Positions 1 to 64,000 of a DNA stretch of 64,000 bases are shown here, piece after piece. A program made the translations under genes and the position numbers. The DNA is from Bradyrhizobium canariense (GTDB taxonomy: Bacteria > Pseudomonadota > Alphaproteobacteria > Rhizobiales > Xanthobacteraceae), in the NCBI RefSeq assembly GCF_900105125.1, contig NZ_LT629750.1, positions 3,906,001 to 3,970,000 of the forward strand. Reading direction: 5' to 3'. The first letter of the stretch is position 1; each line of letters begins with the position of its first letter. The notes under the pieces were generated by a model. It ran no database searches. It saw only the letters and a list, made by a program, of their open reading frames with translations, and was not told the origin of the DNA.

Positions 1-1
1 C

Positions 2-349
2 GAGAACGACTACCGCATCACGGTTGCCGTATCCGGCTTCGCGCAGGGCGAGCTTTCGATCGTCGCGAAGGAAAACACGCTGACGATCAAGGGCGAGAAA
101 TCAGCCAATGAGAACGGCAAGGACAAATCCGAGGTGCTCTATCGCGGCATCGCGGCCCGCGCCTTCGAGCGCGTCTTCCAGCTTGCCGATTTCGTGCAGG
201 TAAAGAACGCCTCGCTTGAGCACGGTCTGCTCCATGTCGATCTCGTCCGCGAGATTCCCGAGGCCAAGAAGCCCCGCAGCATTCCGATTACCTCCGGCGC
301 TCAGGCTCCGCAGGTCGTTGACGGCTCGGCCGAGAAAGTCGCCGCCTAA
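2..349 (+). CDS. Small heat-shock protein, Hsp20/alpha-crystallin family (5' end outside window)
   Basis: The window opens inside this gene; the frame is already open at base 2 and gives about 115 residues before the TAA stop. The visible part is most of an alpha-crystallin domain: a beta-rich stretch (YRITVAVSGF, LTIKGEK), the region around RGIAARAFERVFQLADFV, and the LHVDLVREIPEAKKPRSIPI tail. That tail resembles the IbpA/HspD-type proteins that rhizobia carry in many copies. Family members are ATP-independent holdases that bind unfolding proteins in the cytoplasm. A strong terminator lies 35 bases downstream, so the gene ends its transcript. The missing N-terminal arm prevents assignment to a subclass. 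Confidence 0.9.
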   Translation, partial: ENDYRITVAVSGFAQGELSIVAKENTLTIKGEKSANENGKDKSEVLYRGIAARAFERVFQLADFVQVKNASLEHGLLHVDLVREIPEAKKPRSIPITSGAQAPQVVDGSAEKVAA

Positions 350-384
350 CACGGTTCGATTTTCGGCAGATATTTGCTGAAACG

Positions 385-413
385 AAAACGCCCCGGGGAA
401 ACCGGGGCGTTTT
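385..413 (+). terminator. Rho-independent terminator of the hsp20 gene
   Basis: A perfect 12-bp stem (385-396 pairing with 402-413) encloses a 5-base loop (GGAAA). The stem is GC-rich in the middle and ends in a T run. It lies 36 bases after the Hsp20 stop codon. Confidence 0.9.
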
Positions 414-436
414 TGTCTGTTAGCACAGCGAAATAA

Positions 437-489
437 TCCACAGGCATGGCAAGACTGGATCGCTTCGTCGCTTGCTCCTCGCAATGACG
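437..489. repeat. Short intergenic repeat-like sequence
   Basis: The segment around GACTGGATCGCTTCGTCGC and ending CTCGCAATGACG looks like a short repeat common between genes in Bradyrhizobium genomes. I recognise it from memory of such genomes; there is no second copy in this window, so the call is weak. Confidence 0.3.
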
Positions 490-494
490 CGACC

Positions 495-1205
495 CTATTC
501 CAACCCCTGCACCTTCGGCATCTCCTGCGTCGGCTGGATGATCTGTGGCGCCGACGGCTTTGCCTCGACGGTGGCAGGAGCTGCGGGCGCCGGGGCCGGC
601 GACACCTCAGCCGGTTTTACCTGGTTGGCGGCCGACTGCTGCGCCGGTACGGGTGCCGGAGCGGGCTTCTCTGCCAGCGGCTTCGGCTCGCCAAGACGCG
701 GCGGCATTGCCTTGGGCAGCGGCACCGGCGGCGTACGGCTTGCCATTTTCGGGACGGACTCCGGCGGCCTTGCCTCGTCCGTGACCGCGCCCACCGGCGG
801 CAGGCGCGCTGGCGGTCCGTAGGCGGCGGCCGAACCATCGTGGTAATTCGCGCCGAAATGGTCCGCCGGCATGAAACGGACAATCCGCCCGTCGCGAGCA
901 TCGATCACCAGGCGGCCATCGTCGCCGCGCCGATTGATCACGGAAATCGTATAAAAGAAGCCGCGCTGCCGCGGAATTCCGAGCGGCGAAAACCCGCTGT
1001 CACGCAGCACCGTGTAGACCTCGGTCGCCGGCAGCAATCTCGGACCGTAACCGGGGCCCGCCGGGGGCATGGCGGCGTAGGGCCCGTTGAAATCGGAAAC
1101 GGCCGCGTAGCCCGGAGTTCCGCCGGGGGCCTGCACCTGAGCATTTGCGGAGGTGGCGGCCAGAACAAGCCCCGCCAACATGACCCATCCCGTGAACAGC
1201 TTCAT
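495..1205 (-). CDS. Exported Pro/Ala-rich hypothetical protein
   Basis: 236 residues from the ATG at 1205, which has an AGGAG about ten bases upstream and starts directly with a signal peptide (MKLFTGWVMLAGLVLAATSANAQ, cleavage after ANA). The longer open frame adds 70 residues without signal character. Residues about 45-110 contain VLRDSGFSPLGIPRQRGFFY and a segment VIDARDGRIVRFMPA that resembles a PepSY-like fold. The second half is a low-complexity Pro/Ala/Lys-rich tail, likely disordered or cell-wall spanning. It is probably periplasmic. The function is unknown; similar short exported proteins are common in Bradyrhizobium. Confidence 0.75.
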   Translation of the reverse strand: MKLFTGWVMLAGLVLAATSANAQVQAPGGTPGYAAVSDFNGPYAAMPPAGPGYGPRLLPATEVYTVLRDSGFSPLGIPRQRGFFYTISVINRRGDDGRLVIDARDGRIVRFMPADHFGANYHDGSAAAYGPPARLPPVGAVTDEARPPESVPKMASRTPPVPLPKAMPPRLGEPKPLAEKPAPAPVPAQQSAANQVKPAEVSPAPAPAAPATVEAKPSAPQIIQPTQEMPKVQGLE

Positions 1206-1661
1206 CACCCGTCGCTCCTGTAAAGCCCCCGGTCCCGGAGCGTTTTCGCTCCATGGTCTTGCCGGCAATTTCGTTGTGGAATCCGGCAGTCCTTTGGCCG
1301 GATCGCGGCACGCTTGCCTCAAATCGGGGAAGCGGCCGTTTGGCCACGTCACCTGCGGATCTGTCATGCGGCCGGGGACTTTCACGTGCTTGTATGATAG
1401 AAAAAAATTTGGCATGGTCGGGGTTAGGACAGCATCACTGTCTCAATTTCGGCGCGAGCCCGGCACAGGGATTGCACTGAAAGTCGGGTGCGCACGCGCC
1501 AGGAAGTTAAAAGGCAAGGTCGTTCATACGGGACGTCTGAACGCCCAGGCCTTAATTCTGAAATTGCGGCTCGCGAAGGACGAGCGGTGGCCCGGTGGGT
1601 ACCGCAAGCGCCCAAGGTGCGCCGACGGTGAGGCCCTTGCCGGATTGAGAGGACTTTTAAG
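1206..1661. other. Intergenic region between divergent genes
   Basis: About 456 bases separate the minus-strand exported protein from gltB. Open frames here are short and lack a credible ribosome-binding site. The region must hold the gltB promoter; I looked for a -24/-12 sigma-54 promoter and found no convincing match. A GAGAGG just upstream of 1662 is the gltB ribosome-binding site. Confidence 0.6.
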
Positions 1662-6395
<4,734 letters not shown>

Positions 6396-6406
6396 AACAA
6401 AAAAGC

Positions 6407-6497
6407 GTCATTCTGGGGCGCGCGTCGCGCGAACCCGGAATCTCGCGGGGTAACATCTAGATTCCGGGTCTGCGCCTGCGGCGCATCCCGGAATGAC
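6407..6497. repeat. Palindromic intergenic repeat, family A (copy 1)
   Basis: The ends GTCATTCTGGGGCGCG and CCCGGAATGAC are inverted copies, with an inner inverted pair (AACCCGGAATCT / AGATTCCGGGTCT). The same architecture recurs at 11008-11089 and, shortened, at 22917-22957. It lies between gltB and gltD, where the folded RNA could tune relative expression or stability. Confidence 0.8.
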
Positions 6498-6528
6498 CAA
6501 ACAGAGGTTTCAGGGGACGTCGGGTGTA

Positions 6529-7986
6529 ATGGGCAAGATTACAGGTTTTCTCGAGATCGAACGTCATGATCGCAAGTATGCGCCGGTCGTCGAGCGCGTA
6601 AAGCACTTCAACGAGTTTGTCCTTCCCTTGAGCGAGAAGGAAACCCGCGATCAGGCCGCGCGCTGCATGAACTGCGGCATTCCCTATTGCCACGGCACCG
6701 GCGCGGTCGCGCCGGGCACGCCGGGCTGCCCGGTCAACAACCAGATTCCTGACTTCAACGATCTGGTCTACCAGGGCAATTGGGAAGAGGCCTCGCGCAA
6801 CCTGCATTCGACCAATAATTTCCCGGAGTTCACCGGCCGCATCTGCCCGGCGCCGTGCGAAGCCTCCTGCACGCTCAACATCGACGACAATCCCGTCACC
6901 ATCAAAACCATCGAATGCGCAATCGTCGATCGCGCCTGGGACAATGGCTGGGTGAAGCCGGAACTGCCGTTGAGCAAAACCGGCAAGAAGGTCGCCGTGA
7001 TCGGCTCCGGGCCCGCCGGCATGGCCTGTGCGCAGCAACTCGCGCGCGCCGGCCATGAGGTGCATGTCTACGAGAAATACGCCAAGGCCGGCGGGCTCCT
7101 GCGTTACGGGATTCCCGACTTCAAGATGGAGAAGCACGTCATCGACCGCCGGATCGCGCAGATGGAAGCCGAGGGTGTAGTGTTCCACTACGGCACCCCT
7201 GTCGGCGGCGCGGCACAAGGCGCGATCGATCCGCGCGAGCTGGCGAAGCAGTATGACGCGCTGGCGCTGACCGGCGGCGCCGAAGCCCCGCGCGACCTGC
7301 CGATTCCCGGCCGCGACCTCGCCGGTATTCACTTCGCGATGGATTTTCTGCCGCAGCAAAATCGCCGCGTCTCCGGCGAGCCGCTCGACGGCACAGCCGA
7401 CATTCTCGCCGACGGCAAGCATGTGGTTGTGATCGGCGGCGGCGACACCGGCTCGGACTGCATCGGCACCTCGTTCCGACAGGGCGCTAAGTCGGTGACG
7501 CAGCTCGAGATCATGACGGCGCCGCCCGAGCATGAGAACAAGGGCCTGTCCTGGCCGAACTGGCCGCTGAAGATGCGGACCTCGTCGAGCCAGGCCGAAG
7601 GCGCCAAGCGCGAATTCGCGGTGCTGACGCAGAAGTTTTCAGGCGCCGACGGCAAGGTCGCGAAACTGCATTGCGTGCAGGTCGACGACAAGTTCAAGCC
7701 GCTTCCCGGCACCGAATTCGACCTCGATGCCGAACTGGTGCTGCTGGCGATGGGCTTTGTGCATCCGGTGCACGAGGGCCTGTTGAAGACGCTCGGCGTC
7801 GATCTCGACCAGCGCGGCAATGTGCGGGCCAACACCTCGGACTATCACACCTCGAAGCCGAACGTGTTCTCCGCCGGCGACATGCGCCGCGGCCAATCGC
7901 TGGTCGTCTGGGCGATCCGCGAAGGCCGCCTCTGCGCGCGCTCGATCGATCAGTTCCTGATGGGGAAGACGGATTTGCCGCGGTGA
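6529..7986 (+). CDS. gltD: Glutamate synthase (NADPH) small subunit
   Basis: 485 residues. It supplies electrons from NADPH to GltB through FAD and 4Fe-4S clusters. N-terminal cysteines are all present: Cys46, Cys49 and Cys54 ([10 protein letters not shown]), Cys67 ([11 protein letters not shown]), and Cys106, Cys110 and Cys114 ([10 protein letters not shown]). The FAD-binding motif [19 protein letters not shown] is near residue 158, and a second nucleotide fold [13 protein letters not shown] binds NADPH. The C-terminal [19 protein letters not shown] is typical. I start at the ATG at 6529 ([14 protein letters not shown]), the family's normal N-terminus, with AGGGGAC upstream. An earlier in-frame ATG at 6493 belongs to the palindromic repeat. 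Confidence 0.97.
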
Positions 7987-8025
7987 GGTTTTCGCGCCAG
8001 CTTCTTTGATCCCTCTTCCTGGCGA

Positions 8026-9780
8026 TCAATTCTGCAACCGCACTCCAAGCATCGCCACCGTCGACGCCGAACCGGCGCCGACGATGTTGGAATCGAGGAT
8101 GTCGCGACGCAGCGTGCCCTTGATCCAGAGATTGCGGGTCATCTTGTAAACCACGTCGCCCTCGATGGTGTAGACTTGGTCGGTGCGGCCGTCGCCCTGA
8201 TAGTCCATGGTGCCGTAAGTGAACTTGCCGATCGCCGTCAACCAGCGGCGGAAGTCGTGATCGACCTCGAACGTGTAGAGACGCGTCAGGACGCCCGAAG
8301 TGCCGGGCAGCGTGGTCTCGTCGATCGAGGTGGTGGAATAGAATTTAGCCGTGGTCAGCGGCGTCGCGGTCCAGGTCAGTGAGGCCGCGGTGAGCAAGCC
8401 CGAGAGCTGGTTGAGCCTGGGATCGACGTAGTTGCGCGCGGCGTAGCCGATCGAGATTTCGCCGGTCAGCAGCCGCGTGAATTCAAAGGACGTGCCGACC
8501 TTGGCATAGCCGCCGCTGGAATCGCGGTCATAGCCGTTGCGGTCGAATTCCAGATCGTGCACGCGGGTATCGCCCTCGGCCTCAACGAACGGCTTCAGCG
8601 CCGGCGTCACCTCATAGCTGACGCGGCCGACGCCGCCATACTGGTTGAAGTTGCGGTCATCGTTGGACGACGTGGTGCCATCAGTGAGCGCGGAGTCCTG
8701 GTAGACCGTGCGATCGACGGTGCCGCCGACGGCGACATTCAGGCGGTTGAAATTCTGGTCGATGCCGAAGGTGCCGCCGAACGACGTGTAGATCGGGTAT
8801 CTGAGAAGTCCGGCCTGGACGTTCGGGCTGCCCGGATTATCGGTGGAAACCAAAAGGCGCGCTTGCGCGGTCAAATAGGTGTTTTCGGTGACGTCGAGGC
8901 GGCCGTCGACATGGCCAATGAAGTTCGGCCGGCTGACATCGGTCGGCGCCGAGGACACCGCGCCATCGATGGTCGGCGGCAGGCTGTTGCCATAACCGGT
9001 GAACGAGCCCCTGAGATCGGCGACCAGCGCGTGGCGATCCCAGTCCGACACGGCGACAAATTCCGGCGCGACCACCCAGAACGGCAATCCCTTCGGCACA
9101 TTGGTGCGGCCGGGATTGGTGTCGTAGCCGGCGCTGACCTCGACCGCGGACTCGATCAGGAAGCTGCCGGCGTAATCGCCGACCGCGCCGAACGGATCGT
9201 CATCGACCTTCAGCCGCTTGCGCGGCGGCTGGCCAGGCACCGTACCGGCCATCGCGGGCGGCAGCGGCGTTTTGTTGGCGGACTCGGATGGCGCAATCGA
9301 CAGCCGCAGATATCCGGCCGCGTTCACCGGCGGCGGCGTGGGCGGCGAGCTGCCGGGCCCCACCGGTGCTTTCGGCTTGGCCTGACCGGGATAAAGCTGC
9401 GGCTTCTTGCGGGTGCGATTGAGCGAATCGAAACCTGAATCGGATGCGCCGTTGGCAGCCGGCAAGCCGTAGGTCGGAATCTGGCCGATCCGGGACGGCG
9501 CCGGCGTATCCTCGCCGCGAAGCCCGCTGTCATCGGTCGAATTGCCGTTGATATCGACGCCGCCGGCGTTATCGCCGCCAACACTGTTGCTCGATGCGGT
9601 CTTGCGCAACGGCAAATCCTGCGGCGAGACGAAGTCGCCTCGCGTCGGCCGGAACAGGTCGGGAGTCAGCGTCTGAGCCTGCGCGGAGGTCTCATGGCAG
9701 GCGACCAGCGCAAGGCATGGCAATAGCGCGCGCAAGGTCATTGCGCGCTTGCGACGGCCCCAGGCTGGACCCGACTTCAC
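8026..9780 (-). CDS. Outer-membrane beta-barrel protein (BBP2-like)
   Basis: 584 residues from a GTG at 9780, or 571 from the ATG at 9741. The N-terminus has a hydrophobic signal (TLRALLPCLALVAC) ending either at SAQAQ or, since LVAC fits a lipobox, as a lipoprotein. Residues about 40-190 are Pro/Gly/Asn-rich and probably disordered. The rest, from about 200, shows alternating amphipathic beta strands (SAEVSAGYDTNPGRTN-like, GVGRVSYEVTPALKPFVEAEGD, VAMLGVRLQN) like the putative beta-barrel porin 2 family of Bradyrhizobium. It should sit in the outer membrane. Substrate and role are unknown. It is convergent with gltD and divergent from the Kdo-pathway isomerase. Confidence 0.75.
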   Translation of the reverse strand: MKSGPAWGRRKRAMTLRALLPCLALVACHETSAQAQTLTPDLFRPTRGDFVSPQDLPLRKTASSNSVGGDNAGGVDINGNSTDDSGLRGEDTPAPSRIGQIPTYGLPAANGASDSGFDSLNRTRKKPQLYPGQAKPKAPVGPGSSPPTPPPVNAAGYLRLSIAPSESANKTPLPPAMAGTVPGQPPRKRLKVDDDPFGAVGDYAGSFLIESAVEVSAGYDTNPGRTNVPKGLPFWVVAPEFVAVSDWDRHALVADLRGSFTGYGNSLPPTIDGAVSSAPTDVSRPNFIGHVDGRLDVTENTYLTAQARLLVSTDNPGSPNVQAGLLRYPIYTSFGGTFGIDQNFNRLNVAVGGTVDRTVYQDSALTDGTTSSNDDRNFNQYGGVGRVSYEVTPALKPFVEAEGDTRVHDLEFDRNGYDRDSSGGYAKVGTSFEFTRLLTGEISIGYAARNYVDPRLNQLSGLLTAASLTWTATPLTTAKFYSTTSIDETTLPGTSGVLTRLYTFEVDHDFRRWLTAIGKFTYGTMDYQGDGRTDQVYTIEGDVVYKMTRNLWIKGTLRRDILDSNIVGAGSASTVAMLGVRLQN

Positions 9781-9984
9781 GATGGAAATACCCCAACGAA
9801 TTCATACGCATGCCGATCGAGTTCCATTCACGCGGGATACGGCCCAGGAAAACGTCGTTAATGGAGTTAAAACAATTATGGTTAATGAGGCGTTGAGGAA
9901 CCGGACCCTGCGTCGCCTCCCGGATTCGGCCGTGCTATGAAGCGCGCCCGGGGACGAGCGCGATCCCCTTCCTGGAAATCAGAC

Positions 9985-10998
9985 ATGGCCAAACCGAAAC
10001 CGCTGATGGCAAATTCATCCGGTACCGACGATGCGGACACCGCCGTTCAATCCGCGCTGCGAACACTCGACGCCGAGGGCAGCGGCATAGCGGCAATTGC
10101 CGCAGCCCTTCAGGGGCCGCTTGGGTCTGCCTTTACCGCTGCCGTCGATCTGATCCGCGAGGCCAAGGGCCGCGTGATCGTCACCGGCCTCGGCAAGTCG
10201 GGCCATGTGGCGCGCAAGATCGCCGCTACCTTTGCTTCCACCGGCACGCCCGCCTTCTTCGTGCACTCGGCCGAGGCGAGCCATGGCGATCTCGGCATGA
10301 TCACCGCCGATGACGTCATCGTGGCGCTGTCATGGTCCGGCGAGCAGCCAGAGATGAAGAACCTCATCACCTACGCCAAGCGCTTCCGGATCGCGCTGAT
10401 CGCGATGACGGCGGAATCCGAATCCACCTTGAGCAAGGCCGCCGACGTCGCGCTGACGCTGCCCAAGGCCCGCGAGGCCTGCCCGCACAACCTGGCGCCG
10501 ACCACCTCCTCGCTGATGCTGCTGGCGCTGGGCGATGCGCTGGCGATCGCGCTATTGGAGGGCCGCGGCTTTACGTCGGTTGATTTCAGCGTGCTACACC
10601 CCGGCGGCAAGCTCGGCGCCCTGCTGAAATATACCCGTGACCTCATGCATGCCGGCGACGCGGTGCCGCTGCGGCCGCTGGGGACGCGAATGTCCGATGC
10701 GCTGGTCGAGATGTCGTCCAAAGGTTTTGGCTGCGTCGGCATCGTCGATGCACACGGGCACGTCGTCGGCATCGTCACCGACGGCGACCTTCGCCGTCAC
10801 ATGCGCCCGGACCTGATGACCGCGCTGGTCGACGACGTGATGACGAAGAATCCCAAGACCATCGGCCGCGACCTGCTCGCCAGCGAGGCGCTGGAAATCC
10901 TCAACTCCTCGAAGATCACCGCGCTGATCGTGACCGATGCCAGGAAACCGGTCGGCATCTTGCATCTGCACGATTTGCTGCGCGCGGGCGTGGCGTAA
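9985..10998 (+). CDS. kdsD: D-arabinose-5-phosphate isomerase, KpsF/GutQ family
   Basis: 337 residues. It interconverts ribulose-5-phosphate and arabinose-5-phosphate, the first step to Kdo for lipopolysaccharide. A sugar-isomerase (SIS) domain occupies about residues 45-180 (GLGKSGHVARKIAATFASTGTPAFFVHSAEASHGDLGM, ALSWSGEQPEMKNLI). Two CBS domains follow (MSDALVEMSSKGFGCVGIVD; DVMTKNPKTIGRDLLASEALEIL). The start at 9985 (MAKPKP) has GGAAAT upstream; an ATG at 9937 would add a basic extension not typical of the family. The gene is monocistronic, flanked downstream by a family A repeat. Confidence 0.93.
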   Translation: MAKPKPLMANSSGTDDADTAVQSALRTLDAEGSGIAAIAAALQGPLGSAFTAAVDLIREAKGRVIVTGLGKSGHVARKIAATFASTGTPAFFVHSAEASHGDLGMITADDVIVALSWSGEQPEMKNLITYAKRFRIALIAMTAESESTLSKAADVALTLPKAREACPHNLAPTTSSLMLLALGDALAIALLEGRGFTSVDFSVLHPGGKLGALLKYTRDLMHAGDAVPLRPLGTRMSDALVEMSSKGFGCVGIVDAHGHVVGIVTDGDLRRHMRPDLMTALVDDVMTKNPKTIGRDLLASEALEILNSSKITALIVTDARKPVGILHLHDLLRAGVA

Positions 10999-11007
10999 CC
11001 CAAGGAC

Positions 11008-11089
11008 GTCATTCCGGGGCGTGTCGAAGACACGAACCCGGAATCTCGAAATTCCGGGTTTGCTCATTTCATTCGCGCCCCGGAATGAC
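11008..11089. repeat. Palindromic intergenic repeat, family A (copy 2)
   Basis: Outer arms GTCATTCCGGGGCGTG and CGCGCCCCGGAATGAC are inverted copies, and an inner pair (AACCCGGAATCTCG / AAATTCCGGGTT) forms the second hairpin. It fills the space between two convergent genes and abuts the stop of the gene at 11092. Confidence 0.88.
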
Positions 11090-11091
11090 GG

Positions 11092-11634
11092 TCAGTTGGC
11101 CGGAAATCGTGCCGCCTTCTCCTCGAGCGGCAGATCCAGCCCGTTCGCGAGATACGACACCGTGCGATAGAAGCCGCAGAGCAGGATGATCTCGAATATC
11201 TGCGCGTCATCGTAATGCGCCGATAACGCGGTGAATTCGGCATCATCCAGCGTGGCTCGATGATGCAATGCGTCAACCGCCGTGATCAGCACCTGCTCGG
11301 CCGCCGACCAGCACCGCGCGGCGGCGCCCTTAAGCACCGTGGCGCGGACCTGCTCGCCGGTCAGACCGGCAGCCTCGCCGAAAGCCGCGACATGCACGCC
11401 CCACTCATATTCACATCCGGTCAGAGCACAGGTCCGGTCGATGACGATTTCGCGTTCCCGCAACGGGAGCGGGCCTCGATCCAGCAGGCTTCCGGCACGG
11501 AATTTCTCCCAGGCGCGGGCGTTGCCGGCGATGACTCGGAACAAGGCCAGCGGCGGGCGGCCGCGCATGATCCGGTCGAATTGCTGCTGGATATCCGGAG
11601 CGTAAGGCGGTTGCAGCGCTGCGATACGTGACAT
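11092..11634 (-). CDS. Carboxymuconolactone decarboxylase / AhpD-like protein
   Basis: 180 residues, all-helical CMD fold. The core LTGCEYEWGVHVAAFGEAAGLT corresponds to the family's active-site helix. Only one cysteine is present where AhpD has CxxC, so peroxidase or disulfide-reductase activity of the AhpD kind is doubtful; such single-Cys forms are common and mostly uncharacterised. AGGAG lies seven bases upstream of the ATG. It is divergent from an HxlR regulator with operator repeats in the 72-base gap, so it is probably the regulator's target and may take part in detoxification of an electrophile or oxidant (inference). Confidence 0.85.
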   Translation of the reverse strand: MSRIAALQPPYAPDIQQQFDRIMRGRPPLALFRVIAGNARAWEKFRAGSLLDRGPLPLREREIVIDRTCALTGCEYEWGVHVAAFGEAAGLTGEQVRATVLKGAAARCWSAAEQVLITAVDALHHRATLDDAEFTALSAHYDDAQIFEIILLCGFYRTVSYLANGLDLPLEEKAARFPAN

Positions 11635-11647
11635 GGCCGTCTCCTAT

Positions 11648-11686
11648 GCTACAATAAATGTAGCATTACGCTACATTATCTGTAGC
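11648..11686. promoter_or_regulatory. Operator array, probable HxlR binding sites
   Basis: Two perfect copies of the inverted repeat GCTACA-N5-TGTAGC occupy 11648-11664 and 11670-11686, separated by five bases (ATTAC). Four half-sites therefore alternate in orientation every 11 bp, one helical turn. The array lies between the divergent CMD gene (ATG at 11634) and the HxlR gene (ATG at 11707), right where both promoters must be. Dimeric winged-helix HxlR proteins bind such repeats; binding here is inferred. Confidence 0.85.
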
Positions 11687-11706
11687 GAACCGCAAGGGAG
11701 CCTTCG

Positions 11707-12048
11707 ATGCCGAAACAGATCGCACCGTTGAAAAAAACGAGGGTTCGCGGCTCGACGTCGGGACGGCCGATCATGGCGCTGCTCGACCTTCTGGGGCGGC
11801 GATGGACGTTGCGGATCATCTGGGAACTTCGCGAGCAGCCGCTGACATCTCGCGCGCTGCGCACGGCCTGCGACGACGCCTCGCCCACCGTGCTGCAGGC
11901 ACGACTGTCCGACTTGCGAGGCGCCGGCTTCGTCGAACTCATCCCCGGCGACGGCTATCGCCTGACGGTGCTGGGCCGGGAATTATTCGAGGAATTCCTG
12001 CCGCTGCACCGCTTCGCCGAGCGATGGAGCAAGCGCGGGGCGAGTTGA
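11707..12048 (+). CDS. HxlR-family winged-helix transcriptional regulator
   Basis: 113 residues, the usual size. After a basic N-terminal arm the HxlR domain covers about residues 20-105 (GRPIMALLDLLGRRWTLRIIWELREQPLTSRALRTACDDASPTVLQARLSDLRGAGFVEL, then GDGYRLTVLGREL as the wing). AAGGGAG is placed well before the ATG. It is divergent from the CMD/AhpD-like gene and has a two-site operator array upstream, so autoregulation and control of that neighbour are likely. Many HxlR proteins sense electrophiles or oxidants through cysteine; this one has a single Cys in the recognition region (RTACDDAS). Confidence 0.92.
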   Translation: MPKQIAPLKKTRVRGSTSGRPIMALLDLLGRRWTLRIIWELREQPLTSRALRTACDDASPTVLQARLSDLRGAGFVELIPGDGYRLTVLGRELFEEFLPLHRFAERWSKRGAS

Positions 12049-12076
12049 ACAGCGAGAGCCACATACTCGGAAACAC

Positions 12077-12184
12077 CTCTCCCCTTGTGGGAAAGGTCGG
12101 CGCGCGAAGCGTGCCGGGTGAGGGGTTAGGATTTATCGATAGACCGTGACCCTTCACCCCAGCCCTCTCCCACAGGGGAGAGGG
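12077..12184. repeat. Palindromic intergenic repeat, family C (full copy)
   Basis: The left arm CTCTCCCCTTGTGGGAAAGG and the right arm CCCTCTCCCACAGGGGAGAG are near-perfect inverted copies. Between them GGGTGAGGGGT pairs with ACCCTTCACCCC. This composite hairpin is common between genes in Bradyrhizobium. A half copy occurs at 12727-12757. Confidence 0.85.
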
Positions 12185-12241
12185 AGCACAGTTGCGTTCG
12201 TGGCAGGCTTCACTCCAACTAAGAAGGGGATCGCGCGTTGA

Positions 12242-12682
12242 TCAGGCTGCAGCCACCGTCAGGCTGGCGCCGTCAGCCTGCACGATCTTGACCCGGCTGC
12301 CGGCGGGCGCATCAGGACCGGCGACGCGCCAGATCGTGTCGTCGATCCGCACCGTGCCGGAACCGTCGATGATCGGCTTTTCCAGCGTGAACACCCGTCC
12401 GACCAGCGCATCGGCGCGCTTGTTCAGGAACGGATTGCTGGCGGCAGGCGCACTGCGTGCCAGCCGGCGCCACAGCGGCACCGCCGCGGCGGCGAACACC
12501 GCGAACATCAAAAGCTGCGTCTGCCAGGACGGATTGATCGCGAACGACAGCAGGCCGACCAGCAGCGAGGCGAGCCCGAGCCAGAACAGGAACACGCCGG
12601 GCGCGACCAGCTCCAGCGCCATCAGGATGAAGCCGAAGATCAGCCAGTTCCAGGTGCCCAGCGTCGAAAACATCTCGGCCAT
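12242..12682 (-). CDS. NfeD family membrane protein
   Basis: 146 residues from the ATG at 12682 (GAGGG upstream; the longer frame lacks a good site). Three or four hydrophobic segments fill residues 8-75 (WLIFGFILMALELVAPGVFLFWLGLASLLVGLL), then a short OB-fold domain (ALVGRVFTLEKPIIDGSGTVRIDDTIWRVAGPDAPAGSRVKIVQADG) faces the cytoplasm. NfeD proteins partner with SPFH/stomatin proteins, and the SPFH gene is immediately upstream on the same strand, 115 bases away. The pair probably acts in membrane microdomain organisation or membrane proteostasis. Confidence 0.92.
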   Translation of the reverse strand: MAEMFSTLGTWNWLIFGFILMALELVAPGVFLFWLGLASLLVGLLSFAINPSWQTQLLMFAVFAAAAVPLWRRLARSAPAASNPFLNKRADALVGRVFTLEKPIIDGSGTVRIDDTIWRVAGPDAPAGSRVKIVQADGASLTVAAA

Positions 12683-12726
12683 CGTGTGACCCTCTCTAGA
12701 CTTACTCGATATCGCCCCGACGGCCA

Positions 12727-12757
12727 TGCGCCCCCTCTCCCCCTGTGGGAGAGGTGA
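12727..12757. repeat. Half copy of repeat family C
   Basis: CCCCCTCTCCCCCTGTGGGAGAGGT matches one arm of the repeat at 12077-12184. It lies between the SPFH and nfeD genes. Confidence 0.65.
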
Positions 12758-12797
12758 CCGAACTCGCAGGCTTCGATTCGTTTTTCATGAATGGACT

Positions 12798-13793
12798 CTA
12801 GCGTTGTGGCGCAACCGGCGGGTTCGGCCCGGTGCTCGGGACCGAGGGACGGCGCGCGGCAGCAGCAGCCGAAGCGACGCTTTCCCCAAACGTGGCTTTC
12901 GCGATCTCGCCGATACCCGCGAGCGAGCCTAAAATGCTCATCGCCTCGATCGGCAGCATGATGATCTTCTGGTTCGGCGAGTCAGCCAGTTGGCCGAACG
13001 CCTTGATGTATTTGTCGGCAATAAAATAGTTCAGCGCGGCAACGTCGCCCTTGGCGATGGCCTCAGAGACCATCTGCGTCGCCTTGGCTTCCGCTTCGGC
13101 TGAGCGTTCGCGCGCTTCGGCGTCGCGGAAGGCGGCTTCGCGGCGGCCTTCGGCTTGCAGGATCTGGCCCTGCTTGGCGCCTTCGGCGCGCAGGATTTCC
13201 GATTGCCGCTGGCCTTCTGCCTGCAGAATATCGGCGCGCTTGACGCGCTCAGCCTTCATCTGGCGTCCCATCGCTTCCACAAGGTCGGCCGGCGGCACGA
13301 TGTCCTTGATCTCGATGCGGTTGACCTTCAATCCCCACGGGGAGACCGCGGCATCGACCACGCGCAGCAATCGCTCGTTGATCTCGTCGCGATGCGAAAG
13401 CACCTGATCGAGATCCATCGAGCCCATCACCGAGCGGATATTGGTCATGGTCAGCACGATGATCGCCTGCTCGAGATTGGAGACCTCATAGCTCGCTTTC
13501 GCGGCGTCGAACACCTGAAAGAACGCGACACCGTCCACGGTCACCGTGGCGTTGTCCTTGGTGATCACTTCCTGCTCGGGAATACTGATCACCTGCTCCA
13601 TCATGTTCATCTTGCGGCCGACACGGTCGAAATAGGGAATGATGAGATTGAGCCCCGGCGACAGCGTGCGGGTGAATTTGCCGAACCGCTCGATGGTCCA
13701 GTCGTATCCCTGCGGCACAGTCTTGACGCCGGCAAACAGCGTGAAGATAACCAGCAGCACCAGCGCGATCGCGAAAATATCAAAGCCAGTCAT
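12798..13793 (-). CDS. SPFH/Band 7 (stomatin-like, QmcA/HflC type) protein
   Basis: 331 residues from the ATG at 13793 (GGAGG four bases upstream). One N-terminal membrane segment ([17 protein letters not shown]) is followed by the SPFH domain ([43 protein letters not shown]). A long charged Ala/Glu-rich coiled coil runs from about 185 to 260 (repeats of [25 protein letters not shown]). The C-terminus is Pro-rich. Paralogues are often drawn as stomatin/slipin with an NfeD partner, as here. It likely scaffolds membrane microdomains and associated proteases. Confidence 0.94.
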
Positions 13794-13973
13794 AAATCCT
13801 CCAAAGCGGCGGCCCACGAGTCGTTTCCGCACGCAGTCTCATGCAGTTTTGTTTTGTCGGTATGACTGCGACGCCGGTTCAGCCGGCTTTTCGACCATTA
13901 GGTAGGGTGCAGTTTACGGGCCGCCAGATCTATGGAAGATGAACGCCGGGCGACGTATCGCGTTAGTTAATTG

Positions 13974-15011
13974 TCAGATCCAGCCTTGAAGCTCGCGCAG
14001 CACGAGCTGGCGGATGACGTCCATGCCGGGCTCGCTGTCATTGAGGCAGGGGATCGCGGCGAATTGCTCGCCGCCATTGTGCTTGAAGATCTCGGCGTTT
14101 TCCTGCGCGATTTCTTCCAGCGTCTCCAGGCAATCAGCCGAGAAGCCGGGCATAACTACCGCCATGCGCCGGACACCGTCCTTCGCGAGCTGCGCCACGG
14201 TCTTGTCGGTATAGGGCTGCAGCCACTGGTCGAAGCCGAAGCGCGACTGAAATGTAAGGATCAGCTTTGACGCATCAAGGCCCATGCGCTTGCGCAACGC
14301 GTCCGTCGTTGCAATGCACTGCGCCTGATAGGGGTCGCCCTTGTCGATATATTTTTGCGGCATGCCGTGGAACGAAGCCACGATCAGCTCGGGCTGGAAC
14401 GGCAACGTCGCAAGATGGGCATTGATCGAAACCGCCAGCGCCTCGATGTAGTCAGGGTCGTCGTAATAAGGCGGCGTCACCCGCAGGATCGGTTGCGCGC
14501 GCATCTCGCGAAGCACGGCAAACACCTCGTCGCATACGGTCGCCGATGTCGCGGCTGAGTATTGCGGATAGAGCGGCACCACCAGCAGCCGGTCGCAGCC
14601 CTGCGCCGTCAACGCTTCGATGCGCGAGCGGATCGACGGATTGCCATAGCGCATCGCCCAATCCACTACGACATGTTCATGATCCGATATGGCCGCGGCA
14701 AGCTTTTCGGACTGCGCGCGCGTGATAGTCTTGAGCGGAGATTCGTTTTTCTCGGTGTTCCAGATCTTCCGGTAATCGCGCGCCTTGCGCGCCGGACGGA
14801 TCTGCAGGATGACGCCGTTCAGCACCAGCTTCCAGTACAGTCCCTGATTTTCGATCACGCGCGGATCGGACAGGAATTCCCGGAGATAGACCCGAACCCC
14901 CTTGGTGTCCGCGCTGTCGGGGGTGCCGAGATTGACCAGGAGAACGCCGATGCGTCCCGGCCCGACGCCGGCGGACGCCTTTGCTGTTTCGATGGGAACG
15001 GCTACGCTCAT
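13974..15011 (-). CDS. hemH: Ferrochelatase
   Basis: 345 residues. It inserts Fe2+ into protoporphyrin IX, the last step of haem synthesis, at the inner face of the membrane. The order of motifs is typical: GVLLVNLGTPDS near the N-terminus, the active-site region VPLYPQYSAATSATV, the FHGMPQKYIDKGDPYQAQC block with the catalytic His, QSRFGFDQWLQPYTD, and VVMPGFSADCLETLEEIAQENAEIF with the second conserved acidic/Cys region. The gene appears monocistronic. Confidence 0.97.
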   Translation of the reverse strand: MSVAVPIETAKASAGVGPGRIGVLLVNLGTPDSADTKGVRVYLREFLSDPRVIENQGLYWKLVLNGVILQIRPARKARDYRKIWNTEKNESPLKTITRAQSEKLAAAISDHEHVVVDWAMRYGNPSIRSRIEALTAQGCDRLLVVPLYPQYSAATSATVCDEVFAVLREMRAQPILRVTPPYYDDPDYIEALAVSINAHLATLPFQPELIVASFHGMPQKYIDKGDPYQAQCIATTDALRKRMGLDASKLILTFQSRFGFDQWLQPYTDKTVAQLAKDGVRRMAVVMPGFSADCLETLEEIAQENAEIFKHNGGEQFAAIPCLNDSEPGMDVIRQLVLRELQGWI

Positions 15012-15118
15012 GATCTCAGGGGCTTCGCGCGTTGAACCATCCTTGTCAAGGCAACGAAAGCTTCGCTTGAAACTGATTCAGCGAGGCGGAGATCAGCCCC
15101 TGCGCTCGATCTTTTATT

Positions 15119-15167
15119 GGGCATGATCTTCTCCGAAAACCGGTTGCCACTTTTCGGGATCATGCCC
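15119..15167. repeat. Palindromic intergenic repeat, family B (copy 1)
   Basis: GGGCATGATC and GATCATGCCC close a hairpin, with CCGAAAACCGG in the centre. A second copy is at 20908-20952 and a decayed one near 53059-53102. It lies between divergent hemH and the MAPEG gene. Confidence 0.85.
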
Positions 15168-15202
15168 TAGGCTCCAGGATTGCCGCGCATCAGGGAGGAA
15201 CC

Positions 15203-15601
15203 ATGACGGCAGCCGAATGGTGCGTTTTCGGAACGCTGCTGCTTTATTTGCTGACAATCGCTCCGATCAAATGGATCGGATTTCGCCGTTTCGACAATTC
15301 CAGACCGCGCGACCCCGCCTTTTATAACGATCCCATTCGGGCGCGTGCGCTGGGCGCGCACCAGAACGGCATCGAGGCGTTTCCGTTCTTCGCGGTCGCG
15401 GTGTTGCTGGCGGAATTTCGTGCCGGCCCGCAACGCCTCATCAATGAACTGGCGCTGCTGTTCCTGATCGTGCGGATTGCTTACGTCCTCACTTATGTCG
15501 GCGATCGGCCGACGCTGCGGTCGATCCTGTGGGCGATCGGCTTCGCGATCAATATCGCGATCTTCTTCCTGCCGGCGATCCGCAACTATCTGCCGATGTG
15601 A
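15203..15601 (+). CDS. MAPEG family membrane protein
   Basis: 132 residues with four hydrophobic segments (ECVFGTLLLYLLTIAP-like, FPFFAVAVLLAEF, ELALLFLIVRIAYVLTYVG, ILWAIGFAINIAIFFLP). The loop after the first segment has RALGAHQNGIEAFPFF, matching the RA-x-x-N-x-x-E core of MAPEG proteins. Eukaryotic relatives are microsomal glutathione transferases and leukotriene synthases; bacterial ones are mostly untested. AGGAACC precedes the ATG. It ends six bases before the convergent M3 peptidase gene. Confidence 0.9.
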   Translation: MTAAEWCVFGTLLLYLLTIAPIKWIGFRRFDNSRPRDPAFYNDPIRARALGAHQNGIEAFPFFAVAVLLAEFRAGPQRLINELALLFLIVRIAYVLTYVGDRPTLRSILWAIGFAINIAIFFLPAIRNYLPM

Positions 15602-15607
15602 AACCGG

Positions 15608-17698
15608 TCAGGCTGCCTCCGGCGTTTCCAGCAGGCCGCGGCGGCGCAGCAGCGCGTCGGGTTCCGGCTCGCGGCCGCGGAAGGCGACATAGGCCTCTTC
15701 CGGATCGCGCGAGCCGCCCGATGCATAGATGTCGTCGAGCAGGCGTTTGGCGGTTGGGGGATCGAAGATGTCACCGGCCTCCTCAAAGGCGCCGAATGCG
15801 TCCGCGTCCATCACTTCCGACCACATGTAGCTGTAATAGCCCGACGCGTAGTGATCGCCGGAGAAGATATGGCCGAATTGCTGCGGCCGGTGCCGCATCG
15901 AGATTTCCGCGGGCATGCCGATCTTTTCCAGCTCCTGACGCTCGAACGCCCGCACGTCCCGGCTGGCCGCGGCCGGCTGGGTGTGGAATTCGAGATCGAC
16001 CAGCGCCGAGGAGACGAATTCCACCGTGGCAAAGCCCTGGTTGAATTTGCGCGCGGCGAGGAAGCGCTTCAGGAGATCGTCCGGCAACGGCTCGCCGGTC
16101 TGGTAATGCCGCGCAAACTGCCGCAGCACCTGCGGCTGCTCCTGCCAGTGCTCGTAAAGCTGCGAGGGCAGCTCGACGAAATCGGTGAACACGCTGGTGC
16201 CCGACAGCGAGGGATAGGTCACCTCGGACATCATCCCGTGCAGGCCGTGGCCGAATTCATGGAACAGGGTGCGGGCGTCGTCCGGCGAGAGCAATGACGG
16301 CTCGCCGTCGGCGCCCTTGGCGAAATTGCAGACATTGATCACCAGCGGCGCGATCTCGCCGTCGAGCTTCTGCTGGTCGCGCAACGAGGTCATCCAGGCC
16401 CCCGAGCGCTTCGAGGGCCGGGCGAAGTAGTCGCCGTAGAACAGCGCCTTGTGCTTGCCGGCGCTATCCTTGACCTCCCAGACCCGCACGTCCGGATGCC
16501 AGACCGGAATGTCCTTGCGCTCGGAGAAGGTGACGCCGAACAGACGGGTGGCGCAGTCGAAGGCGGCCTCGACCATGTGGTCGAGCGAAAGATAGGGCTT
16601 GATCGCGGCATCGTCGAAATTGGCTTTGGCCTGGCGCAGCTTTTCGGCGTAGTAGCGCCAGTCCCACGGCGCCAGCGCGAAATTGCCGCCGTCCTCCGCG
16701 ACCAGCGCCTGCAGATCATCACGATCGGCGAGCGCCCGGGCGCGCGCCGGCTTCCAGACCCGCTCCAGCAGGCCACGCACGGCTTCCGGCGTCTTGGCCA
16801 TCGAATCCTCCAGCCGGTAAGCGGCGAAGGTCGGGAAGCCGAGAAGCCTGGCGCTCTCTTCGCGCAACGCCAGGATCTCGACGATCACGGCGTTATTGTC
16901 GTTGTCGTTGCCGTTGTCGCCGCGGGCGACGAAGGCCTTGTAGGCCTTCTCGCGCAGGTCGCGCCGGGCGGCGCTCTTGAGGAACGGCTCGACCGAGGAC
17001 CGGGACAGCGTCACGATCGCCTTGCCGGCCATGCCGCGCTCCTCGGCGGCGGCCTTTGCGGCTGCGACAAAACTGTCCGAAAGGCCCTCGCGATCGGCCT
17101 CGCCGAGCTCCATGAACCAGTCCTGCTCGTCGCCGAGCAGATGATGGCTGAACGCTGTGCCGAGATGCGCCAGGCGCTCATTGATCTCGGCCATCCGCGC
17201 CTTCGCCGGCTCGTCGAGGCCCGCACCGGAGCGATGGAAGCGGGTGTAGGTGCGCTCCAATAGCCGCATTTCTTCGCCGGTCAGCCCCAGCGTGGCGCGG
17301 TTGTCGTGCAACAGCGCGATCCGGCCGAACAGCACTGCGTTCATCATGATCGGATTCCAGTGCCGCGCCATCCGCAGCGAGACCTCCTTGTCGATCTCCA
17401 GCAGCGCCGGATTGGAATGCGCCGAGACCAGGTCGTAGAACACCGCCGACACCTTGGAGAGCAGCTTGCCCGAGCGCTCGAGCGCGGTGATGGTGTTGGG
17501 GAAGTCCGGCGTCGCCGGGTCATGCGTAATGGCGGCGATCTCGGCGGAATGATCGGCGAAGGCCTGCTCGAACGCAGGCAGGAAATGCTCGGGCACGATC
17601 TCCGCGAATGGCGGGGTCTCGAACGGCGTCTGCCACGCCTTCAGAAGCGGGTTTGCTGCGCTCTGCGAGGTGGCCGCGGTTTGCAGGGTATCTGACAT
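15608..17698 (-). CDS. M3 family oligopeptidase (OpdA/Dcp-like)
   Basis: 696 residues, normal for the family. Zinc-binding HEFGHGLH (HExxH) with the downstream ligand Glu in FTDFVELPSQLYEHW forms the active site. The surrounding TLFHEFGHGLHGMMSEVTYPSLSGTSV is diagnostic. The C-terminal PAEISMRHRPQQFGHIFSGDHYASGYYSYMWSEVMDADAF block contributes the conserved His/Tyr residues. There is no signal peptide, so it is cytoplasmic and probably degrades short peptides from ATP-dependent proteases and cleaved signal peptides. I start at the ATG at 17698; the GTG one codon earlier is less likely. Confidence 0.95.
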   Translation of the reverse strand: MSDTLQTAATSQSAANPLLKAWQTPFETPPFAEIVPEHFLPAFEQAFADHSAEIAAITHDPATPDFPNTITALERSGKLLSKVSAVFYDLVSAHSNPALLEIDKEVSLRMARHWNPIMMNAVLFGRIALLHDNRATLGLTGEEMRLLERTYTRFHRSGAGLDEPAKARMAEINERLAHLGTAFSHHLLGDEQDWFMELGEADREGLSDSFVAAAKAAAEERGMAGKAIVTLSRSSVEPFLKSAARRDLREKAYKAFVARGDNGNDNDNNAVIVEILALREESARLLGFPTFAAYRLEDSMAKTPEAVRGLLERVWKPARARALADRDDLQALVAEDGGNFALAPWDWRYYAEKLRQAKANFDDAAIKPYLSLDHMVEAAFDCATRLFGVTFSERKDIPVWHPDVRVWEVKDSAGKHKALFYGDYFARPSKRSGAWMTSLRDQQKLDGEIAPLVINVCNFAKGADGEPSLLSPDDARTLFHEFGHGLHGMMSEVTYPSLSGTSVFTDFVELPSQLYEHWQEQPQVLRQFARHYQTGEPLPDDLLKRFLAARKFNQGFATVEFVSSALVDLEFHTQPAAASRDVRAFERQELEKIGMPAEISMRHRPQQFGHIFSGDHYASGYYSYMWSEVMDADAFGAFEEAGDIFDPPTAKRLLDDIYASGGSRDPEEAYVAFRGREPEPDALLRRRGLLETPEAA

Positions 17699-17827
17699 CA
17701 CAATTCCCGTTTTTCGCCACGATTGGACCTGCGATCTATATCACGCGATGGGGCTTTTTTGGGCCTTTTGCGCTTGATAGCAGGGGCCTTTTCGGAGAGA
17801 TTGCGCCCCTGAAACAGGAACTATCAG

Positions 17828-18088
17828 ATGAGCTTACAGCCCTCACCGACCGGCACGCGCGAGATCGTCTGGCCCAGTGTCGTCACCGTCATCAGCGCGG
17901 CGATCCTGATCGGCGCCGAGGTGTTTGGCGCGGCGTTCGCCGGCGGCTGGGCACTCGCGATCCTGTTCGGCCTCGAGGACACCGGCGCGCACATCCTGCA
18001 GGCGGTGCTGTTTGCGATCGGCGTGTTCGTCATGATCGCGTTCGTCCGCGCCGCGCAGCGCGTCGAGCCGTTCACGCGCCGCGCGTGA
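17828..18088 (+). CDS. Small membrane protein, two predicted TM segments
   Basis: 86 residues with AGGAA ten bases before the ATG. Two hydrophobic helices span about 17-40 (VVTVISAAILIGAEVFGAAFAGGW) and 55-77 (HILQAVLFAIGVFVMIAFV). The C-terminus is basic (RAAQRVEPFTRRA), suggesting it is cytoplasmic. I do not recognise the family beyond similar short hypothetical proteins of Bradyrhizobium. It is divergent from the M3 peptidase gene. Confidence 0.75.
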   Translation: MSLQPSPTGTREIVWPSVVTVISAAILIGAEVFGAAFAGGWALAILFGLEDTGAHILQAVLFAIGVFVMIAFVRAAQRVEPFTRRA

Positions 18089-18392
18089 GCGCGTCGGCGC
18101 TAGCAAGCGCTTTGAGCTGAGAGAGCTCAGCGCCGCAGGCTTCAAACACTCTTCTCTCGCCGCCAGCGCTTACGTCTCGTTAAACAAGCTTAACATCCGT
18201 TCAGATTCAGCGACGCTTGCGAGCACGCGCGCAAGAAAGTTGTCTGCAGCACAAAAAAAATCTTGCGAAGCGGACTCAAAAACCCTATTTGCGTTCTTGC
18301 CCAATTTCGCACGTGCCTGTGGTCGTGTGTCAGTCGGTAGGTATCCGGACAAGAGGCCGGACAGCCGCCAAGGGACGAAGAACCGAGGGTCG

Positions 18393-18552
18393 CTCAAGTC
18401 GCTTCAAACTTGAGAGGCCAGCATCTCTCTCCAGAGGTGCCGTTGAAGGTCTCTTTGCTCCTTGCAACCGTGACTGGCAGCCGGAGGCGAACCGGCGCAC
18501 CCCGCTCTCAACGGGGGACGCGACTTAAAGCAACGACGGATCGGGCTTTTTT
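18393..18552 (+). ncRNA. Structured leader RNA, candidate alphaproteobacterial speF element
   Basis: Several hairpins follow one another: CTCAAGT/ACTTGAG (18393-18399 with 18408-18414), GCATCTCT/AGAGGTGC (18421-18440), GCCGG/CCGGC (18480-18496), CCCCG/CGGGG (18500-18516), and a terminator-like hairpin (18527-18552). AAGTCGC at 18396-18402 can also pair with GCGACTT at 18520-18526, which would break the first hairpin. The alphaproteobacterial speF motif is known upstream of COG0019-type ornithine decarboxylases, exactly this position. I assign it by context and structure; the exact ends are uncertain. Confidence 0.5.
18527..18552 (+). terminator. Terminator-like hairpin inside the ODC leader
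   Basis: AAAGC pairs with GCTTT around an inner CGA/TCG stem with tetraloop CGGA, followed by a run of six T. It lies about 220 bases before the ODC start codon, where it could act as an attenuator. Confidence 0.5.
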
Positions 18553-18770
18553 GGTCTCTACCGGCATTCCACCGCCGGCGCGGGCTACTGAAAAGGCTTG
18601 TCCTTCATTGCCAGGTGTGCGGGCGGGAGCATTCCCAACCAATCCACGGCAGCACAATTCGGTCTGAGTTCGAGGCTTCGTCGCGTCTCCATCGTGCGGC
18701 TACGCCAACAAACTCACGTCCGGGAATCATTTGAACGAGCTCCGTCGCTGGGGCCGTTTGGGAGAGTGCT

Positions 18771-19913
18771 ATGACCGAACGTATTCAGGAATTCCTGCGT
18801 AACCGCCGCAGCGAGGGCCTCGACACCGAGCCGTGCCTCGTCGTCGACCTCGAAGTCGTGCGCGACAACTATCAGACCTTCTCGAAGGCGCTGCCGGACA
18901 GCCGCGTGTTCTACGCGGTAAAGGCAAACCCGGCGCCGGAAGTGCTGTCGCTGCTGGCCTCGATGGGCTCGTGCTTCGACACCGCAACGGTTGCCGAGAT
19001 CGAAATGGCGCTGGCCGCTGGCGCAACGCCGGATCGCATCTCCTATGGCAATACGATCAAGAAGGAGCGTGATATCGCGCGCGCCTTCGCGCTCGGCATT
19101 CGCCTGTTCTCGGTCGATTGCGCCGCCGAAGTCGAAAAGATCGCCCGTGCCGCGCCCGGCGCCAAGGTGTTCTGCCGCATCCTCTATGATTGCGCAGGCG
19201 CCGAGTGGCCGCTGTCGCGCAAGTTCGGTTGCGATCCGGAAATGGCTGTCGACGTGCTCGACCTCGCCAAGCGTCTTGGCCTGGAGCCCTATGGCATTTC
19301 GTTCCATGTCGGCTCGCAGCAGCGCAAGGTGAAGGCGTGGGATCGCGCTCTGGCGATGGCCTCGACGGTGTTCCGTGACTGCGCGGAGCGCGGCATCAAC
19401 CTGTCCATGGTCAACATGGGCGGCGGATTTCCGACCAAGTACCTCCGGGACGTTCCCCCGGTGGTGCAGTACGGCCGGTCGATCTTCCGCGCGCTGCGCA
19501 AGCATTTCGGCAACCAGATCCCGGAGACCATCATCGAGCCGGGCCGCGGCATGGTCGGAAATGCAGGGATCATCGAGACCGAAGTCGTTCTGATCTCCAA
19601 GAAGAGCGACGAGGACGAGGTGCGCTGGGTCTATCTCGACATCGGCAAGTTCGGCGGTCTCGCCGAGACGATGGACGAGTCGATCCGTTACGCCATCCGC
19701 ACGCCGCATGACGGCGCGGAGATGACGCCGTGCGTGCTCGCAGGCCCGACCTGCGATTCCGCCGACGTGCTGTACGAGAAGATGCCGTATCCGCTCCCGG
19801 TTACGCTCGAGATCGGCGACAAGCTGCTGATCGAAGGCACCGGCGCCTATACGTCGACCTACTCGTCGGTGGCCTTCAACGGCATCCCGCCGCTGCGGAC
19901 CTACCACATCTGA
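18771..19913 (+). CDS. Ornithine (or lysine/ornithine) decarboxylase, type III fold
   Basis: 380 residues, PLP-dependent alanine-racemase-like barrel, COG0019 group. It forms putrescine from ornithine (possibly cadaverine from lysine). Lys51 in VFYAVKANP binds PLP; HVGSQ near residue 178, the GGGFPTKY loop, EPGRGMVGNAG (phosphate binding) and Cys328 in PTCDSADVLYE (active-site partner across the dimer) are all present, ending FNGIPPLRTYHI. This is the eukaryote-like short ODC. A long leader with a candidate speF element precedes it, and homospermidine synthase, the next enzyme on putrescine, lies 1.6 kb downstream on the same strand. Confidence 0.94.
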   Translation: MTERIQEFLRNRRSEGLDTEPCLVVDLEVVRDNYQTFSKALPDSRVFYAVKANPAPEVLSLLASMGSCFDTATVAEIEMALAAGATPDRISYGNTIKKERDIARAFALGIRLFSVDCAAEVEKIARAAPGAKVFCRILYDCAGAEWPLSRKFGCDPEMAVDVLDLAKRLGLEPYGISFHVGSQQRKVKAWDRALAMASTVFRDCAERGINLSMVNMGGGFPTKYLRDVPPVVQYGRSIFRALRKHFGNQIPETIIEPGRGMVGNAGIIETEVVLISKKSDEDEVRWVYLDIGKFGGLAETMDESIRYAIRTPHDGAEMTPCVLAGPTCDSADVLYEKMPYPLPVTLEIGDKLLIEGTGAYTSTYSSVAFNGIPPLRTYHI

Positions 19914-19942
19914 CCCGGCCTCGCTGAAGGCCTTGAATCATC

Positions 19943-19964
19943 GGGAGCCGGTTCTCCGGCTCCC
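19943..19964 (+). terminator. Hairpin after ornithine decarboxylase
   Basis: Perfect 9-bp stem GGGAGCCGG/CCGGCTCCC with a TTCT tetraloop, 30 bases after the stop codon. No T run follows, so termination may be weak or the hairpin may protect the 3' end. Confidence 0.65.
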
Positions 19965-20039
19965 ATCCCCGATATTCGGACTTTGCTGACAACGCTTCTC
20001 CGCGGCCTCACCGCCGTTGGAAGCGAGGACTGACGTGCC

Positions 20040-20651
20040 ATGACTGCTTTGCGGAAGAACCCCGTTGCCCTCACCCCTGATGCCGCTCCGTTCGCGATCC
20101 GTGCGGAACGAGCATCGGACGTCGTCGCGCGTGAGGCGCTGCTCGATGCCTGCTTTGGCGCCAATCGCCATGCCCGCACCTGCCAGCGCCTGCGCGATGG
20201 ACGCGCGCCCGCCGAAGGCCTTGCCCTGTCGGCCGTAGCGTGGGGTCGGCTGGTCGGAACCGTGCGGTTGTGGCACGTCGGCGCTGGGGGCAAGCCGGCG
20301 CTGATGCTGGGGCCGCTTGCGGTCGACAGCAGCTGCCGCAAGCTCGGCGTCGGCGCCGCATTGATGGATCATGCGCTTGAAGTCGCCCGGCAACGCGGCC
20401 ATGGCGCGGTGATCCTGCTGGGCGACGCGCCCTATTACAGCCGCTTCGGCTTCTCGCCACTCAAGACCGGCGAGCTTTCCCTGCCCGGCCCGTTCGAGCG
20501 CGACCGCCTGCTCGGTCTCGAACTCCGCGACAACGCGCTCGACGATGCCTGGGGAATGATCGTGCCGACCGGTGCCGTGGAGCTGGAAACCAAGGCAAAC
20601 AAGGCTCCGCGCGCCAGGAAAACCGTGCGGCTCGTATCGAGCGCGGCCTGA
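20040..20651 (+). CDS. GNAT family N-acetyltransferase
   Basis: 203 residues. The GNAT core runs from about 17 to 150: FAIRAERASDVVAREALLDACFG, the substrate strand LVGTVRLWHVG, the acetyl-CoA loop LGPLAVDSSCRKLGVGAALMDHALEVARQRGH (R/Q-x-x-G-x-G/A form), and VILLGDAPYYSRFGFSPL. It resembles the COG3153 group of predicted acetyltransferases. The C-terminus is basic. It sits between ornithine decarboxylase and homospermidine synthase; a role in polyamine acetylation is possible but only contextual. Confidence 0.88.
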   Translation: MTALRKNPVALTPDAAPFAIRAERASDVVAREALLDACFGANRHARTCQRLRDGRAPAEGLALSAVAWGRLVGTVRLWHVGAGGKPALMLGPLAVDSSCRKLGVGAALMDHALEVARQRGHGAVILLGDAPYYSRFGFSPLKTGELSLPGPFERDRLLGLELRDNALDDAWGMIVPTGAVELETKANKAPRARKTVRLVSSAA

Positions 20652-20662
20652 TTGCCAGAACC

Positions 20663-20836
20663 ATGTCAGCGAGCCCATTCACAACGCCGCCTGCTGCGGA
20701 TTTGCGCGTCCGCAGCACCATCACAACCATCCTGTTGATCATGATTACGGTTATGATCGTCAGGGACATCTTTGCGCGCCGGCGGAACCGGCTGCGCGAC
20801 CGCGCCCGGCGTGACATCTCGCTCGCCGTGCGATAG
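20663..20836 (+). CDS. Small single-pass membrane peptide (57 residues)
   Basis: An open frame begins 12 bases after the GNAT stop codon and encodes 57 residues. A Thr/Pro/Ala N-terminus (MSASPFTTPPAAD) is followed by one hydrophobic helix (TITTILLIMITVMIVRDIF, about 20-37) and a strongly basic tail (RRRNRLRDRARRDI), a clear positive-inside topology. The ribosome-binding site is weak, so it may be translationally coupled to the GNAT gene. The function is unknown. Confidence 0.5.
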   Translation: MSASPFTTPPAADLRVRSTITTILLIMITVMIVRDIFARRRNRLRDRARRDISLAVR

Positions 20837-20907
20837 CCAAAAGCTGCGCCGCCCACGGTCTGAGCCAGCTCCGCTGAATCAGGCCCGTCGCTTTATCTTT
20901 TTTGTCC

Positions 20908-20952
20908 GGGCATGATCTTTTCCGAAAATCGTTTCCGCTTCGGGATCATGCC
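20908..20952. repeat. Palindromic intergenic repeat, family B (copy 2)
   Basis: GGGCATGATC at the left and GGGATCATGCC at the right are inverted, with CCGAAAATCG in the middle, matching the copy at 15119-15167. Confidence 0.82.
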
Positions 20953-20983
20953 TCCTCGAACGACGCCCAGAGTGAGGTCCTAA

Positions 20984-21373
20984 ATGTCACGCCGTCTGAT
21001 TTCCACCGGCTCGCCCTTTGAAAAGACCGCCGGCTACAGCCGCGCCGTCATCGACGGCGATTTTGCCTTCGTTTCAGGCACCACCGGCTACGATTACGCG
21101 ACCATGACGATGCCCGCCGATGTCACGAGCCAGACACGAAACTGCTTCAAGACCATCGAAGCCGCGCTGAAAGAAGGCGGTTTCGCGCTGGCTGATATCG
21201 TCCGCGCGACCTATTACGTGACGGACGCCAAGGATGCGGACGCCGTGTTTGCGATCTGCGGCGAAAATCTCGGCGAGATCCGCCCCGCGGCAACCCTCCT
21301 GGTCGTGGCACAATTGCTCAAGTCCGAGATGAAGATCGAGATTGAAGTGACCGCCAAGCGACGTACCGCCTGA
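20984..21373 (+). CDS. RidA family protein (YjgF/YER057c/UK114)
   Basis: 129 residues, single domain, with GAGGT well placed before the ATG. The family hydrolyses reactive enamine/imine intermediates, preventing damage to PLP enzymes. Motifs include PFEKTAGYSRAVIDGDFAFVSGTTGYD, TRNCFKTIEAALKEGGFALADIVRATYYVTDAKDADAV and an ending PAATLLVVAQLLKSEMKIEIEVTA. The usual conserved Arg before the terminal strand (xRxxV) is replaced here by RPAATLLVV, so it belongs to a variant subgroup (Rid6/Rid7-like) whose deaminase activity is less certain. Confidence 0.9.
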   Translation: MSRRLISTGSPFEKTAGYSRAVIDGDFAFVSGTTGYDYATMTMPADVTSQTRNCFKTIEAALKEGGFALADIVRATYYVTDAKDADAVFAICGENLGEIRPAATLLVVAQLLKSEMKIEIEVTAKRRTA

Positions 21374-21394
21374 TTCCTAGTCTCTTGTTTTGAC

Positions 21395-21438
21395 GCGTTT
21401 TCTTCCCGCGAACCGGTATCCACTTCGCTCGAAAACGC
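21395..21438. repeat. Palindromic intergenic repeat, family D
   Basis: GCGTTTTC and GAAAACGC close a hairpin around CCCGCGAACCGGTATCCACT. The centre shares the GAACCGGT/TCCACTT character with family B. It lies between RidA and homospermidine synthase. Confidence 0.7.
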
Positions 21439-21476
21439 TATAACGCCGCAGCCTGCCTGTTTCCTGGAGACCATTC

Positions 21477-22907
21477 ATGAGCCCGCCCGCGCAGATCCAC
21501 GCGAAAATTTCCGGCCCCATCGTCATGATCGGCTTCGGCTCGATCGGCAAAGGCACCTTGCCGCTGATCGAACGGCATTTCGATTACGACAAGTCGCGTT
21601 TCGTCATCATCGACCCGCATGACGACGGCGAACTGGCCAAAAAGCACGGCGTGCGCTTCATCAAGCAGGCGGTCACCCGCGACAATTATCGCGAGCTGCT
21701 GGTGCCGCTTTTGACCGCCGGCGGCGGCCAGGGCTTTTGCGTCAATCTGTCGGTGGATACATCATCGGTCGATATCATGACGCTGTGCCGCGAGATCGGC
21801 TCGCTCTATATCGACACCGTCGTGGAGCCATGGCTTGGCTTCTATTTCGACAAGGATATGGGCCCCGAAAAGCGCTCCAATTACGCGCTGCGCGAAACGC
21901 TGCTCGCGGCCAAGCACAAGAGCCCGGGCGGACCGACGGCGGTGTCCACCTGCGGCGCCAATCCCGGCATGGTATCGTGGTTCGTCAAGCAGGCGCTGCT
22001 CGACATCGCCCGCGACACCAACACGCCGTTCAACGAGCCGAAGAGCCGGGAAGGCTGGGGCCAGCTTGCGCACAAGCTCGGCATCAAGGGGATCCATATC
22101 GCCGAGCGCGACACCCAGCGCGCGAAGAATCCGAAGCCGATGAACGTCTTCGTCAACACCTGGTCGGTCGAAGGTTTCGTTTCCGAGGGCATGCAGCCCG
22201 CCGAACTCGGCTGGGGCACGCACGAAAAGTGGATGCCCGAGAATGGCCGCAAGCACGAAACCGGGTGCCAGGCAGCGATCTATCTGCTGCAGCCCGGCGC
22301 CAACACCCGCGTGCGCTCGTGGTGCCCGACACCGGGCGCGCAATACGGCTTTCTCGTCACCCACAATGAATCGATCTCGATCGCGGACTATTTCACGGTG
22401 CGCGACGGACAGAACGTGGTGTACCGGCCGACCTGCCACTACGCCTATCATCCCGCCAACGACGCGGTGCTGTCGCTGCACGAGATCTTTGGCGCGACCG
22501 GCAAGATGCAGCCGAAATGGCACATTCTCGGCGAAAACGAGATCGTTGACGGGATCGACGAGCTCGGCGTGCTGCTCTATGGCCACGGCAAGAACGCCTA
22601 TTGGTACGGATCGCAATTGTCGATCGAGGAAACGCGGCGTCTTGCGCCCTACCAGAACGCCACCGGCCTTCAGGTGTCGTCGGCGGTTTTGGCTGGCATG
22701 GTGTGGGCGCTGGAAAATCCCGAAGCCGGAATCGTCGAGGCCGACGAGATGGACTTCCGCCGCTGCCTCGAAATCCAGAGCCCCTATCTCGGGCCGGTGA
22801 AGGGCTATTACACCGACTGGACACCGCTCAACGATCTGCCGGGGCTATTCCCGGAAGACATCGACATCAACGATCCCTGGCAGTTCCGCAATATCTTGGT
22901 GCGGTGA
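21477..22907 (+). CDS. hss: Homospermidine synthase
   Basis: 476 residues, the usual bacterial length. It makes sym-homospermidine from two putrescines, using NAD+ as a tightly bound cofactor, the main polyamine route in rhizobia. The N-terminal Rossmann fold has PIVMIGFGSIGKGTLPLIERHF. STCGANPGMVSWFVKQALLDIA, the LGWGTHEKWMPENGRKHETGCQAAIYLLQPGANTRVRSW block and PYLGPVKGYYTDWTPL are characteristic. GGAGA precedes the ATG. Together with the ODC upstream it gives a complete ornithine-to-homospermidine path. Confidence 0.97.
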   Translation: MSPPAQIHAKISGPIVMIGFGSIGKGTLPLIERHFDYDKSRFVIIDPHDDGELAKKHGVRFIKQAVTRDNYRELLVPLLTAGGGQGFCVNLSVDTSSVDIMTLCREIGSLYIDTVVEPWLGFYFDKDMGPEKRSNYALRETLLAAKHKSPGGPTAVSTCGANPGMVSWFVKQALLDIARDTNTPFNEPKSREGWGQLAHKLGIKGIHIAERDTQRAKNPKPMNVFVNTWSVEGFVSEGMQPAELGWGTHEKWMPENGRKHETGCQAAIYLLQPGANTRVRSWCPTPGAQYGFLVTHNESISIADYFTVRDGQNVVYRPTCHYAYHPANDAVLSLHEIFGATGKMQPKWHILGENEIVDGIDELGVLLYGHGKNAYWYGSQLSIEETRRLAPYQNATGLQVSSAVLAGMVWALENPEAGIVEADEMDFRRCLEIQSPYLGPVKGYYTDWTPLNDLPGLFPEDIDINDPWQFRNILVR

Positions 22908-22916
22908 GGCGTCACC

Positions 22917-22957
22917 GTCATTTCCGGGTGCGATGCTGCACATCGCCCCGGAACGAC
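22917..22957. repeat. Palindromic intergenic repeat, family A (short copy)
   Basis: GTCATTTCCGGG and CCCCGGAACGAC are inverted arms around a shortened centre, matching the outer arms of the copies at 6407-6497 and 11008-11089. It lies between convergent genes. Confidence 0.75.
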
Positions 22958-22962
22958 GACGT

Positions 22963-23703
22963 TCACTTCGCCAGATAATCGAACGCGACGGTTCCGAGGC
23001 CCAATGTCAGGTCGGCCTTGAAGTGCAATGCCGATACCACCTCGCGCACCGGCAACCGTGCGACGTCACAGAGCGCATGGGGAAACAGGCCGAGCGCGGC
23101 GGGCCCGGTCCAGGCTTCCTTCAGCGTGATCTCCTCGAGATAAAAACGCACCAGCTCGCAGATCCGCGGGCTGCCGTCGACATGCGGAATGATCTTCAGG
23201 ATAAAATTCGGCGCCTTCATGCCCGTCAGCACGGTGTCATGATCGACCGGACGATGCTTGTAACCCATGGTGCCGCTGGCGCAGAGCACCGAGCCGTAAT
23301 GCAGCGATCCCACCAGCACGTCGCTCTCGACTTCGATTTTCGGCGAAGCCCGCTTTTTGGGAAATCCCCACAGTTCGCGGCCCCCCGCGATCGGCGCATC
23401 GTCATCCAGATACATCGCGTGGGTATAGGCGCCGTCTACGCCGTTCAGGCGTACCGGAATCACCTGCCCGGTTTCGGTGTAATCGCCGAAGCCCGTTGAA
23501 TCAGGCATGCGGATGAATTCATATTTGACCACGGAATCGGTGACTTCCAGCGGCTCCGGCACCACGGCTGCCAGCGCGGCCGGATCGGTGCGATAGGTGA
23601 TGACGAAATATTCCCGGTTGAAGAAACGATAGGGTCCCGGCGGAAACGCCGGATTGTTCAGCGGCATCGAATACGCGGTTCGCCTGACGTCATCGATCTT
23701 CAT
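22963..23703 (-). CDS. adc: Acetoacetate decarboxylase
   Basis: 246 residues, the size of clostridial Adc. It converts acetoacetate to acetone and CO2 through a Schiff base. The catalytic pair Lys116/Lys117 is in [16 protein letters not shown], matching the known active-site KK. Other family blocks are [45 protein letters not shown] and the C-terminal [21 protein letters not shown] start at the ATG at 23703, with GAGG six bases upstream; an ATG four codons earlier has no site. In soil alphaproteobacteria it probably handles acetoacetate from poly-hydroxybutyrate turnover. Confidence 0.94.
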
Positions 23704-23879
23704 CACCGGCCTCATCTGTGTGATCTGCGCCGTTCCGCGCCTTGAGGCATTATGCGGCAGGTAATGGCAACAATCGAGACTGTAAAATCGGCAGCGAGGG
23801 GCAAGTCGCGGCCCAAGTCGCAGCTAATGTCATCGCGCCGTCAAATTCTGAAAAGCGCGGCATCGCGTCTTCGAAAAAA

Positions 23880-24215
23880 CTATTTTTCCTTGATCGGCGG
23901 CGCGGTCTTTTCGGCCGGAGCCGGCGGCAGCGCCGGCGTTGCGCCTTCCTTTTGCGCTTGTGCGTCGGGGCGCGCTGGCTCGGGCGCCGGCGTGGTCGGG
24001 CGCTCGCCACCAGGCTTTGCTTCCGCGGGCGCCTTGCTCTCATTCGCAGGAGCCGGAGAGCCCTGCAACGGTTGCGTCGCCTGCGCTACATGCCGCGGAT
24101 GGCTGACGATAAGCTCGGCGAGCGAGACGCCGGATATGGCAAATCCTGCGGCGACCATCACGGCTGCGATAAACAGATCCTTCCTGTACATGCGCTTCCT
24201 GTCGTCCGAGGTCAT
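23880..24215 (-). CDS. Membrane-anchored Pro/Ala/Glu-rich hypothetical protein
   Basis: 111 residues from the ATG at 24215. A GTG at 24236 or an ATG at 24191, the latter with AGGAA upstream, are alternative starts. A single hydrophobic helix (FIAAVMVAAGFAISGVSLAELIV) follows a short basic segment. The remainder is a low-complexity periplasmic tail rich in Pro, Ala, Glu and Lys. It has no recognisable domain, and function is unknown. Confidence 0.6.
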   Translation of the reverse strand: MTSDDRKRMYRKDLFIAAVMVAAGFAISGVSLAELIVSHPRHVAQATQPLQGSPAPANESKAPAEAKPGGERPTTPAPEPARPDAQAQKEGATPALPPAPAEKTAPPIKEK

Positions 24216-24296
24216 GTCGCACCACCAGCTGCCCACATTTCAACTGTCGTGGCGAAGCATGGTTCCACCGGGCGATCCGGTTTGGACCGGCCTCAA

Positions 24297-25013
24297 TTAA
24301 TCCTTGGTGCTCACTTCCCAGGTGGCATGGCGCACGCCGGGCTGTCGCTCAAGATCGGCCACCACCATTTCGAGCTCCGCCGGATCGATCGCGGTGCTGA
24401 CCAGCGTCGCGACGATCTCCAGCAGGTCGTCGCCGTGTTCGACGACATCCACGTCGGCCACCGGGTATTTGGCGCTTTCCAGCCGTTCCACCAGACGGTC
24501 GCGCATATCGGGCAGGGCCTCCGGCGTCACGGTGAGCTTGAACTGATAGGTCGCTTCCGAGGACTGCTCATCCAGCGGGATGCGATTGATCGCATTCACC
24601 AGCGGTCGCAACAGCGTATTGCCGGCAAGCACGAACACGGTCAGCGCCGCGGCCTGGGCCACCATGTCGGCACCGGCACAAGATCCGACCGCCGCGGACG
24701 CCCAGAGCGTTGCGGCCGTGTTGAGGCCACGGACATCCATGCCCTGCTTCATGATGACACCAGCGCCGAGGAAGCCAATTCCGGAAACGACATAGGCGAT
24801 CACGCGCACCGCGCCATCAGCGCCATCCAGATGCATCGCGAGGTCGACGAAGGCCGCAGCGCCAACGGCGACCAGTACATTGGTGCGAAGACCTGCGGTC
24901 CGCTGCCGGTATTGCCGCTCGGCGCCGATCAGGGTGCCGAACACGAACGCCGTGGCCAGGCTGACCAGCGTGTCGAAGAAATCATAGAGCTGAAACGTTG
25001 TCAGAAATCGCAT
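24297..25013 (-). CDS. MgtC/SapB family membrane protein
   Basis: 238 residues. Five hydrophobic helices fill the first 135 residues, with the diagnostic GTLIGAERQYRQRTAGLRTNVLVAVGAA, YVVSGIGFLGAGVIMKQG and VRGLNTAATLWASAAVG motifs. A soluble ACT-like C-terminal domain (YQFKLTVTPEALPDMRDRLVERLESAKY) follows. MgtC proteins affect Mg2+ homeostasis and the F-type ATPase in other bacteria. It lies downstream of the zinc gene cluster on the same strand, 33 bases after the WD40 gene, so read-through is possible. Confidence 0.93.
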   Translation of the reverse strand: MRFLTTFQLYDFFDTLVSLATAFVFGTLIGAERQYRQRTAGLRTNVLVAVGAAAFVDLAMHLDGADGAVRVIAYVVSGIGFLGAGVIMKQGMDVRGLNTAATLWASAAVGSCAGADMVAQAAALTVFVLAGNTLLRPLVNAINRIPLDEQSSEATYQFKLTVTPEALPDMRDRLVERLESAKYPVADVDVVEHGDDLLEIVATLVSTAIDPAELEMVVADLERQPGVRHATWEVSTKD

Positions 25014-25046
25014 ACCGCTCCCCAGCGAGGCCGTATGCGCTCTCTA

Positions 25047-26066
25047 TCACAACTCCAGTAGACCTGCGTCGCCATCCTCCGCGGCAAACGCCAGCAACGT
25101 GCCCTTGGCATTCCAGCCCAGCGCCGATACCGCCGCCGTGCCGTTCTTGCGTACCAGGATCTCCGCACCGTCGTTCAGCCGCACCATCAGGATGGTGCCG
25201 TCGCTGTAGCCCGCGGCGAGGATATCCTGCCTGGGATGGCAGGCGACCACGGCGACGCGTGCCTGCAGCGGGGCGAGCATCGCCGGCTCCTTGCCCATCG
25301 GGCCGTCCTTGCTGGCGAACGGCCACATGATCACGGTATCGGCGCCTGACGTTGCCAGCGCCTTGCCGCCCGCGCTCCAGGACATCGACCGAACACGCCC
25401 GGGATAGCCGGTCATGCGCATATGCCGGTGATCCGCCAGCCGCCAGCCGTGCAACGCCGGTTCATGCATCGCGGTGACCAGGAACTTGTTGTCCGGACTG
25501 AACACGACGCCGAGATGCGAACCGGCCCACTCCAGAACCTCCGCATTGGCGGCCATGTTCGGAAACCACAGCGTCACGCCGTTGTAATGCGCGATCGCAA
25601 GCCGCAGGCCCTTTGGCGCGAAGGCGAGCCCGCCGACCGTCGACGGCACCTCGAACGACTTGTCCTCGGCCTTGCCGCTGCGGACGAACGCCGTCTTGCC
25701 GGCCGACCACGCCACCGCGCCGTCGGGATGAAGCGCGACATTATCGATCCAGCGCCGCTTCGGATCGGTCGCGAGCAGCGTGATCTCACCCTTTTTGTCG
25801 AGCGCAACGAGCTTGCCGTCGTCGCCGCCCATGACCAGCCGCGCGCCGTCGGAGGCCACGCAGAGAATGCCGCCGCTGTGAACGGCGACTTGCGAGATCT
25901 CGCCTTCCTTGTTCACCAAAGCGACGTTTTCCTCGGCGCCGACAAAAGCGGCCTGATCGCCGAGGAAGTGCACGGCGACAACCGGCATGCCGATCGAGAG
26001 CGGCCGCACACGGTCCGTGACGGAAATGATGGAGGCTGAATTGTCGCCCGGATCGAACTGCGTCAT
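25047..26066 (-). CDS. WD40 repeat protein, coupled to the CobW GTPase
   Basis: 339 residues without signal peptide or membrane segment. About seven blades are visible as repeats ending in GGDDGKLVALD, NVALHPDGAVAWSAGKTAFVR, VVFSPDNKFLVTAMHEPALHGWRL, MSWSAGGKALATSGADTVIMWPF, VACHPRQDILAAGYSDGTILMVRL and ALGWNAKGTLLAFAAEDGDAGLLEL, consistent with one cytoplasmic beta-propeller. The ATG at 26066 overlaps the CobW stop codon as TGATG, so translation is coupled. The substrate or partner is unknown; by position it should assist the CobW protein or the zinc response. Confidence 0.9.
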   Translation of the reverse strand: MTQFDPGDNSASIISVTDRVRPLSIGMPVVAVHFLGDQAAFVGAEENVALVNKEGEISQVAVHSGGILCVASDGARLVMGGDDGKLVALDKKGEITLLATDPKRRWIDNVALHPDGAVAWSAGKTAFVRSGKAEDKSFEVPSTVGGLAFAPKGLRLAIAHYNGVTLWFPNMAANAEVLEWAGSHLGVVFSPDNKFLVTAMHEPALHGWRLADHRHMRMTGYPGRVRSMSWSAGGKALATSGADTVIMWPFASKDGPMGKEPAMLAPLQARVAVVACHPRQDILAAGYSDGTILMVRLNDGAEILVRKNGTAAVSALGWNAKGTLLAFAAEDGDAGLLEL

Positions 26067-27112
26067 CACGTGGTGATGCACTGCTCGAAGCCGTCGCGGA
26101 TCGTCTGCTCCGGCAATTCGCGGCCGATGAAGACGAGACGGCTTTCGCGTGGCTCTCCGTCCTTCCAGCGCCGCTGGTGATCGCCCTCCAGCATCATATG
26201 CACGCCCTGGAACACATAGCGGTCGTCGTCGTCGCTGAAGGCAAGAATTCCCTTCGAGCGCAAAATCTTCTGGCCTTCACTGGCGACAAGGTTTTGCAGC
26301 CAGGGCATGAATTTCGTCGCATCGAGCGGCTTGTCCGATCGCAGCGAGAGTGATTGCATGTCCTCATCATGGTAATGCTTCAGGCCACCATGATTGTGGC
26401 CGTGGTCATGGTGATGATGGTCATGACCGTGATGATCATGGTCGTGATCGTCGCCGGCTTCGAGGAACTCGGGCTCGATCTCGAGGATGCGGTCGAGATC
26501 GAACGCGCCGCGCTCCAGCACGTCCGACAGCGCCACCTGGCAACGCTCGGTGCGGTGCAGCTTGGCATAGGGATTGATGGCGCGAATCCGCGCCTCGACT
26601 TCCGCGAGCTCAGGCTTTGAAACCAGATCGGTCTTGTTGAGCACGATGACGTCGGCGAAAGCGATCTGGTTCTTGGCTTCAGGTGCGTCCTTGAGCCGGT
26701 CGCTCAGCCATTTGGCGTCGGCGACCGTCACGACGGCATCGAGCCGCGCGTTCTTCTGCACGTCCTCGTCGACGAAGAAGGTTTGCGCGACCGGTGCCGG
26801 ATCGGCGAGACCGGTGGTCTCGACGATGATGGCGTCGAATTTGCCCTTGCGCTTCATCAGCCCGTCCAGGATGCGCACGAGATCGCCGCGCACGGTGCAG
26901 CAGACGCAGCCATTGTTCATCTCGAAGACTTCTTCGTCCGCACCGATGATCAGGTCGTTGTCGATGCCGATCTCGCCGAATTCGTTGACGATGACGGCGT
27001 ATTTCTTGCCGTGGTTTTCCGACAGGATACGGTTGAGCAGCGTGGTCTTGCCGGCGCCGAGATAGCCCGTCAGCACGGTCACAGGAATTTTAGAAGACGA
27101 AGACTCTGGCAT
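26066..27112 (-). CDS. CobW/ZigA-type zinc GTPase metallochaperone
   Basis: 348 residues. The G3E P-loop GTPase domain has GYLGAGKT (16-23), the metal-binding CxCC at Cys69, Cys71 and Cys72 (NNGCVCCTV), the DEDVQKNARLD region and NKTD for guanine. A His/Asp-rich run (residues about 222-245, with HDHDHHGHDHHHHDHGHNHGG-like composition) can hold several metal ions. The C-terminal CobW_C domain (LRSKGILAFSDDDDRYVFQGVHMMLEGDHQRRW) is complete. It follows the zinc ABC transporter genes on the same strand 59 bases after znuA, so a zinc rather than cobalt role is likely. Confidence 0.95.
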   Translation of the reverse strand: MPESSSSKIPVTVLTGYLGAGKTTLLNRILSENHGKKYAVIVNEFGEIGIDNDLIIGADEEVFEMNNGCVCCTVRGDLVRILDGLMKRKGKFDAIIVETTGLADPAPVAQTFFVDEDVQKNARLDAVVTVADAKWLSDRLKDAPEAKNQIAFADVIVLNKTDLVSKPELAEVEARIRAINPYAKLHRTERCQVALSDVLERGAFDLDRILEIEPEFLEAGDDHDHDHHGHDHHHHDHGHNHGGLKHYHDEDMQSLSLRSDKPLDATKFMPWLQNLVASEGQKILRSKGILAFSDDDDRYVFQGVHMMLEGDHQRRWKDGEPRESRLVFIGRELPEQTIRDGFEQCITT

Positions 27113-27171
27113 AACAGCTCCGAAAAACAGGAATTTCTCGAGGGCGCCCCGGCAGCAGGGAGGCCCCTGCC

Positions 27172-28047
27172 CTAATTCGCCAGCGCGCTGGTCAGGGCCT
27201 TTATATTGTGCCTGACCATGTCAATGTAAGTGGGGGCATCGCCCTTTTCGCCGCTCAGACTGTCGGAATAGAGCGTCCCGCCGATCCTGGCGCCGGTCTC
27301 GGCCGCGATCTGGCGCATCAGCCGCGGATCGCTGATATTTTCGAAGAAAACGGCCGGGATTTTGCCGGCCCTGATCTGGCTTACGATCGCGGCGATATCG
27401 CGCGCGCTCGGCTCGGATTCGGTGGAAACGCCGAGTGGGGCGATGAATTCGATGCCATAGGCGGCGGCAAAATAGCCAAAGGCATCATGGGTCGAGATCA
27501 CCTTGCGGCGGGCCGGCGGGATTTGCTCGACCGCCGCCCGCACCTCGCGGTCGAGCTCATCGAGTTGCTCATCATAGCGCGCCGTGTTGGCCCGGAAAAT
27601 CGAGGCGTCAGCGGGGTCGGCAGCGACCAGCGCGTTGCTGATGTTGCTGACATAGATCCTGGCATTGACGACCGATTGCCAGGCATGCGGGTCGGCCTCG
27701 GAGCCGATCTTGTGTGGCGCGATGCCGTCGGTCGCAGTCACGATCGCAGCGCGGCTGCCCGAGGACTGCACCAGCCGCGGCAACCAGCCCTCCAGGCCGA
27801 GGCCATTGATCACGACCAGCTGCGCATCCGCGACCTGCTTCGCATCCGCCGGCGCCGGCGTATAGACGTGCACGTCGCCATCAGGACCGACCAGGGTCGT
27901 CACGTCGACGCGGTCGCCGCCGACATTTCGCACGAAGTCGCCGAGGATTGAAAAGCTCGCAACGACATTCAAACGCGGCTGCGCATGCGCGGGCACAGCA
28001 GCGGCCGCGAGCACCAGACAAAAGAGCCAGAATGGAAAACGCCGCAT
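27172..28047 (-). CDS. Zinc ABC transporter substrate-binding protein (ZnuA-like)
   Basis: 291 residues with a signal peptide (FWLFCLVLAAAAVPAHAQ). It is a cluster A-I periplasmic metal-binding protein. Candidate metal ligands are the His in GDVHVYTPAP, the His in SEADPHAWQSV, the His in ISTHDAFGYFAAAYGI and the Asp in LYSDSLSGEKGDAPTYIDMV. It lacks the His-rich loop of typical ZnuA, so sequence alone does not separate zinc from manganese. The Zur-type palindrome at the head of the operon and the CobW gene after it favour zinc. Confidence 0.9.
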   Translation of the reverse strand: MRRFPFWLFCLVLAAAAVPAHAQPRLNVVASFSILGDFVRNVGGDRVDVTTLVGPDGDVHVYTPAPADAKQVADAQLVVINGLGLEGWLPRLVQSSGSRAAIVTATDGIAPHKIGSEADPHAWQSVVNARIYVSNISNALVAADPADASIFRANTARYDEQLDELDREVRAAVEQIPPARRKVISTHDAFGYFAAAYGIEFIAPLGVSTESEPSARDIAAIVSQIRAGKIPAVFFENISDPRLMRQIAAETGARIGGTLYSDSLSGEKGDAPTYIDMVRHNIKALTSALAN

Positions 28048-28059
28048 GGGGTTGATGGC

Positions 28060-28932
28060 TCACGCTTCGAGATGACGGCCGGGAAACATCTGCCGGACCA
28101 GGCCGCTGACGCTGCCGAACACCACCGAGCCGATATACAACACCGCCGCCACCAGGATGATTGCAGGACCCGACGGCACCCGGGTTTGAAATGACAGAAC
28201 CAATCCGGCGTAGCCCGAGATGATCGCGCTTGCGACCGCGATGCAGATCATGCCGCTGATATCGCGCGACCAGAACCGCGCGATGCTCGCGGGCAGAATC
28301 ATCAGCCCGACCGCCAGCAAGGTGCCGAGCGCCTGAAAGCCGTTGACCAAATTGACCACGACAAGCGCCAGGAACGCCAGATGCGCCGGCGCGCCTGCGC
28401 GGCTCACGGTGCGCAGGAAAACCGGATCGACGCTCTCGATCACCAGCGGACGATAGATCACCGCCAGCACAAGCAACGTGATCGTTGCGTTGAACGCAAT
28501 GACCAGCAGCGTCTGGTTGTCCATCGCCAGAATGTTGCCGAACAGCACGTGCAGCAGATCGATATTGGTGCCCCTCATCGAGACGATGGTGACGCCTGCC
28601 GCCAGCGATATCAGATAGAACGCGGCCAGCGAGGCGTCTTCCTTCAGTTCGGTCGTGCGCGCGACCACGCCCGCGAGAATGGCGACCGTGAAGCCGGCAA
28701 TCAGGCCGCCGGTCGTCATCGCAAACAGATTAAGCCCCGACAGCAGGAAGCCGATCGCGGCTCCCGGCAGGATCGCATGCGCCATGGCGTCGCCGACCAG
28801 GCTCATTCGCCGCAGCATCAGAAACACGCCGACCGGCGCTCCACCCAGCGCCAGCGCGATGACAGCCGCGAGCGCGCGGCGCATGAATTCGAATTCGGTG
28901 AAGGGCGCGATCAGCACGTCATAAAGCAGCAT
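28060..28932 (-). CDS. Zinc ABC transporter permease (ZnuB-like)
   Basis: 290 residues, ABC-3 family. Eight or so hydrophobic helices include LMLRRMSLVGDAMAHAILPGAAIGFLLSGL, which is the diagnostic cytoplasmic/EAA-like region, GVTIVSMRGTNIDLLHVLFGNILA and VNGFQALGTLLAVGLMILPASIARFW. It starts two bases after the ATPase stop codon and is followed at 12 bases by the substrate-binding protein gene. Confidence 0.94.
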   Translation of the reverse strand: MLLYDVLIAPFTEFEFMRRALAAVIALALGGAPVGVFLMLRRMSLVGDAMAHAILPGAAIGFLLSGLNLFAMTTGGLIAGFTVAILAGVVARTTELKEDASLAAFYLISLAAGVTIVSMRGTNIDLLHVLFGNILAMDNQTLLVIAFNATITLLVLAVIYRPLVIESVDPVFLRTVSRAGAPAHLAFLALVVVNLVNGFQALGTLLAVGLMILPASIARFWSRDISGMICIAVASAIISGYAGLVLSFQTRVPSGPAIILVAAVLYIGSVVFGSVSGLVRQMFPGRHLEA

Positions 28933-28934
28933 GG

Positions 28935-29693
28935 TCAGGCGGCCCGCGACGGCATGTCGTCCACCGCGCAGGGCGCGGCGCTATCGTCGAACGCCTCGCA
29001 CATCCGCCGTGCTTGCAGCAGGTTTTCCGCGGTCAATACCTCGGTGGTCGCGCCCCAGGCGACCTTGCCGCGCGCCAGCAGCAAGGTTTCCGGGAAATTG
29101 GCACGCACGACATCCATGTCATGCAGCGCCGCGATCACGGTGCGCTTCTCGCCGTGCCAGTGCCGCACCAGCGCGAGCAGATCGGCGGAGGTCTTGGCGT
29201 CGATGGCATTGAACGGTTCGTCCAGCACGATCATGCGCGCGTCCTGCAGCAGCACCCGCGCAAACAGCAGCCGCTGCATCTGCCCGCCGGACAGCGTTCC
29301 GATGGTGCGGTTCTCAAAACCGTTGAGGCCAACGGATGCGAGCGCTTGCGCGATCTTGTCGCGCGCAGGCCCGCCGATGCCGCCGAAAAAGCCGGTCAAG
29401 CGCCAAAGCCCGGTGCTGACGAAATCGAACACCGAGATCGGAAAGCTGCGATCGATATCGGCCGTCTGTGGCAGATAGGCGATATCCCTGACATCGAGAC
29501 CGCCGGTGAGGATCGAGCCCGAGAGTGGCTTGAGAATGCCGACGATGCCGCGAAACAACGTCGACTTGCCGGCGCCGTTGGGACCGACGAGCGCGACCAG
29601 GGCGCCGGAGGCAACCTCGCCGCTAAGGTGATGTACCGCCGGATGGCGATCGTAGCCCAGGGTGACGTCGCGAAATTGCAGCTGCGTCGCCAT
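28935..29693 (-). CDS. Zinc ABC transporter ATP-binding protein (ZnuC-like)
   Basis: 252 residues from the ATG at 29693 (AGGTGAGC upstream). It has Walker A VGPNGAGKST, Q-loop YLPQTADIDRSFPISV, the ABC signature TLSGGQMQRLLFARVLLQDA, Walker B ARMIVLDEPFNAID and the switch His in ALHDMD. It begins two bases after the His-rich membrane protein gene, the second position of the probable zinc operon. Confidence 0.95.
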   Translation of the reverse strand: MATQLQFRDVTLGYDRHPAVHHLSGEVASGALVALVGPNGAGKSTLFRGIVGILKPLSGSILTGGLDVRDIAYLPQTADIDRSFPISVFDFVSTGLWRLTGFFGGIGGPARDKIAQALASVGLNGFENRTIGTLSGGQMQRLLFARVLLQDARMIVLDEPFNAIDAKTSADLLALVRHWHGEKRTVIAALHDMDVVRANFPETLLLARGKVAWGATTEVLTAENLLQARRMCEAFDDSAAPCAVDDMPSRAA

Positions 29694-29695
29694 GC

Positions 29696-29884
29696 TCACC
29701 TCATCGCCAGCCAAACGACGGCCCACAGGCAAGCGCTGACGACGAGCGCCGCACCTAGCCGGGTGACCACCGTCATGCGCAGGATCGACCAGGATGCGGC
29801 TTGTGCCGGATGCGGCGACGCCGGCCCGTGACTGTGAGCATGCGTGTGGCCGTAGTCATGTCCGTGACTATGGGAATGGTCCAT
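29696..29884 (-). CDS. His-rich small membrane protein heading the zinc operon
   Basis: 62 residues. The first 26 are almost a pure metal-binding tract (nine His in MDHSHSHGHDYGHTHAHSHG plus a tenth further on), then one hydrophobic helix (LGAALVVSACLWAVVWLAM) ends the protein. It is the first gene behind the Zur-type palindrome and is separated from znuC by two bases. By analogy with other His-rich peptides in zinc operons it may concentrate or hand over Zn2+ at the inner membrane; that is inference. The start codon lies six bases from the palindrome, so the mRNA may have almost no leader. Confidence 0.8.
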   Translation of the reverse strand: MDHSHSHGHDYGHTHAHSHGPASPHPAQAASWSILRMTVVTRLGAALVVSACLWAVVWLAMR

Positions 29885-29890
29885 CCAGGC

Positions 29891-29907
29891 ATGTTATATT
29901 ATAACAT
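29891..29907 (-). promoter_or_regulatory. Zur-type operator containing a TATAAT -10 element
   Basis: The perfect 17-bp palindrome ATGTTATATTATAACAT matches the core of the E. coli Zur consensus. On the minus strand it reads with TATAAT inside, ending 13 bases before the ATG at 29884. Zur binding would block the promoter of the His-rich/znuCBA/CobW/WD40 genes when zinc is plentiful. Confidence 0.88.
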
Positions 29908-29952
29908 AACAGATGTCTACCGGAGGAACCGGCGACCTCATTGCGCTCGCGC

Positions 29953-30327
29953 TCACGCCAGATGGCGCACCAGCGCCAATCCCGCGAACAGGCCGGCGAT
30001 CGAAAACACCACCGAGCCCAGCACGTAGAACAAGGCAAGCCCGACCTCGCCGCGCTCATAGAGCACCGCAGTATCCAGCGAGAACGCCGAGAACGTCGTA
30101 TAGCCGCCGAGAATCCCGGTCATCAGGAACAGCCGCCAAGATTGCGCGGCATCTCCCTTGAAGGCGAGATAGCCCGCGATCAGACCCATGACGGTCGAGC
30201 CGGTAATGTTGATGATGAAGGTATGGTACGGAAAGGCCGCTCCAAGGAAGCGCGGGCAAACGATGTTGACGATGTAACGCAGCGTCGAGCCGAGACCGCC
30301 GCCGATAAAGACCAGAATAAAGTTCAT
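29953..30327 (-). CDS. crcB: Fluoride exporter CrcB/FluC
   Basis: 124 residues from the ATG at 30327 (GGGGAAAA upstream), the usual length; the longer frame has a soluble extension foreign to the family. Four hydrophobic helices are present. Diagnostic blocks are GGGLGSTLRYIVN, PYHTFIINITGSTVMGLIAGYL (with the conserved Asn) and MTGILGGYTTFSAFSLDT (the F-box Phe residues and TTFS). It forms dual-topology dimers that expel fluoride. I see no fluoride riboswitch upstream. Confidence 0.96.
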   Translation of the reverse strand: MNFILVFIGGGLGSTLRYIVNIVCPRFLGAAFPYHTFIINITGSTVMGLIAGYLAFKGDAAQSWRLFLMTGILGGYTTFSAFSLDTAVLYERGEVGLALFYVLGSVVFSIAGLFAGLALVRHLA

Positions 30328-30430
30328 TATTTTCCCCACGCGGCCGGATGAGACCGTCCGTTGCCCTGCAAAACCTTTGCCGCAAGCCCGCAATCGCCGC
30401 AAGGACGACGCAACGCCGCTCAAACGAAAG

Positions 30431-30453
30431 GCGGCAGCGTGATGCTGCCGCCC
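30431..30453 (-). terminator. Terminator of sodB
   Basis: Perfect 9-bp stem GGCGGCAGC/GCTGCCGCC with a 5-base loop, 31 bases after the sodB stop on the minus strand, followed by a T-rich TTTCGTTT. Confidence 0.82.
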
Positions 30454-30483
30454 TCAAATTTCTCTGTCCGAATCCCGCTGCTA

Positions 30484-31080
30484 TCAGGCTTTCGAGAACA
30501 GCTGGTCGACATATTCCCAGTTCACGAGATGATCGACAAACGCCTTGAGATAGTCGGGACGGCGATTGCGATAATCGATGTAATAGGAGTGTTCCCAGAC
30601 GTCGCAGCCGAGGATCGGGGTGGCGCCGTGAACCAGCGGGCTCTCGCCGTTCGCCGTCTTGGAAATCTCGAGCTTGCCGTTCTTGACCGACAACCAGCAC
30701 CAGCCGGAGCCGAACTGGCCGACACCGGCGGCGGCGAAATCGGTCTTGAACTTCTCAAGTCCGCCAAGGTCCTCGGTGATCTTCTTCTCGAGGCGGCCGG
30801 GCAGCTTGTTGCCGCCGCCATTAGGCTTCATCCAGTTCCAGAAATGCAGATGGTTATAATGCTGACCGGCATTGTTGAAGACCGCGGGATTCTTGCCGAA
30901 AGAGCCTTTCACAATCTCCTCGAGGGGCTTGCCCTCGAATTCGGTCCCCTTGATCGCATTATTGCCATTGGTCACATAGGCTTGGTGGTGCTTGTCGTGG
31001 TGGTATTCCAGCGTTTCCTTTGACATGTGGGGCGCCAGAGCGTCATGGGCGTAAGGCAGATTGGGAAGCGTGAAGGTCAT
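30484..31080 (-). CDS. sodB: Superoxide dismutase, Fe/Mn family
   Basis: 198 residues. Metal ligands are all recognisable: His27 in LEYHHDKHHQAYV, His in GQHYNHLHFWNWM, then Asp and His in CDVWEHSYYIDYRNRRPDYL. The order FNNAGQHYNHLHFW and GSGWCWLSVKNGKLEI fits iron-type enzymes of alphaproteobacteria, although cambialistic use of Mn cannot be excluded. It is cytoplasmic. A strong terminator follows, so it is transcribed alone. Confidence 0.97.
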   Translation of the reverse strand: MTFTLPNLPYAHDALAPHMSKETLEYHHDKHHQAYVTNGNNAIKGTEFEGKPLEEIVKGSFGKNPAVFNNAGQHYNHLHFWNWMKPNGGGNKLPGRLEKKITEDLGGLEKFKTDFAAAGVGQFGSGWCWLSVKNGKLEISKTANGESPLVHGATPILGCDVWEHSYYIDYRNRRPDYLKAFVDHLVNWEYVDQLFSKA

Positions 31081-31195
31081 GGGGTGATGTCCGCAATGAT
31101 GGGAGACGTGGCTTAACGGAAACCCTTATAGAAGGTTCCATCGTTGTTAAACACCGCAATTTGGACCGATCAAGGCAGGCGGCCGTGAGAGAAAA

Positions 31196-31738
31196 ATGAG
31201 CATCGAAATCGAGGTTTTGAACGGAGACGCGTCCTGGCCGCTGGCAAAACCGCTATTCGACGCGGTCTGGCCGCCGCATGTGGTCAAAAAGCTGCCCTGG
31301 GCCGACATCGCCTTTGCCCACGCCGAATTGCGGGTGCTGGTCCAGAATGAAGCCGAGGAGGTTCTGTGCCATGTTGGCCTCTATCGCCGCGACATCACAT
31401 GGAACGGACACAAGATCCGGGCCGCCGGCATTGGCGGCGTCCTGACCCGTGAGGATGCCAGGCGGCATGGATACGCCAGCATCGCCCTCAATGCGGCGGT
31501 TCAAACCCTCAAGGACGAAGGCTCGACGCCGTTCGCGCTGCTGTTTTGCGAACCGCACAACGCGCCGTTCTATATGGGACGGGGCTGGAAGCCGTTCGAC
31601 GGCGAGGTCTATGTCGAGCAACCCCAAGCCGATCAAACCCAAGGCCGGGTTCGGTTCGAGGCCATGGCGCCCTACGTCTACGATCTCAAGCGCGCCCCGC
31701 GGCAAGGCGTCCTCGACCTCTGCGGCCTGCCCTGGTGA
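31196..31738 (+). CDS. GNAT family N-acetyltransferase
   Basis: 180 residues with GAGAG just before the ATG. The GNAT fold shows as FAHAELRVLVQNEAEEVLCHVGLYRRDITW (central strands), IGGVLTREDARRHGYASIALNAAVQTLKDEG (acetyl-CoA loop and helix) and PFALLFCEPHNAPFYMGRGWKPF (the classic APFYxxxGW motif). The arrangement resembles aminoglycoside 2'-N-acetyltransferase and NodA-like members more than the ribosomal group. The substrate is unknown. It is divergent from sodB. Confidence 0.88.
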   Translation: MSIEIEVLNGDASWPLAKPLFDAVWPPHVVKKLPWADIAFAHAELRVLVQNEAEEVLCHVGLYRRDITWNGHKIRAAGIGGVLTREDARRHGYASIALNAAVQTLKDEGSTPFALLFCEPHNAPFYMGRGWKPFDGEVYVEQPQADQTQGRVRFEAMAPYVYDLKRAPRQGVLDLCGLPW

Positions 31739-31851
31739 TTGGCGGTCTTGTGAAGGCGCGGGAAGTGTTGGCTGCCATTCGCAAATCGTGGATATGGCAT
31801 TGCACAAATATGATTTGTTGCTAATGGAGGCCGGTTGGGTCGGGGGAATTC

Positions 31852-32355
31852 GTGGCTGTAAAATTCATGACTGTGCAATTTGTATCTTCTCGATTGATGC
31901 CCTCCAGATTGATGCCTTCCAGACTCCTGGGCTTCGTTGCGATCTTGATGGTGCTGCTTGGCGCACCTCAGGCGCGTGCTCAAGCCGGCGGCGAGGCAAG
32001 TGGAATCTGGCTGACACAGGCGGGCGACGCCAAGGTGCGCGTCAGCAAATGCGGTGGTAGCCTTTGCGGCGTGATCGTTTGGCTCCGCCAGCCGATCGAT
32101 CCGGCGACCGGCAGGCCTGCGGTCGACAACAAGAACCCCAATCCTGCACTGGCAAGTCGCCCGATGATCGGACTTCCGCTGTTCGGCAGCATGCAGCCGT
32201 CCGGCCCAAGCAGGTGGTCGGGCCAGATCTACAATGCCGATGACGGCAACAGCTATGTCAGCAATATTTCGCTGACGGGCCCGGACACGCTGCGCGTCGA
32301 AGGCTGCGTCGGTGCGCTTTGCGGCAGCGAGACCTGGAGCCGATCGGGGCGCTAG
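31852..32355 (+). CDS. Exported DUF2147 protein
   Basis: 167 residues from a GTG with a strong GGGGGAA upstream. A long N-terminal region carries three near-copies of a 15-base unit (31888-31932; residues RLMPS-RLMPS-RLLGF), then a signal helix (FVAILMVLLGAPQARAQ). The DUF2147 domain follows (ASGIWLTQAGDAKVRVSKCGGSLCGVIVWL, DGNSYVSNISLTGPDTLRVEGCVGALCGSETWSR), with four paired cysteines likely to form disulfides. It is a periplasmic lipocalin-like beta-barrel of unknown ligand. Its TAG stop is formed at the left junction of the IS630 element. Confidence 0.9.
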   Translation: MAVKFMTVQFVSSRLMPSRLMPSRLLGFVAILMVLLGAPQARAQAGGEASGIWLTQAGDAKVRVSKCGGSLCGVIVWLRQPIDPATGRPAVDNKNPNPALASRPMIGLPLFGSMQPSGPSRWSGQIYNADDGNSYVSNISLTGPDTLRVEGCVGALCGSETWSRSGR

Positions 32356-32375
32356 TGTCCTGAACCAAAAGTTCG
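32355..32375. repeat. Terminal inverted repeat of IS630, left
   Basis: Begins GTGTCCTGAACC and ends AAGTTCG; differs from the right copy at 2 of 21 positions. Confidence 0.9.
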
Positions 32376-32382
32376 TGGCATT

Positions 32383-33465
32383 TTAGACCTTAGCCGGCGA
32401 ATTGTAAGCGCAGAAGCGTTCGATCGAGCTGAGAATGTCGTCGGCTGATTTGGTCCATCGGAACGGCCTCGGGTCGGCATTGTGATGTTCGATGAATGAC
32501 GTGATCTCGGCACGTAGCGCCGCCACGCTGCGATAGATGCCGCGCCTGATCTTGCGCTCGGTGATGAGTGCGAAGAAGCGTTCGAGCTGATTGAGCCAGG
32601 ATGAACTGGTCGGCGTCAGGTGAACGTGCCAGCGCGGCCTCTTGGCCAACCAGTTGCGGATCAGCGGCGTTTTGTGGGTTGCGTAATTGTCCATGACGAG
32701 ATGAACGTCCAGATCGTCTGGAACAGCGGCTTCGATCTCATCGAGAAACTTGCGGAACTCCTTGGCGCGATGGCGTCCATAGCACTTGCCGATGATCCGG
32801 CCGGTTGCGATGTCGAGGGCGGCAAACAGGGATGTGGTGCCATGGCGCTTGTAGTCGTGACTATGGCGCGCCGGCTGGCCGGGTCGCATGGGCAGCATGG
32901 GCTGGCTACGATCCAGGGCCTGGATCTGCGACTTCTCATCGACGCACAGCACGATGGCGCGCTCGGGCGGGGCCACGTAGAGGCCGACGACATCGCGAAC
33001 CTTGGCGACGAAATCAGGGTCGGTTGAGAGTTTGAAAGTCTCCAGCCGGTGCGGTTGCAGGCCGAAGGCGCGCCATATCCGCTGTACCGTGGAGACTGAC
33101 AGCCCACAGGCCCGAGCCATGCCGCGCGAACTCCAATGGGTGGCGTCGGCGGGCTTGGTCTCAAGAGTGCGGACGATCACCGCCTCGATCCGGGTATCCT
33201 CGATGGTGCGCGGCGTCCCCGATCGCGGCTCGTCCCAAAGACCTTCAAGCCGATGCTCGGCGAAGCGCCGCCGCCACTTGCCAACCGTGTCGGGATCAAC
33301 ACCCAGGCGGGCCGCCACAACCTTACTCTGCTCGCCGTCGGCACAGGCCAAGACGATCCGGGCTCGTAGCGCCAAGGCCTGCGCCGTGCTTCGGCGTGAG
33401 GCCAGCGACGTCAACTCAGCGCGTTCCACCTCATCCAACTCCAGCGGAGCAAAGCGTCGACCCAT
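32383..33465 (-). CDS. IS630-family transposase
   Basis: 360 residues from the ATG at 33465 (GGGGAGGA six bases upstream). The N-terminal helix-turn-helix region ([37 protein letters not shown]) and a second one ([22 protein letters not shown]) bind the ends. The catalytic DDE triad is in [19 protein letters not shown] and [11 protein letters not shown]. It cuts and pastes or copies the element into TA targets. The reading frame is uninterrupted. Confidence 0.96.
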
Positions 33466-33523
33466 CGCCAATCCTCCCCAAAATCTGGAGAGTCCGCTAT
33501 CATCGAGTCGATTTAGAGTCCGC

Positions 33524-33544
33524 CGAACTTCTGATTCAGGACAC
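33524..33544. repeat. Terminal inverted repeat of IS630, right
   Basis: Inverted copy of the left end, starting CGAACTTCTGATT and ending CAGGACAC; TA follows at 33545. Confidence 0.9.
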
Positions 33545-34698
33545 TAGGTAGCCATTGCCTTCAGGGCGGTTGCCGCCGAGGCGTAGCCGCCGCGCGCGCC
33601 GTCAATAAAATGAACGTGATCGCTGCGCAGCGCGGAAGGCGTAAAGCAGGTCATCATCGCGGCGTCCTGCGGGTGCAGGCCATATCGCGCAACGCCTGAT
33701 GAAGCCGCCGCGGAGAGGCGTTGCGTCAGCGCGCGCTCCAGTTCCGGCGTGCAGTCGAGCACCATACGCAAGCCATCGTCATATTTGCGGAAGTCCGAAT
33801 TCTCCACCACTTGCTGCACATAGGTTTTCGGCACGAAACCGCCGACACTGATGCCGAAGCGCATGATGAAATAGGCAAACAGTGTGTGGACGAGCACGTG
33901 GGCGCGCCGCGCCAACAGCGATCCGCCACGCGCGGCGCGGGCCTCGAAATCGATGCCGGCCGGCGGCCAGCGCAACGGCGGCCCGCCTGGCGGCACCGGA
34001 CGCCCGGCATCCGGGCTGCGCTCGACCAGCGCAATAACATCTTCGATCAGCCTGCGAAACGCGAGCGGATCGGCGCCGCGCGCAGGCACCACCAGCACCG
34101 ACAGGATAAGACCTTGCGCTGAGGGGATTTCCTCGAAGCGGCAGGAAAGCCCGCTGAGGTCAGGCTGCGTGCCGGACGGCGCGGGCGATATGGCGAACTC
34201 GCCGCGCTTCATGGCAGCTTCCGCCCAGCCGAGACCACCGCCTGTAAACATCGCGTAGGACAGATTGGGCGACGGGCCGAACCGGGCGACGCGGACGTCG
34301 AGCCCCTGCGCGCGCACCGCCGCGATCGGCACCAGCGCCACCCGCATCACGAGGTTGAGGTCTTCCTTGACCCAGGTCGCGGTCAGCGCCAGCGCCTCGC
34401 GGGCACGATCGAGATCGTCATGCGACACCGCAAAGCTCGCGCCGTCGCCGCCGAACACGAAGGGAAATTCGCGTCCCTCGAGCGCATTGGTGACCGCCGC
34501 GATCACCGCGGCGCCGGCCATGTTGACCGCCTTGTAGCGCGCCTCCGCAATCGCCTTGGTGGATTCCACGATGTCGGCGACGCCGATGCTCCAATCGTCA
34601 GGCAATGGCGAATACAGCGCCGGGTCCATCAGCCTGCCAAAGCCGCGAAACACCGGAATGCCGCCGTAGAACGTGCCGCTGCCATCGGGCATGGTCAT
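33544..34698 (-). CDS. DUF3095 family protein
   Basis: 384 residues from the ATG at 34698 (an ATG at 34692 is also possible; neither has a strong ribosome-binding site). No signal peptide or membrane helix. The first half recalls a nucleotide-cyclase-like fold: DWSIGVADIVESTKAIAEARYKAVNMAGAAVIAAVTNAL and FPFVFGGDGASFAV, which place an Asp and a GGDG where class III cyclases have their metal ligands. Activity has not been shown for this family as far as I know. The stop codon TAG lies on the IS630 junction and was the gene's own stop before the insertion. Confidence 0.85.
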   Translation of the reverse strand: MTMPDGSGTFYGGIPVFRGFGRLMDPALYSPLPDDWSIGVADIVESTKAIAEARYKAVNMAGAAVIAAVTNALEGREFPFVFGGDGASFAVSHDDLDRAREALALTATWVKEDLNLVMRVALVPIAAVRAQGLDVRVARFGPSPNLSYAMFTGGGLGWAEAAMKRGEFAISPAPSGTQPDLSGLSCRFEEIPSAQGLILSVLVVPARGADPLAFRRLIEDVIALVERSPDAGRPVPPGGPPLRWPPAGIDFEARAARGGSLLARRAHVLVHTLFAYFIMRFGISVGGFVPKTYVQQVVENSDFRKYDDGLRMVLDCTPELERALTQRLSAAASSGVARYGLHPQDAAMMTCFTPSALRSDHVHFIDGARGGYASAATALKAMAT

Positions 34699-34776
34699 GA
34701 TGATACCGGGTTGCCCAGCTCTCAAAGCTCTCTAGCAGATACGGCCAGTCCTGTATCCGGGTTCGCTCTGGCACAG

Positions 34777-36654
34777 CTAGAGTTTGAGCCCGCGCAGCAC
34801 CAGCTGATTAAGCCGGCTGGCGAACGCGGCCGGATCCTCCGGCAGTTCGCCGTCGAGAATTTGCGCCTGCTCCAACAGCAGGAATGACAAATCCCTGGCG
34901 TCGCCGCTCGCACCGGCAATCGCCGCAACCAGCGGATGGCGCATGTTGATCTCGAGAATCGGCTTGGTGCCGACACCGCGATTCTGCTGCGCCAGCAAAC
35001 GCTCGAGCGCGCGGTCGCGCCCGTCGCCGCCGGCGACCAGGCACGACGCACTGGATGTCAGGCGCTGCGAGGCCCGCACGTCGGACACCCGTTCGCCAAG
35101 GGTGTCCTTGATCACCGCGATGGTCGCAGCTTCGTCCGCGCCGGGGTTCTCCTTGTCTTTATCCTCTTGGGACTTCTCGTCCAGCAGCGGAATCAGTCCG
35201 AAGTCGACATCCCCCTGGCTCAGCGATTTCAGCGGCTTGCCGCCGAAATCAAGCGGCGCCGAGGTCCAGAACGCGTCAACCGGATCGGTCAGCAGCAACA
35301 CCTCGATGCCGCGCGCCGTGGCCGATTCAAGCTTCGGGTTCGACTTCAAGCGATCGACGCTCTCGCCGGTGAGATAATAGATTTCGGTCTGGTTGGTTTT
35401 GAGGTCTTCGACGTATTGCTTCAAGGAGCGCTTCTCGCCCGACGTCGTGGTGAAACGCGACAGCGCCAGCAGTTTCTCGCGCCGCTCGTAGTCTTCCCAC
35501 AATCCTTCCTTGATAACCGAGCCGAACGCATCCCAGATCTTGGTAAAAACTTCAGGCTCCTTCTCGCTCAGGCTTTCGAGTTCGCCGATCACGCGGCCGG
35601 TCACCGCCTTGCGGATTTGCGCAAGCTGCGGATTGTTCTGCAGCATCTCGCGGGAGATGTTGAGCGGCAGATCCTCGCTGTCGATCACGCCGCGGATGAA
35701 CCGGAGATAAGCGGGCAGCAGGTCCGCATCGTCGGCAATGAACACGCGGCGAACGTAGAGTTTTACCTTGCCCTTGCGCGACGGTTCGAACAGATCGAAC
35801 GGTTTGGTCGACGGCGCGAACAGCAGCACCGCATAGGACTGGCGCCCTTCGGCGCGATAATGCAGCGTCATCGCGGGGTCATCGAAGGCGCCGGCGATCG
35901 CGCGATAGGCCTGCTTGTAATCTTCCGGCGTCAGTTCCGATTTCGAGCGCTGCCACAGCGCGCTTGCGGAGTTGATCTGGCGCGGTTCGCCCTCCTCCGG
36001 CACCAGTTCAATCGGAAACTGGATATTGTCGGAATAGGCGCTGACGATGCGCTCGATCTCATAGGTCTCCAGATATTTTTTGGCGTCTTCCTTCAAATGC
36101 AGAACGATTTCGGTGCCCCGCGTGATGCGCTTTTCGTCCTCCTCGCTTCCCGGCGCGATTTCAAATCCGCTGCCGCCCGACGACGACCAGACCCAGACCT
36201 GGTCGGTTCCCGCGCGGCGGCTGGTGACGACGATGCGATCGGCGACCATGAACGCCGCATAGAAGCCGACCCCGAATTGGCCGATCAGCCCCGCGCCGTC
36301 CTTGGCCTCTGTGAGACGGGACAAAAAGGACTTGGTGCCGGAATGCGCGATCGTGCCCAGATTGTCGATCAGCTCCTGACGGTCCATCCCGATGCCGCTA
36401 TCGATCACGGAAAGCGCGCCGGCTTTCTTGTCGGGCACGATGCGGATTTTCGGCGGCGTCCCGTCGGCCATCAGGTCGGGCGCGGCGATCGCTTCGTAGC
36501 GCAGCTTGTCGCAGGCGTCCGACGCGTTCGAAATCAGCTCACGGAGAAAGATGTCGGTTTCCGAATAGACCGAATGCACCATCAGGTGCAGGAGTTCGGC
36601 GACCTCGGCCTGGAACGGCTGGGATTGGGCTGACGTGGCGGTATCGGCGGTCAT
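34777..36654 (-). CDS. htpG: Hsp90 chaperone HtpG
   Basis: 625 residues from the ATG at 36654, the family's usual N-terminus ([31 protein letters not shown]). The GHKL ATPase domain has [48 protein letters not shown] and [15 protein letters not shown]. The middle domain contains [23 protein letters not shown], and the C-terminal dimerisation domain is present. It is an ATP-dependent cytoplasmic chaperone. Cysteine and charged-linker content is ordinary for the bacterial form. Confidence 0.97.
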
Positions 36655-36895
36655 TATCTGGCTCGCTGGATGTCGGGGGGGTGCGAATGAATCTGGAAAA
36701 ACCGATATAGCGACGCTATTTCGGCTGGCAAGTTTTGTAGCCAAACGCCGTTTCAAAATCCTGCGTCAGTTGCCACCCTCCCCGACTATCAATAATAGAT
36801 AAGAAAACACATCGAGAATGCACGATCGGCTGCCGATCGCTCATTCCGCGACAAGAAAAATGCAAGAAGAAAAATTGAAGGGTAAGGTTACGCCT

Positions 36896-39115
36896 ATGGA
36901 AGCTCGCCTCAGCACCGCATCGCATTCGGCTCGGCAATGGTCGCCTTCGTCCGACGCCAGCGACATCGTCAAAAGCATTCATGCCATACTGCACCCACGC
37001 AACATCGTGCTGGTGGGCGCGACCGACAAGCCCGGTAATTACGCCGAGCGTATCTGGAACAATTTGATCAAATACAAGTTCGAAGGCGGGCTGTATCCGG
37101 TCAATTCCAAGCGCGAAACCATCTGGGGCGTGCCCTGCTACAAGGATTTCGCCAGCCTGCCGGACAAGCCCGACCACGTGCTGGTGCTGGTGCCGGCGCG
37201 CTTTGCGGTTCAGGTGCTCCGGGACGCCGCGGCAGCCGGCGCCCGCTCGGCGACCATCGTCACCTCGGGCTTCAGCGAATTGCAGGATGCGGAAAGCCAG
37301 CGGCTCGCCGTCGAGCTGCAGCAGGCCATCAAGGAGACCGGGCTCGCGGTAACCGGTCCGAACTGCCTCGGCAATCTGAGCGCCGGCGAAAAGATGTTCA
37401 CCAATATCGACGACCGTATCGTCACGATGGAACAGGGCCCGGTCGCGATTGCCGGCCAGTCTGGCGCGATCGTGATGGCGATCCGTCAGGCGCTCGAGGA
37501 TCGCGGCGTCGGCGTCGGCTACATGGTCACGACCGGAAACGAGGCCGGCCTCGAAACCCCCGATTTGATGGCCTATTTCGCGGCCGATCCGTCGATCCGC
37601 GTGATCGTGGTGTACCTGGAAGGCGTGCGCAACACCAAGGTGTTCCGGCAGGCCTGCAAGGCCGCGCGCGCCGCCGGCAAGCCGGTGATCGCGCTCAAGC
37701 TCGGCGCGTCCGAGGGCGGCCGCGCCGCCGCCATGGCGCACACCGGCGCGCTCGCCGGCTCGATCGAGACGTTTGACGCGATCTCGACCCGCGAAGGCGT
37801 GATCCGCGTCCGCGGCCTCGATGAATTGATCGAAACCACCGAATGTTTCGTCCATGCCGATCCGCCTAAGAACAATCGGCTGGCCGCCGTGTCGCTGTCG
37901 GGCGGCAAACGCGGTCTTTTGATCGACGCGTTCTACTCGGCCGGATTGAATTTCGCGCCGCTCAGCCCCAGCGCGACCGACAAGCTCGCGAAAATGCTCG
38001 GCCCGGGCAGCATCGTGGGCAACCCGCTCGATGCAGGATTCGCCGCGGTGGTTGATCCCTCGGTCTATATGCAGTCGATCCAGATCATGATCGACGACCC
38101 CGACACCGACATCGTCATCATCGACGCTGAACTGCCGAAAGCCCCGCACGAATTGCGCGAGCGGAATTTGCGGATCGTCAACGAGAAGGCCGCCAAAGCG
38201 AACAAGCCCGTCATCTATATCAGCACGATGTCGATCGGCTTCACCGAATTCACCAAGGAGTTGCGCAAGTCGCTGCCGCATATCGCGGTTATGCAGGGCC
38301 TTGATCGCGCGGTGGGTGCGATCAAATCGCTGATCGACTATGCCTCGCTGCGCAAGGAAGTGCCGGACGCAGTATCAAGCTCCAGCGCGTCCGCGCGCGC
38401 GACATTGGAGCGAACGCTCAAAGATGCAAACGGTGCCGCACTCGACGAGGTCGCCTCCAAAAAGCTGCTCAAGGCCTACGGCATTCCAGTCTCGAAAGAA
38501 GAGATCGCGCAGACCTCAGCGGAGGCCGTCAAGATCGCCAAGAAGATCGGCTTTCCCGTCGTCGCCAAGGTGGTCAGTGCGGATATCCTGCACAAATCCG
38601 ACATCGGCGGCGTGGTGCTGAACATCAACAGCGCGGCCGAAGTCAAAAAGGCGTTCAATGACATCACCGCGCGGGTGAAGAAACTCAAGAACAAGCCGAA
38701 GCTCGAGGGCATCCTGATCGCGCAACAGGTCAAGGCCGATCTTGAGCTCGTGGTCGGCGCGTCGCTCGACGCCGAGATGGGACCGGTGGTGCTGTTCGGC
38801 ACCGGCGGGGTCGACATCGAACTGATGAAGGATGTCGCGCTGGCCGGGGCTCCGCTCGATGCCGCCGAGGCCAAACAATTGATCAGCCGCACCAAGGCCG
38901 GCGTGAAATTGAAAGGCTATCGCGGCAAGCCGGCTTTGCACGAAGCTTCCGCCGTCAAGGCGCTGGTCGGCCTGTCCAATCTGATGGCGGATGCCGGCAA
39001 CCGCATCGCCTCGATCGACGTCAATCCGTTTTTGATCAATACCAGGACCGGCGTCGCGGTCGACGGCCTGATCGTGCTTAATAATGCCGCGGCCAAAACT
39101 GCCGCGGGGCACTGA
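36896..39115 (+). CDS. ADP-forming acyl-CoA ligase (acetate-CoA ligase family)
   Basis: 739 residues from the ATG at 36896 (MEARLSTASHSARQW). Order of domains: CoA-binding Rossmann fold (about 20-150; NIVLVGATDKPGNYAERIWNNL, GLYPVNSKRETIWGVPCY), two succinyl-CoA-ligase-like flavodoxin domains (about 155-470; AIAGQSGAIVMAIRQAL and the probable phosphohistidine in AAMAHTGALAGS), and an ATP-grasp domain (about 500-730; KKLLKAYGIPVSKEEIAQT, FPVVAKVVSADILHKSDIGGVVLN, IDVNPFL). It activates a carboxylic acid to its CoA thioester with ADP formation. The ABC transporter that follows suggests the imported substrate is a carboxylate, perhaps aromatic or branched. Confidence 0.93.
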   Translation: MEARLSTASHSARQWSPSSDASDIVKSIHAILHPRNIVLVGATDKPGNYAERIWNNLIKYKFEGGLYPVNSKRETIWGVPCYKDFASLPDKPDHVLVLVPARFAVQVLRDAAAAGARSATIVTSGFSELQDAESQRLAVELQQAIKETGLAVTGPNCLGNLSAGEKMFTNIDDRIVTMEQGPVAIAGQSGAIVMAIRQALEDRGVGVGYMVTTGNEAGLETPDLMAYFAADPSIRVIVVYLEGVRNTKVFRQACKAARAAGKPVIALKLGASEGGRAAAMAHTGALAGSIETFDAISTREGVIRVRGLDELIETTECFVHADPPKNNRLAAVSLSGGKRGLLIDAFYSAGLNFAPLSPSATDKLAKMLGPGSIVGNPLDAGFAAVVDPSVYMQSIQIMIDDPDTDIVIIDAELPKAPHELRERNLRIVNEKAAKANKPVIYISTMSIGFTEFTKELRKSLPHIAVMQGLDRAVGAIKSLIDYASLRKEVPDAVSSSSASARATLERTLKDANGAALDEVASKKLLKAYGIPVSKEEIAQTSAEAVKIAKKIGFPVVAKVVSADILHKSDIGGVVLNINSAAEVKKAFNDITARVKKLKNKPKLEGILIAQQVKADLELVVGASLDAEMGPVVLFGTGGVDIELMKDVALAGAPLDAAEAKQLISRTKAGVKLKGYRGKPALHEASAVKALVGLSNLMADAGNRIASIDVNPFLINTRTGVAVDGLIVLNNAAAKTAAGH

Positions 39116-39137
39116 CGCCGGCAAGTTGAACTACCGA

Positions 39138-39172
39138 CTAAGCCGAATGTCGCAGGGTTTTTGCCGGCTTAG
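39138..39172 (+). terminator. Inverted repeat between ligase and ABC genes
   Basis: CTAAGCCG pairs with CGGCTTAG across a 19-base loop that contains a T run. It lies 22 bases after the ligase stop and may be a weak terminator or processing site. Confidence 0.35.
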
Positions 39173-39272
39173 TGTTGGCAAAACAAATCCGGACGGGTTA
39201 CGCTCCCAGCCAATCAAGGCATCGAAGAATGCCGCCGATTAAAGACACATCACCATTGTCTGGGAGGACAGC

Positions 39273-40526
39273 ATGGCTACCTCGCAACGGCCCTGGTCGG
39301 TCGATCGACGGACCATTCTTAAAACGAGCGCCGCGATTGCTGCGGTGCAATTTTCATCCCCTTACATCATCAAGGCCCGCGGCGAGACGCCGGTGCGAAT
39401 CGGATTTGTCGATCCGCTGACCGGCGTTTATGCGGCGATTGCGCAAAACGAGGTGGTGGGCGCGAAATTCGCCACCGAAGAGATCAACAAGAAGGGCGGC
39501 ATCCTTGGCCGGCCGGTCGAACTGCTGGTTGAAGACTCGGCGAACGACGTCGGCACTGGCGTGCAGAAAACGCGCAAGCTGATCGAGCGCGATCAGGCCA
39601 ACTTCATCATCGGCGACGTGAATTCCGGCATTGCGATCGCGATGGCGCAGGTCACCAGCGAGAAGAAGGTTCTTCATATCGTCGGCGGCGGTCACACCGA
39701 TCCGATCACCGGGTCCAACTGCTCGTGGAACGTGTTCAGGGTCTGCAACTCCACCGCCATGGACGCCAATGCCATCGCCGCCACGCTGATGGAGAAGTTC
39801 GGCAAGAAATGGTACTTCCTGACGCCCGACTATGCCTACGGCCACTCGGTGCAGGCCGGCTTTGAAAAACTGCTGAAGGCCGCGGGCGGCACTTCCTCAG
39901 GCTCGCTGGTCCCGCTGGGTACCGCGGACTATTCGGCCTATCTGATCCAGGCCAAGGCCTACGGTCCGCAAGTCCTCATCAACGTCATGGGCGGCGGCGA
40001 CCAGGTATCGAGCCTCAAGCAATTCGTCCAGTTCGGCCTCGACAAGCAGATGGCCGTCGGCGGCACGCTGTTCGAGCTTGAGAGCATTCGGGCCGTGCCC
40101 GATGGCGCGCGCGTCGGCTGGTGGACCATGGAATGGTGGTGGGATCAGCCCGGCGTGCCGCATGTCGCCGAATTCAACGCCGCGATGAAGAACATCACCG
40201 GCGGCGCCGCCACCGCGCGCAACTGGTTCGGTTATGCATCGGTGCAAACGCTGGCGCTGGTTGCCAACCAGGAAAAGACGCTGGACGCGCCGAAGCTCGC
40301 GCATGCACTGGCCGGGTTCAAACTGCCCCCGGAAGTCGCGTTGCAACCGGGCGCGCCGGAATTCCGCGCCGGCGACCACGAATTGATGAGCACCGTGTTT
40401 GTCGGCGAGGCGCACCCGCCGCAGGGCGATCCCGACAAGATGTTCACCGTGAAAAATCCCGTGCCCGGCGAAAAAGCCGCCGGACCGGCGGAGGAAACCG
40501 GCTGCAAGATCCAGTGGCCGGCCTGA
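39273..40526 (+). CDS. Branched-chain-type ABC transporter substrate-binding protein
   Basis: 417 residues with GGGAGGA before the ATG. The N-terminus VDRRTILKTSAAIAAVQFSS carries twin Arg, so export may be through Tat. The periplasmic-binding fold type I starts PVRIGFVDPLTGVYAAIAQNEVVGAKFATEEINKKGGILGRPVELLVEDS, the usual LivJ/amide-binding pattern. Family members bind amino acids, amides, urea or aromatic acids. The next four genes encode its transporter, and an acyl-CoA ligase lies upstream, favouring a carboxylate ligand. Confidence 0.93.
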   Translation: MATSQRPWSVDRRTILKTSAAIAAVQFSSPYIIKARGETPVRIGFVDPLTGVYAAIAQNEVVGAKFATEEINKKGGILGRPVELLVEDSANDVGTGVQKTRKLIERDQANFIIGDVNSGIAIAMAQVTSEKKVLHIVGGGHTDPITGSNCSWNVFRVCNSTAMDANAIAATLMEKFGKKWYFLTPDYAYGHSVQAGFEKLLKAAGGTSSGSLVPLGTADYSAYLIQAKAYGPQVLINVMGGGDQVSSLKQFVQFGLDKQMAVGGTLFELESIRAVPDGARVGWWTMEWWWDQPGVPHVAEFNAAMKNITGGAATARNWFGYASVQTLALVANQEKTLDAPKLAHALAGFKLPPEVALQPGAPEFRAGDHELMSTVFVGEAHPPQGDPDKMFTVKNPVPGEKAAGPAEETGCKIQWPA

Positions 40527-40604
40527 CCTGAAGACGACACGGCGCCTGGTGCTGGCTTGCACCGGGCGCCCTTATCGCTCTCTTTGCTGTCTCTCCGGTG
40601 AATT

Positions 40605-41474
40605 ATGACGCTGCTTCTCCTGTTCAACATCACCAACGGGCTCATTGTCGGTGCCTTCTACGTGCTGATGGCGCTCGGCCTTTCCCTGATTCTCAACTTG
40701 AGCAACGTCATCAATTTCGCGCATGGCGGATTTCTGGTGATCGGCGGCTACATCGCCTATGCGATCACGCCATATGTCGGCTTTTGGGGCGCGTTACTGC
40801 TTGCGCCGCCACTGACAGCCATTATAGGGCTTGCGGTTGAACGCGTGCTGATCCGGCCGCTCTACGGACGCGATCCGCTCTACAGCCTGCTGCTCACCTT
40901 CGGCCTGGCGTTCATCATCGAGGACGGCACCCGCTTCATCTTCGGCGCGCAGGGCAAGCCGATGACCATTCCGGCGTTTCTGGCGCAGCCGCTGAGCAAT
41001 GATCTGTTCTTCATCACCTGGTACCGCCTTTTCATGGTGGCGGTGGTGGTGATCGCGGTGACCGGGCTATTCCTGCTGCTGCGTTATACGCGGCTCGGCA
41101 TTCGCATCCGTGCCGGCACGCTCGATCTCGAAACCGTCGCGGCGCTCGGCATCAATGTACAGATGCTGCGCTCGCTTAATTTTGCGGTCGGCATTTTCCT
41201 CGCGGGCCTCAGCGGCGTTCTGGCGGCCGGGCAACTCGGCCTCGAGCCGACCATGGGCACCGGCCTTCTGATGCCGAGCTTCATCGCCATCATCGTCGGC
41301 GGCATCGGCAGCCTGCCGGGAACGCTGATGGGCGGCTTGCTGATCGGGGTGGCGTCGGGACTGACAGCGGTATTTTTCCCAGCCGCCAGTGAAGCCGTGA
41401 TCTACGTCATGATGGCGGTCGTCCTCCTGATCCGCCCCCGTGGACTATTCGGCGAAGAAGGAATGCTGAGTTGA
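40605..41474 (+). CDS. ABC transporter permease, LivH type
   Basis: 289 residues with eight hydrophobic helices. GAFYVLMALGLSLILNLSNVINFAHGGFLVIGGYIAY is diagnostic for LivH. ALGINVQMLRSLNFAVGIFLAGLSGVLAAGQLGLEPTMGTGLLMPSFIAIIVGGIGSLPGTLMGGLLIG includes the EAA-like coupling loop. Its stop codon overlaps the TTG start of the next permease (TTGA). Confidence 0.95.
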   Translation: MTLLLLFNITNGLIVGAFYVLMALGLSLILNLSNVINFAHGGFLVIGGYIAYAITPYVGFWGALLLAPPLTAIIGLAVERVLIRPLYGRDPLYSLLLTFGLAFIIEDGTRFIFGAQGKPMTIPAFLAQPLSNDLFFITWYRLFMVAVVVIAVTGLFLLLRYTRLGIRIRAGTLDLETVAALGINVQMLRSLNFAVGIFLAGLSGVLAAGQLGLEPTMGTGLLMPSFIAIIVGGIGSLPGTLMGGLLIGVASGLTAVFFPAASEAVIYVMMAVVLLIRPRGLFGEEGMLS

Positions 41475-42424
41475 GCGCCGAACAAACCCGCAAGCTGATC
41501 GTCCTTGCGGCGATCTGGATCATCTTGCTGCTCGCACCCTATTGGATGGTGCCGCTCGGCGGCTATACCGCACTGGCGACCCGTGTCCTCGTGCTCGGGC
41601 TGGCTGCGATGTCGCTGAACTTCCTGCTGGGCTTTACCGGCGTGCTGTCGTTCGGTCATGCCGCCTATTTCGGCCTCGGCGCCTATGGCGCAGGACTGAC
41701 CCTGAAATACCTGGCGTTAAGCACGCCGCTCGCGCTGATCTGCGGAATACTTCTCGGCGGCCTTTGCGGCGCGATCCTGGGCACGCTGATCGTGCGACGG
41801 CGCGGCGTCTATTTTGCCATGGTGACGATCGCGTTCGGCCAGGTGTTCTACTACATCGCGTTTCAATGGAGTTCGCTGACCGGCGGTGACGACGGGCTGC
41901 GCGGCTTCTCGCGTCAGCCGATCGACCTCGGCCTGTTCAAGATCGATATCCTCTCCAGTCCCAATAATTTCTATTTCTTCGTGCTGTTTTGCTTCGCGCT
42001 GGCGGTCGGCGCCATGGGATTTATTTTGCGCTCGCCATTCGGCCGCACCATGATCGCGATCCGCGAGAACGAACGCCGCTCCCGTTTCCTTGGCATTCCC
42101 GTGGAACGTCACATCTGGATCGCGTTCACGCTGTCCTGCTTCTTCATGGGTTTTGCCGGCGCGCTCTATGCCCTCGTCAATAATTTCGCCGATCCGAGAG
42201 GGCTGCATTACAGCCAGTCCGGCGACTTCGTGATGATGGCCGTGATGGGCGGCATGCGAAACTTCTGGGGCCCGCTGCTCGGCGCCGCCGTTTTCGTGAT
42301 CCTGCAGGATTATCTGTCGAGCATCACGGTCAACTGGATGTCGTTCGTCGGACTCCTCTTTGTTCTCGTGGTGCTGTTCTTCCCGCGCGGACTGCTCGGC
42401 TTCCTGCAGAGGAGCAAGGCATGA
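41471..42424 (+). CDS. ABC transporter permease, LivM type
   Basis: 317 residues from a TTG start that overlaps the LivH stop by four bases, with AAGGAA upstream. Hydrophobic helices throughout; VLGLAAMSLNFLLGFTGVLSFGHAAYFGLGAYGAGL and RSPFGRTMIAIRENERRSRFLGIPVERHIWIAFTLSCFFMGFAGALYAL are the LivM hallmarks. It pairs with LivH to form the pore. The last bases overlap the next gene as ATGA. Confidence 0.95.
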   Translation: MSAEQTRKLIVLAAIWIILLLAPYWMVPLGGYTALATRVLVLGLAAMSLNFLLGFTGVLSFGHAAYFGLGAYGAGLTLKYLALSTPLALICGILLGGLCGAILGTLIVRRRGVYFAMVTIAFGQVFYYIAFQWSSLTGGDDGLRGFSRQPIDLGLFKIDILSSPNNFYFFVLFCFALAVGAMGFILRSPFGRTMIAIRENERRSRFLGIPVERHIWIAFTLSCFFMGFAGALYALVNNFADPRGLHYSQSGDFVMMAVMGGMRNFWGPLLGAAVFVILQDYLSSITVNWMSFVGLLFVLVVLFFPRGLLGFLQRSKA

Positions 42425-43170
42425 ACGTTCTCGAGATCCAGAATGTCACCAAGCGGTTCGGAAATCTGGTGGCCGTGCGCGATGTATCGCTGAACGTGGC
42501 GAAGGGCGAATTGTGCGCGATCATCGGGCCGAACGGCGCCGGCAAGACCACCTTCTTCAACCTGATCAGCGGATTTTTCCCGCCGACCTCGGGCGCCATC
42601 CGGTTCGACGGCCAGGACATCACGAAATTGTCGACCCATGAGCGCGTCACCCGCGGCATGGCCAGGACGTTCCAGATCACCGAGATTTTTCCCGAGTTGA
42701 CCGTGTTCGAAAACGTCCGCATCGCCGCCGAAGTGGCCGGCGGATATCGCCTGCGGCCCTGGATCAACCGTGCGGAAGCAGCAAAAATTCACCGGCGCGT
42801 CGAAGAAACGCTCAAGCTGGTGTCGCTGGAGGGCAAGACGGACAGGCTGGTCGGCGAACTTGCACATGGCGACCAGCGCGCCGCCGAAATCGCGATGGCG
42901 CTGGCGTTGCAGCCGCATCTGCTGCTGCTTGACGAGCCGACCGCCGGCATGGGCGATCAGGAAACCTATCAGATCACCCAATTGATCCGCCGCCTGCACC
43001 GCGACAACAATTACTCCATCGTGCTGATCGAACACGACATGCGCGTGGTATTTCATCTCGCCGACCGCATCTGCGTGCTCGATCAAGGCAGGATGCTGGC
43101 GCAGGGCACGCCGAAGGAAATCGCCGCCAACGAGACCGTTCAGGCCGCCTATCTGGGCACCGCCGCATGA
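42421..43170 (+). CDS. ABC transporter ATP-binding protein, LivG type
   Basis: 249 residues. Walker A IGPNGAGKTT, Q-loop region MARTFQITEIFPELTVFENVRIAAE, a diverged signature AHGDQRAAEIAMALALQ in place of LSGGQ, Walker B LLLLDEPTAGM and the switch His in LIEHDM. The C-terminus LAQGTPKEIAANETVQAAYLG is typical LivG. Start and stop overlap the neighbours by four bases. Confidence 0.95.
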   Translation: MNVLEIQNVTKRFGNLVAVRDVSLNVAKGELCAIIGPNGAGKTTFFNLISGFFPPTSGAIRFDGQDITKLSTHERVTRGMARTFQITEIFPELTVFENVRIAAEVAGGYRLRPWINRAEAAKIHRRVEETLKLVSLEGKTDRLVGELAHGDQRAAEIAMALALQPHLLLLDEPTAGMGDQETYQITQLIRRLHRDNNYSIVLIEHDMRVVFHLADRICVLDQGRMLAQGTPKEIAANETVQAAYLGTAA

Positions 43171-43889
43171 CATCAGCACTGACAGCCGAAGACCTCCATA
43201 CCTATTACGGCAAGAGCCATATCCTGCATGGCGTCAGTCTCGAGGTCGAAGAGGGCAAGATCACCGCGCTGCTCGGGCGCAACGGCGCCGGGAAGACAAC
43301 GACGCTGCGAAGCCTGATGGGCCTTACGCCGGCGCGCGAAGGCAAGATCACGATATTCGGCAAGGACACCACGCATTGGCCGACCTTCCGCATTGCCGCT
43401 GAGGGCGTGGGCTTTGTGCCCGAAGGCCGACGCATCTTCGCCAACCTCAGCGTCGAGGAAAATCTCAAGGTTCCGCTTGAGCGCCCAGGTCCGTGGACCA
43501 TCGCGCGGATCTACCAGCTGTTTCCGCGCCTGGAGGAGCGCAGGCTGAACCGCGGCCGGCAGCTTTCCGGTGGCGAGCAGGAAATGCTGTCGATCGCGCG
43601 CGCGTTGCTGCTCAACCCGAGACTCCTGATTCTTGACGAGCCGTCACAAGGGTTGGCACCGCTGATCGTGCGCGAGGTGTTCCGCATCGTCCAGCAGATG
43701 AAGACCGAGGGCATCTCGGTTCTGCTGGTCGAACAGAATGCGCGGATGAGCCTGGAAATCGCCGACAACGCCTATGTGCTGGATGACGGCATCGTGGTCT
43801 ATTCTGGCACGGCCCGCGAACTCGCGGCCGACGAGGCGCGGGTCCGCTCGCTCGCCGGCGCCAGCGCCGAGGAATGGACGATCGCTTAA
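43167..43889 (+). CDS. ABC transporter ATP-binding protein, LivF type
   Basis: 240 residues starting with an ATGA overlap. Walker A LGRNGAGKTT, signature QLSGGEQEMLSIARALL, Walker B LLILDEPSQGLAP and the switch region LLVEQNARMSLEIAD. The motif FVPEGRRIFANLSVEENLKVP is the LivF-specific block. It completes the five-gene Liv-type importer. Confidence 0.95.
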   Translation: MTSALTAEDLHTYYGKSHILHGVSLEVEEGKITALLGRNGAGKTTTLRSLMGLTPAREGKITIFGKDTTHWPTFRIAAEGVGFVPEGRRIFANLSVEENLKVPLERPGPWTIARIYQLFPRLEERRLNRGRQLSGGEQEMLSIARALLLNPRLLILDEPSQGLAPLIVREVFRIVQQMKTEGISVLLVEQNARMSLEIADNAYVLDDGIVVYSGTARELAADEARVRSLAGASAEEWTIA

Positions 43890-43999
43890 GCCCTCGTTCA
43901 CGGCGCCGGTCTTTCGTCCAGCGTGCTTTGCCGTTACAATTGCCGGATGGTCATTTGCGGCAGCCCTATCATCCCGGCGCATCACGGCTCGATTCACAC

Positions 44000-44797
44000 A
44001 TGAAGGCACGGGCAAGCAACTTCGTGATCGGGGCGACGACGCTCATTGTGATCGCCGCGGCGTTCGTCGGCTTTCTCGGTTTGCGGAAAATCCATGCGAT
44101 CCAGCAGCGCGGCCCGCTCCGCGTGGTCTTTGAAGGCTCCGCGGCCGGCGTGGTCAAAGGCGGCAGCGTGAACTTCGACGGCGTCCAGGTCGGCGAAGTG
44201 ATGTCCGTCAAGCTCGACGGGCCCCGCAAGATCGTTGCCCTTACCATGATCGATAACAGTGCCCCGATCCGCAGGGATACGGTGGTGGGCCTCGAAGCCC
44301 AGGGGTTGACCGGCGTGATGGCGATATCATTGACGGGTGGCGCGCCGGCGGCGCCGCCGGTGCCGCTCGATGAGGACGGCATTCCGACACTCTCGGCCGA
44401 CCTGTCGGAGGCGCAATCGATCCGCGACACGCTGCACAACGTCGATCACGTCCTGGTCGACAACCGCGACGCCATCAAGGATACGATGCGCAATTTCGAA
44501 ACCTATACGGCGACGTTGGCCGATAAAGGCGACGAGATCGACAGCGTCATGCGCAAGGCGGATACGGCGTTTGCGAGCTTCGACAGTGCGATGACGAAGA
44601 TCGACAACGTCATTCCTGAACTTTCCAGGGGCAAGGACGGCGAACTGTATCAAAAGCTGCGCTCGATCCATGAGCTGGCCGAGAGCTTCAAGAAGCGCTC
44701 AGCCACCTTCATGGAGGACGGCCGCCGAACGCTGCTCGATGTCAGCGACGGCGCCAACGCGATGGGCCGCAAATTCGGACCGGTAAAGCAGCCGTGA
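44000..44797 (+). CDS. MlaD/MCE domain protein
   Basis: 265 residues from the ATG at 44000; an earlier in-frame start overlapping LivF lacks MCE character. One N-terminal membrane helix (NFVIGATTLIVIAAAFVGFLGL) is followed by one MCE domain (GPLRVVFEGSAAGVVKGGSVNFDGVQVGEVMSVKL, NSAPIRRDTVVGLEAQGLTGVMAISLTGG). A helical tail (SEAQSIRDTLHNVDHVLVDNRDAIKDTMRNFETYTATLADKGDEIDS) follows, as in lipid-transport proteins. It is likely periplasmic, anchored in the inner membrane. No cognate MlaE/MlaF genes are adjacent, which is unusual. Confidence 0.9.
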   Translation: MKARASNFVIGATTLIVIAAAFVGFLGLRKIHAIQQRGPLRVVFEGSAAGVVKGGSVNFDGVQVGEVMSVKLDGPRKIVALTMIDNSAPIRRDTVVGLEAQGLTGVMAISLTGGAPAAPPVPLDEDGIPTLSADLSEAQSIRDTLHNVDHVLVDNRDAIKDTMRNFETYTATLADKGDEIDSVMRKADTAFASFDSAMTKIDNVIPELSRGKDGELYQKLRSIHELAESFKKRSATFMEDGRRTLLDVSDGANAMGRKFGPVKQP

Positions 44798-44837
44798 AGA
44801 TCTGATCGTCGCAGGCCCTCGAAGCAACCGGTTGCGC

Positions 44838-46778
44838 TCAATGGCCCCGGATCAGACGCGGCACCGCGAGCGTGAACCAGGGGACAAAAGCCACGACCAA
44901 CACCCCGATGATCAAGACCGCCAGATAGGGCAGCATCGCCCGGCTGGTGGCTTCAAGACGGCTCTCCGACACGGTGCAGGAGACGTAGAAGCCGATGCCG
45001 ATCGGCGGGATGAAGATTCCCACCCCCATCGCGAGGATCATGATCATGCTGTAGTGGATGATGTCGATGCCATACTGGCCGGCGATCGGCATCAGCAGCG
45101 GCCCAAGGATGATCAGCGCCGGAAGTCCCTCCAGCAGCGATCCCACCACGATCAGCAGCACGATCGAGCCGAGAATGAACACGGTGCGGTTATCACCGAG
45201 CGAATGCAGGATCATCGCGAGATTGGACGGCAGGTTGGCAGCGGTCAGCGTCCAGGCAAAGGAGAAAGCGGCAGCGATGATGAAAAGCACCATTCCCGCC
45301 AGCAGGCAGGATTCCACCGCGATTTGGTACAGCGCTTTGAGATCGACAGCGCGATAGATGACGAAAGCCAAAATCAATCCATACAGCACCGCAACGCTGG
45401 AAACTTCGGTCGGCGTCGCAACGCCAAAACGGATGCCGATCACCATGATGACCGGCATCACCAGCGGCAGCACGGCGCCGCCGGTCGCCCGCAGCAATTC
45501 GGCCGAGGTCGCCCGCGGCGCGGAAGCCATGTTGTCGCGCCGCGACAACACATAGTTGAGCACCATCAGCAATAGCGCGATCACAGCGGCCGGCATCAGG
45601 CCCGCGATAAACAATGTCCCGATCGAAATCGGCGCCACCGATCCCAACACCAGCATGGCAAGGCTCGGCGGAATCGTCTCCGACATCGCGGCCGATGACG
45701 CCAGCACGGCGGCGCCCTGCTCGGGCCTGTAGCCCTGCCGCTTCAACTCGCGGCGCAGCACCGATCCGACCGCGACGACATCGGCGATCTTCGAGCCGGA
45801 AATTCCTGACACCATGTAGATCGTCAGCACCACGACCTGCAGCAGCCCGCCGCGCATGTGGCCGACCAGCGTCATGGCGAAGCGCACGAGACGGAGGCTG
45901 ATCCCGCCCTTCTCCATGATCAGGCCGGCCCAGATAAAGAACGGCAGCGTGAGCAGGATGTAATTGCTGGTGCCGTCAAACGTGTTCTGCGCGACCGCGA
46001 TCAGCGGGGCGACGCCGCTGATCAGGAGGAACGTGAGCGAACCCAGCAGCATGGCAAAGCTGACGGGCAGTCCGAGCAGGACCGCCAGCAAAAATGCGAT
46101 CAGCATGACGCCGAGCGCCGCGCCGTTATCGAGATGCAGCGAAGGCACGACGCTGATCGCATAAACCAGCCCGACCAAGAGCGCGACGGCGCAGGCCACC
46201 GGAACCACGGCACGCAGCGCATAGACATAAAGCAGACGCTCGACGGCGAACAATGCGGTGAGCGCGAGTCCCACCGTCAGCGGCAATACCAGCCACGCCG
46301 CGTTGATCTGCAGGATCGGCGTATTCGACGTTGCCGAAATCGACAGCAGGTCAAGCGAGACATATCCCACCACGACAGCGGCAACCAGAACCAGCAGATC
46401 AATCCCGATCGCAAACGACGATCGCCATTGTGGCGAGAACTTTCCGGTCAAGAATTCCACGGTGGTATGATGGCGGGCGCGAAACGCCAGCGCGCCGCCG
46501 ACGAACGCGGTCAGCGACAGAAACAGCTTTGCGGCTTCGTCGGCCCACAACAGCGACTCGTCGAACCAGAAGCGCGAAACGATTCCGGTCAGAACGATTG
46601 CGAGCTGGAGCACGAGCGCGATCACCAGGATCGCGCGAAAAGCATAATCCAACCCGTTCAGCGCGGCGCGGATCCGATCCGCGACCGGGCCGCGCTTGAC
46701 CGCGGATTCCTCCGGATCAATAGACCCGGGCAGGTGTGCGAGCTCGCCGTCGGAAAGCAGCGCCAGCGGCTCAGGCAT
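44838..46778 (-). CDS. TRAP transporter permease, fused DctQ-DctM
   Basis: 646 residues. The small-subunit (DctQ) part covers about residues 35-190 (IVSRFWFDESLLWADEAAKLFLSLTAFVGGALAFRARHHTTVEFL), a linker of two helices follows, and the large-subunit (DctM) part runs from about 215 to the end (LPVSFAMLLGSLTFLLI, GISGSKIADVVAVGSVL, AMSETIPPSLAMLVLGSVAPISIGTLFIAGLMPA, MGVGIFIPPIGIGFYVSC). It uses the Na+ gradient to import an organic acid. The ATG overlaps the DctP gene by eight bases. Confidence 0.95.
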   Translation of the reverse strand: MPEPLALLSDGELAHLPGSIDPEESAVKRGPVADRIRAALNGLDYAFRAILVIALVLQLAIVLTGIVSRFWFDESLLWADEAAKLFLSLTAFVGGALAFRARHHTTVEFLTGKFSPQWRSSFAIGIDLLVLVAAVVVGYVSLDLLSISATSNTPILQINAAWLVLPLTVGLALTALFAVERLLYVYALRAVVPVACAVALLVGLVYAISVVPSLHLDNGAALGVMLIAFLLAVLLGLPVSFAMLLGSLTFLLISGVAPLIAVAQNTFDGTSNYILLTLPFFIWAGLIMEKGGISLRLVRFAMTLVGHMRGGLLQVVVLTIYMVSGISGSKIADVVAVGSVLRRELKRQGYRPEQGAAVLASSAAMSETIPPSLAMLVLGSVAPISIGTLFIAGLMPAAVIALLLMVLNYVLSRRDNMASAPRATSAELLRATGGAVLPLVMPVIMVIGIRFGVATPTEVSSVAVLYGLILAFVIYRAVDLKALYQIAVESCLLAGMVLFIIAAAFSFAWTLTAANLPSNLAMILHSLGDNRTVFILGSIVLLIVVGSLLEGLPALIILGPLLMPIAGQYGIDIIHYSMIMILAMGVGIFIPPIGIGFYVSCTVSESRLEATSRAMLPYLAVLIIGVLVVAFVPWFTLAVPRLIRGH

Positions 46779-47781
46779 GCCCGGCTTCCCGCAGGACGCT
46801 ATCGTACAGATCGGCCCCGATAATGTCCTTGAATTGCGGGTAAACGCTCTCCGTAGCCTTGAGATAATGCTCGCGGTTGACCTCGACGATGGTCATGCCC
46901 TTGGTCTTGTAGCGCTGGGCGATCTCGTCGCTCTTGGTGGCAATCGTCATCCGCCAGTCCTTGGTAAGGTTGACGCTTGCGGCGCGAATCGCCTCCTGCG
47001 CGTCCTTGGGCAGCGCGTCGAACTTGGACTTGCTCGCCATCATGACACCGACATTGTAGACCTGATTGGTCATGTTGATGGTGTTGACGATCTCGTCGTG
47101 CTTGGTCGCGGCGAGCGAAATCATCGGCGTCTCGACCGCATCGATAACGCGCTGTGACAGCGCGAGATAGACTTCGGTCAGGTCGATCGCGACCGGGCTC
47201 GCGCCCAGGGTGCGGAAGGTCGAAGCGAAAATGGCGCCCGGCTGCACCCGGATTTTCAGTCCCTTCATGTCACCGGGCTCGGGGATCTTTTTGTCGATGG
47301 TCGACACCACACGCCATCCCCAATGGCCGTAGCCGAGACCATAGATGCCCTTCGACGGCAGCATATCGAGCAGCTTGCCGCCGGTCGGTCCATCGAGCAA
47401 TTTCTCGGCTGACGCGGCGTCCGAAAACAGGAACGGCAGATCGACGACCTGGAATTTCGGAAATATCGTGTCGATGAATCCCGATGTGTGCGCGCAGAAA
47501 TCGATGATTCCGGTCTGAAGGCCGGTCAGGATGTTGGTGCCGCTGCCGAGCTGGCCGATGCTGAACACCTGAATTTCGATGGCGCCGGAGGTACGCTTCG
47601 AAACATCGTCGGAAAAGCGCTTGAGCACATCATAGAGCGGATGGCTCTGCGTGTCGGCGAAGGTCAGCTTCAGCGTATGGGTGGGCGTCGCGGCCCAGCC
47701 GGTCCGCCCGATGAAGGGCATCGCCACCGACGCCGCAATGCCAGACGCGCCGATCTTCAGAAGCTTGCGTCGTTCGATCAT
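46771..47781 (-). CDS. TRAP transporter substrate-binding protein, DctP family
   Basis: 336 residues from the ATG at 47781 (GGGAGA nine bases upstream); the longer frame adds 73 basic residues. The leader MIERRKLLKIGASGIAASVAMPFIGRTGWAA has twin Arg, so export may use Tat. The mature part starts HTLKLTFADTQSHPLYDVLKRFSDDVSKRTSGAIEIQVF. KGLKIRVQPGAIFASTFRTLGASPVAIDLTEVYLALSQRVIDAVE has the conserved Arg that holds the substrate carboxylate. It overlaps the permease gene. Confidence 0.95.
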   Translation of the reverse strand: MIERRKLLKIGASGIAASVAMPFIGRTGWAATPTHTLKLTFADTQSHPLYDVLKRFSDDVSKRTSGAIEIQVFSIGQLGSGTNILTGLQTGIIDFCAHTSGFIDTIFPKFQVVDLPFLFSDAASAEKLLDGPTGGKLLDMLPSKGIYGLGYGHWGWRVVSTIDKKIPEPGDMKGLKIRVQPGAIFASTFRTLGASPVAIDLTEVYLALSQRVIDAVETPMISLAATKHDEIVNTINMTNQVYNVGVMMASKSKFDALPKDAQEAIRAASVNLTKDWRMTIATKSDEIAQRYKTKGMTIVEVNREHYLKATESVYPQFKDIIGADLYDSVLREAGHA

Positions 47782-48161
47782 GATGATGTTTCTCCCTGAT
47801 ATCTTTTTGGTTTTTATGCACGTCGCTTTTCGGATCGCCCAGTAGCACGAGTTTTGGCCGATGCCTATCGTCTCGTGGCATCGACATTGGTATTGCCGCC
47901 GCCTCTTCCGGTTGGCCCGGCCTTTTGTCGAGCTCTGGTTGCGCCGCCTGGTTATTCCCTTTTGAAGCTTGTTCTGATCGACGAGGAACGCCTTGCACAA
48001 GCGGGGCGTCGCGGATTCGAGGAAGCGGCGTACATCGAGCGGCAGCAGCCCCGTATTGCAGCCGTCAAATGAAGAGGCCGCCTGTTAAGGCGGCCTCCGA
48101 GAGTAAATGAAAGGGGCTTCCAGATCGCGCGGCTCAGCCACAACCTGGCGATCTAGCAGCG
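47782..48161. other. Gap between DctP gene and amidohydrolase gene
   Basis: 380 bases without a convincing gene. Open frames on either strand lack a ribosome-binding site and resemble no family. The only structure seen is the terminator at 48074-48097, so the TRAP genes probably have their own promoter in the remaining 290 bases. Confidence 0.6.
48074..48097 (-). terminator. Terminator after the amidohydrolase gene
   Basis: Perfect 9-bp stem GAGGCCGCC/GGCGGCCTC with a 6-base loop, 65 bases after the stop on the minus strand, followed by TTCATTTG. Confidence 0.75.
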
Positions 48162-49250
48162 CTAGACTTCGATGTTCATCAGCTTTGCCGCGGTATAGCC
48201 GAGGATGTCGGCCTTTTCGCTGTCGCTGAGCGATGCGGTGGCAAGAATGGGGTCCACCGGATGAAGTTCCCAGGGGAAGGGATAATCGCTGCCCAGCACG
48301 ACCTGGCCGGCGCCGACCTGCGCCACCAGATGGCGGAGGGCCTCGGGCGTGAAGACCAGGGAGTCGAAATAGATCTGCCTGAGATATTCCGTCGGTTGCT
48401 TCTGGAGCTTGATCTCCGGATTGCAGCCTTTGGGGTTGACCAAACAAGCATGATCGGAACGGTCGGCGTAAGAAGGCAGGAAGCCGCCGCCATGGGCAGC
48501 GATCACTTTCAGTTTGGGAAAACGATCGAACGTACCCTCGAAGATCATATGCGACAGCGCGATCGTGGTCTCGACCGGATAGGCGATCGCGTTGGTGAGC
48601 CAGCCATTGCCGGCCAATTGCTTGTTGAGCTCGGGCACGCCCTGCGGATGAATGAACAAGGGCACGCCGAGTTCTTCGGCCTTGGCCCAGACCGGATGAA
48701 ATTTGGGATCGGAGAACGCAACACCGTTCACTGTGCCGCCGATCGCAGCGCCCTTCAGTCCCTGCTTCTTCACCGCTGTTTCGAGTTCCTGCACGGCGAG
48801 ATCCGGCGCCTGCAACGTGAGCGAGGCAAAGCCTGCAAACCGGTCAGGCTTCGAGGCACAAAGCTCGGCCAGTTTCTCGTTCTGGATTTTGACGACCTTG
48901 CCGGCGAGATCGCGGTCGCGGTCATACCAGTTGGGATTGATCGACAGTACCTCGATGTCGACGGCCTGTGCGTCCATGGCGGCGAGCCGTTTGTCGATCT
49001 CGACATACGTCTCATCCACGCCTCTGACGCTGATTGGCGGGGTGTCGCCGAGCAGCGCACTGGTTTCATGGAACTGGCAATGGGAATGCACGTCGATGGT
49101 CTTGACCCGCTTTCCGTCGACCATGACGGGCAACTTCTGGCGCGTCGGCTGCTGCGCGTGCGCGCTTTGCAAAAGGCCACAACTGCAGAAGACAACGCCG
49201 GTGGCAGCGGCAGCGCCACCTGCTTTGAGAAAATCACGCCGTGTGGTCAT
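48162..49250 (-). CDS. Tat-exported amidohydrolase (ACMSD/resorcylate decarboxylase superfamily)
   Basis: 362 residues. MTTRRDFLKAGGAAAATGVVFCSCGLLQSAHAQ is a strong Tat signal (RRDFLK). The metal-dependent TIM barrel has HxH in KTIDVHSHCQF, a His in PLFIHPQGVPEL, a His in KVIAAHGGGFLPSYADR and the Asp in VLGSDYPFPWEL. ACMSD-like enzymes decarboxylate or hydrolyse carboxylated aromatic or semialdehyde substrates. A periplasmic location is unusual for the group. It lies between the MBL/cupin pair and a TRAP importer on the same strand, suggesting one catabolic pathway. Confidence 0.92.
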   Translation of the reverse strand: MTTRRDFLKAGGAAAATGVVFCSCGLLQSAHAQQPTRQKLPVMVDGKRVKTIDVHSHCQFHETSALLGDTPPISVRGVDETYVEIDKRLAAMDAQAVDIEVLSINPNWYDRDRDLAGKVVKIQNEKLAELCASKPDRFAGFASLTLQAPDLAVQELETAVKKQGLKGAAIGGTVNGVAFSDPKFHPVWAKAEELGVPLFIHPQGVPELNKQLAGNGWLTNAIAYPVETTIALSHMIFEGTFDRFPKLKVIAAHGGGFLPSYADRSDHACLVNPKGCNPEIKLQKQPTEYLRQIYFDSLVFTPEALRHLVAQVGAGQVVLGSDYPFPWELHPVDPILATASLSDSEKADILGYTAAKLMNIEV

Positions 49251-49414
49251 GAAAACTAACTCCCTGTCATTTGTTTGCTGGCCTGGTCTGATGCCGCCAA
49301 GCCTTGCTGGTATCGGACGGGAGCGTAGGACAGGTCACGGGTCGGCAGCAAGACGGCGCGCGCCGGTGTTCGGATCAAAAGAAGCGGCCGTCGACCATCA
49401 TGGACGCGCGCGTC

Positions 49415-50218
49415 TCACGAAATCGCGGTGATATATCGCCGAACCGAGGCGCTGAATGCCGCTTTCGCATCGCTGGCGATGTTGCGGCCCCACCACGCGC
49501 CATAGATGCGATCGAACGCCAGCGGTTCGATGGCATCGGCAATGCGATGGATCGATGCCGCATTCAGCGGAATGTAATTCGGATAGCTGTACATGAAGCT
49601 CAGCGAGCGGCGGTCCATTGCCACGGTCGCGATGTCGCCTGTCAGCAGCGCTCCCCGCCCTTCCGCGCCCGCGCGCCAGTGCAACACCATGCCGCCGGCA
49701 AAATGGCCACCGGCACGTACGAGGAGGATGTCTGGGGACAGCCGACAGCTTTCTCCGGACCACAACACGATGGAACGATGCGGCCGTGTGATCCAGGCGC
49801 GGTCATCGTTGTGCAGATAGATCGGCACGCCGCCGAACGCTTCGCTCCAATCGGCGATCGCGCCATAATAATGCGGATGCGAGACCGCGATCGCCTTCAG
49901 CCCGCCGAGCGACTGGACGTAGTCGACCGCCTCGCGGGTGACCAGCGGAACGCAATCCCAGAGCACGCAGCCGTCAGGCTCACGCAGCAATAGCGCGCGT
50001 TGCCCGATCGCGAAATTCGGCTTGGCGCCGATACCGGGGATGCCGAGATCGTCGTGCCAAACCAGCGTGTGGCGTTTTGCCAGTTCCTCGCGCGCGACCC
50101 ACGACTGTCCCTTCCAGTTGACGAACTGCCGTTCATCTTCGCAAATCGGGCAAGATGACGGCGGCTCGCGGCTATCGGGAAACTGCGCGCCACACTGCTC
50201 GCAAGTCCAGAACGGCAT
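49415..50218 (-). CDS. Zinc-ribbon / metallo-beta-lactamase fold fusion
   Basis: 267 residues. The first 35 residues hold two knuckles, CEQCGAQF and CPICEDE, like a rubredoxin or zinc ribbon. An MBL-fold domain follows. Its first metal motif reads AVSHPHYYGAIADW: the two His are kept but the Asp and third His of HxHxDH are both Tyr. A later His (AGGHFAGGMVLHW) and the bridging Asp (LLTGDIATV) are retained, so one metal site may be missing. It starts three bases after the cupin gene. The function is unknown. Confidence 0.85.
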   Translation of the reverse strand: MPFWTCEQCGAQFPDSREPPSSCPICEDERQFVNWKGQSWVAREELAKRHTLVWHDDLGIPGIGAKPNFAIGQRALLLREPDGCVLWDCVPLVTREAVDYVQSLGGLKAIAVSHPHYYGAIADWSEAFGGVPIYLHNDDRAWITRPHRSIVLWSGESCRLSPDILLVRAGGHFAGGMVLHWRAGAEGRGALLTGDIATVAMDRRSLSFMYSYPNYIPLNAASIHRIADAIEPLAFDRIYGAWWGRNIASDAKAAFSASVRRYITAIS

Positions 50219-50221
50219 GTG

Positions 50222-50692
50222 TCAAAAATCCTTCCGCAGCGGTGGGCCTAGGAATTCCACGTTCCAGCGTTGGCCGAACGTATTCAGTACGTCGCTTGTG
50301 GGAATACCCGACTTCATGATCTCACCTAATCCGGTAAAGAACGCTGCGGCATCGATGCCCGGCAGGATCAGGATCAGCTGCTCGGCCGGCGTGTCCGTGA
50401 CATTGACGAAGGCGTGCGCGGCGCCGCCGGGCACGCTGATCACGTCACCTGCTTCAGCTAGGAAATGCCGGTCGTCGACCTGGAACAGATAACGTCCCTT
50501 GAGAACCCTGAACACCTCTGTCTCGGGATGCCGGTGTAGCGGCGGCCCAAAGCCCGGCGCGTTGATCGTCTCGATCATCTCGAGTGTCCCGCCTGACACA
50601 CGGTTGGGCAGCCGAACACGCAGCTCCAGGCCGATGGCGGGGATTTGAATCGAGTCTTCGCCAAAGCGCGATTGCCAGGGACTGAAAGTCAT
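50222..50692 (-). CDS. Cupin domain protein
   Basis: 156 residues from the ATG at 50692 (AGAGG seven bases upstream). The cupin motifs are PGFGPPLHRHPETEVFRVLKGRYLFQVD (first His pair and Glu) and GDVISVPGGAAHAFVNVTD (last His). Single-domain cupins act as dioxygenases, isomerases or ligand sensors; the substrate is not predictable. It heads the minus-strand unit cupin, MBL protein, amidohydrolase, TRAP. A DUF4403 gene diverges 112 bases away. Confidence 0.9.
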   Translation of the reverse strand: MTFSPWQSRFGEDSIQIPAIGLELRVRLPNRVSGGTLEMIETINAPGFGPPLHRHPETEVFRVLKGRYLFQVDDRHFLAEAGDVISVPGGAAHAFVNVTDTPAEQLILILPGIDAAAFFTGLGEIMKSGIPTSDVLNTFGQRWNVEFLGPPLRKDF

Positions 50693-50804
50693 CGTGGCAC
50701 CTCTACCGGAAATTGAACGGCACAGCCGGCTTGAATTGTTCCAATTTGAGCCGCACAACACTTCCTTTAAGAACTGGATAATTAGCGATCGCAAGGGGCA
50801 AGAC

Positions 50805-52250
50805 ATGACACATCTGCATCCAGCTACCCCGCGTCAACGACTTTACGTCTCACCAGCGCATTTCGCGCGCGGATGCGTGGCCGCTCTCGGCTTCGCGTGT
50901 TTCGCCTCAGGCGCGCTGGCGGCGGACAAACCGCCGTTAAGCCCGGACACCGCGACACCCTTCACAACGACGTCACGCATTTCGGCGACGATCGAGTTTG
51001 GCCTGCCGGCGCTCGCTTCCGCCATTGAGGAAGACATTCCGCGGCGGCTCGCGACGATCGACGAGCGCATCAGCTGCGTGCATCGGCGGGTGCTCGTCTT
51101 CAGGGTCAATGCCAATTGTGACGTGTCAGGCTTCGTCGAACGGTCCGGACCGGTTTCGCTGTACGGGCGCGGCGATCACGTTTACGGCTCCGTGCCCATT
51201 TACGGCGCGATCGAAGGTCAAGGCGCAAACCGATTCACCGCGCGCATCCATGGCGAGACCGAAGCCAGCGCCACGATCGAAGCCGAAGCCCGCCCGCAAC
51301 TGCGCCGGGACTGGTCGCTCGATCTGAATTTCAGCGATGGCTTCCATTGGAGTGAACCGCCGATTCTGCATGTGCTCGGCCGCGATATTCCGCTGGCGAA
51401 ATATGCCGAACCCCGTATCCGAACCCAACTGGCTCATGTCCGATCGCGGGCCCTCGCGGCAGCCCGGCGCCTTGATTTGCACGACAAGGCCGCAACGGCG
51501 TGGCAACACGCCTTCGAGCCGATCAAGCTCGCCGACGATCCCCAGATCTGGTTGCAGTTGACGCCGCAAAACGCCGCGTTCGCCGGCGTCCGCGCAAACG
51601 CCAAGGTTCTTTCGGGTTCTCTCGAACTTTCGGGATCGGCCGAGACGGTGGTCGGTCAGGCCCCGCCCGCGGTGACGCCGACGACGCTGCCACCGCTTGG
51701 AACGGACGTCGCCGCGCCCGGCACCTTCGATGTCATTCTCCCGGTACGCATCAATTACGACACTTTGCGCGACAAGATCATGCAGGTGGTCGGCGCTGCA
51801 AAGGGCGAGAACGTCATTCGCGAGGTTCAGGTCTATCCTTCGGCGGGCAAACTCGTCATCGGCTTGCGCGTTGCAAAAGCGTCTGAAGCCGATCCCACTG
51901 CAGGCGAATGGGTTTATCTGTCGGGCGCGCTGAATGTGGATACTGACAAGCAAACCGTTCAACTCTCCGATCTCGCCGTGCAGGGCACGCCGGCGAGCGA
52001 CATCGGCGCGATGCTCGGCAACAATGCTCTGCTCGAGCAGTTAAAAGAACAGGCAAATGTCAGCTACGGCGTCGCCTACCAAAATCTGCTCAACGCCGCC
52101 AACGAACGGCTCACCCGGCCTCTCAAAAATGGCTACCGGATGGAAGGGCATCTGACATCTGCGAAGCTCGACAAGGTTTGGCTGTTGGCAGACGGCCTGA
52201 GCATCGCGCTTCGCGCCAGCGGCGAACTGAAAATCCTGTACGGATTATGA
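50805..52250 (+). CDS. Exported DUF4403 family protein
   Basis: 481 residues from the ATG at 50805 (AAGGGGC upstream). A signal peptide ends near ASGALAADK. The rest is the DUF4403 fold: repeated amphipathic beta regions (SRISATIEFGLPALASAIEEDIPRRLATID, RINYDTLRDKIMQVVGAAKGENVIREVQVYPSAGKLVIGLRV) with a C-terminal YRMEGHLTSAKLDKVWLLADGLSIALRASGELKILYGL, which resembles lipid-binding tubular (TULIP/LEA-like) proteins. It should be periplasmic. The function is unknown. Confidence 0.85.
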   Translation: MTHLHPATPRQRLYVSPAHFARGCVAALGFACFASGALAADKPPLSPDTATPFTTTSRISATIEFGLPALASAIEEDIPRRLATIDERISCVHRRVLVFRVNANCDVSGFVERSGPVSLYGRGDHVYGSVPIYGAIEGQGANRFTARIHGETEASATIEAEARPQLRRDWSLDLNFSDGFHWSEPPILHVLGRDIPLAKYAEPRIRTQLAHVRSRALAAARRLDLHDKAATAWQHAFEPIKLADDPQIWLQLTPQNAAFAGVRANAKVLSGSLELSGSAETVVGQAPPAVTPTTLPPLGTDVAAPGTFDVILPVRINYDTLRDKIMQVVGAAKGENVIREVQVYPSAGKLVIGLRVAKASEADPTAGEWVYLSGALNVDTDKQTVQLSDLAVQGTPASDIGAMLGNNALLEQLKEQANVSYGVAYQNLLNAANERLTRPLKNGYRMEGHLTSAKLDKVWLLADGLSIALRASGELKILYGL

Positions 52251-52312
52251 TCTCATCAGCTTGATCGCACCGTCACTGACGCGAATTCGTTCAGGCTGCC
52301 ACGCTCCGATAT

Positions 52313-52993
52313 TCACTTGCGGCTCTTACGGGATGGGGGCCGCCGTGGCTTTTCCTTTATGCGCTCTGATGCATCGTCCTGGCGCGCCGCCAATGTCGCG
52401 GGTTTGTCGACGTTGGTTGGCACGCGAAGGCCATCGACAAAGACATCGACCAACCGCAAGACGCTATTCTGCCAGCCGGGCTGGTCGTGCATGTAGCACA
52501 TGCCGACCAGCGCCCGCAGAAGGTCTTCAGGGCTGATGTCGGAACGTATCTCTCCGGCCGCAACCGCACGTTCCAACAAGGCGCCGACCGCTTTGGTGAG
52601 GCGCTCGAACGTGTGGGCGTAGAGATCCGACGAGCTGTTCACCGTGAGCGCCAGTGCGGCCAGCATGCCCTTCTTGGTCGCAACGAACTCGACATTGGAC
52701 CGCAGCCAGCGACGCAACGCTTCGACCGGCGTCGCCTCGCTCTTCAACTGGTCTGCCAATTCGCTGAGCTGCTGCACCTCGCGCCGATAGACCGCCTCGA
52801 ACAAGGCCTCGCGCGTTGGAAAGTGACGGTAGAGCGTCCCGATGCCGACACCGGCTCGTCTTGCCACGGCCTCCAGGCTTGCGTCCGGACCGCCGGCGCT
52901 GAACACGGCTTTCGCGGCCTCCAGCACGCGCTCGCGATTGCGGACCGCATCGGCGCGGGGCCTTCGAGTAATTTCTGCGGACGGATCTGCCAT
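52313..52993 (-). CDS. TetR family transcriptional regulator
   Basis: 227 residues from the ATG at 52993 (a GTG six codons earlier is possible). The N-terminal DNA-binding domain is clear: RNRERVLEAAKAVFSAGGPDASLEAVARRAGVGIGTLYRHFPTREALFEAVY. The ligand domain carries the SetR/TetR_C_33-like pattern VEALRRWLRSNVEFVATKKGMLAALALTV. The C-terminus is basic and disordered (KEKPRRPPSRKSRK). It is divergent from a molybdenum hydroxylase operon, with a 17-bp palindrome in between, and probably represses that operon. Confidence 0.93.
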   Translation of the reverse strand: MADPSAEITRRPRADAVRNRERVLEAAKAVFSAGGPDASLEAVARRAGVGIGTLYRHFPTREALFEAVYRREVQQLSELADQLKSEATPVEALRRWLRSNVEFVATKKGMLAALALTVNSSSDLYAHTFERLTKAVGALLERAVAAGEIRSDISPEDLLRALVGMCYMHDQPGWQNSVLRLVDVFVDGLRVPTNVDKPATLAARQDDASERIKEKPRRPPSRKSRK

Positions 52994-53058
52994 CGAAATA
53001 ATCTCGATCACGATCTGGTTAGATGGAATCGGACCATGATCTCATCTCTTTGTTTGAC

Positions 53059-53102
53059 CACGATCTTTCCGGGAAACCAATTGCCGTTTTTTCGGATGAT
53101 GC
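53059..53102. repeat. Degenerate copy of repeat family B
   Basis: ACGATCTTTCCGGGAAACCA and TTTTTTCGGATGATGC correspond to the two arms of the copies at 15119 and 20908 with several substitutions. Confidence 0.55.
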
Positions 53103-53125
53103 TCCGACGGCCCCCGTCTTGCTAA

Positions 53126-53142
53126 ACGGAGGAAGCCTCCGT
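53126..53142. promoter_or_regulatory. Perfect palindrome, probable TetR operator
   Basis: ACGGAGGAAGCCTCCGT has 7-bp perfect arms around AAG. It lies 133 bases before the tetR start and 91 before the small-subunit start, in the shared promoter region. ACGGA/TCCGT arms are typical of TetR-family operators. Confidence 0.75.
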
Positions 53143-53232
53143 ATATGCCGATCAGTACCCGACTTGGATACGCCCGCCGGTCAACGCCAGAGGCGGCCTC
53201 AAGTCTGACTTTGGAATTGATCGGAGCCCTGA

Positions 53233-53730
53233 ATGAATCTCTCCATCAGCCTTACTGTCAACGGCGTGCGGCGGAACATCGAGCTGGAAGACCCCCGTGT
53301 CACGCTGCTCGATCTGCTTCGTGAGCGTCTTCACCTGACAGGTACCAAGAAAGGCTGCGACCGCGGCCAATGCGGCGCCTGCACGGTCCTGGTCGACGGC
53401 CGGCGGATCAATTCGTGCCTGGCGTTGGCCGTCAGCCATGACGGCGCCGAAGTTCTCACGATCGAGGGCATCACGGGCGGAGACGAACTGCATCCGGTCC
53501 AGGCGGCTTTCATCGCTCATGACGGCTTCCAGTGCGGCTTCTGCACGCCCGGCCAGATCATGAGCGCGATTGGCCTGATCCAGGAGGGACAGGCCGGCGA
53601 TGACCCCGAACGCATTCGCGAAGCCATGAGTGGAAACCTCTGCCGATGCGGAGCCTATTCCGGGATCACCGACGCGTTGCTGGACGTCCAGAAAAATCTC
53701 GTTGAAGCCGACCAAAGGCGCTCCGCATGA
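53233..53730 (+). CDS. Molybdenum hydroxylase, 2x[2Fe-2S] small subunit (PaoA/YagT-like)
   Basis: 165 residues. The plant-type cluster is bound by Cys42, Cys47, Cys50 and Cys62 (GCDRGQCGACTVLVDGRRINSC); the second by Cys101, Cys104, Cys137 and Cys139 (QCGFCTPGQ, GNLCRCGAYSG). It moves electrons from the molybdenum centre to the FAD subunit. Unlike E. coli PaoA it has no Tat leader: it starts MNLSISLTVNGVRRN. Its stop overlaps the next gene by four bases. Confidence 0.95.
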   Translation: MNLSISLTVNGVRRNIELEDPRVTLLDLLRERLHLTGTKKGCDRGQCGACTVLVDGRRINSCLALAVSHDGAEVLTIEGITGGDELHPVQAAFIAHDGFQCGFCTPGQIMSAIGLIQEGQAGDDPERIREAMSGNLCRCGAYSGITDALLDVQKNLVEADQRRSA

Positions 53731-54785
53731 AGAACTTCGACTATGTCAGGCCGGCAACCATTTCCGAGGCCATCGCGGCCGCCGCTGAGCCGGGCGCTGT
53801 CTATCTGGCGGCAGGCACCAATCTGCTCGACCTGATGAAGGGCGGCATCACCGGTCCGAGTCGCTTGGTCGATGTCACGCATTTGCCCGGGCTCGATCGC
53901 ACCGAACATCTGCCCGATGGCGGCGTCCGCATCGGCGCGCTCGTTCGCAATGCCGATCTCGCGCACGATCCGGATTTCGCCCGGTCCTATCCGGCGATTG
54001 CCGAGGCGTTTTTGTCGGGCGCATCCGCCCAGCTTCGCAATGCCGCGACCGTCGGCGGCAATCTGCTACAGCGCACGCGCTGCAGTTATTTCTATGATGT
54101 CGCCAGCGCCTGCAACAAACGCCAGCCGGGCGCGGGCTGCGACGCCCGCGAAGGCGAGAACCGATTGCACGCCGTGCTCGGCTGGAGCGAGGCCTGCATC
54201 GCCACCCACCCATCGGATTTCTGCGTACCGCTCGTCGCTCTCGACGCTGTTGTCGAGATCGAGGGCAGAACCGGCCGGCGCGAGGTCGCCCTCGAAGCCC
54301 TTCACCGTCTGCCGGGCGATACGCCCGAGCAAGAAAACGCACTAGAGCCCGGCGATCTGATCGTCGCCCTGCGGCTGCCCTGTGAAGCCCGCTCGTTCTC
54401 GGCGCATGCACGCTATCTGAAACTCCGCGAACGCACCTCCTACGCCTTCGCCGTGGTGTCCGCCGCCGCGGCGCTGCGGATCGAAGGCGGCGCCATCTGG
54501 GACGCGCGGCTCGCCCTCGGCGGCGTTGCCGCCAAACCATGGCGGGCCCGCTCGGCGGAGAAGATCCTGGCAGGCAGCAATCCCGGAAACGCCATCTTTC
54601 GTGCTGCGGCGGAAGCGGCGCTCGCCGACGCGAAACCCTCTGGACAAAATCAGTTCAAGATCGAGCTGGCGCGGCGGATTCTCGTGCGCGCCCTGACGCT
54701 CGCGGCAGTTGGCACGCCCAAGCGCATTCCAGCTCTTCCCGCCTCCCCTCTCTCATCTGCACGCGGAGTGTTGCATGACGCCTGA
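53727..54785 (+). CDS. Molybdenum hydroxylase, FAD subunit with extra 4Fe-4S loop (PaoB/YagS-like)
   Basis: 352 residues, CO dehydrogenase flavoprotein family. FAD-binding motifs are YLAAGTNLLDLMKGG and AATVGGNLLQRTRC. Cys119, Cys129, Cys138 and Cys157 (TRCSYFYDVASACNKRQPGAGC and EACIATHPSDF) match the extra 4Fe-4S ligands of PaoB, which places the enzyme in the PaoABC/YagTSR group. It overlaps the large subunit gene by 11 bases. Confidence 0.95.
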   Translation: MKNFDYVRPATISEAIAAAAEPGAVYLAAGTNLLDLMKGGITGPSRLVDVTHLPGLDRTEHLPDGGVRIGALVRNADLAHDPDFARSYPAIAEAFLSGASAQLRNAATVGGNLLQRTRCSYFYDVASACNKRQPGAGCDAREGENRLHAVLGWSEACIATHPSDFCVPLVALDAVVEIEGRTGRREVALEALHRLPGDTPEQENALEPGDLIVALRLPCEARSFSAHARYLKLRERTSYAFAVVSAAAALRIEGGAIWDARLALGGVAAKPWRARSAEKILAGSNPGNAIFRAAAEAALADAKPSGQNQFKIELARRILVRALTLAAVGTPKRIPALPASPLSSARGVLHDA

Positions 54786-57045
54786 GATCAGCCTCACTCA
54801 ATCACCTTCCCATCTCCGGCACGGCTCGAGCATCGGGCAGCCGCTGACGCGCCGCGACGGCGTCCTGAAGGTCAAGGGAGAAGCCCGCTACGCGGCAGAT
54901 AACCATCCGCCCGGAATGCTCTACGCCGTTCTCGCGGTCAGCAGCATCGCGCGCGGCCGCGTGACCTTCCTTGACGTGCAGACGGCCAGGAGCCATCCCG
55001 GCGTGGTCGACGTCATGACCTCCACGAACAAGCCGCCGCTCGCGGAGGATCCGGACGCCAAGACAAATCCCTTCATGTTCCGGCTCGATCTCCTGCAGAA
55101 CGACCTGGTGCGTTATGCGAACCAGCCGATCGCGGTGGTGATCGCCCGGACGCTGGAGGCTGCGACGGAAGGCGCGGCGCTGTTGTCGCCACATTACGAA
55201 ACGCAGCCTGCCCGCGTGGGTCTCGACGCGAGCGAAAGTTTCGTGCCAGCCGCGGTCGGTGTCGGTAATCCATCCGAAGTGCGGCGTGGTGATGTGGAAG
55301 CAGGTCTTGCTGCGGCGTCGAAGCGCATCGATGCGACCTACGAGACATCCATCCAATACCACAACGCGATAGAGCCTCACGCGATCGTCGCGGCATGGGA
55401 CGGCGATGCGCTGTCCATCGATACGCCAAGCCAGGGTCTCGCGATGGCGCAGGGCCGGATCGCCGGGTTGTTCGGCATCTCGCCGGAGAAAATCCATATC
55501 CGCAGCCCGTTCCTGGGAGGCGGCTTCGGTTCGAAGGGCCTGATCTCGGGACCGCAGATCCTTGGCATCATGGCGGCGCGACTGGTCGGCCAACCGGTCA
55601 AACTCGTGCTGCGCCGTGAACAAATGTACGGCCCCGTCGGCCACCGCGCGTCCACCCGCCAGAGGATTCGCATTGGCGCCGACGTTGACGGTTCGCTGAC
55701 CGCGATCGATCATCACGCAAAAACTGCGTCGAGCTCCTTTGACGATTTCTTCGAGCCGGCCGCCGACGCCTCGCATACGCTTTATGCGAGCCCTGCCATC
55801 GCCACGTCGCACGAGGCGGTCCGGACTGACACTGGCACGCCTCTGTTCATGCGGGCTCCCGGTGAGGCAACCGGATCGATCGCGCTGGAGAGTGCGATCG
55901 ACGAAGCGGCATCGGCCTGCGGGATGGACCCGCTCGCCTTCCGCATCAGGAATTATGCCGAAGTCGAGCCGATTTCCGGCAAGTCGTTTTCCTCGAAAGC
56001 CCTGCGCGAATGCTACGCGCAAGGCGCCGATCGCTTCGGCTGGTCGCGACGGCCACTGGCGCCACGACAGGTGCGTGACGACGCAGGTCTTCTGGTCGGT
56101 TGGGGCATGGGCACGGCAACGTTTCCAGCGCTGATGTTCCAGGCTGAGGCGCGTGCGGTGGTGCGAAGCGACGGGTCCGGCCTGATGGAGACCGGCGCGC
56201 ACGACATGGGTCAGGGCGCCTGGACCGCGTTCGCGCAAATTGCGGCGGATGGCCTGGGGCTCGACCTCGAACAGACAGAGTTCAGGGCCGGTACGTCCGA
56301 CCTGCCGGATGCGGGCATCGCCGGCGGTTCAGCCCACACCGCCACGGCCGGCATGGCGATTCACAATGCCGGCGCCGCGGTCATCGCCAAACTCGCGGAT
56401 CTCGCGACAGGCGATGAGCGTTCGCCGTTGTTCGGTGCTGGTAACGCCGGGGTCATCGCGCACAGCGGCCGCCTGTTTCGTCGTGACGACGAAATGCGGA
56501 GCGAGAGCTATGCCGATATCCTCGGCCGTGCCGGCTTGGCGCAGATCGAGGCCCGCGGCAAAGGCGCCGCGGATCCTGCGGCGCAATCGACCTACGCCAT
56601 GCATGCCCACGGCGCGGTGTTCGCGGAGGTCAAGGTCGACCCGGATCTCGGTCAGATCCGCGTCACCCGCCTGGTCGGGGCTTTCGCTGCGGGGCGGGTC
56701 ATCAACCCCCGTCTTGTGCGCAGTCAGATCTTTGGCGGCATGATCTGGGGCATGTCATTTGCGCTGCATGAGCAGGCTGTCATGGACCATCGCTCCGGAC
56801 GGACGCTGAACGCCAACCTCGCCGAGTATCATTTTCCGGTGAATGCCGACGTGCCGTCGCTGGAAGCGCTGATGATCGAAGAGCACGACCTTCATGTGAA
56901 CGCGCTGGGCATCAAGGGCGTCGGTGAAATTGGAATCACGGGCTCGGCTGGCGCCGTCGCAAACGCGGTCTGGCACGCCACGGGAATCCGGGTCCGGCGT
57001 TTTCCGATCAGGATCGAAGATCTTCTGGCGCAAGCTCCACACTAA
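54775..57045 (+). CDS. Molybdenum hydroxylase, Moco-binding large subunit (PaoC/YagR-like)
   Basis: 756 residues from the ATG at 54775 (GGAG upstream). Moco-binding blocks include SPFLGGGFGSKG, FMRAPGEATGSIALESAIDEAA, DMGQGAWTAFAQIAADGLG, AGGSAHTATAGMAI and the catalytic Glu in KGVGEIGITGSAGAVANAVWHATG. The active-site loop lacks the AYxCSFR of CO dehydrogenase, so an aldehyde or N-heterocycle substrate is likely. FAD and Fe-S subunits precede it in one overlapping operon. Assembly should need an XdhC-like chaperone, which is not in the window. Confidence 0.94.
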   Translation: MTPEISLTQSPSHLRHGSSIGQPLTRRDGVLKVKGEARYAADNHPPGMLYAVLAVSSIARGRVTFLDVQTARSHPGVVDVMTSTNKPPLAEDPDAKTNPFMFRLDLLQNDLVRYANQPIAVVIARTLEAATEGAALLSPHYETQPARVGLDASESFVPAAVGVGNPSEVRRGDVEAGLAAASKRIDATYETSIQYHNAIEPHAIVAAWDGDALSIDTPSQGLAMAQGRIAGLFGISPEKIHIRSPFLGGGFGSKGLISGPQILGIMAARLVGQPVKLVLRREQMYGPVGHRASTRQRIRIGADVDGSLTAIDHHAKTASSSFDDFFEPAADASHTLYASPAIATSHEAVRTDTGTPLFMRAPGEATGSIALESAIDEAASACGMDPLAFRIRNYAEVEPISGKSFSSKALRECYAQGADRFGWSRRPLAPRQVRDDAGLLVGWGMGTATFPALMFQAEARAVVRSDGSGLMETGAHDMGQGAWTAFAQIAADGLGLDLEQTEFRAGTSDLPDAGIAGGSAHTATAGMAIHNAGAAVIAKLADLATGDERSPLFGAGNAGVIAHSGRLFRRDDEMRSESYADILGRAGLAQIEARGKGAADPAAQSTYAMHAHGAVFAEVKVDPDLGQIRVTRLVGAFAAGRVINPRLVRSQIFGGMIWGMSFALHEQAVMDHRSGRTLNANLAEYHFPVNADVPSLEALMIEEHDLHVNALGIKGVGEIGITGSAGAVANAVWHATGIRVRRFPIRIEDLLAQAPH

Positions 57046-57230
57046 GCAGCGCCAGGTTGTTTCTGGCGCGCTTTGGGTTGACGCGAACTCATTCAGGTGG
57101 CGCTGCTCGATCGCGCTGAAATGGCCGTTCCAGCAGCCGCTTACCCTCCTTCGAAAATTGTTCCGCATTAAAGCAAGAAATTTAGCCTTCAGCACGTGAA
57201 CCTAAGCACCGGCTCGCGCCTTCTAACTCT

Positions 57231-57809
57231 GTGGAGTTTTACGGGAAAGCGCACGGTGCTGACGTGAAACGTGTCTGGAATCTGATCGTCTTTACGATCG
57301 CCATCCTTTATTTTCTGATGGACGCAATCTTTGCGACCGTCGCCATCCCATTGTCCCGATGGATCGCCGCGCATTGGGTCTTCGAACGCATTCATCGGTG
57401 GGTTTTATCGCTGGGTCCTTATCCCACGCTTGCGCTGTTTGCCCTGCCGCTGATCATTCTCGAACCGGTTAAACCGGTGGCGGCTTATTTGGTTGGGACG
57501 GGCCATTTCGTGCCCGGGTTTGCCGTTCTGGCTATCGGTGAAATTCTCAAGCTCATACTCGTTGAAAGGCTTTTCAGCGTAAGCCGCGACAAGCTGCTTT
57601 CGATTCCTGCATTCGCCTGGGCCTATCGGAAGTATTCGGCGGTCAAAGAGCGGCTCACCTCGCTCGAGGCATGGCAACTCGTGCTGCGATGGAGTCGTAT
57701 CGCGCGATATGCCGTTCATCGCTATGCGCCGGAACAGCCTGACTCCCTGAGATCCCACGATGCTTATCTGCCACTTACGACGACTGTTGCGAGACGTCAG
57801 CGCAACTAA
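57231..57809 (+). CDS. Membrane protein of unknown function
   Basis: 192 residues from a GTG at 57231, or 181 from a GTG at 57264; neither has a strong ribosome-binding site. Three hydrophobic regions: LIVFTIAILYFLMDAIFATVAIPL, YPTLALFALPLIILEPVKPVAAYLVG and FVPGFAVLAIGEILKLILVERLF. The C-terminal half is basic and soluble (DKLLSIPAFAWAYRKYSAVKERLTSLEAWQLVLRWSRIAR). Similar hypothetical proteins occur in Bradyrhizobium; the family is not known to me. Confidence 0.65.
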   Translation: MEFYGKAHGADVKRVWNLIVFTIAILYFLMDAIFATVAIPLSRWIAAHWVFERIHRWVLSLGPYPTLALFALPLIILEPVKPVAAYLVGTGHFVPGFAVLAIGEILKLILVERLFSVSRDKLLSIPAFAWAYRKYSAVKERLTSLEAWQLVLRWSRIARYAVHRYAPEQPDSLRSHDAYLPLTTTVARRQRN

Positions 57810-58161
57810 AATCACTAAAGTTTGACGATAACGGACCACCGAACGCCAGCGGCTGGCCCAGAATTTCTTACGCCCTTCATTTCTTACGTCCTTCGGCATC
57901 CAGCCGCCTATTTTTTGGCTATCGAGTGCACGGTTCCGGTCATCGACGTCTGTGGCAGGAGATTGCGGAGTGACGTGATCTCACGTAGAACGTCGACGCC
58001 CTCCCGACCGCTATATTTTCCGTGGTTTTGAGACCGCTGGCCGGTGAATTGCGTGACGTGCGGGGCCGGTCGTTTCCGAATTCGAACCTACGACGGGGGA
58101 ATTGGGCGCATGCCGATGGTTGTCTCGGCCTGAGCGCGAGGAAAGAGCGGGGCTAATTCTC
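57810..58161. other. Gap before the signalling protein gene
   Basis: About 350 bases with no supported gene. It contains the palindrome at 57973-57986 and should hold the promoter of the downstream signalling/peroxidase genes. Confidence 0.6.
57973..57986. promoter_or_regulatory. Palindrome upstream of the cyclase-STAND gene
   Basis: ACGTGA-TC-TCACGT, six-base arms around two bases, 176 bases before the probable start. It could be a regulator site; no regulator is identified. Confidence 0.3.
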
Positions 58162-60924
58162 GTGGCTGAATACCGATCCATGACCCGGACCGAATCGTTG
58201 GCGCCGTCGACGGGCAGCTGGGAAAGTACGATTCTCACCACCGACATCGTCGGCAGCACCGCCCTGCTCCGCCGCTATCCCAACGACATCATGAGCGCGA
58301 TGGATCTGCACGACCAGATCCTGCACGCCGCCATCCGCCGCCGTTCCGGTGATCCGTTCAGGCACACCGGGGACGGTGTGCTCGCGATCTTCGAGCGGCC
58401 GCTGGACGCAGTGCTGGCGGCGATCGATGCGCTGCGCGAGATGCACAGCGTCGCCTGGGGTCCGACCGGACGGCTTCAACTCCGTTTTGGCATCCATACC
58501 GGCATGACGCGGGCACGGGGCGAGACCGACTTCTTCGGTCCCGCTTTGCCCACGGCGACACGGTTGCAGGGCGCCGCCAACGCCGATCAAATCCTGCTGT
58601 CGGGCGTCACGGTAGAGCGGCTCGCGAACGACCGCTTCCAGAAGCCGTTCAAACTGTCCGACCTTGGCGAACATCACTTCAAGGGCATCGAACCGATCCG
58701 CGTCTACCAGGTCTCCACAGCCGACCTGCCGGCCGACTTCCCGCCGATCGGCGGTAAGCGCGAGACCGCCAGCGGCAATCTGCCCGCCAATCTAAGTTCG
58801 TTCCTCGGCCGCGAGCGGGAGCTGGAAGAGCTTGGCCAAATCGCCGACGAGTCCAGGTTGCTAACGCTCATCGGTCCCGGCGGAATCGGCAAGACGCGGC
58901 TCGCCATCGAGTTCGCCCGGTCGCTGGAATCCTCCTTCCCCGAAGGAGCGTGGCTGGTCGATCTGTCGGCGCTGGAACGCGGCAGCGAGGTCTGGCCCGC
59001 GATCGCGGAGACCCTGCTGATTCCGCTGCTCCCCGGCGTGGAGTGGCGCGTTCAGGTCCTCGAGCGGCTATACGACGCCCGAGCGATCCTGCTGATGGAC
59101 AATTGCGAGCATGTGCTCGACCCGATCGCCGACGCGGTCACCGAACTGGGTTCGGCCTGTGGCAAGCTGTTGGTGATCAACACCAGCCGGCGCACGCTTG
59201 GAGTGGAAGGCGAGGCCCTCTACGAAGTCTCCGCGCTGGATTCCGGTTCGCAGGACGGCTCCGGGCAATCCGCGGCCGTTCGCCTGTTCGTGGAGCGCGG
59301 CCGGCTGGCCGACCGGCGGTTTCAGCCGGGCCCGGACGATCTCGTTCTCATCCAGAGGATTTGCGCCAATCTCGATTACATTCCGCTCGCCATCGAGATC
59401 GCAGCCGGTCAGCTGCGCCGATTGACCCTGGCGAGCATCGAAAACGGGGTGACAAAACCCCTCGATCTTCACGCGAGAAATTTCCGGCGGCGGACCGGCC
59501 GCCAGCAAACGCTTCGGCAGACCCTGGAATGGTCATACGACCTCCTCGACCTGAACGGCCGCCAGGTTTTGCAGCGGCTGTCCGTATTCTCCGGTCCCTT
59601 CCATGAAGAACAGGCCCTGGCTGTCTGTGCGGGAGATATGTCCAGCGAAGCCGATATTGTGCGCGGGATCGACGAATTGGTGGAATCCTCGCTGCTGTCA
59701 CGGGACGCGGGCGGTCCTCAATTGCTGAGAATGCTCCAAACCGTGCAAGCCCTTGGAAGGGAAAAGCTCGATCAGAGCGGGGTGCTGCAGACTGTCGAAA
59801 CCCGGCACGGCGAGGTCTATGCGAACCGCTGCCGGGAGCTGAGCCAACGATTCGCAAGCGTTAATGAAGCCAAGGCTGCCAATGCGATTTACGATGAACT
59901 GTCCAATCTTCGTGCAGCCTTCGAGCGGGCTTTAACGCGCGATCTGAAATTGGCGGCGGACCTCGCAGCGCCCCTGTTCCTGTTCAACTACTCGCACCGT
60001 GGCGCGGAAACCGGAAGTTGGTACGAGCGGATCATGGCGCGGCCGGGCGCCGATCAGCTCGAACAGGCGCCGATCCTGCTCGCCGGGGCCGCCGGTCACG
60101 CCTTCCATGACGAGGGGGATCAGCAGAAGGCGATCGCTTTCATCGAACGGGGTTTCCGGATCGAAGCCGCCGGGTCGCGGTCCAGCCAGGGCTGGCTTGC
60201 CGGCGTCGCCGGTCAGATGGATCAGTGGTCCGGCAACACGATAAAATGCGTCGAGCACCATGCGACAGCAGTCGAGCAGGCGCGAAGCGCAGGCAACGTC
60301 GCCTGCGAGATCATGTCCCTGAGCATGGCGGCTTTCGTAAAGGCGCGGGTGGGAGATCTCGACGGCGCCAGCGAATTGGTCAGGGAAGTCACTCAGGTTG
60401 GGCAGACGACGACGCAGCCGACCCTGATGGGCTACGTTTATTATGCCCGAGGCGGTGTAGAAAGTTTCAAGGACCCCAACCGGGCAATCGATGAGTACTG
60501 GACGTCGGTGGATTGGGCGAACATGGCGGGCAACCATCTGGGGGCTCAACGGGTCAAACAGCTGATCGCCGATCTGCAAGCCGCGCAGGCCGAGCCGACC
60601 GAAGCCCTGGCGATTTATGTTCGCACGCTGATTGATCTTCCGAACCACGGGGCCGCCTTCTACACCTGGCTGACGATCCGGTCCGTGCTGTTGCCGCTGG
60701 CTCAGCTCGAAGCGGATGAAGATCTTGCCGTTTTGGCGGGCGCGCTGACGGCCTCACCGTTGAAGCTCGACAGATCGGCCAGGGAAGCTGTCAACAAAGC
60801 GAAGGAAAGATTGGGTAGTATTGCATTCGAGTTGGCGGCGGCCCGCGGATCTAAGTTTGACCTCGCCGAGGCCCGCACGTACATCGTCGATCTCTGGGGA
60901 AGCATGGAACGGCAGTCGAACTAA
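58162..60924 (+). CDS. Cyclase-domain / STAND ATPase / helical-repeat signalling protein
   Basis: 920 residues from a GTG with GGGG ten bases upstream (an ATG at 58180 lacks a site). Residues about 20-190 form a class III nucleotide cyclase domain: metal ligands Asp28 (TTDIVGST) and Asp71 (HTGDG) and substrate-binding Asp123 are present, but the purine-specifying Lys is Arg67 and the transition-state Asn is Pro130 (GPALPTATRL), with Arg134 kept. A STAND/NB-ARC-like ATPase follows (P-loop LIGPGGIGKTRLA near 240; Walker B ILLMDNCEHV). From about 500 the protein is helical with TPR-like repeats. There is no C-terminal HTH, unlike related mycobacterial regulators. It lies 59 bases before a peroxidase operon. 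Confidence 0.9.
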   Translation: MAEYRSMTRTESLAPSTGSWESTILTTDIVGSTALLRRYPNDIMSAMDLHDQILHAAIRRRSGDPFRHTGDGVLAIFERPLDAVLAAIDALREMHSVAWGPTGRLQLRFGIHTGMTRARGETDFFGPALPTATRLQGAANADQILLSGVTVERLANDRFQKPFKLSDLGEHHFKGIEPIRVYQVSTADLPADFPPIGGKRETASGNLPANLSSFLGRERELEELGQIADESRLLTLIGPGGIGKTRLAIEFARSLESSFPEGAWLVDLSALERGSEVWPAIAETLLIPLLPGVEWRVQVLERLYDARAILLMDNCEHVLDPIADAVTELGSACGKLLVINTSRRTLGVEGEALYEVSALDSGSQDGSGQSAAVRLFVERGRLADRRFQPGPDDLVLIQRICANLDYIPLAIEIAAGQLRRLTLASIENGVTKPLDLHARNFRRRTGRQQTLRQTLEWSYDLLDLNGRQVLQRLSVFSGPFHEEQALAVCAGDMSSEADIVRGIDELVESSLLSRDAGGPQLLRMLQTVQALGREKLDQSGVLQTVETRHGEVYANRCRELSQRFASVNEAKAANAIYDELSNLRAAFERALTRDLKLAADLAAPLFLFNYSHRGAETGSWYERIMARPGADQLEQAPILLAGAAGHAFHDEGDQQKAIAFIERGFRIEAAGSRSSQGWLAGVAGQMDQWSGNTIKCVEHHATAVEQARSAGNVACEIMSLSMAAFVKARVGDLDGASELVREVTQVGQTTTQPTLMGYVYYARGGVESFKDPNRAIDEYWTSVDWANMAGNHLGAQRVKQLIADLQAAQAEPTEALAIYVRTLIDLPNHGAAFYTWLTIRSVLLPLAQLEADEDLAVLAGALTASPLKLDRSAREAVNKAKERLGSIAFELAAARGSKFDLAEARTYIVDLWGSMERQSN

Positions 60925-60983
60925 GCCGAATCCGACTCACAACCCTGAGGAAGTGTGTTAGTCTGCACGCAATGGAGGGTGGC

Positions 60984-62033
60984 ATGGACGATATACCGGT
61001 GGCCCAGCGGCTTGTGGATGCCGTCATTTCCGATTTCCCGGATCACGCCGCTGGGACAAGGCCGGTTCATACCATCGGTATCGGCGTGGACGGTTATTTC
61101 GTGGCGTCAGATGTGGCGCGCACCTATTGCATCGCGGAGCACTTCCAGGGACAGCAGGTTGACGCATCGGTAAGATTCTCCAATGGATCGGGGAGTCCGG
61201 TTCAGCATGATGGCTGGAACGATGTCCGGGGAATGGCGACAAAATTCCATTTGAAAGACGGCGCTGCGACCGACCTGATCGCGATGACGCTGGGCGAATT
61301 CTTCTCGCGCACCGTCGACGATTTTTTCGCGTTCACCACGGCCGCGCGGCAGACGCCCGTCAAGAGGGAATCGCCGTGGCAGAAGTTTCTCGACATGCTG
61401 CAACTCAAGCAGCCTCTTCCCGACCCGTATCGGCGACAAACCGAGAGCGGCGATGCGGGCACGCTGGCTTACGCGAATGGCCATCGCTTCGCGCAGTTGG
61501 GCGTGTTCCAGGCCGGGATGATCGGCGCCCCCGTGAGCTATGCCCGCGCCACCTACCACGCCGTCCACACCTTCGTCGTGACCGGTCCTGACGGCATTCG
61601 CCGCAACGTTCGTTTTTCCTGGCAGCCTGTCGCCGGCGTTTGCACAACCGATCCTACCGCAGCCCCAGTCGACAAATACCTGCACCAGGAGCTCCGGGAC
61701 CGCCTCGAGCAGTGGCCGGCCCGCTTCATGCTGATGATGACGATCGGCGAAGCAGGCGATGCGATCGACGATCCCACCCAGCCCTGGCCCGCCAAGCGCC
61801 TCCGGGTCGTCATGGGCACGCTGACGCTTACTAAAGTCGCCGACGATCAGGCCGCCGCCGCCGAACACATCAGTTTCAATCCGTGCCGCCTCGGTCCCGG
61901 CATCGAACCTTCCGGCGATCCGATCCTGCATGCCCGCCGCGACGCTTATCAGGAATCATGCCAGAGGCGCGGCGGCAATTCATGTCCCCTCAGCGGAAAT
62001 TCCGCCAATGCCAGGTCAGCCAATGCCAAGTGA
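60984..62033 (+). CDS. Catalase-related haem peroxidase (SrpA-like)
   Basis: 349 residues from the ATG at 60984 with GGAGG perfectly placed. The short catalase fold has the distal His29 (RPVHTIGIGVDGYFVASD), FSNGSGSPVQHDGWNDVRGMATKFH, and the proximal RxxxY (Arg318 and Tyr322 in ARRDAYQES). The segment DLIAMTLGEFF replaces the GNN block that carries the distal Asn of true catalases, so peroxidase or oxygenase chemistry is more likely than dismutation. No signal peptide. Its stop overlaps the next gene. Confidence 0.88.
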   Translation: MDDIPVAQRLVDAVISDFPDHAAGTRPVHTIGIGVDGYFVASDVARTYCIAEHFQGQQVDASVRFSNGSGSPVQHDGWNDVRGMATKFHLKDGAATDLIAMTLGEFFSRTVDDFFAFTTAARQTPVKRESPWQKFLDMLQLKQPLPDPYRRQTESGDAGTLAYANGHRFAQLGVFQAGMIGAPVSYARATYHAVHTFVVTGPDGIRRNVRFSWQPVAGVCTTDPTAAPVDKYLHQELRDRLEQWPARFMLMMTIGEAGDAIDDPTQPWPAKRLRVVMGTLTLTKVADDQAAAAEHISFNPCRLGPGIEPSGDPILHARRDAYQESCQRRGGNSCPLSGNSANARSANAK

Positions 62034-62751
62034 GCCGCCAAGCGACCGAAGCATGCTGGATCGACTTGTCGATTGGCTACCCACCACCGGCCCGTTCAAG
62101 TTCATCGCAGCGCGCATTCTGGTGCCATTCTGGGCGTGGCGCACGCCGGTCAAGAAACTGCCCGGCGGTCCTCCTTTTTCCATCCAGCCGGGCGACAATT
62201 TGCAGCGCATGATGAACCTGGTCATGCCGCTGAAAGACAAGTCGGCGATCGGCCGCGCCGTGGCGGCGCTGGCGATCGCGCAGAACGTGGACGAGATCTA
62301 TGCCGGCCTGGACAATGTCGGCACCGTGCACTTTGCGCGCTTCGTCATCGTCGACAACAATATCTGCATGCTCTCCGTCTATGACGGGGACTTCACCAAC
62401 TACATCCGTGATTTCATCGCGACCATCGGCAGCGTGTTCGACGCCGTGGTGAAACTTGTCGAGGGGGGTGACGCCGTGATTCCTTCCGAGCACAACATCG
62501 AGAAATTCATCGACTGGGTGCATGCGCATGACATGTACCAGGTGCCGGATTTGGCCACGGGCATCCTGCGCGACCAGGAACAACTCAAGGGCGACACGGC
62601 CGAGTCAGGCAATGACGATCTGCGCCTGCTGCCGCGCGAGCTGATCCTCCAGCTCAATGTCAACACCAACGTATCGCTCGGCAGCGGTTACCGCGCCTAT
62701 CCCGGATATTCCGCGGCTCAGGTTCGCAAGCAGTTCGGGATCGGCTGGTGA
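62023..62751 (+). CDS. Unrecognised protein between two haem peroxidase genes
   Basis: 242 residues from the ATG at 62023, overlapping the catalase-like stop by 11 bases; ATGs at 62008 or further upstream are alternatives. The middle (VHFARFVIVDNNICMLSVYDGDFTNYIRDFIATIGSVFDAVVKLVEGG) looks like an alpha/beta ferredoxin-like domain related to the DyP/chlorite-dismutase fold, but no haem-binding His-x-x-x-Arg is evident. No membrane segments or signal. Its stop overlaps the DyP start as GTGA, so the proteins are probably made in fixed ratio and may form a complex. Confidence 0.7.
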   Translation: MPSEPPSDRSMLDRLVDWLPTTGPFKFIAARILVPFWAWRTPVKKLPGGPPFSIQPGDNLQRMMNLVMPLKDKSAIGRAVAALAIAQNVDEIYAGLDNVGTVHFARFVIVDNNICMLSVYDGDFTNYIRDFIATIGSVFDAVVKLVEGGDAVIPSEHNIEKFIDWVHAHDMYQVPDLATGILRDQEQLKGDTAESGNDDLRLLPRELILQLNVNTNVSLGSGYRAYPGYSAAQVRKQFGIGW

Positions 62752-64000
62752 GTACCGTGTTCAAACCCGCCGATGTGCAGGGCAACATCTTGCGCGGCTA
62801 CCGCAAGCCCCGCGTGCGCTATCTCATTCTCGAGATCACCGATCGCATCGCCGCCCGCCGCTGGCTCGCCGCCCGCACGTCCGGACGCGGCGACGTTCCT
62901 CAAATCACGACCGAAGAACCCTGGACCACCAAGCCGGAAACCTGTTTCAACATCGGCCTGACCTATGAGGGGCTGCGGGCGCTTGGCACCTCGCACGACT
63001 CCCTTGATATGTTCCCGACCGAGTTCAAGGAAGGGATGAATGCCCGCGCTGTGAAGCTCGGCGACGTCGGGCCGAGCGCGCCGGAGAACTGGCCGGATCC
63101 CTTCAAGGACTCTAAGCGGATCCATCTTATCGCGACGATCTACGCCGACGGGATCACGCAGCTCGACAGCGTGCAGCAGCGGGCGCTCGCCGGCGGAACG
63201 GGTCTTAACCTGCTCGGCCAACGCGATGGCTTTAATTTTAACGGCAACTACGTTCACTTCGGCTACCACGACAATATCTCGCAGCCGAAATTCGCCGAGA
63301 TTCACGACATCGACAACCTTTCGGACGCGCAGCCCGTGGCGCCGCTCGGCACCGTGTTGTTGGGATATCCGACTAATTTCGAAGGCTTGCTGTTCGCGGT
63401 TCCCCAACCCGAGCCGCTCGGATTGAATGGCAGCTTCAACGCGTTTCGGGTGCTCGAGCAGGACGTCGTCGGCTTCGAGGCCTATCTTTCGACCGCCGCG
63501 ACCTATTTGCTCGCCCACCCAAAGGTGGATGAATTGCTGCCGCCCGGCGCCGAAGCGAAGATCGGAAAGGGGCTTTCGCGTCACGCCGCCATGCGCGAAA
63601 TGGTCGCCGCCAACCTCTGCGGCCGCTGGCGCAACGGCGTGCCGCTGGCGCTGTCGCCCGACACCGACAATCCTTCGCCCCCGGTGGATCCGACCGATTT
63701 CGATTTCATCGGCGATTCCCGCTGCCCCTACGGCTCCCATATCCGGCGCAGCAACCCGCGGGGCGGGCAAATCGTGCAACGCGTTGCGAACCACAGCCGG
63801 CGCCTGGTCCGGCGTGGCATGCCCTATGGACCGGCCTACGATCCGGCCAATCCCGGCACCGAAGAACGCGGGCTGCTCGGCAATTTCATCGGGGCCAATC
63901 TCGGCGCCCAGTTCGAGGCCGTGTCCTGCGACTGGTTGAACCTGGGCCTGCAGGATCCAAGGATCACCGGGTCCAACGATCCCTTGGTCGGCGCCAACGA
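62748..64000 (+). CDS. DyP-type haem peroxidase (3' end outside window)
   Basis: 417 residues are visible from a GTG overlapping the previous stop. The start VFKPADVQGNILRGY is typical of class C/D DyP proteins. The catalytic Asp175 lies in HFGYHDNISQPKF, where the usual GxxDG reads GYHDN (Gly to Asn). The proximal haem His349 is in RVANHSRRLVRRGMPYGP. No Tat leader, so it is cytoplasmic or delivered with a partner. DyP enzymes oxidise dyes, lignin-like phenolics or Mn2+ with H2O2. The frame remains open at the window end. Confidence 0.9.
   Translation, partial: MSTVFKPADVQGNILRGYRKPRVRYLILEITDRIAARRWLAARTSGRGDVPQITTEEPWTTKPETCFNIGLTYEGLRALGTSHDSLDMFPTEFKEGMNARAVKLGDVGPSAPENWPDPFKDSKRIHLIATIYADGITQLDSVQQRALAGGTGLNLLGQRDGFNFNGNYVHFGYHDNISQPKFAEIHDIDNLSDAQPVAPLGTVLLGYPTNFEGLLFAVPQPEPLGLNGSFNAFRVLEQDVVGFEAYLSTAATYLLAHPKVDELLPPGAEAKIGKGLSRHAAMREMVAANLCGRWRNGVPLALSPDTDNPSPPVDPTDFDFIGDSRCPYGSHIRRSNPRGGQIVQRVANHSRRLVRRGMPYGPAYDPANPGTEERGLLGNFIGANLGAQFEAVSCDWLNLGLQDPRITGSNDPLVGAN

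What the first reader, a model, noticed from the sequence alone, without database searches (positions are those of the whole stretch)
58162..64000. Cyclase-STAND signalling protein heading an overlapping catalase-like / unknown / DyP operon
A large sensor-like ATPase lies 59 bases before three genes that overlap one another (11 bases, then GTGA). Two encode different haem peroxidase types and one is unrecognised. Overlap suggests fixed stoichiometry, and the unknown protein between two haem enzymes could be a scaffold, a haem or H2O2 handler, or a substrate adaptor. STAND ATPases with repeat tails also occur in stress and antiviral signalling, so an inducible oxidative response is plausible. 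The overlaps are seen; the joint function is inference.
Basis: partly seen in the sequence, partly recalled or inferred. Interest (0 to 1): 0.72.

Follow-up and report, generated by a model that had tools for sequence, protein, structure and literature searches.

The report
Hidden partner of dye-decolourising peroxidases
A protein of unknown function in a soil bacterium belongs to an undescribed family that sits beside, or is fused to, one branch of the puzzling dye-decolourising peroxidases, including one from a radiation-resistant bacterium that looked inactive when studied alone, so a missing partner can now be tested.

Summary
The four genes are real and placed as described: cyclase-STAND, catalase-like CAT, unknown UNK, DyP (which runs 151 bases past the window). 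In 25 GTDB contigs found with UNK alone, CAT precedes it in 25 of 25 and DyP follows in the 23 that reach far enough. In 398 sampled genomes of the phylum, the wider UNK family was found in 24; in 24 of 24 a class V-like DyP lies downstream within 1.5 kb or in the same chain. Conversely 28 of 32 such DyPs have UNK, against 0 of 30 other DyPs. UNK-bearing DyPs form one branch (80/91). Seven genomes fuse UNK and DyP, two of them shown with P450. Deinococcus radiodurans has UNK-DyP-catalase; its DyP, made alone, is inactive at physiological pH, and its authors speculate that other proteins may govern it. UNK matches no Pfam or NCBIfam family; its model has a ferredoxin-like core with a conserved His-Arg-Asp-Tyr set. 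STAND looks like a dedicated regulator (5 of 146 congeneric genomes, each directly before CAT-UNK). Most likely UNK is a partner subunit of one DyP clade, in haem-enzyme modules acting on organic, perhaps lipid, hydroperoxides. The partnership is strongly supported; substrate and mechanism are inference.

The parts
58162..60924 (+). STAND: class III cyclase-like domain (aa 23-184), P-loop AAA/NB-ARC-like region (about aa 214-330), TPR-like tail; proposed dedicated regulator
   Evidence: Orthologues 43-77% identical precede CAT in 6 other loci. 5 of 5 occurrences in 146 congeneric genomes, own included, precede CAT-UNK.
58228..58713 (+). cyclase-homology domain; both metal-site Asp kept, usual transition-state Asn position is Pro, so catalysis is doubtful
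   Evidence: PF00211 33.4 bits; alignment of 19 sequences. Roles of the residues are recalled knowledge.
60984..62033 (+). CAT: catalase-related haem protein (349 aa; alternative start 60972)
   Evidence: PF00199 E 1e-29. Nearest solved structure 3E4W/3E4Y. Distal His, proximal Tyr and the Arg before it 26 of 26; at the two columns facing the Asn-Asn of true catalases no row has Asn (Met 10, Thr 14, Ile 2; Thr 25, Ser 1).
62023..62751 (+). UNK: undescribed DyP-partner family protein, 242 aa
   Evidence: No Pfam family, no NCBIfam family above noise; 946 homologues at E<=1e-3, best 120 listed; DyP adjacent or fused in all sampled occurrences.
62206..62451 (+). ferredoxin-like alpha+beta core of UNK (aa 62-143)
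62329..62415 (+). conserved polar set of UNK: H103, R106, D121, Y127 (stretch shown: aa 103-131)
   Evidence: H103, R106, Y127 in 239 of 239 close rows and 16, 15, 17 of 17 distant rows; D121 238 of 239 and 15 of 17.
62748..64000 (+). DYP: class V-like dye-decolourising peroxidase (467 aa; stop lies outside the window, at equivalent position 64151)
   Evidence: PF21105; TIGR01413 67.8 bits, below its cut-off 100.5. Nearest solved structures 8RE3/8RE2, the D. radiodurans DyP. Asp 24 of 24, proximal His 24 of 24, distal Arg 23 of 24 with one gap.

Best explanation
UNK belongs to an undescribed family of partner proteins for one clade of class V-like DyP peroxidases. Shown by comparison: UNK and this DyP clade are inherited together, as neighbours, tandem copies or one fused chain. 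Inferred: UNK binds its DyP through a ferredoxin-like alpha+beta domain, and its conserved His-Arg-Asp-Tyr site shapes access of the peroxide or substrate to the haem, or handles the product. DyP alone would then be only part of the enzyme. In this operon the complex works with a catalase-related protein of the kind that acts on organic hydroperoxides rather than as a true catalase. The likely chemistry is making or converting organic, perhaps lipid, hydroperoxides, switched on by the dedicated cyclase-like STAND protein.
For: CAT-UNK-DyP order: CAT in 25 of 25 loci, DyP in the 23 of 25 whose contig reaches that far. Wider UNK family in 24 of 398 genomes, own included, with DyP on the same strand in 24 of 24; a further 10 of 10 loci (L036 and L038 are one gene). 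Reverse: 28 of 32 class V-like DyPs have UNK, 0 of 30 other DyPs do; the genome's other DyP (L098) has none. The 28 form one side of a branch, 80/91. Fusions: 1408- and 1530-aa chains with P450, UNK and DyP; five more open frames over 1400 aa hold UNK and DyP. UNK, DyP and catalase relative together in D. radiodurans, Acinetobacter, Rhodococcus and Rhizobium. The D. radiodurans protein is the crystallised one (1022.9 bits to 8RE3); expressed by itself in E. [quoted passage not shown] encapsulin, govern it (PMC10820274, abstract, sections 2.5 and 3.1). CAT is closest to 3E4W and has no Asn at the usual distal site. Context genes in single loci: patatin phospholipase plus separate P450 (L080), cholesterol-oxidase-like GMC enzyme plus hydrolases (L074), di-haem cytochrome c peroxidase family protein with weak matches to rubber dioxygenases (L043). 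Parallels in print, passages only: Nostoc 10S-dioxygenase with a separate catalase-related lyase (PMC13049297), fungal dioxygenase-P450 fusions (PMC11719350), coral AOS-LOX (PMC5617202).
Against: No experiment and no predicted complex; the one fused-chain model failed (pLDDT 35, six sequences). Four of 32 class V-like DyPs have no UNK. Catalase relatives were found in only 6 of 27 wide loci (23 of the 27 have UNK), and those six were seeds of that profile. Lipid-related neighbours are single cases, not a counted enrichment. Low activity of D. radiodurans DyP at neutral pH may be intrinsic: its authors explain it by a bound hydroxide and water, and activity appears at low pH; they call other DyPs inactive at physiological pH too. 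DR_A0145 and DR_A0146 both rise under UVC/vacuum (PMC5731708, passages), which also fits plain detoxification. Searches scored only a few candidates per genome (8, 4, 6), so UNK genes away from DyP could have been missed.
Confidence: 0.55

Rival explanations
1. Plain oxidative-stress operon: CAT and DyP both remove H2O2 or organic peroxides, UNK helps them fold or stay stable, and the STAND protein senses stress.
For: DR_A0145 (DyP) and DR_A0146 (called a catalase there) rise after UVC/vacuum in D. radiodurans (PMC5731708, passages). Peroxide-type haem residues are kept.
Against: CAT has no Asn at the usual distal site; P450 fusions, GMC oxidase, patatin and di-haem neighbours in single loci look biosynthetic or catabolic. 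D. radiodurans DyP cannot bind H2O2 at pH 7.5 (abstract).
Confidence: 0.2
2. UNK is an enzyme of its own, like cofactor-free monooxygenases, cyclases or isomerases of the dimeric alpha+beta-barrel fold, acting on the DyP product.
Confidence: 0.12
3. UNK is a haem-loading or maturation factor for class V DyPs.
For: Haem-degrading IsdG and MhuD are among the fold neighbours; a conserved His is available.
Against: Permanent fusion and tandem duplication of UNK with DyP are unusual for a loading factor; D. radiodurans DyP expressed by itself in E. coli has one haem per molecule in the crystal (PMC10820274, section 2.5).
Confidence: 0.1
4. The cyclase-STAND protein marks an antiviral or immune signalling unit with haem enzymes as effectors.
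For: STAND-like and TPR-like architecture.
Against: PADLOC gives one weak match, E 0.0072; 19 of the 25 loci show no such STAND gene upstream; three distant loci have other TPR regulators instead.
Confidence: 0.03

Closest known systems
Deinococcus radiodurans DyP (DR_A0145, PDB 8RE2/8RE3) and its neighbours
   Same: Nearest solved relative of this DyP. The gene in L153 encodes the crystallised protein; a UNK homologue (243 aa, 119.7 bits) lies one base upstream and a catalase family gene follows.
   Different: DrDyP has Met at the fifth GXXDG position, this one Asn; order UNK-DyP-CAT, not CAT-UNK-DyP. The paper names no neighbour gene in the parts seen (catalase 0, operon 0 occurrences); it speculates on interacting proteins and gives encapsulin as example.
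3E4W/3E4Y protein (deposited as 'Putative uncharacterized protein'; recalled as a mycobacterial catalase-related peroxidase) and coral catalase-related allene oxide synthase/hydroperoxide lyase
   Same: CAT aligns best with 3E4W over two stretches (126 bits); same size class; in the alignment both lack Asn at the usual distal site.
   Different: No lipoxygenase beside CAT; its partners are a DyP and UNK. Activity of CAT is untested.
Nostoc punctiforme 10S-DOX with catalase-related lyase; fungal DOX-P450 fusions
   Same: A haem oxygenase paired or fused with a second haem enzyme that converts the hydroperoxide (passages).
   Different: Those dioxygenases are discussed with the peroxidase-cyclooxygenase superfamily, not DyP (DyP 0 occurrences); no UNK-like partner in the passages read.
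Known DyP partners: EfeUO iron uptake, encapsulin
   Same: A DyP with dedicated partner genes (review PMC8197335, passages).
   Different: Unrelated partners; UNK does not appear in the passages read.

Membership tests
class V-like DyP peroxidase (DYP) | distal Asp of GXXDG, proximal His, distal Arg | tested here: met
   Asp 24 of 24, His 24 of 24, Arg 23 of 24 plus one gap
class V-like DyP peroxidase (DYP) | Gly at the fifth position of GXXDG | tested here: not met
   Asn 22 of 24, Ser 2 of 24; DrDyP, placed in class V by its authors, also departs here
class V-like DyP peroxidase (DYP) | groups with long class V DyPs, apart from class A/B | tested here: met
   nearest PDB chains are DrDyP and long fungal or bacterial DyPs; apart from three class A/B rows with 100/100
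true catalase | distal His and Asn, proximal Tyr | tested here: not met
   His and Tyr 26 of 26, but no Asn in 26 rows at either column facing the catalase Asn-Asn
catalase-related peroxidase (3E4W kind) | short catalase fold, closest sequence match | tested here: met
   best PDB match, 126 bits against 71 for the next; the name of the kind is recalled
catalase-related peroxidase (3E4W kind) | activity on organic or fatty-acid hydroperoxides | not testable with these tools
   needs an enzyme assay
dimeric alpha+beta barrel / ABM-like superfamily (UNK) | ferredoxin-like alpha+beta fold | tested here: inconclusive
STAND NTPase (STAND) | P-loop NTPase with sensor repeats | tested here: inconclusive
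   AAA_16, AAA_22, NB-ARC and TPR_12 all below gathering scores; P-loop GPGGIGKT present
class III nucleotide cyclase (STAND N-terminus) | full catalytic set | tested here: not met
   metal Asp kept, transition-state Asn position is Pro; residue roles recalled
known anti-phage systems | clear match to a PADLOC family | tested here: not met
   only mad8 at E 0.0072, 13.9 bits
UNK-DyP partnership (proposed here) | UNK adjacent or fused to a class V-like DyP | tested here: met
   24 of 24 forward, 28 of 32 reverse, 0 of 30 control

The most novel reading that the evidence does not exclude
One clade of class V DyPs is not a stand-alone peroxidase but the haem subunit of a two- or three-part oxygenase, completed by UNK and coupled, in a separate gene or the same chain, to a catalase-related enzyme or a P450. 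It would be a bacterial counterpart of fungal dioxygenase-P450 fusions and coral AOS-LOX, evolved on the DyP fold, and DyPs of this clade studied alone were studied without an essential partner.
Probability: 0.3. Interest if true: 0.88.

Novelty: new variant of a known kind. Interest (0 to 1): 0.7.

Why it matters
The natural role and substrates of DyP peroxidases remain unclear (said in the D. radiodurans study, PMC10820274; the review PMC8197335 lists only probable roles). An undescribed partner that accompanies nearly a whole DyP clade gives a direct test: add the partner and see whether a DyP inactive at neutral pH works, and on what. The link to catalase relatives and P450s points to specific hydroperoxide chemistry instead of dyes or lignin. 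It would also give a function-linked identity to many 'hypothetical proteins' (946 homologues at E<=1e-3 of this one subfamily).

Tried and rejected
Rejected: UNK as a random neighbour; antiviral STAND unit; a terminator or promoter separating STAND from the rest (weak test); STAND as a constant member (6 of the 25 loci have it upstream on the same strand; 11 of 25 have a different cyclase-STAND protein, 25-29% identical over about 260-340 aa, downstream on the other strand). Absence to tell: no DyP, chlorite dismutase or EfeB chain stood among the 50 rows; that is not evidence against kinship.

Led nowhere: the fused UNK-DyP chain model (pLDDT 35). Literature listings for a DyP-P450-oxylipin link (0 papers), for DyP with catalase or lipoxygenase in clusters, for gene neighbourhoods or partner proteins of class V DyPs and for D. 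radiodurans locus names did not show UNK described in titles or abstract starts; only open-licence papers are held and few were opened, so this is no proof that it is not in print. Terms for neighbours in PMC8395514 (SaDyP1) gave nothing of use.

Limits of counts: searches scored at most 8, 4 or 6 first-look candidates per genome, so counts of genomes are lower bounds. One search did not list the window's own DyP for G000 (one match, the other DyP), so it is not a census; its list of matches was also cut. The class V-like set of 32 was cut at 120 bits after seeing the list; the next separate gene scores 33.4 bits. 'Class A/B' for the 30 control loci (L083-L112, best TIGR01413 matches with loci) is my label. 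In one search one of the 28 positives (L120, same gene as L146) was in the enlarged profile; with the first profile it scored E 3e-3. The eight plasmid loci were picked from the 50 listed rows (74 records in all) for variety of phyla, not at random; L028 came. One search kept 238 of 242 proteins by length (190-265 aa), plus own; these are the best-listed homologues of two searches, not all of them.
Full report
WHAT IS THERE. The window lies in a single-contig genome of 7.84 Mb. Four genes follow one another on the + strand: STAND 58162-60924, CAT 60984-62033, UNK 62023-62751 and DYP from 62748. DYP ends 151 bases beyond the window. The next long gene, on the other strand, reads like a LysR-type regulator, so the operon probably ends with DYP. 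No + strand terminator-like site lies between STAND and CAT.

WHAT THE PROTEINS ARE. CAT belongs to the catalase superfamily (PF00199, E 1e-29), but its nearest solved relative is the short protein 3E4W/3E4Y (126 bits; next 71 bits, a catalase). I recall 3E4W as a catalase-related peroxidase of a mycobacterium; the entry says only 'putative uncharacterized protein'. In 26 of 26 aligned sequences CAT keeps the distal His, the proximal Tyr and the Arg before it. At the two columns facing the Asn-Asn of true catalases no row has Asn (facing). DYP is nearest to 8RE3/8RE2 (185 bits). It keeps Asp, proximal His and distal Arg, with Asn in place of the last Gly of GXXDG in 22 of 24 rows and Ser in 2. 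UNK matches no Pfam family, nothing above noise in NCBIfam, and no solved chain better than E 7. The distant UNK homologues tested also match no curated family above its cut-off.

UNK GOES WITH DyP: FORWARD TEST. A scan of GTDB contigs with UNK alone returned 25 loci. CAT lies directly upstream on the same strand in 25 of 25. DyP lies directly downstream in 23; the other two contigs (L021, L025) end inside UNK. A profile of 18 near and distant UNK sequences (A2) was then run over 398 genomes drawn evenly from the phylum: 24 genomes, own included, have a match (at most 8 candidates scored per genome). In 24 of 24 loci a DyP profile matches on the same strand, within 1.5 kb downstream or in the same open frame; in several (such as L060-L063) a further gene, sometimes a second UNK, lies between. 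The 10 loci from the search of 60 relatives, own left out, gave 10 of 10 (two of them are one gene).

REVERSE TEST AND CONTROL. A profile of these DyPs found 32 distinct genes at 120 bits or more in the same 398 genomes, own included (at most 4 candidates scored per genome); the next separate gene scores 33.4 bits. UNK lies beside or inside 28 of the 32. The four without it are in G223, G305, G350 (second gene) and G327 (second gene), also with wider flanks (L148, L149, L144, L145). Of the 30 loci fetched for the best TIGR01413 matches, which I take as class A/B DyPs, 0 have UNK and 0 have a catalase relative within about 1.5 kb; one, L098, is the other DyP of this genome. In a tree of the 32 plus three class A/B rows the 28 UNK-bearing DyPs form one side of a branch (80/91; 81% of 200 bootstrap trees), the four others and class A/B lying outside. 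The support is moderate.

FUSIONS AND VARIANTS. In G227 and G343 a single protein (1408 and 1530 aa) holds a P450 domain (PF00067, E 6.5e-10 and 1.9e-6), a clear UNK domain and DyP. Before the clear UNK domain, and split from it by a hydrophobic stretch, I read a second, weaker UNK-like copy; the profile gives it E 0.4 in G227 and nothing in G343. Five further genomes have open frames over 1400 aa with UNK and DyP (G112, G250, G253, G435, G167); they were not scanned for P450. Other loci have two UNK copies in one protein just before DyP (L053 and L057 by profile, L054, L065 and L067 partly by reading), two UNK genes in a row (L041, L080, L157) or one UNK gene with two domains (L039). Fusion of partners is classical evidence that they act together.

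DEINOCOCCUS AND OTHER PHYLA. On a D. radiodurans replicon a 'hypothetical protein' of 243 aa matches UNK (119.7 bits); one base separates it from the DyP gene, which is followed by a 'catalase family protein' (321.5 bits to my catalase profile). That DyP is the crystallised protein: 1022.9 bits to 8RE3 over residues 13-457. UNK, DyP and a catalase relative also stand together in Acinetobacter lwoffii, Rhodococcus koreensis and Rhizobium rosettiformans. Nostoc, Streptomyces, Granulicella and a Bradyrhizobium plasmid have UNK with DyP and no catalase match among the genes I tested there. All eight loci fetched have UNK; they were chosen for variety from 50 listed rows. DR_A0145 was cloned and expressed by itself in E. 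coli BL21 (PMC10820274, section 3.1). It is inactive at physiological pH because its haem is six-coordinate low-spin; [quoted passage not shown] encapsulin, govern it in vivo (section 2.5). The gene next door is a ready candidate; this is my inference. DR_A0145 and DR_A0146 (called a catalase there, and by its number the gene next to DR_A0145) are both reported raised after UVC/vacuum exposure (PMC5731708, passages).

THE STAND GENE. Orthologues 43-77% identical stand directly before CAT in 6 of the 25 loci, including a betaproteobacterial, an Acidiphilium and a Granulosicoccaceae MAG (two copies there). Searched on its own in 146 genomes of the genus at E<=1e-100, it occurs in 5, own included, and all 5 precede CAT and UNK (at most 6 candidates scored per genome). 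So it seems dedicated to the trio, though the trio does not need it. In 11 of the 25 loci a different cyclase-STAND protein lies downstream on the other strand. The cyclase-like domain keeps both metal Asp but has Pro at the usual transition-state Asn, so it may sense a nucleotide rather than make cAMP. Upstream of the P450 fusions stand TPR proteins with a cyclase domain (L073) or, by reading, a winged helix (L072 and the similar L075), again regulator-like.

WHAT IT MOST LIKELY DOES. Shown by comparison: UNK and one DyP clade form a lasting partnership. Likely: they form one enzyme. Inferred: the chemistry concerns organic, perhaps lipid, hydroperoxides, because CAT is of the catalase-related kind, because P450s are fused or adjacent in some loci, and because single loci carry a patatin phospholipase with a P450 (L080), a cholesterol-oxidase-like enzyme with hydrolases (L074), a di-haem cytochrome c peroxidase family protein with weak matches to rubber dioxygenases (L043), or a 3-hydroxyacyl-CoA dehydrogenase (L153, L158). 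Those neighbours are examples seen while reading loci, not a counted enrichment; other loci show none. A catalase relative was found in 6 of 27 wide loci, all six of them seeds of that profile. Parallels in print, seen as passages only: a Nostoc 10S-dioxygenase whose product can be converted by a separate catalase-related lyase (PMC13049297), fungal dioxygenase-P450 fusions (PMC11719350), coral catalase-related AOS or HPL fused to lipoxygenase (PMC5617202). Plain peroxide detoxification remains the main rival.

NOVELTY. DyPs, catalase-related proteins and STAND-like regulators are known. I found the UNK family, its tie to one DyP clade, and DyP-P450 fusion chains named in none of the listings nor in the passages and sections; the library holds open-licence papers only. 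I rate it a new variant of a known kind.

Noticed in passing
L154:5350-6378, L156:2971-3984, L146:5210-6217 (minus): A conserved unknown protein of 335-342 aa (57-67% identical between Nostoc, Streptomyces and genome G428, of the window's class) stands with a distinct UNK subtype and DyP; no Pfam match for the Streptomyces copy.
   Followed up: partly
L028:7878-9920: On a Gloeothece plasmid a short UNK protein and a DyP lie beside cyanobactin/TOMM-type genes (PatA/PatG protease, SagB dehydrogenase).
   Followed up: no
L040:3537-5036, L041:3072-4571: In two congeneric genomes UNK-DyP is followed by a protein with DUF4331 and a polyketide-cyclase/lipid-transport domain; the L040 copy was Pfam-scanned, L041 is alike by reading.
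   Followed up: no
L021:1030-6745: Two cyclase-STAND genes in tandem (43% and 48% identical to the window's) precede CAT-UNK in a Granulosicoccaceae MAG.
   Followed up: no
L163:4246-5261: In genome G506 the CAT gene is matched in two overlapping frames; a frameshift or an assembly error. Not mended.
   Followed up: no
window 53233-57045: Just upstream lies a separate set of iron-sulphur, FAD and molybdopterin subunits of the xanthine dehydrogenase/aldehyde oxidase family; the molybdopterin subunit was Pfam-scanned, the others are read from sequence.
   Followed up: no
L143:1-6500: Genome G167 has a 1599-aa open frame with UNK and DyP matches and, elsewhere (L078), a separate UNK-DyP pair next to a gene that reads like the di-haem one of L043.
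   Followed up: partly
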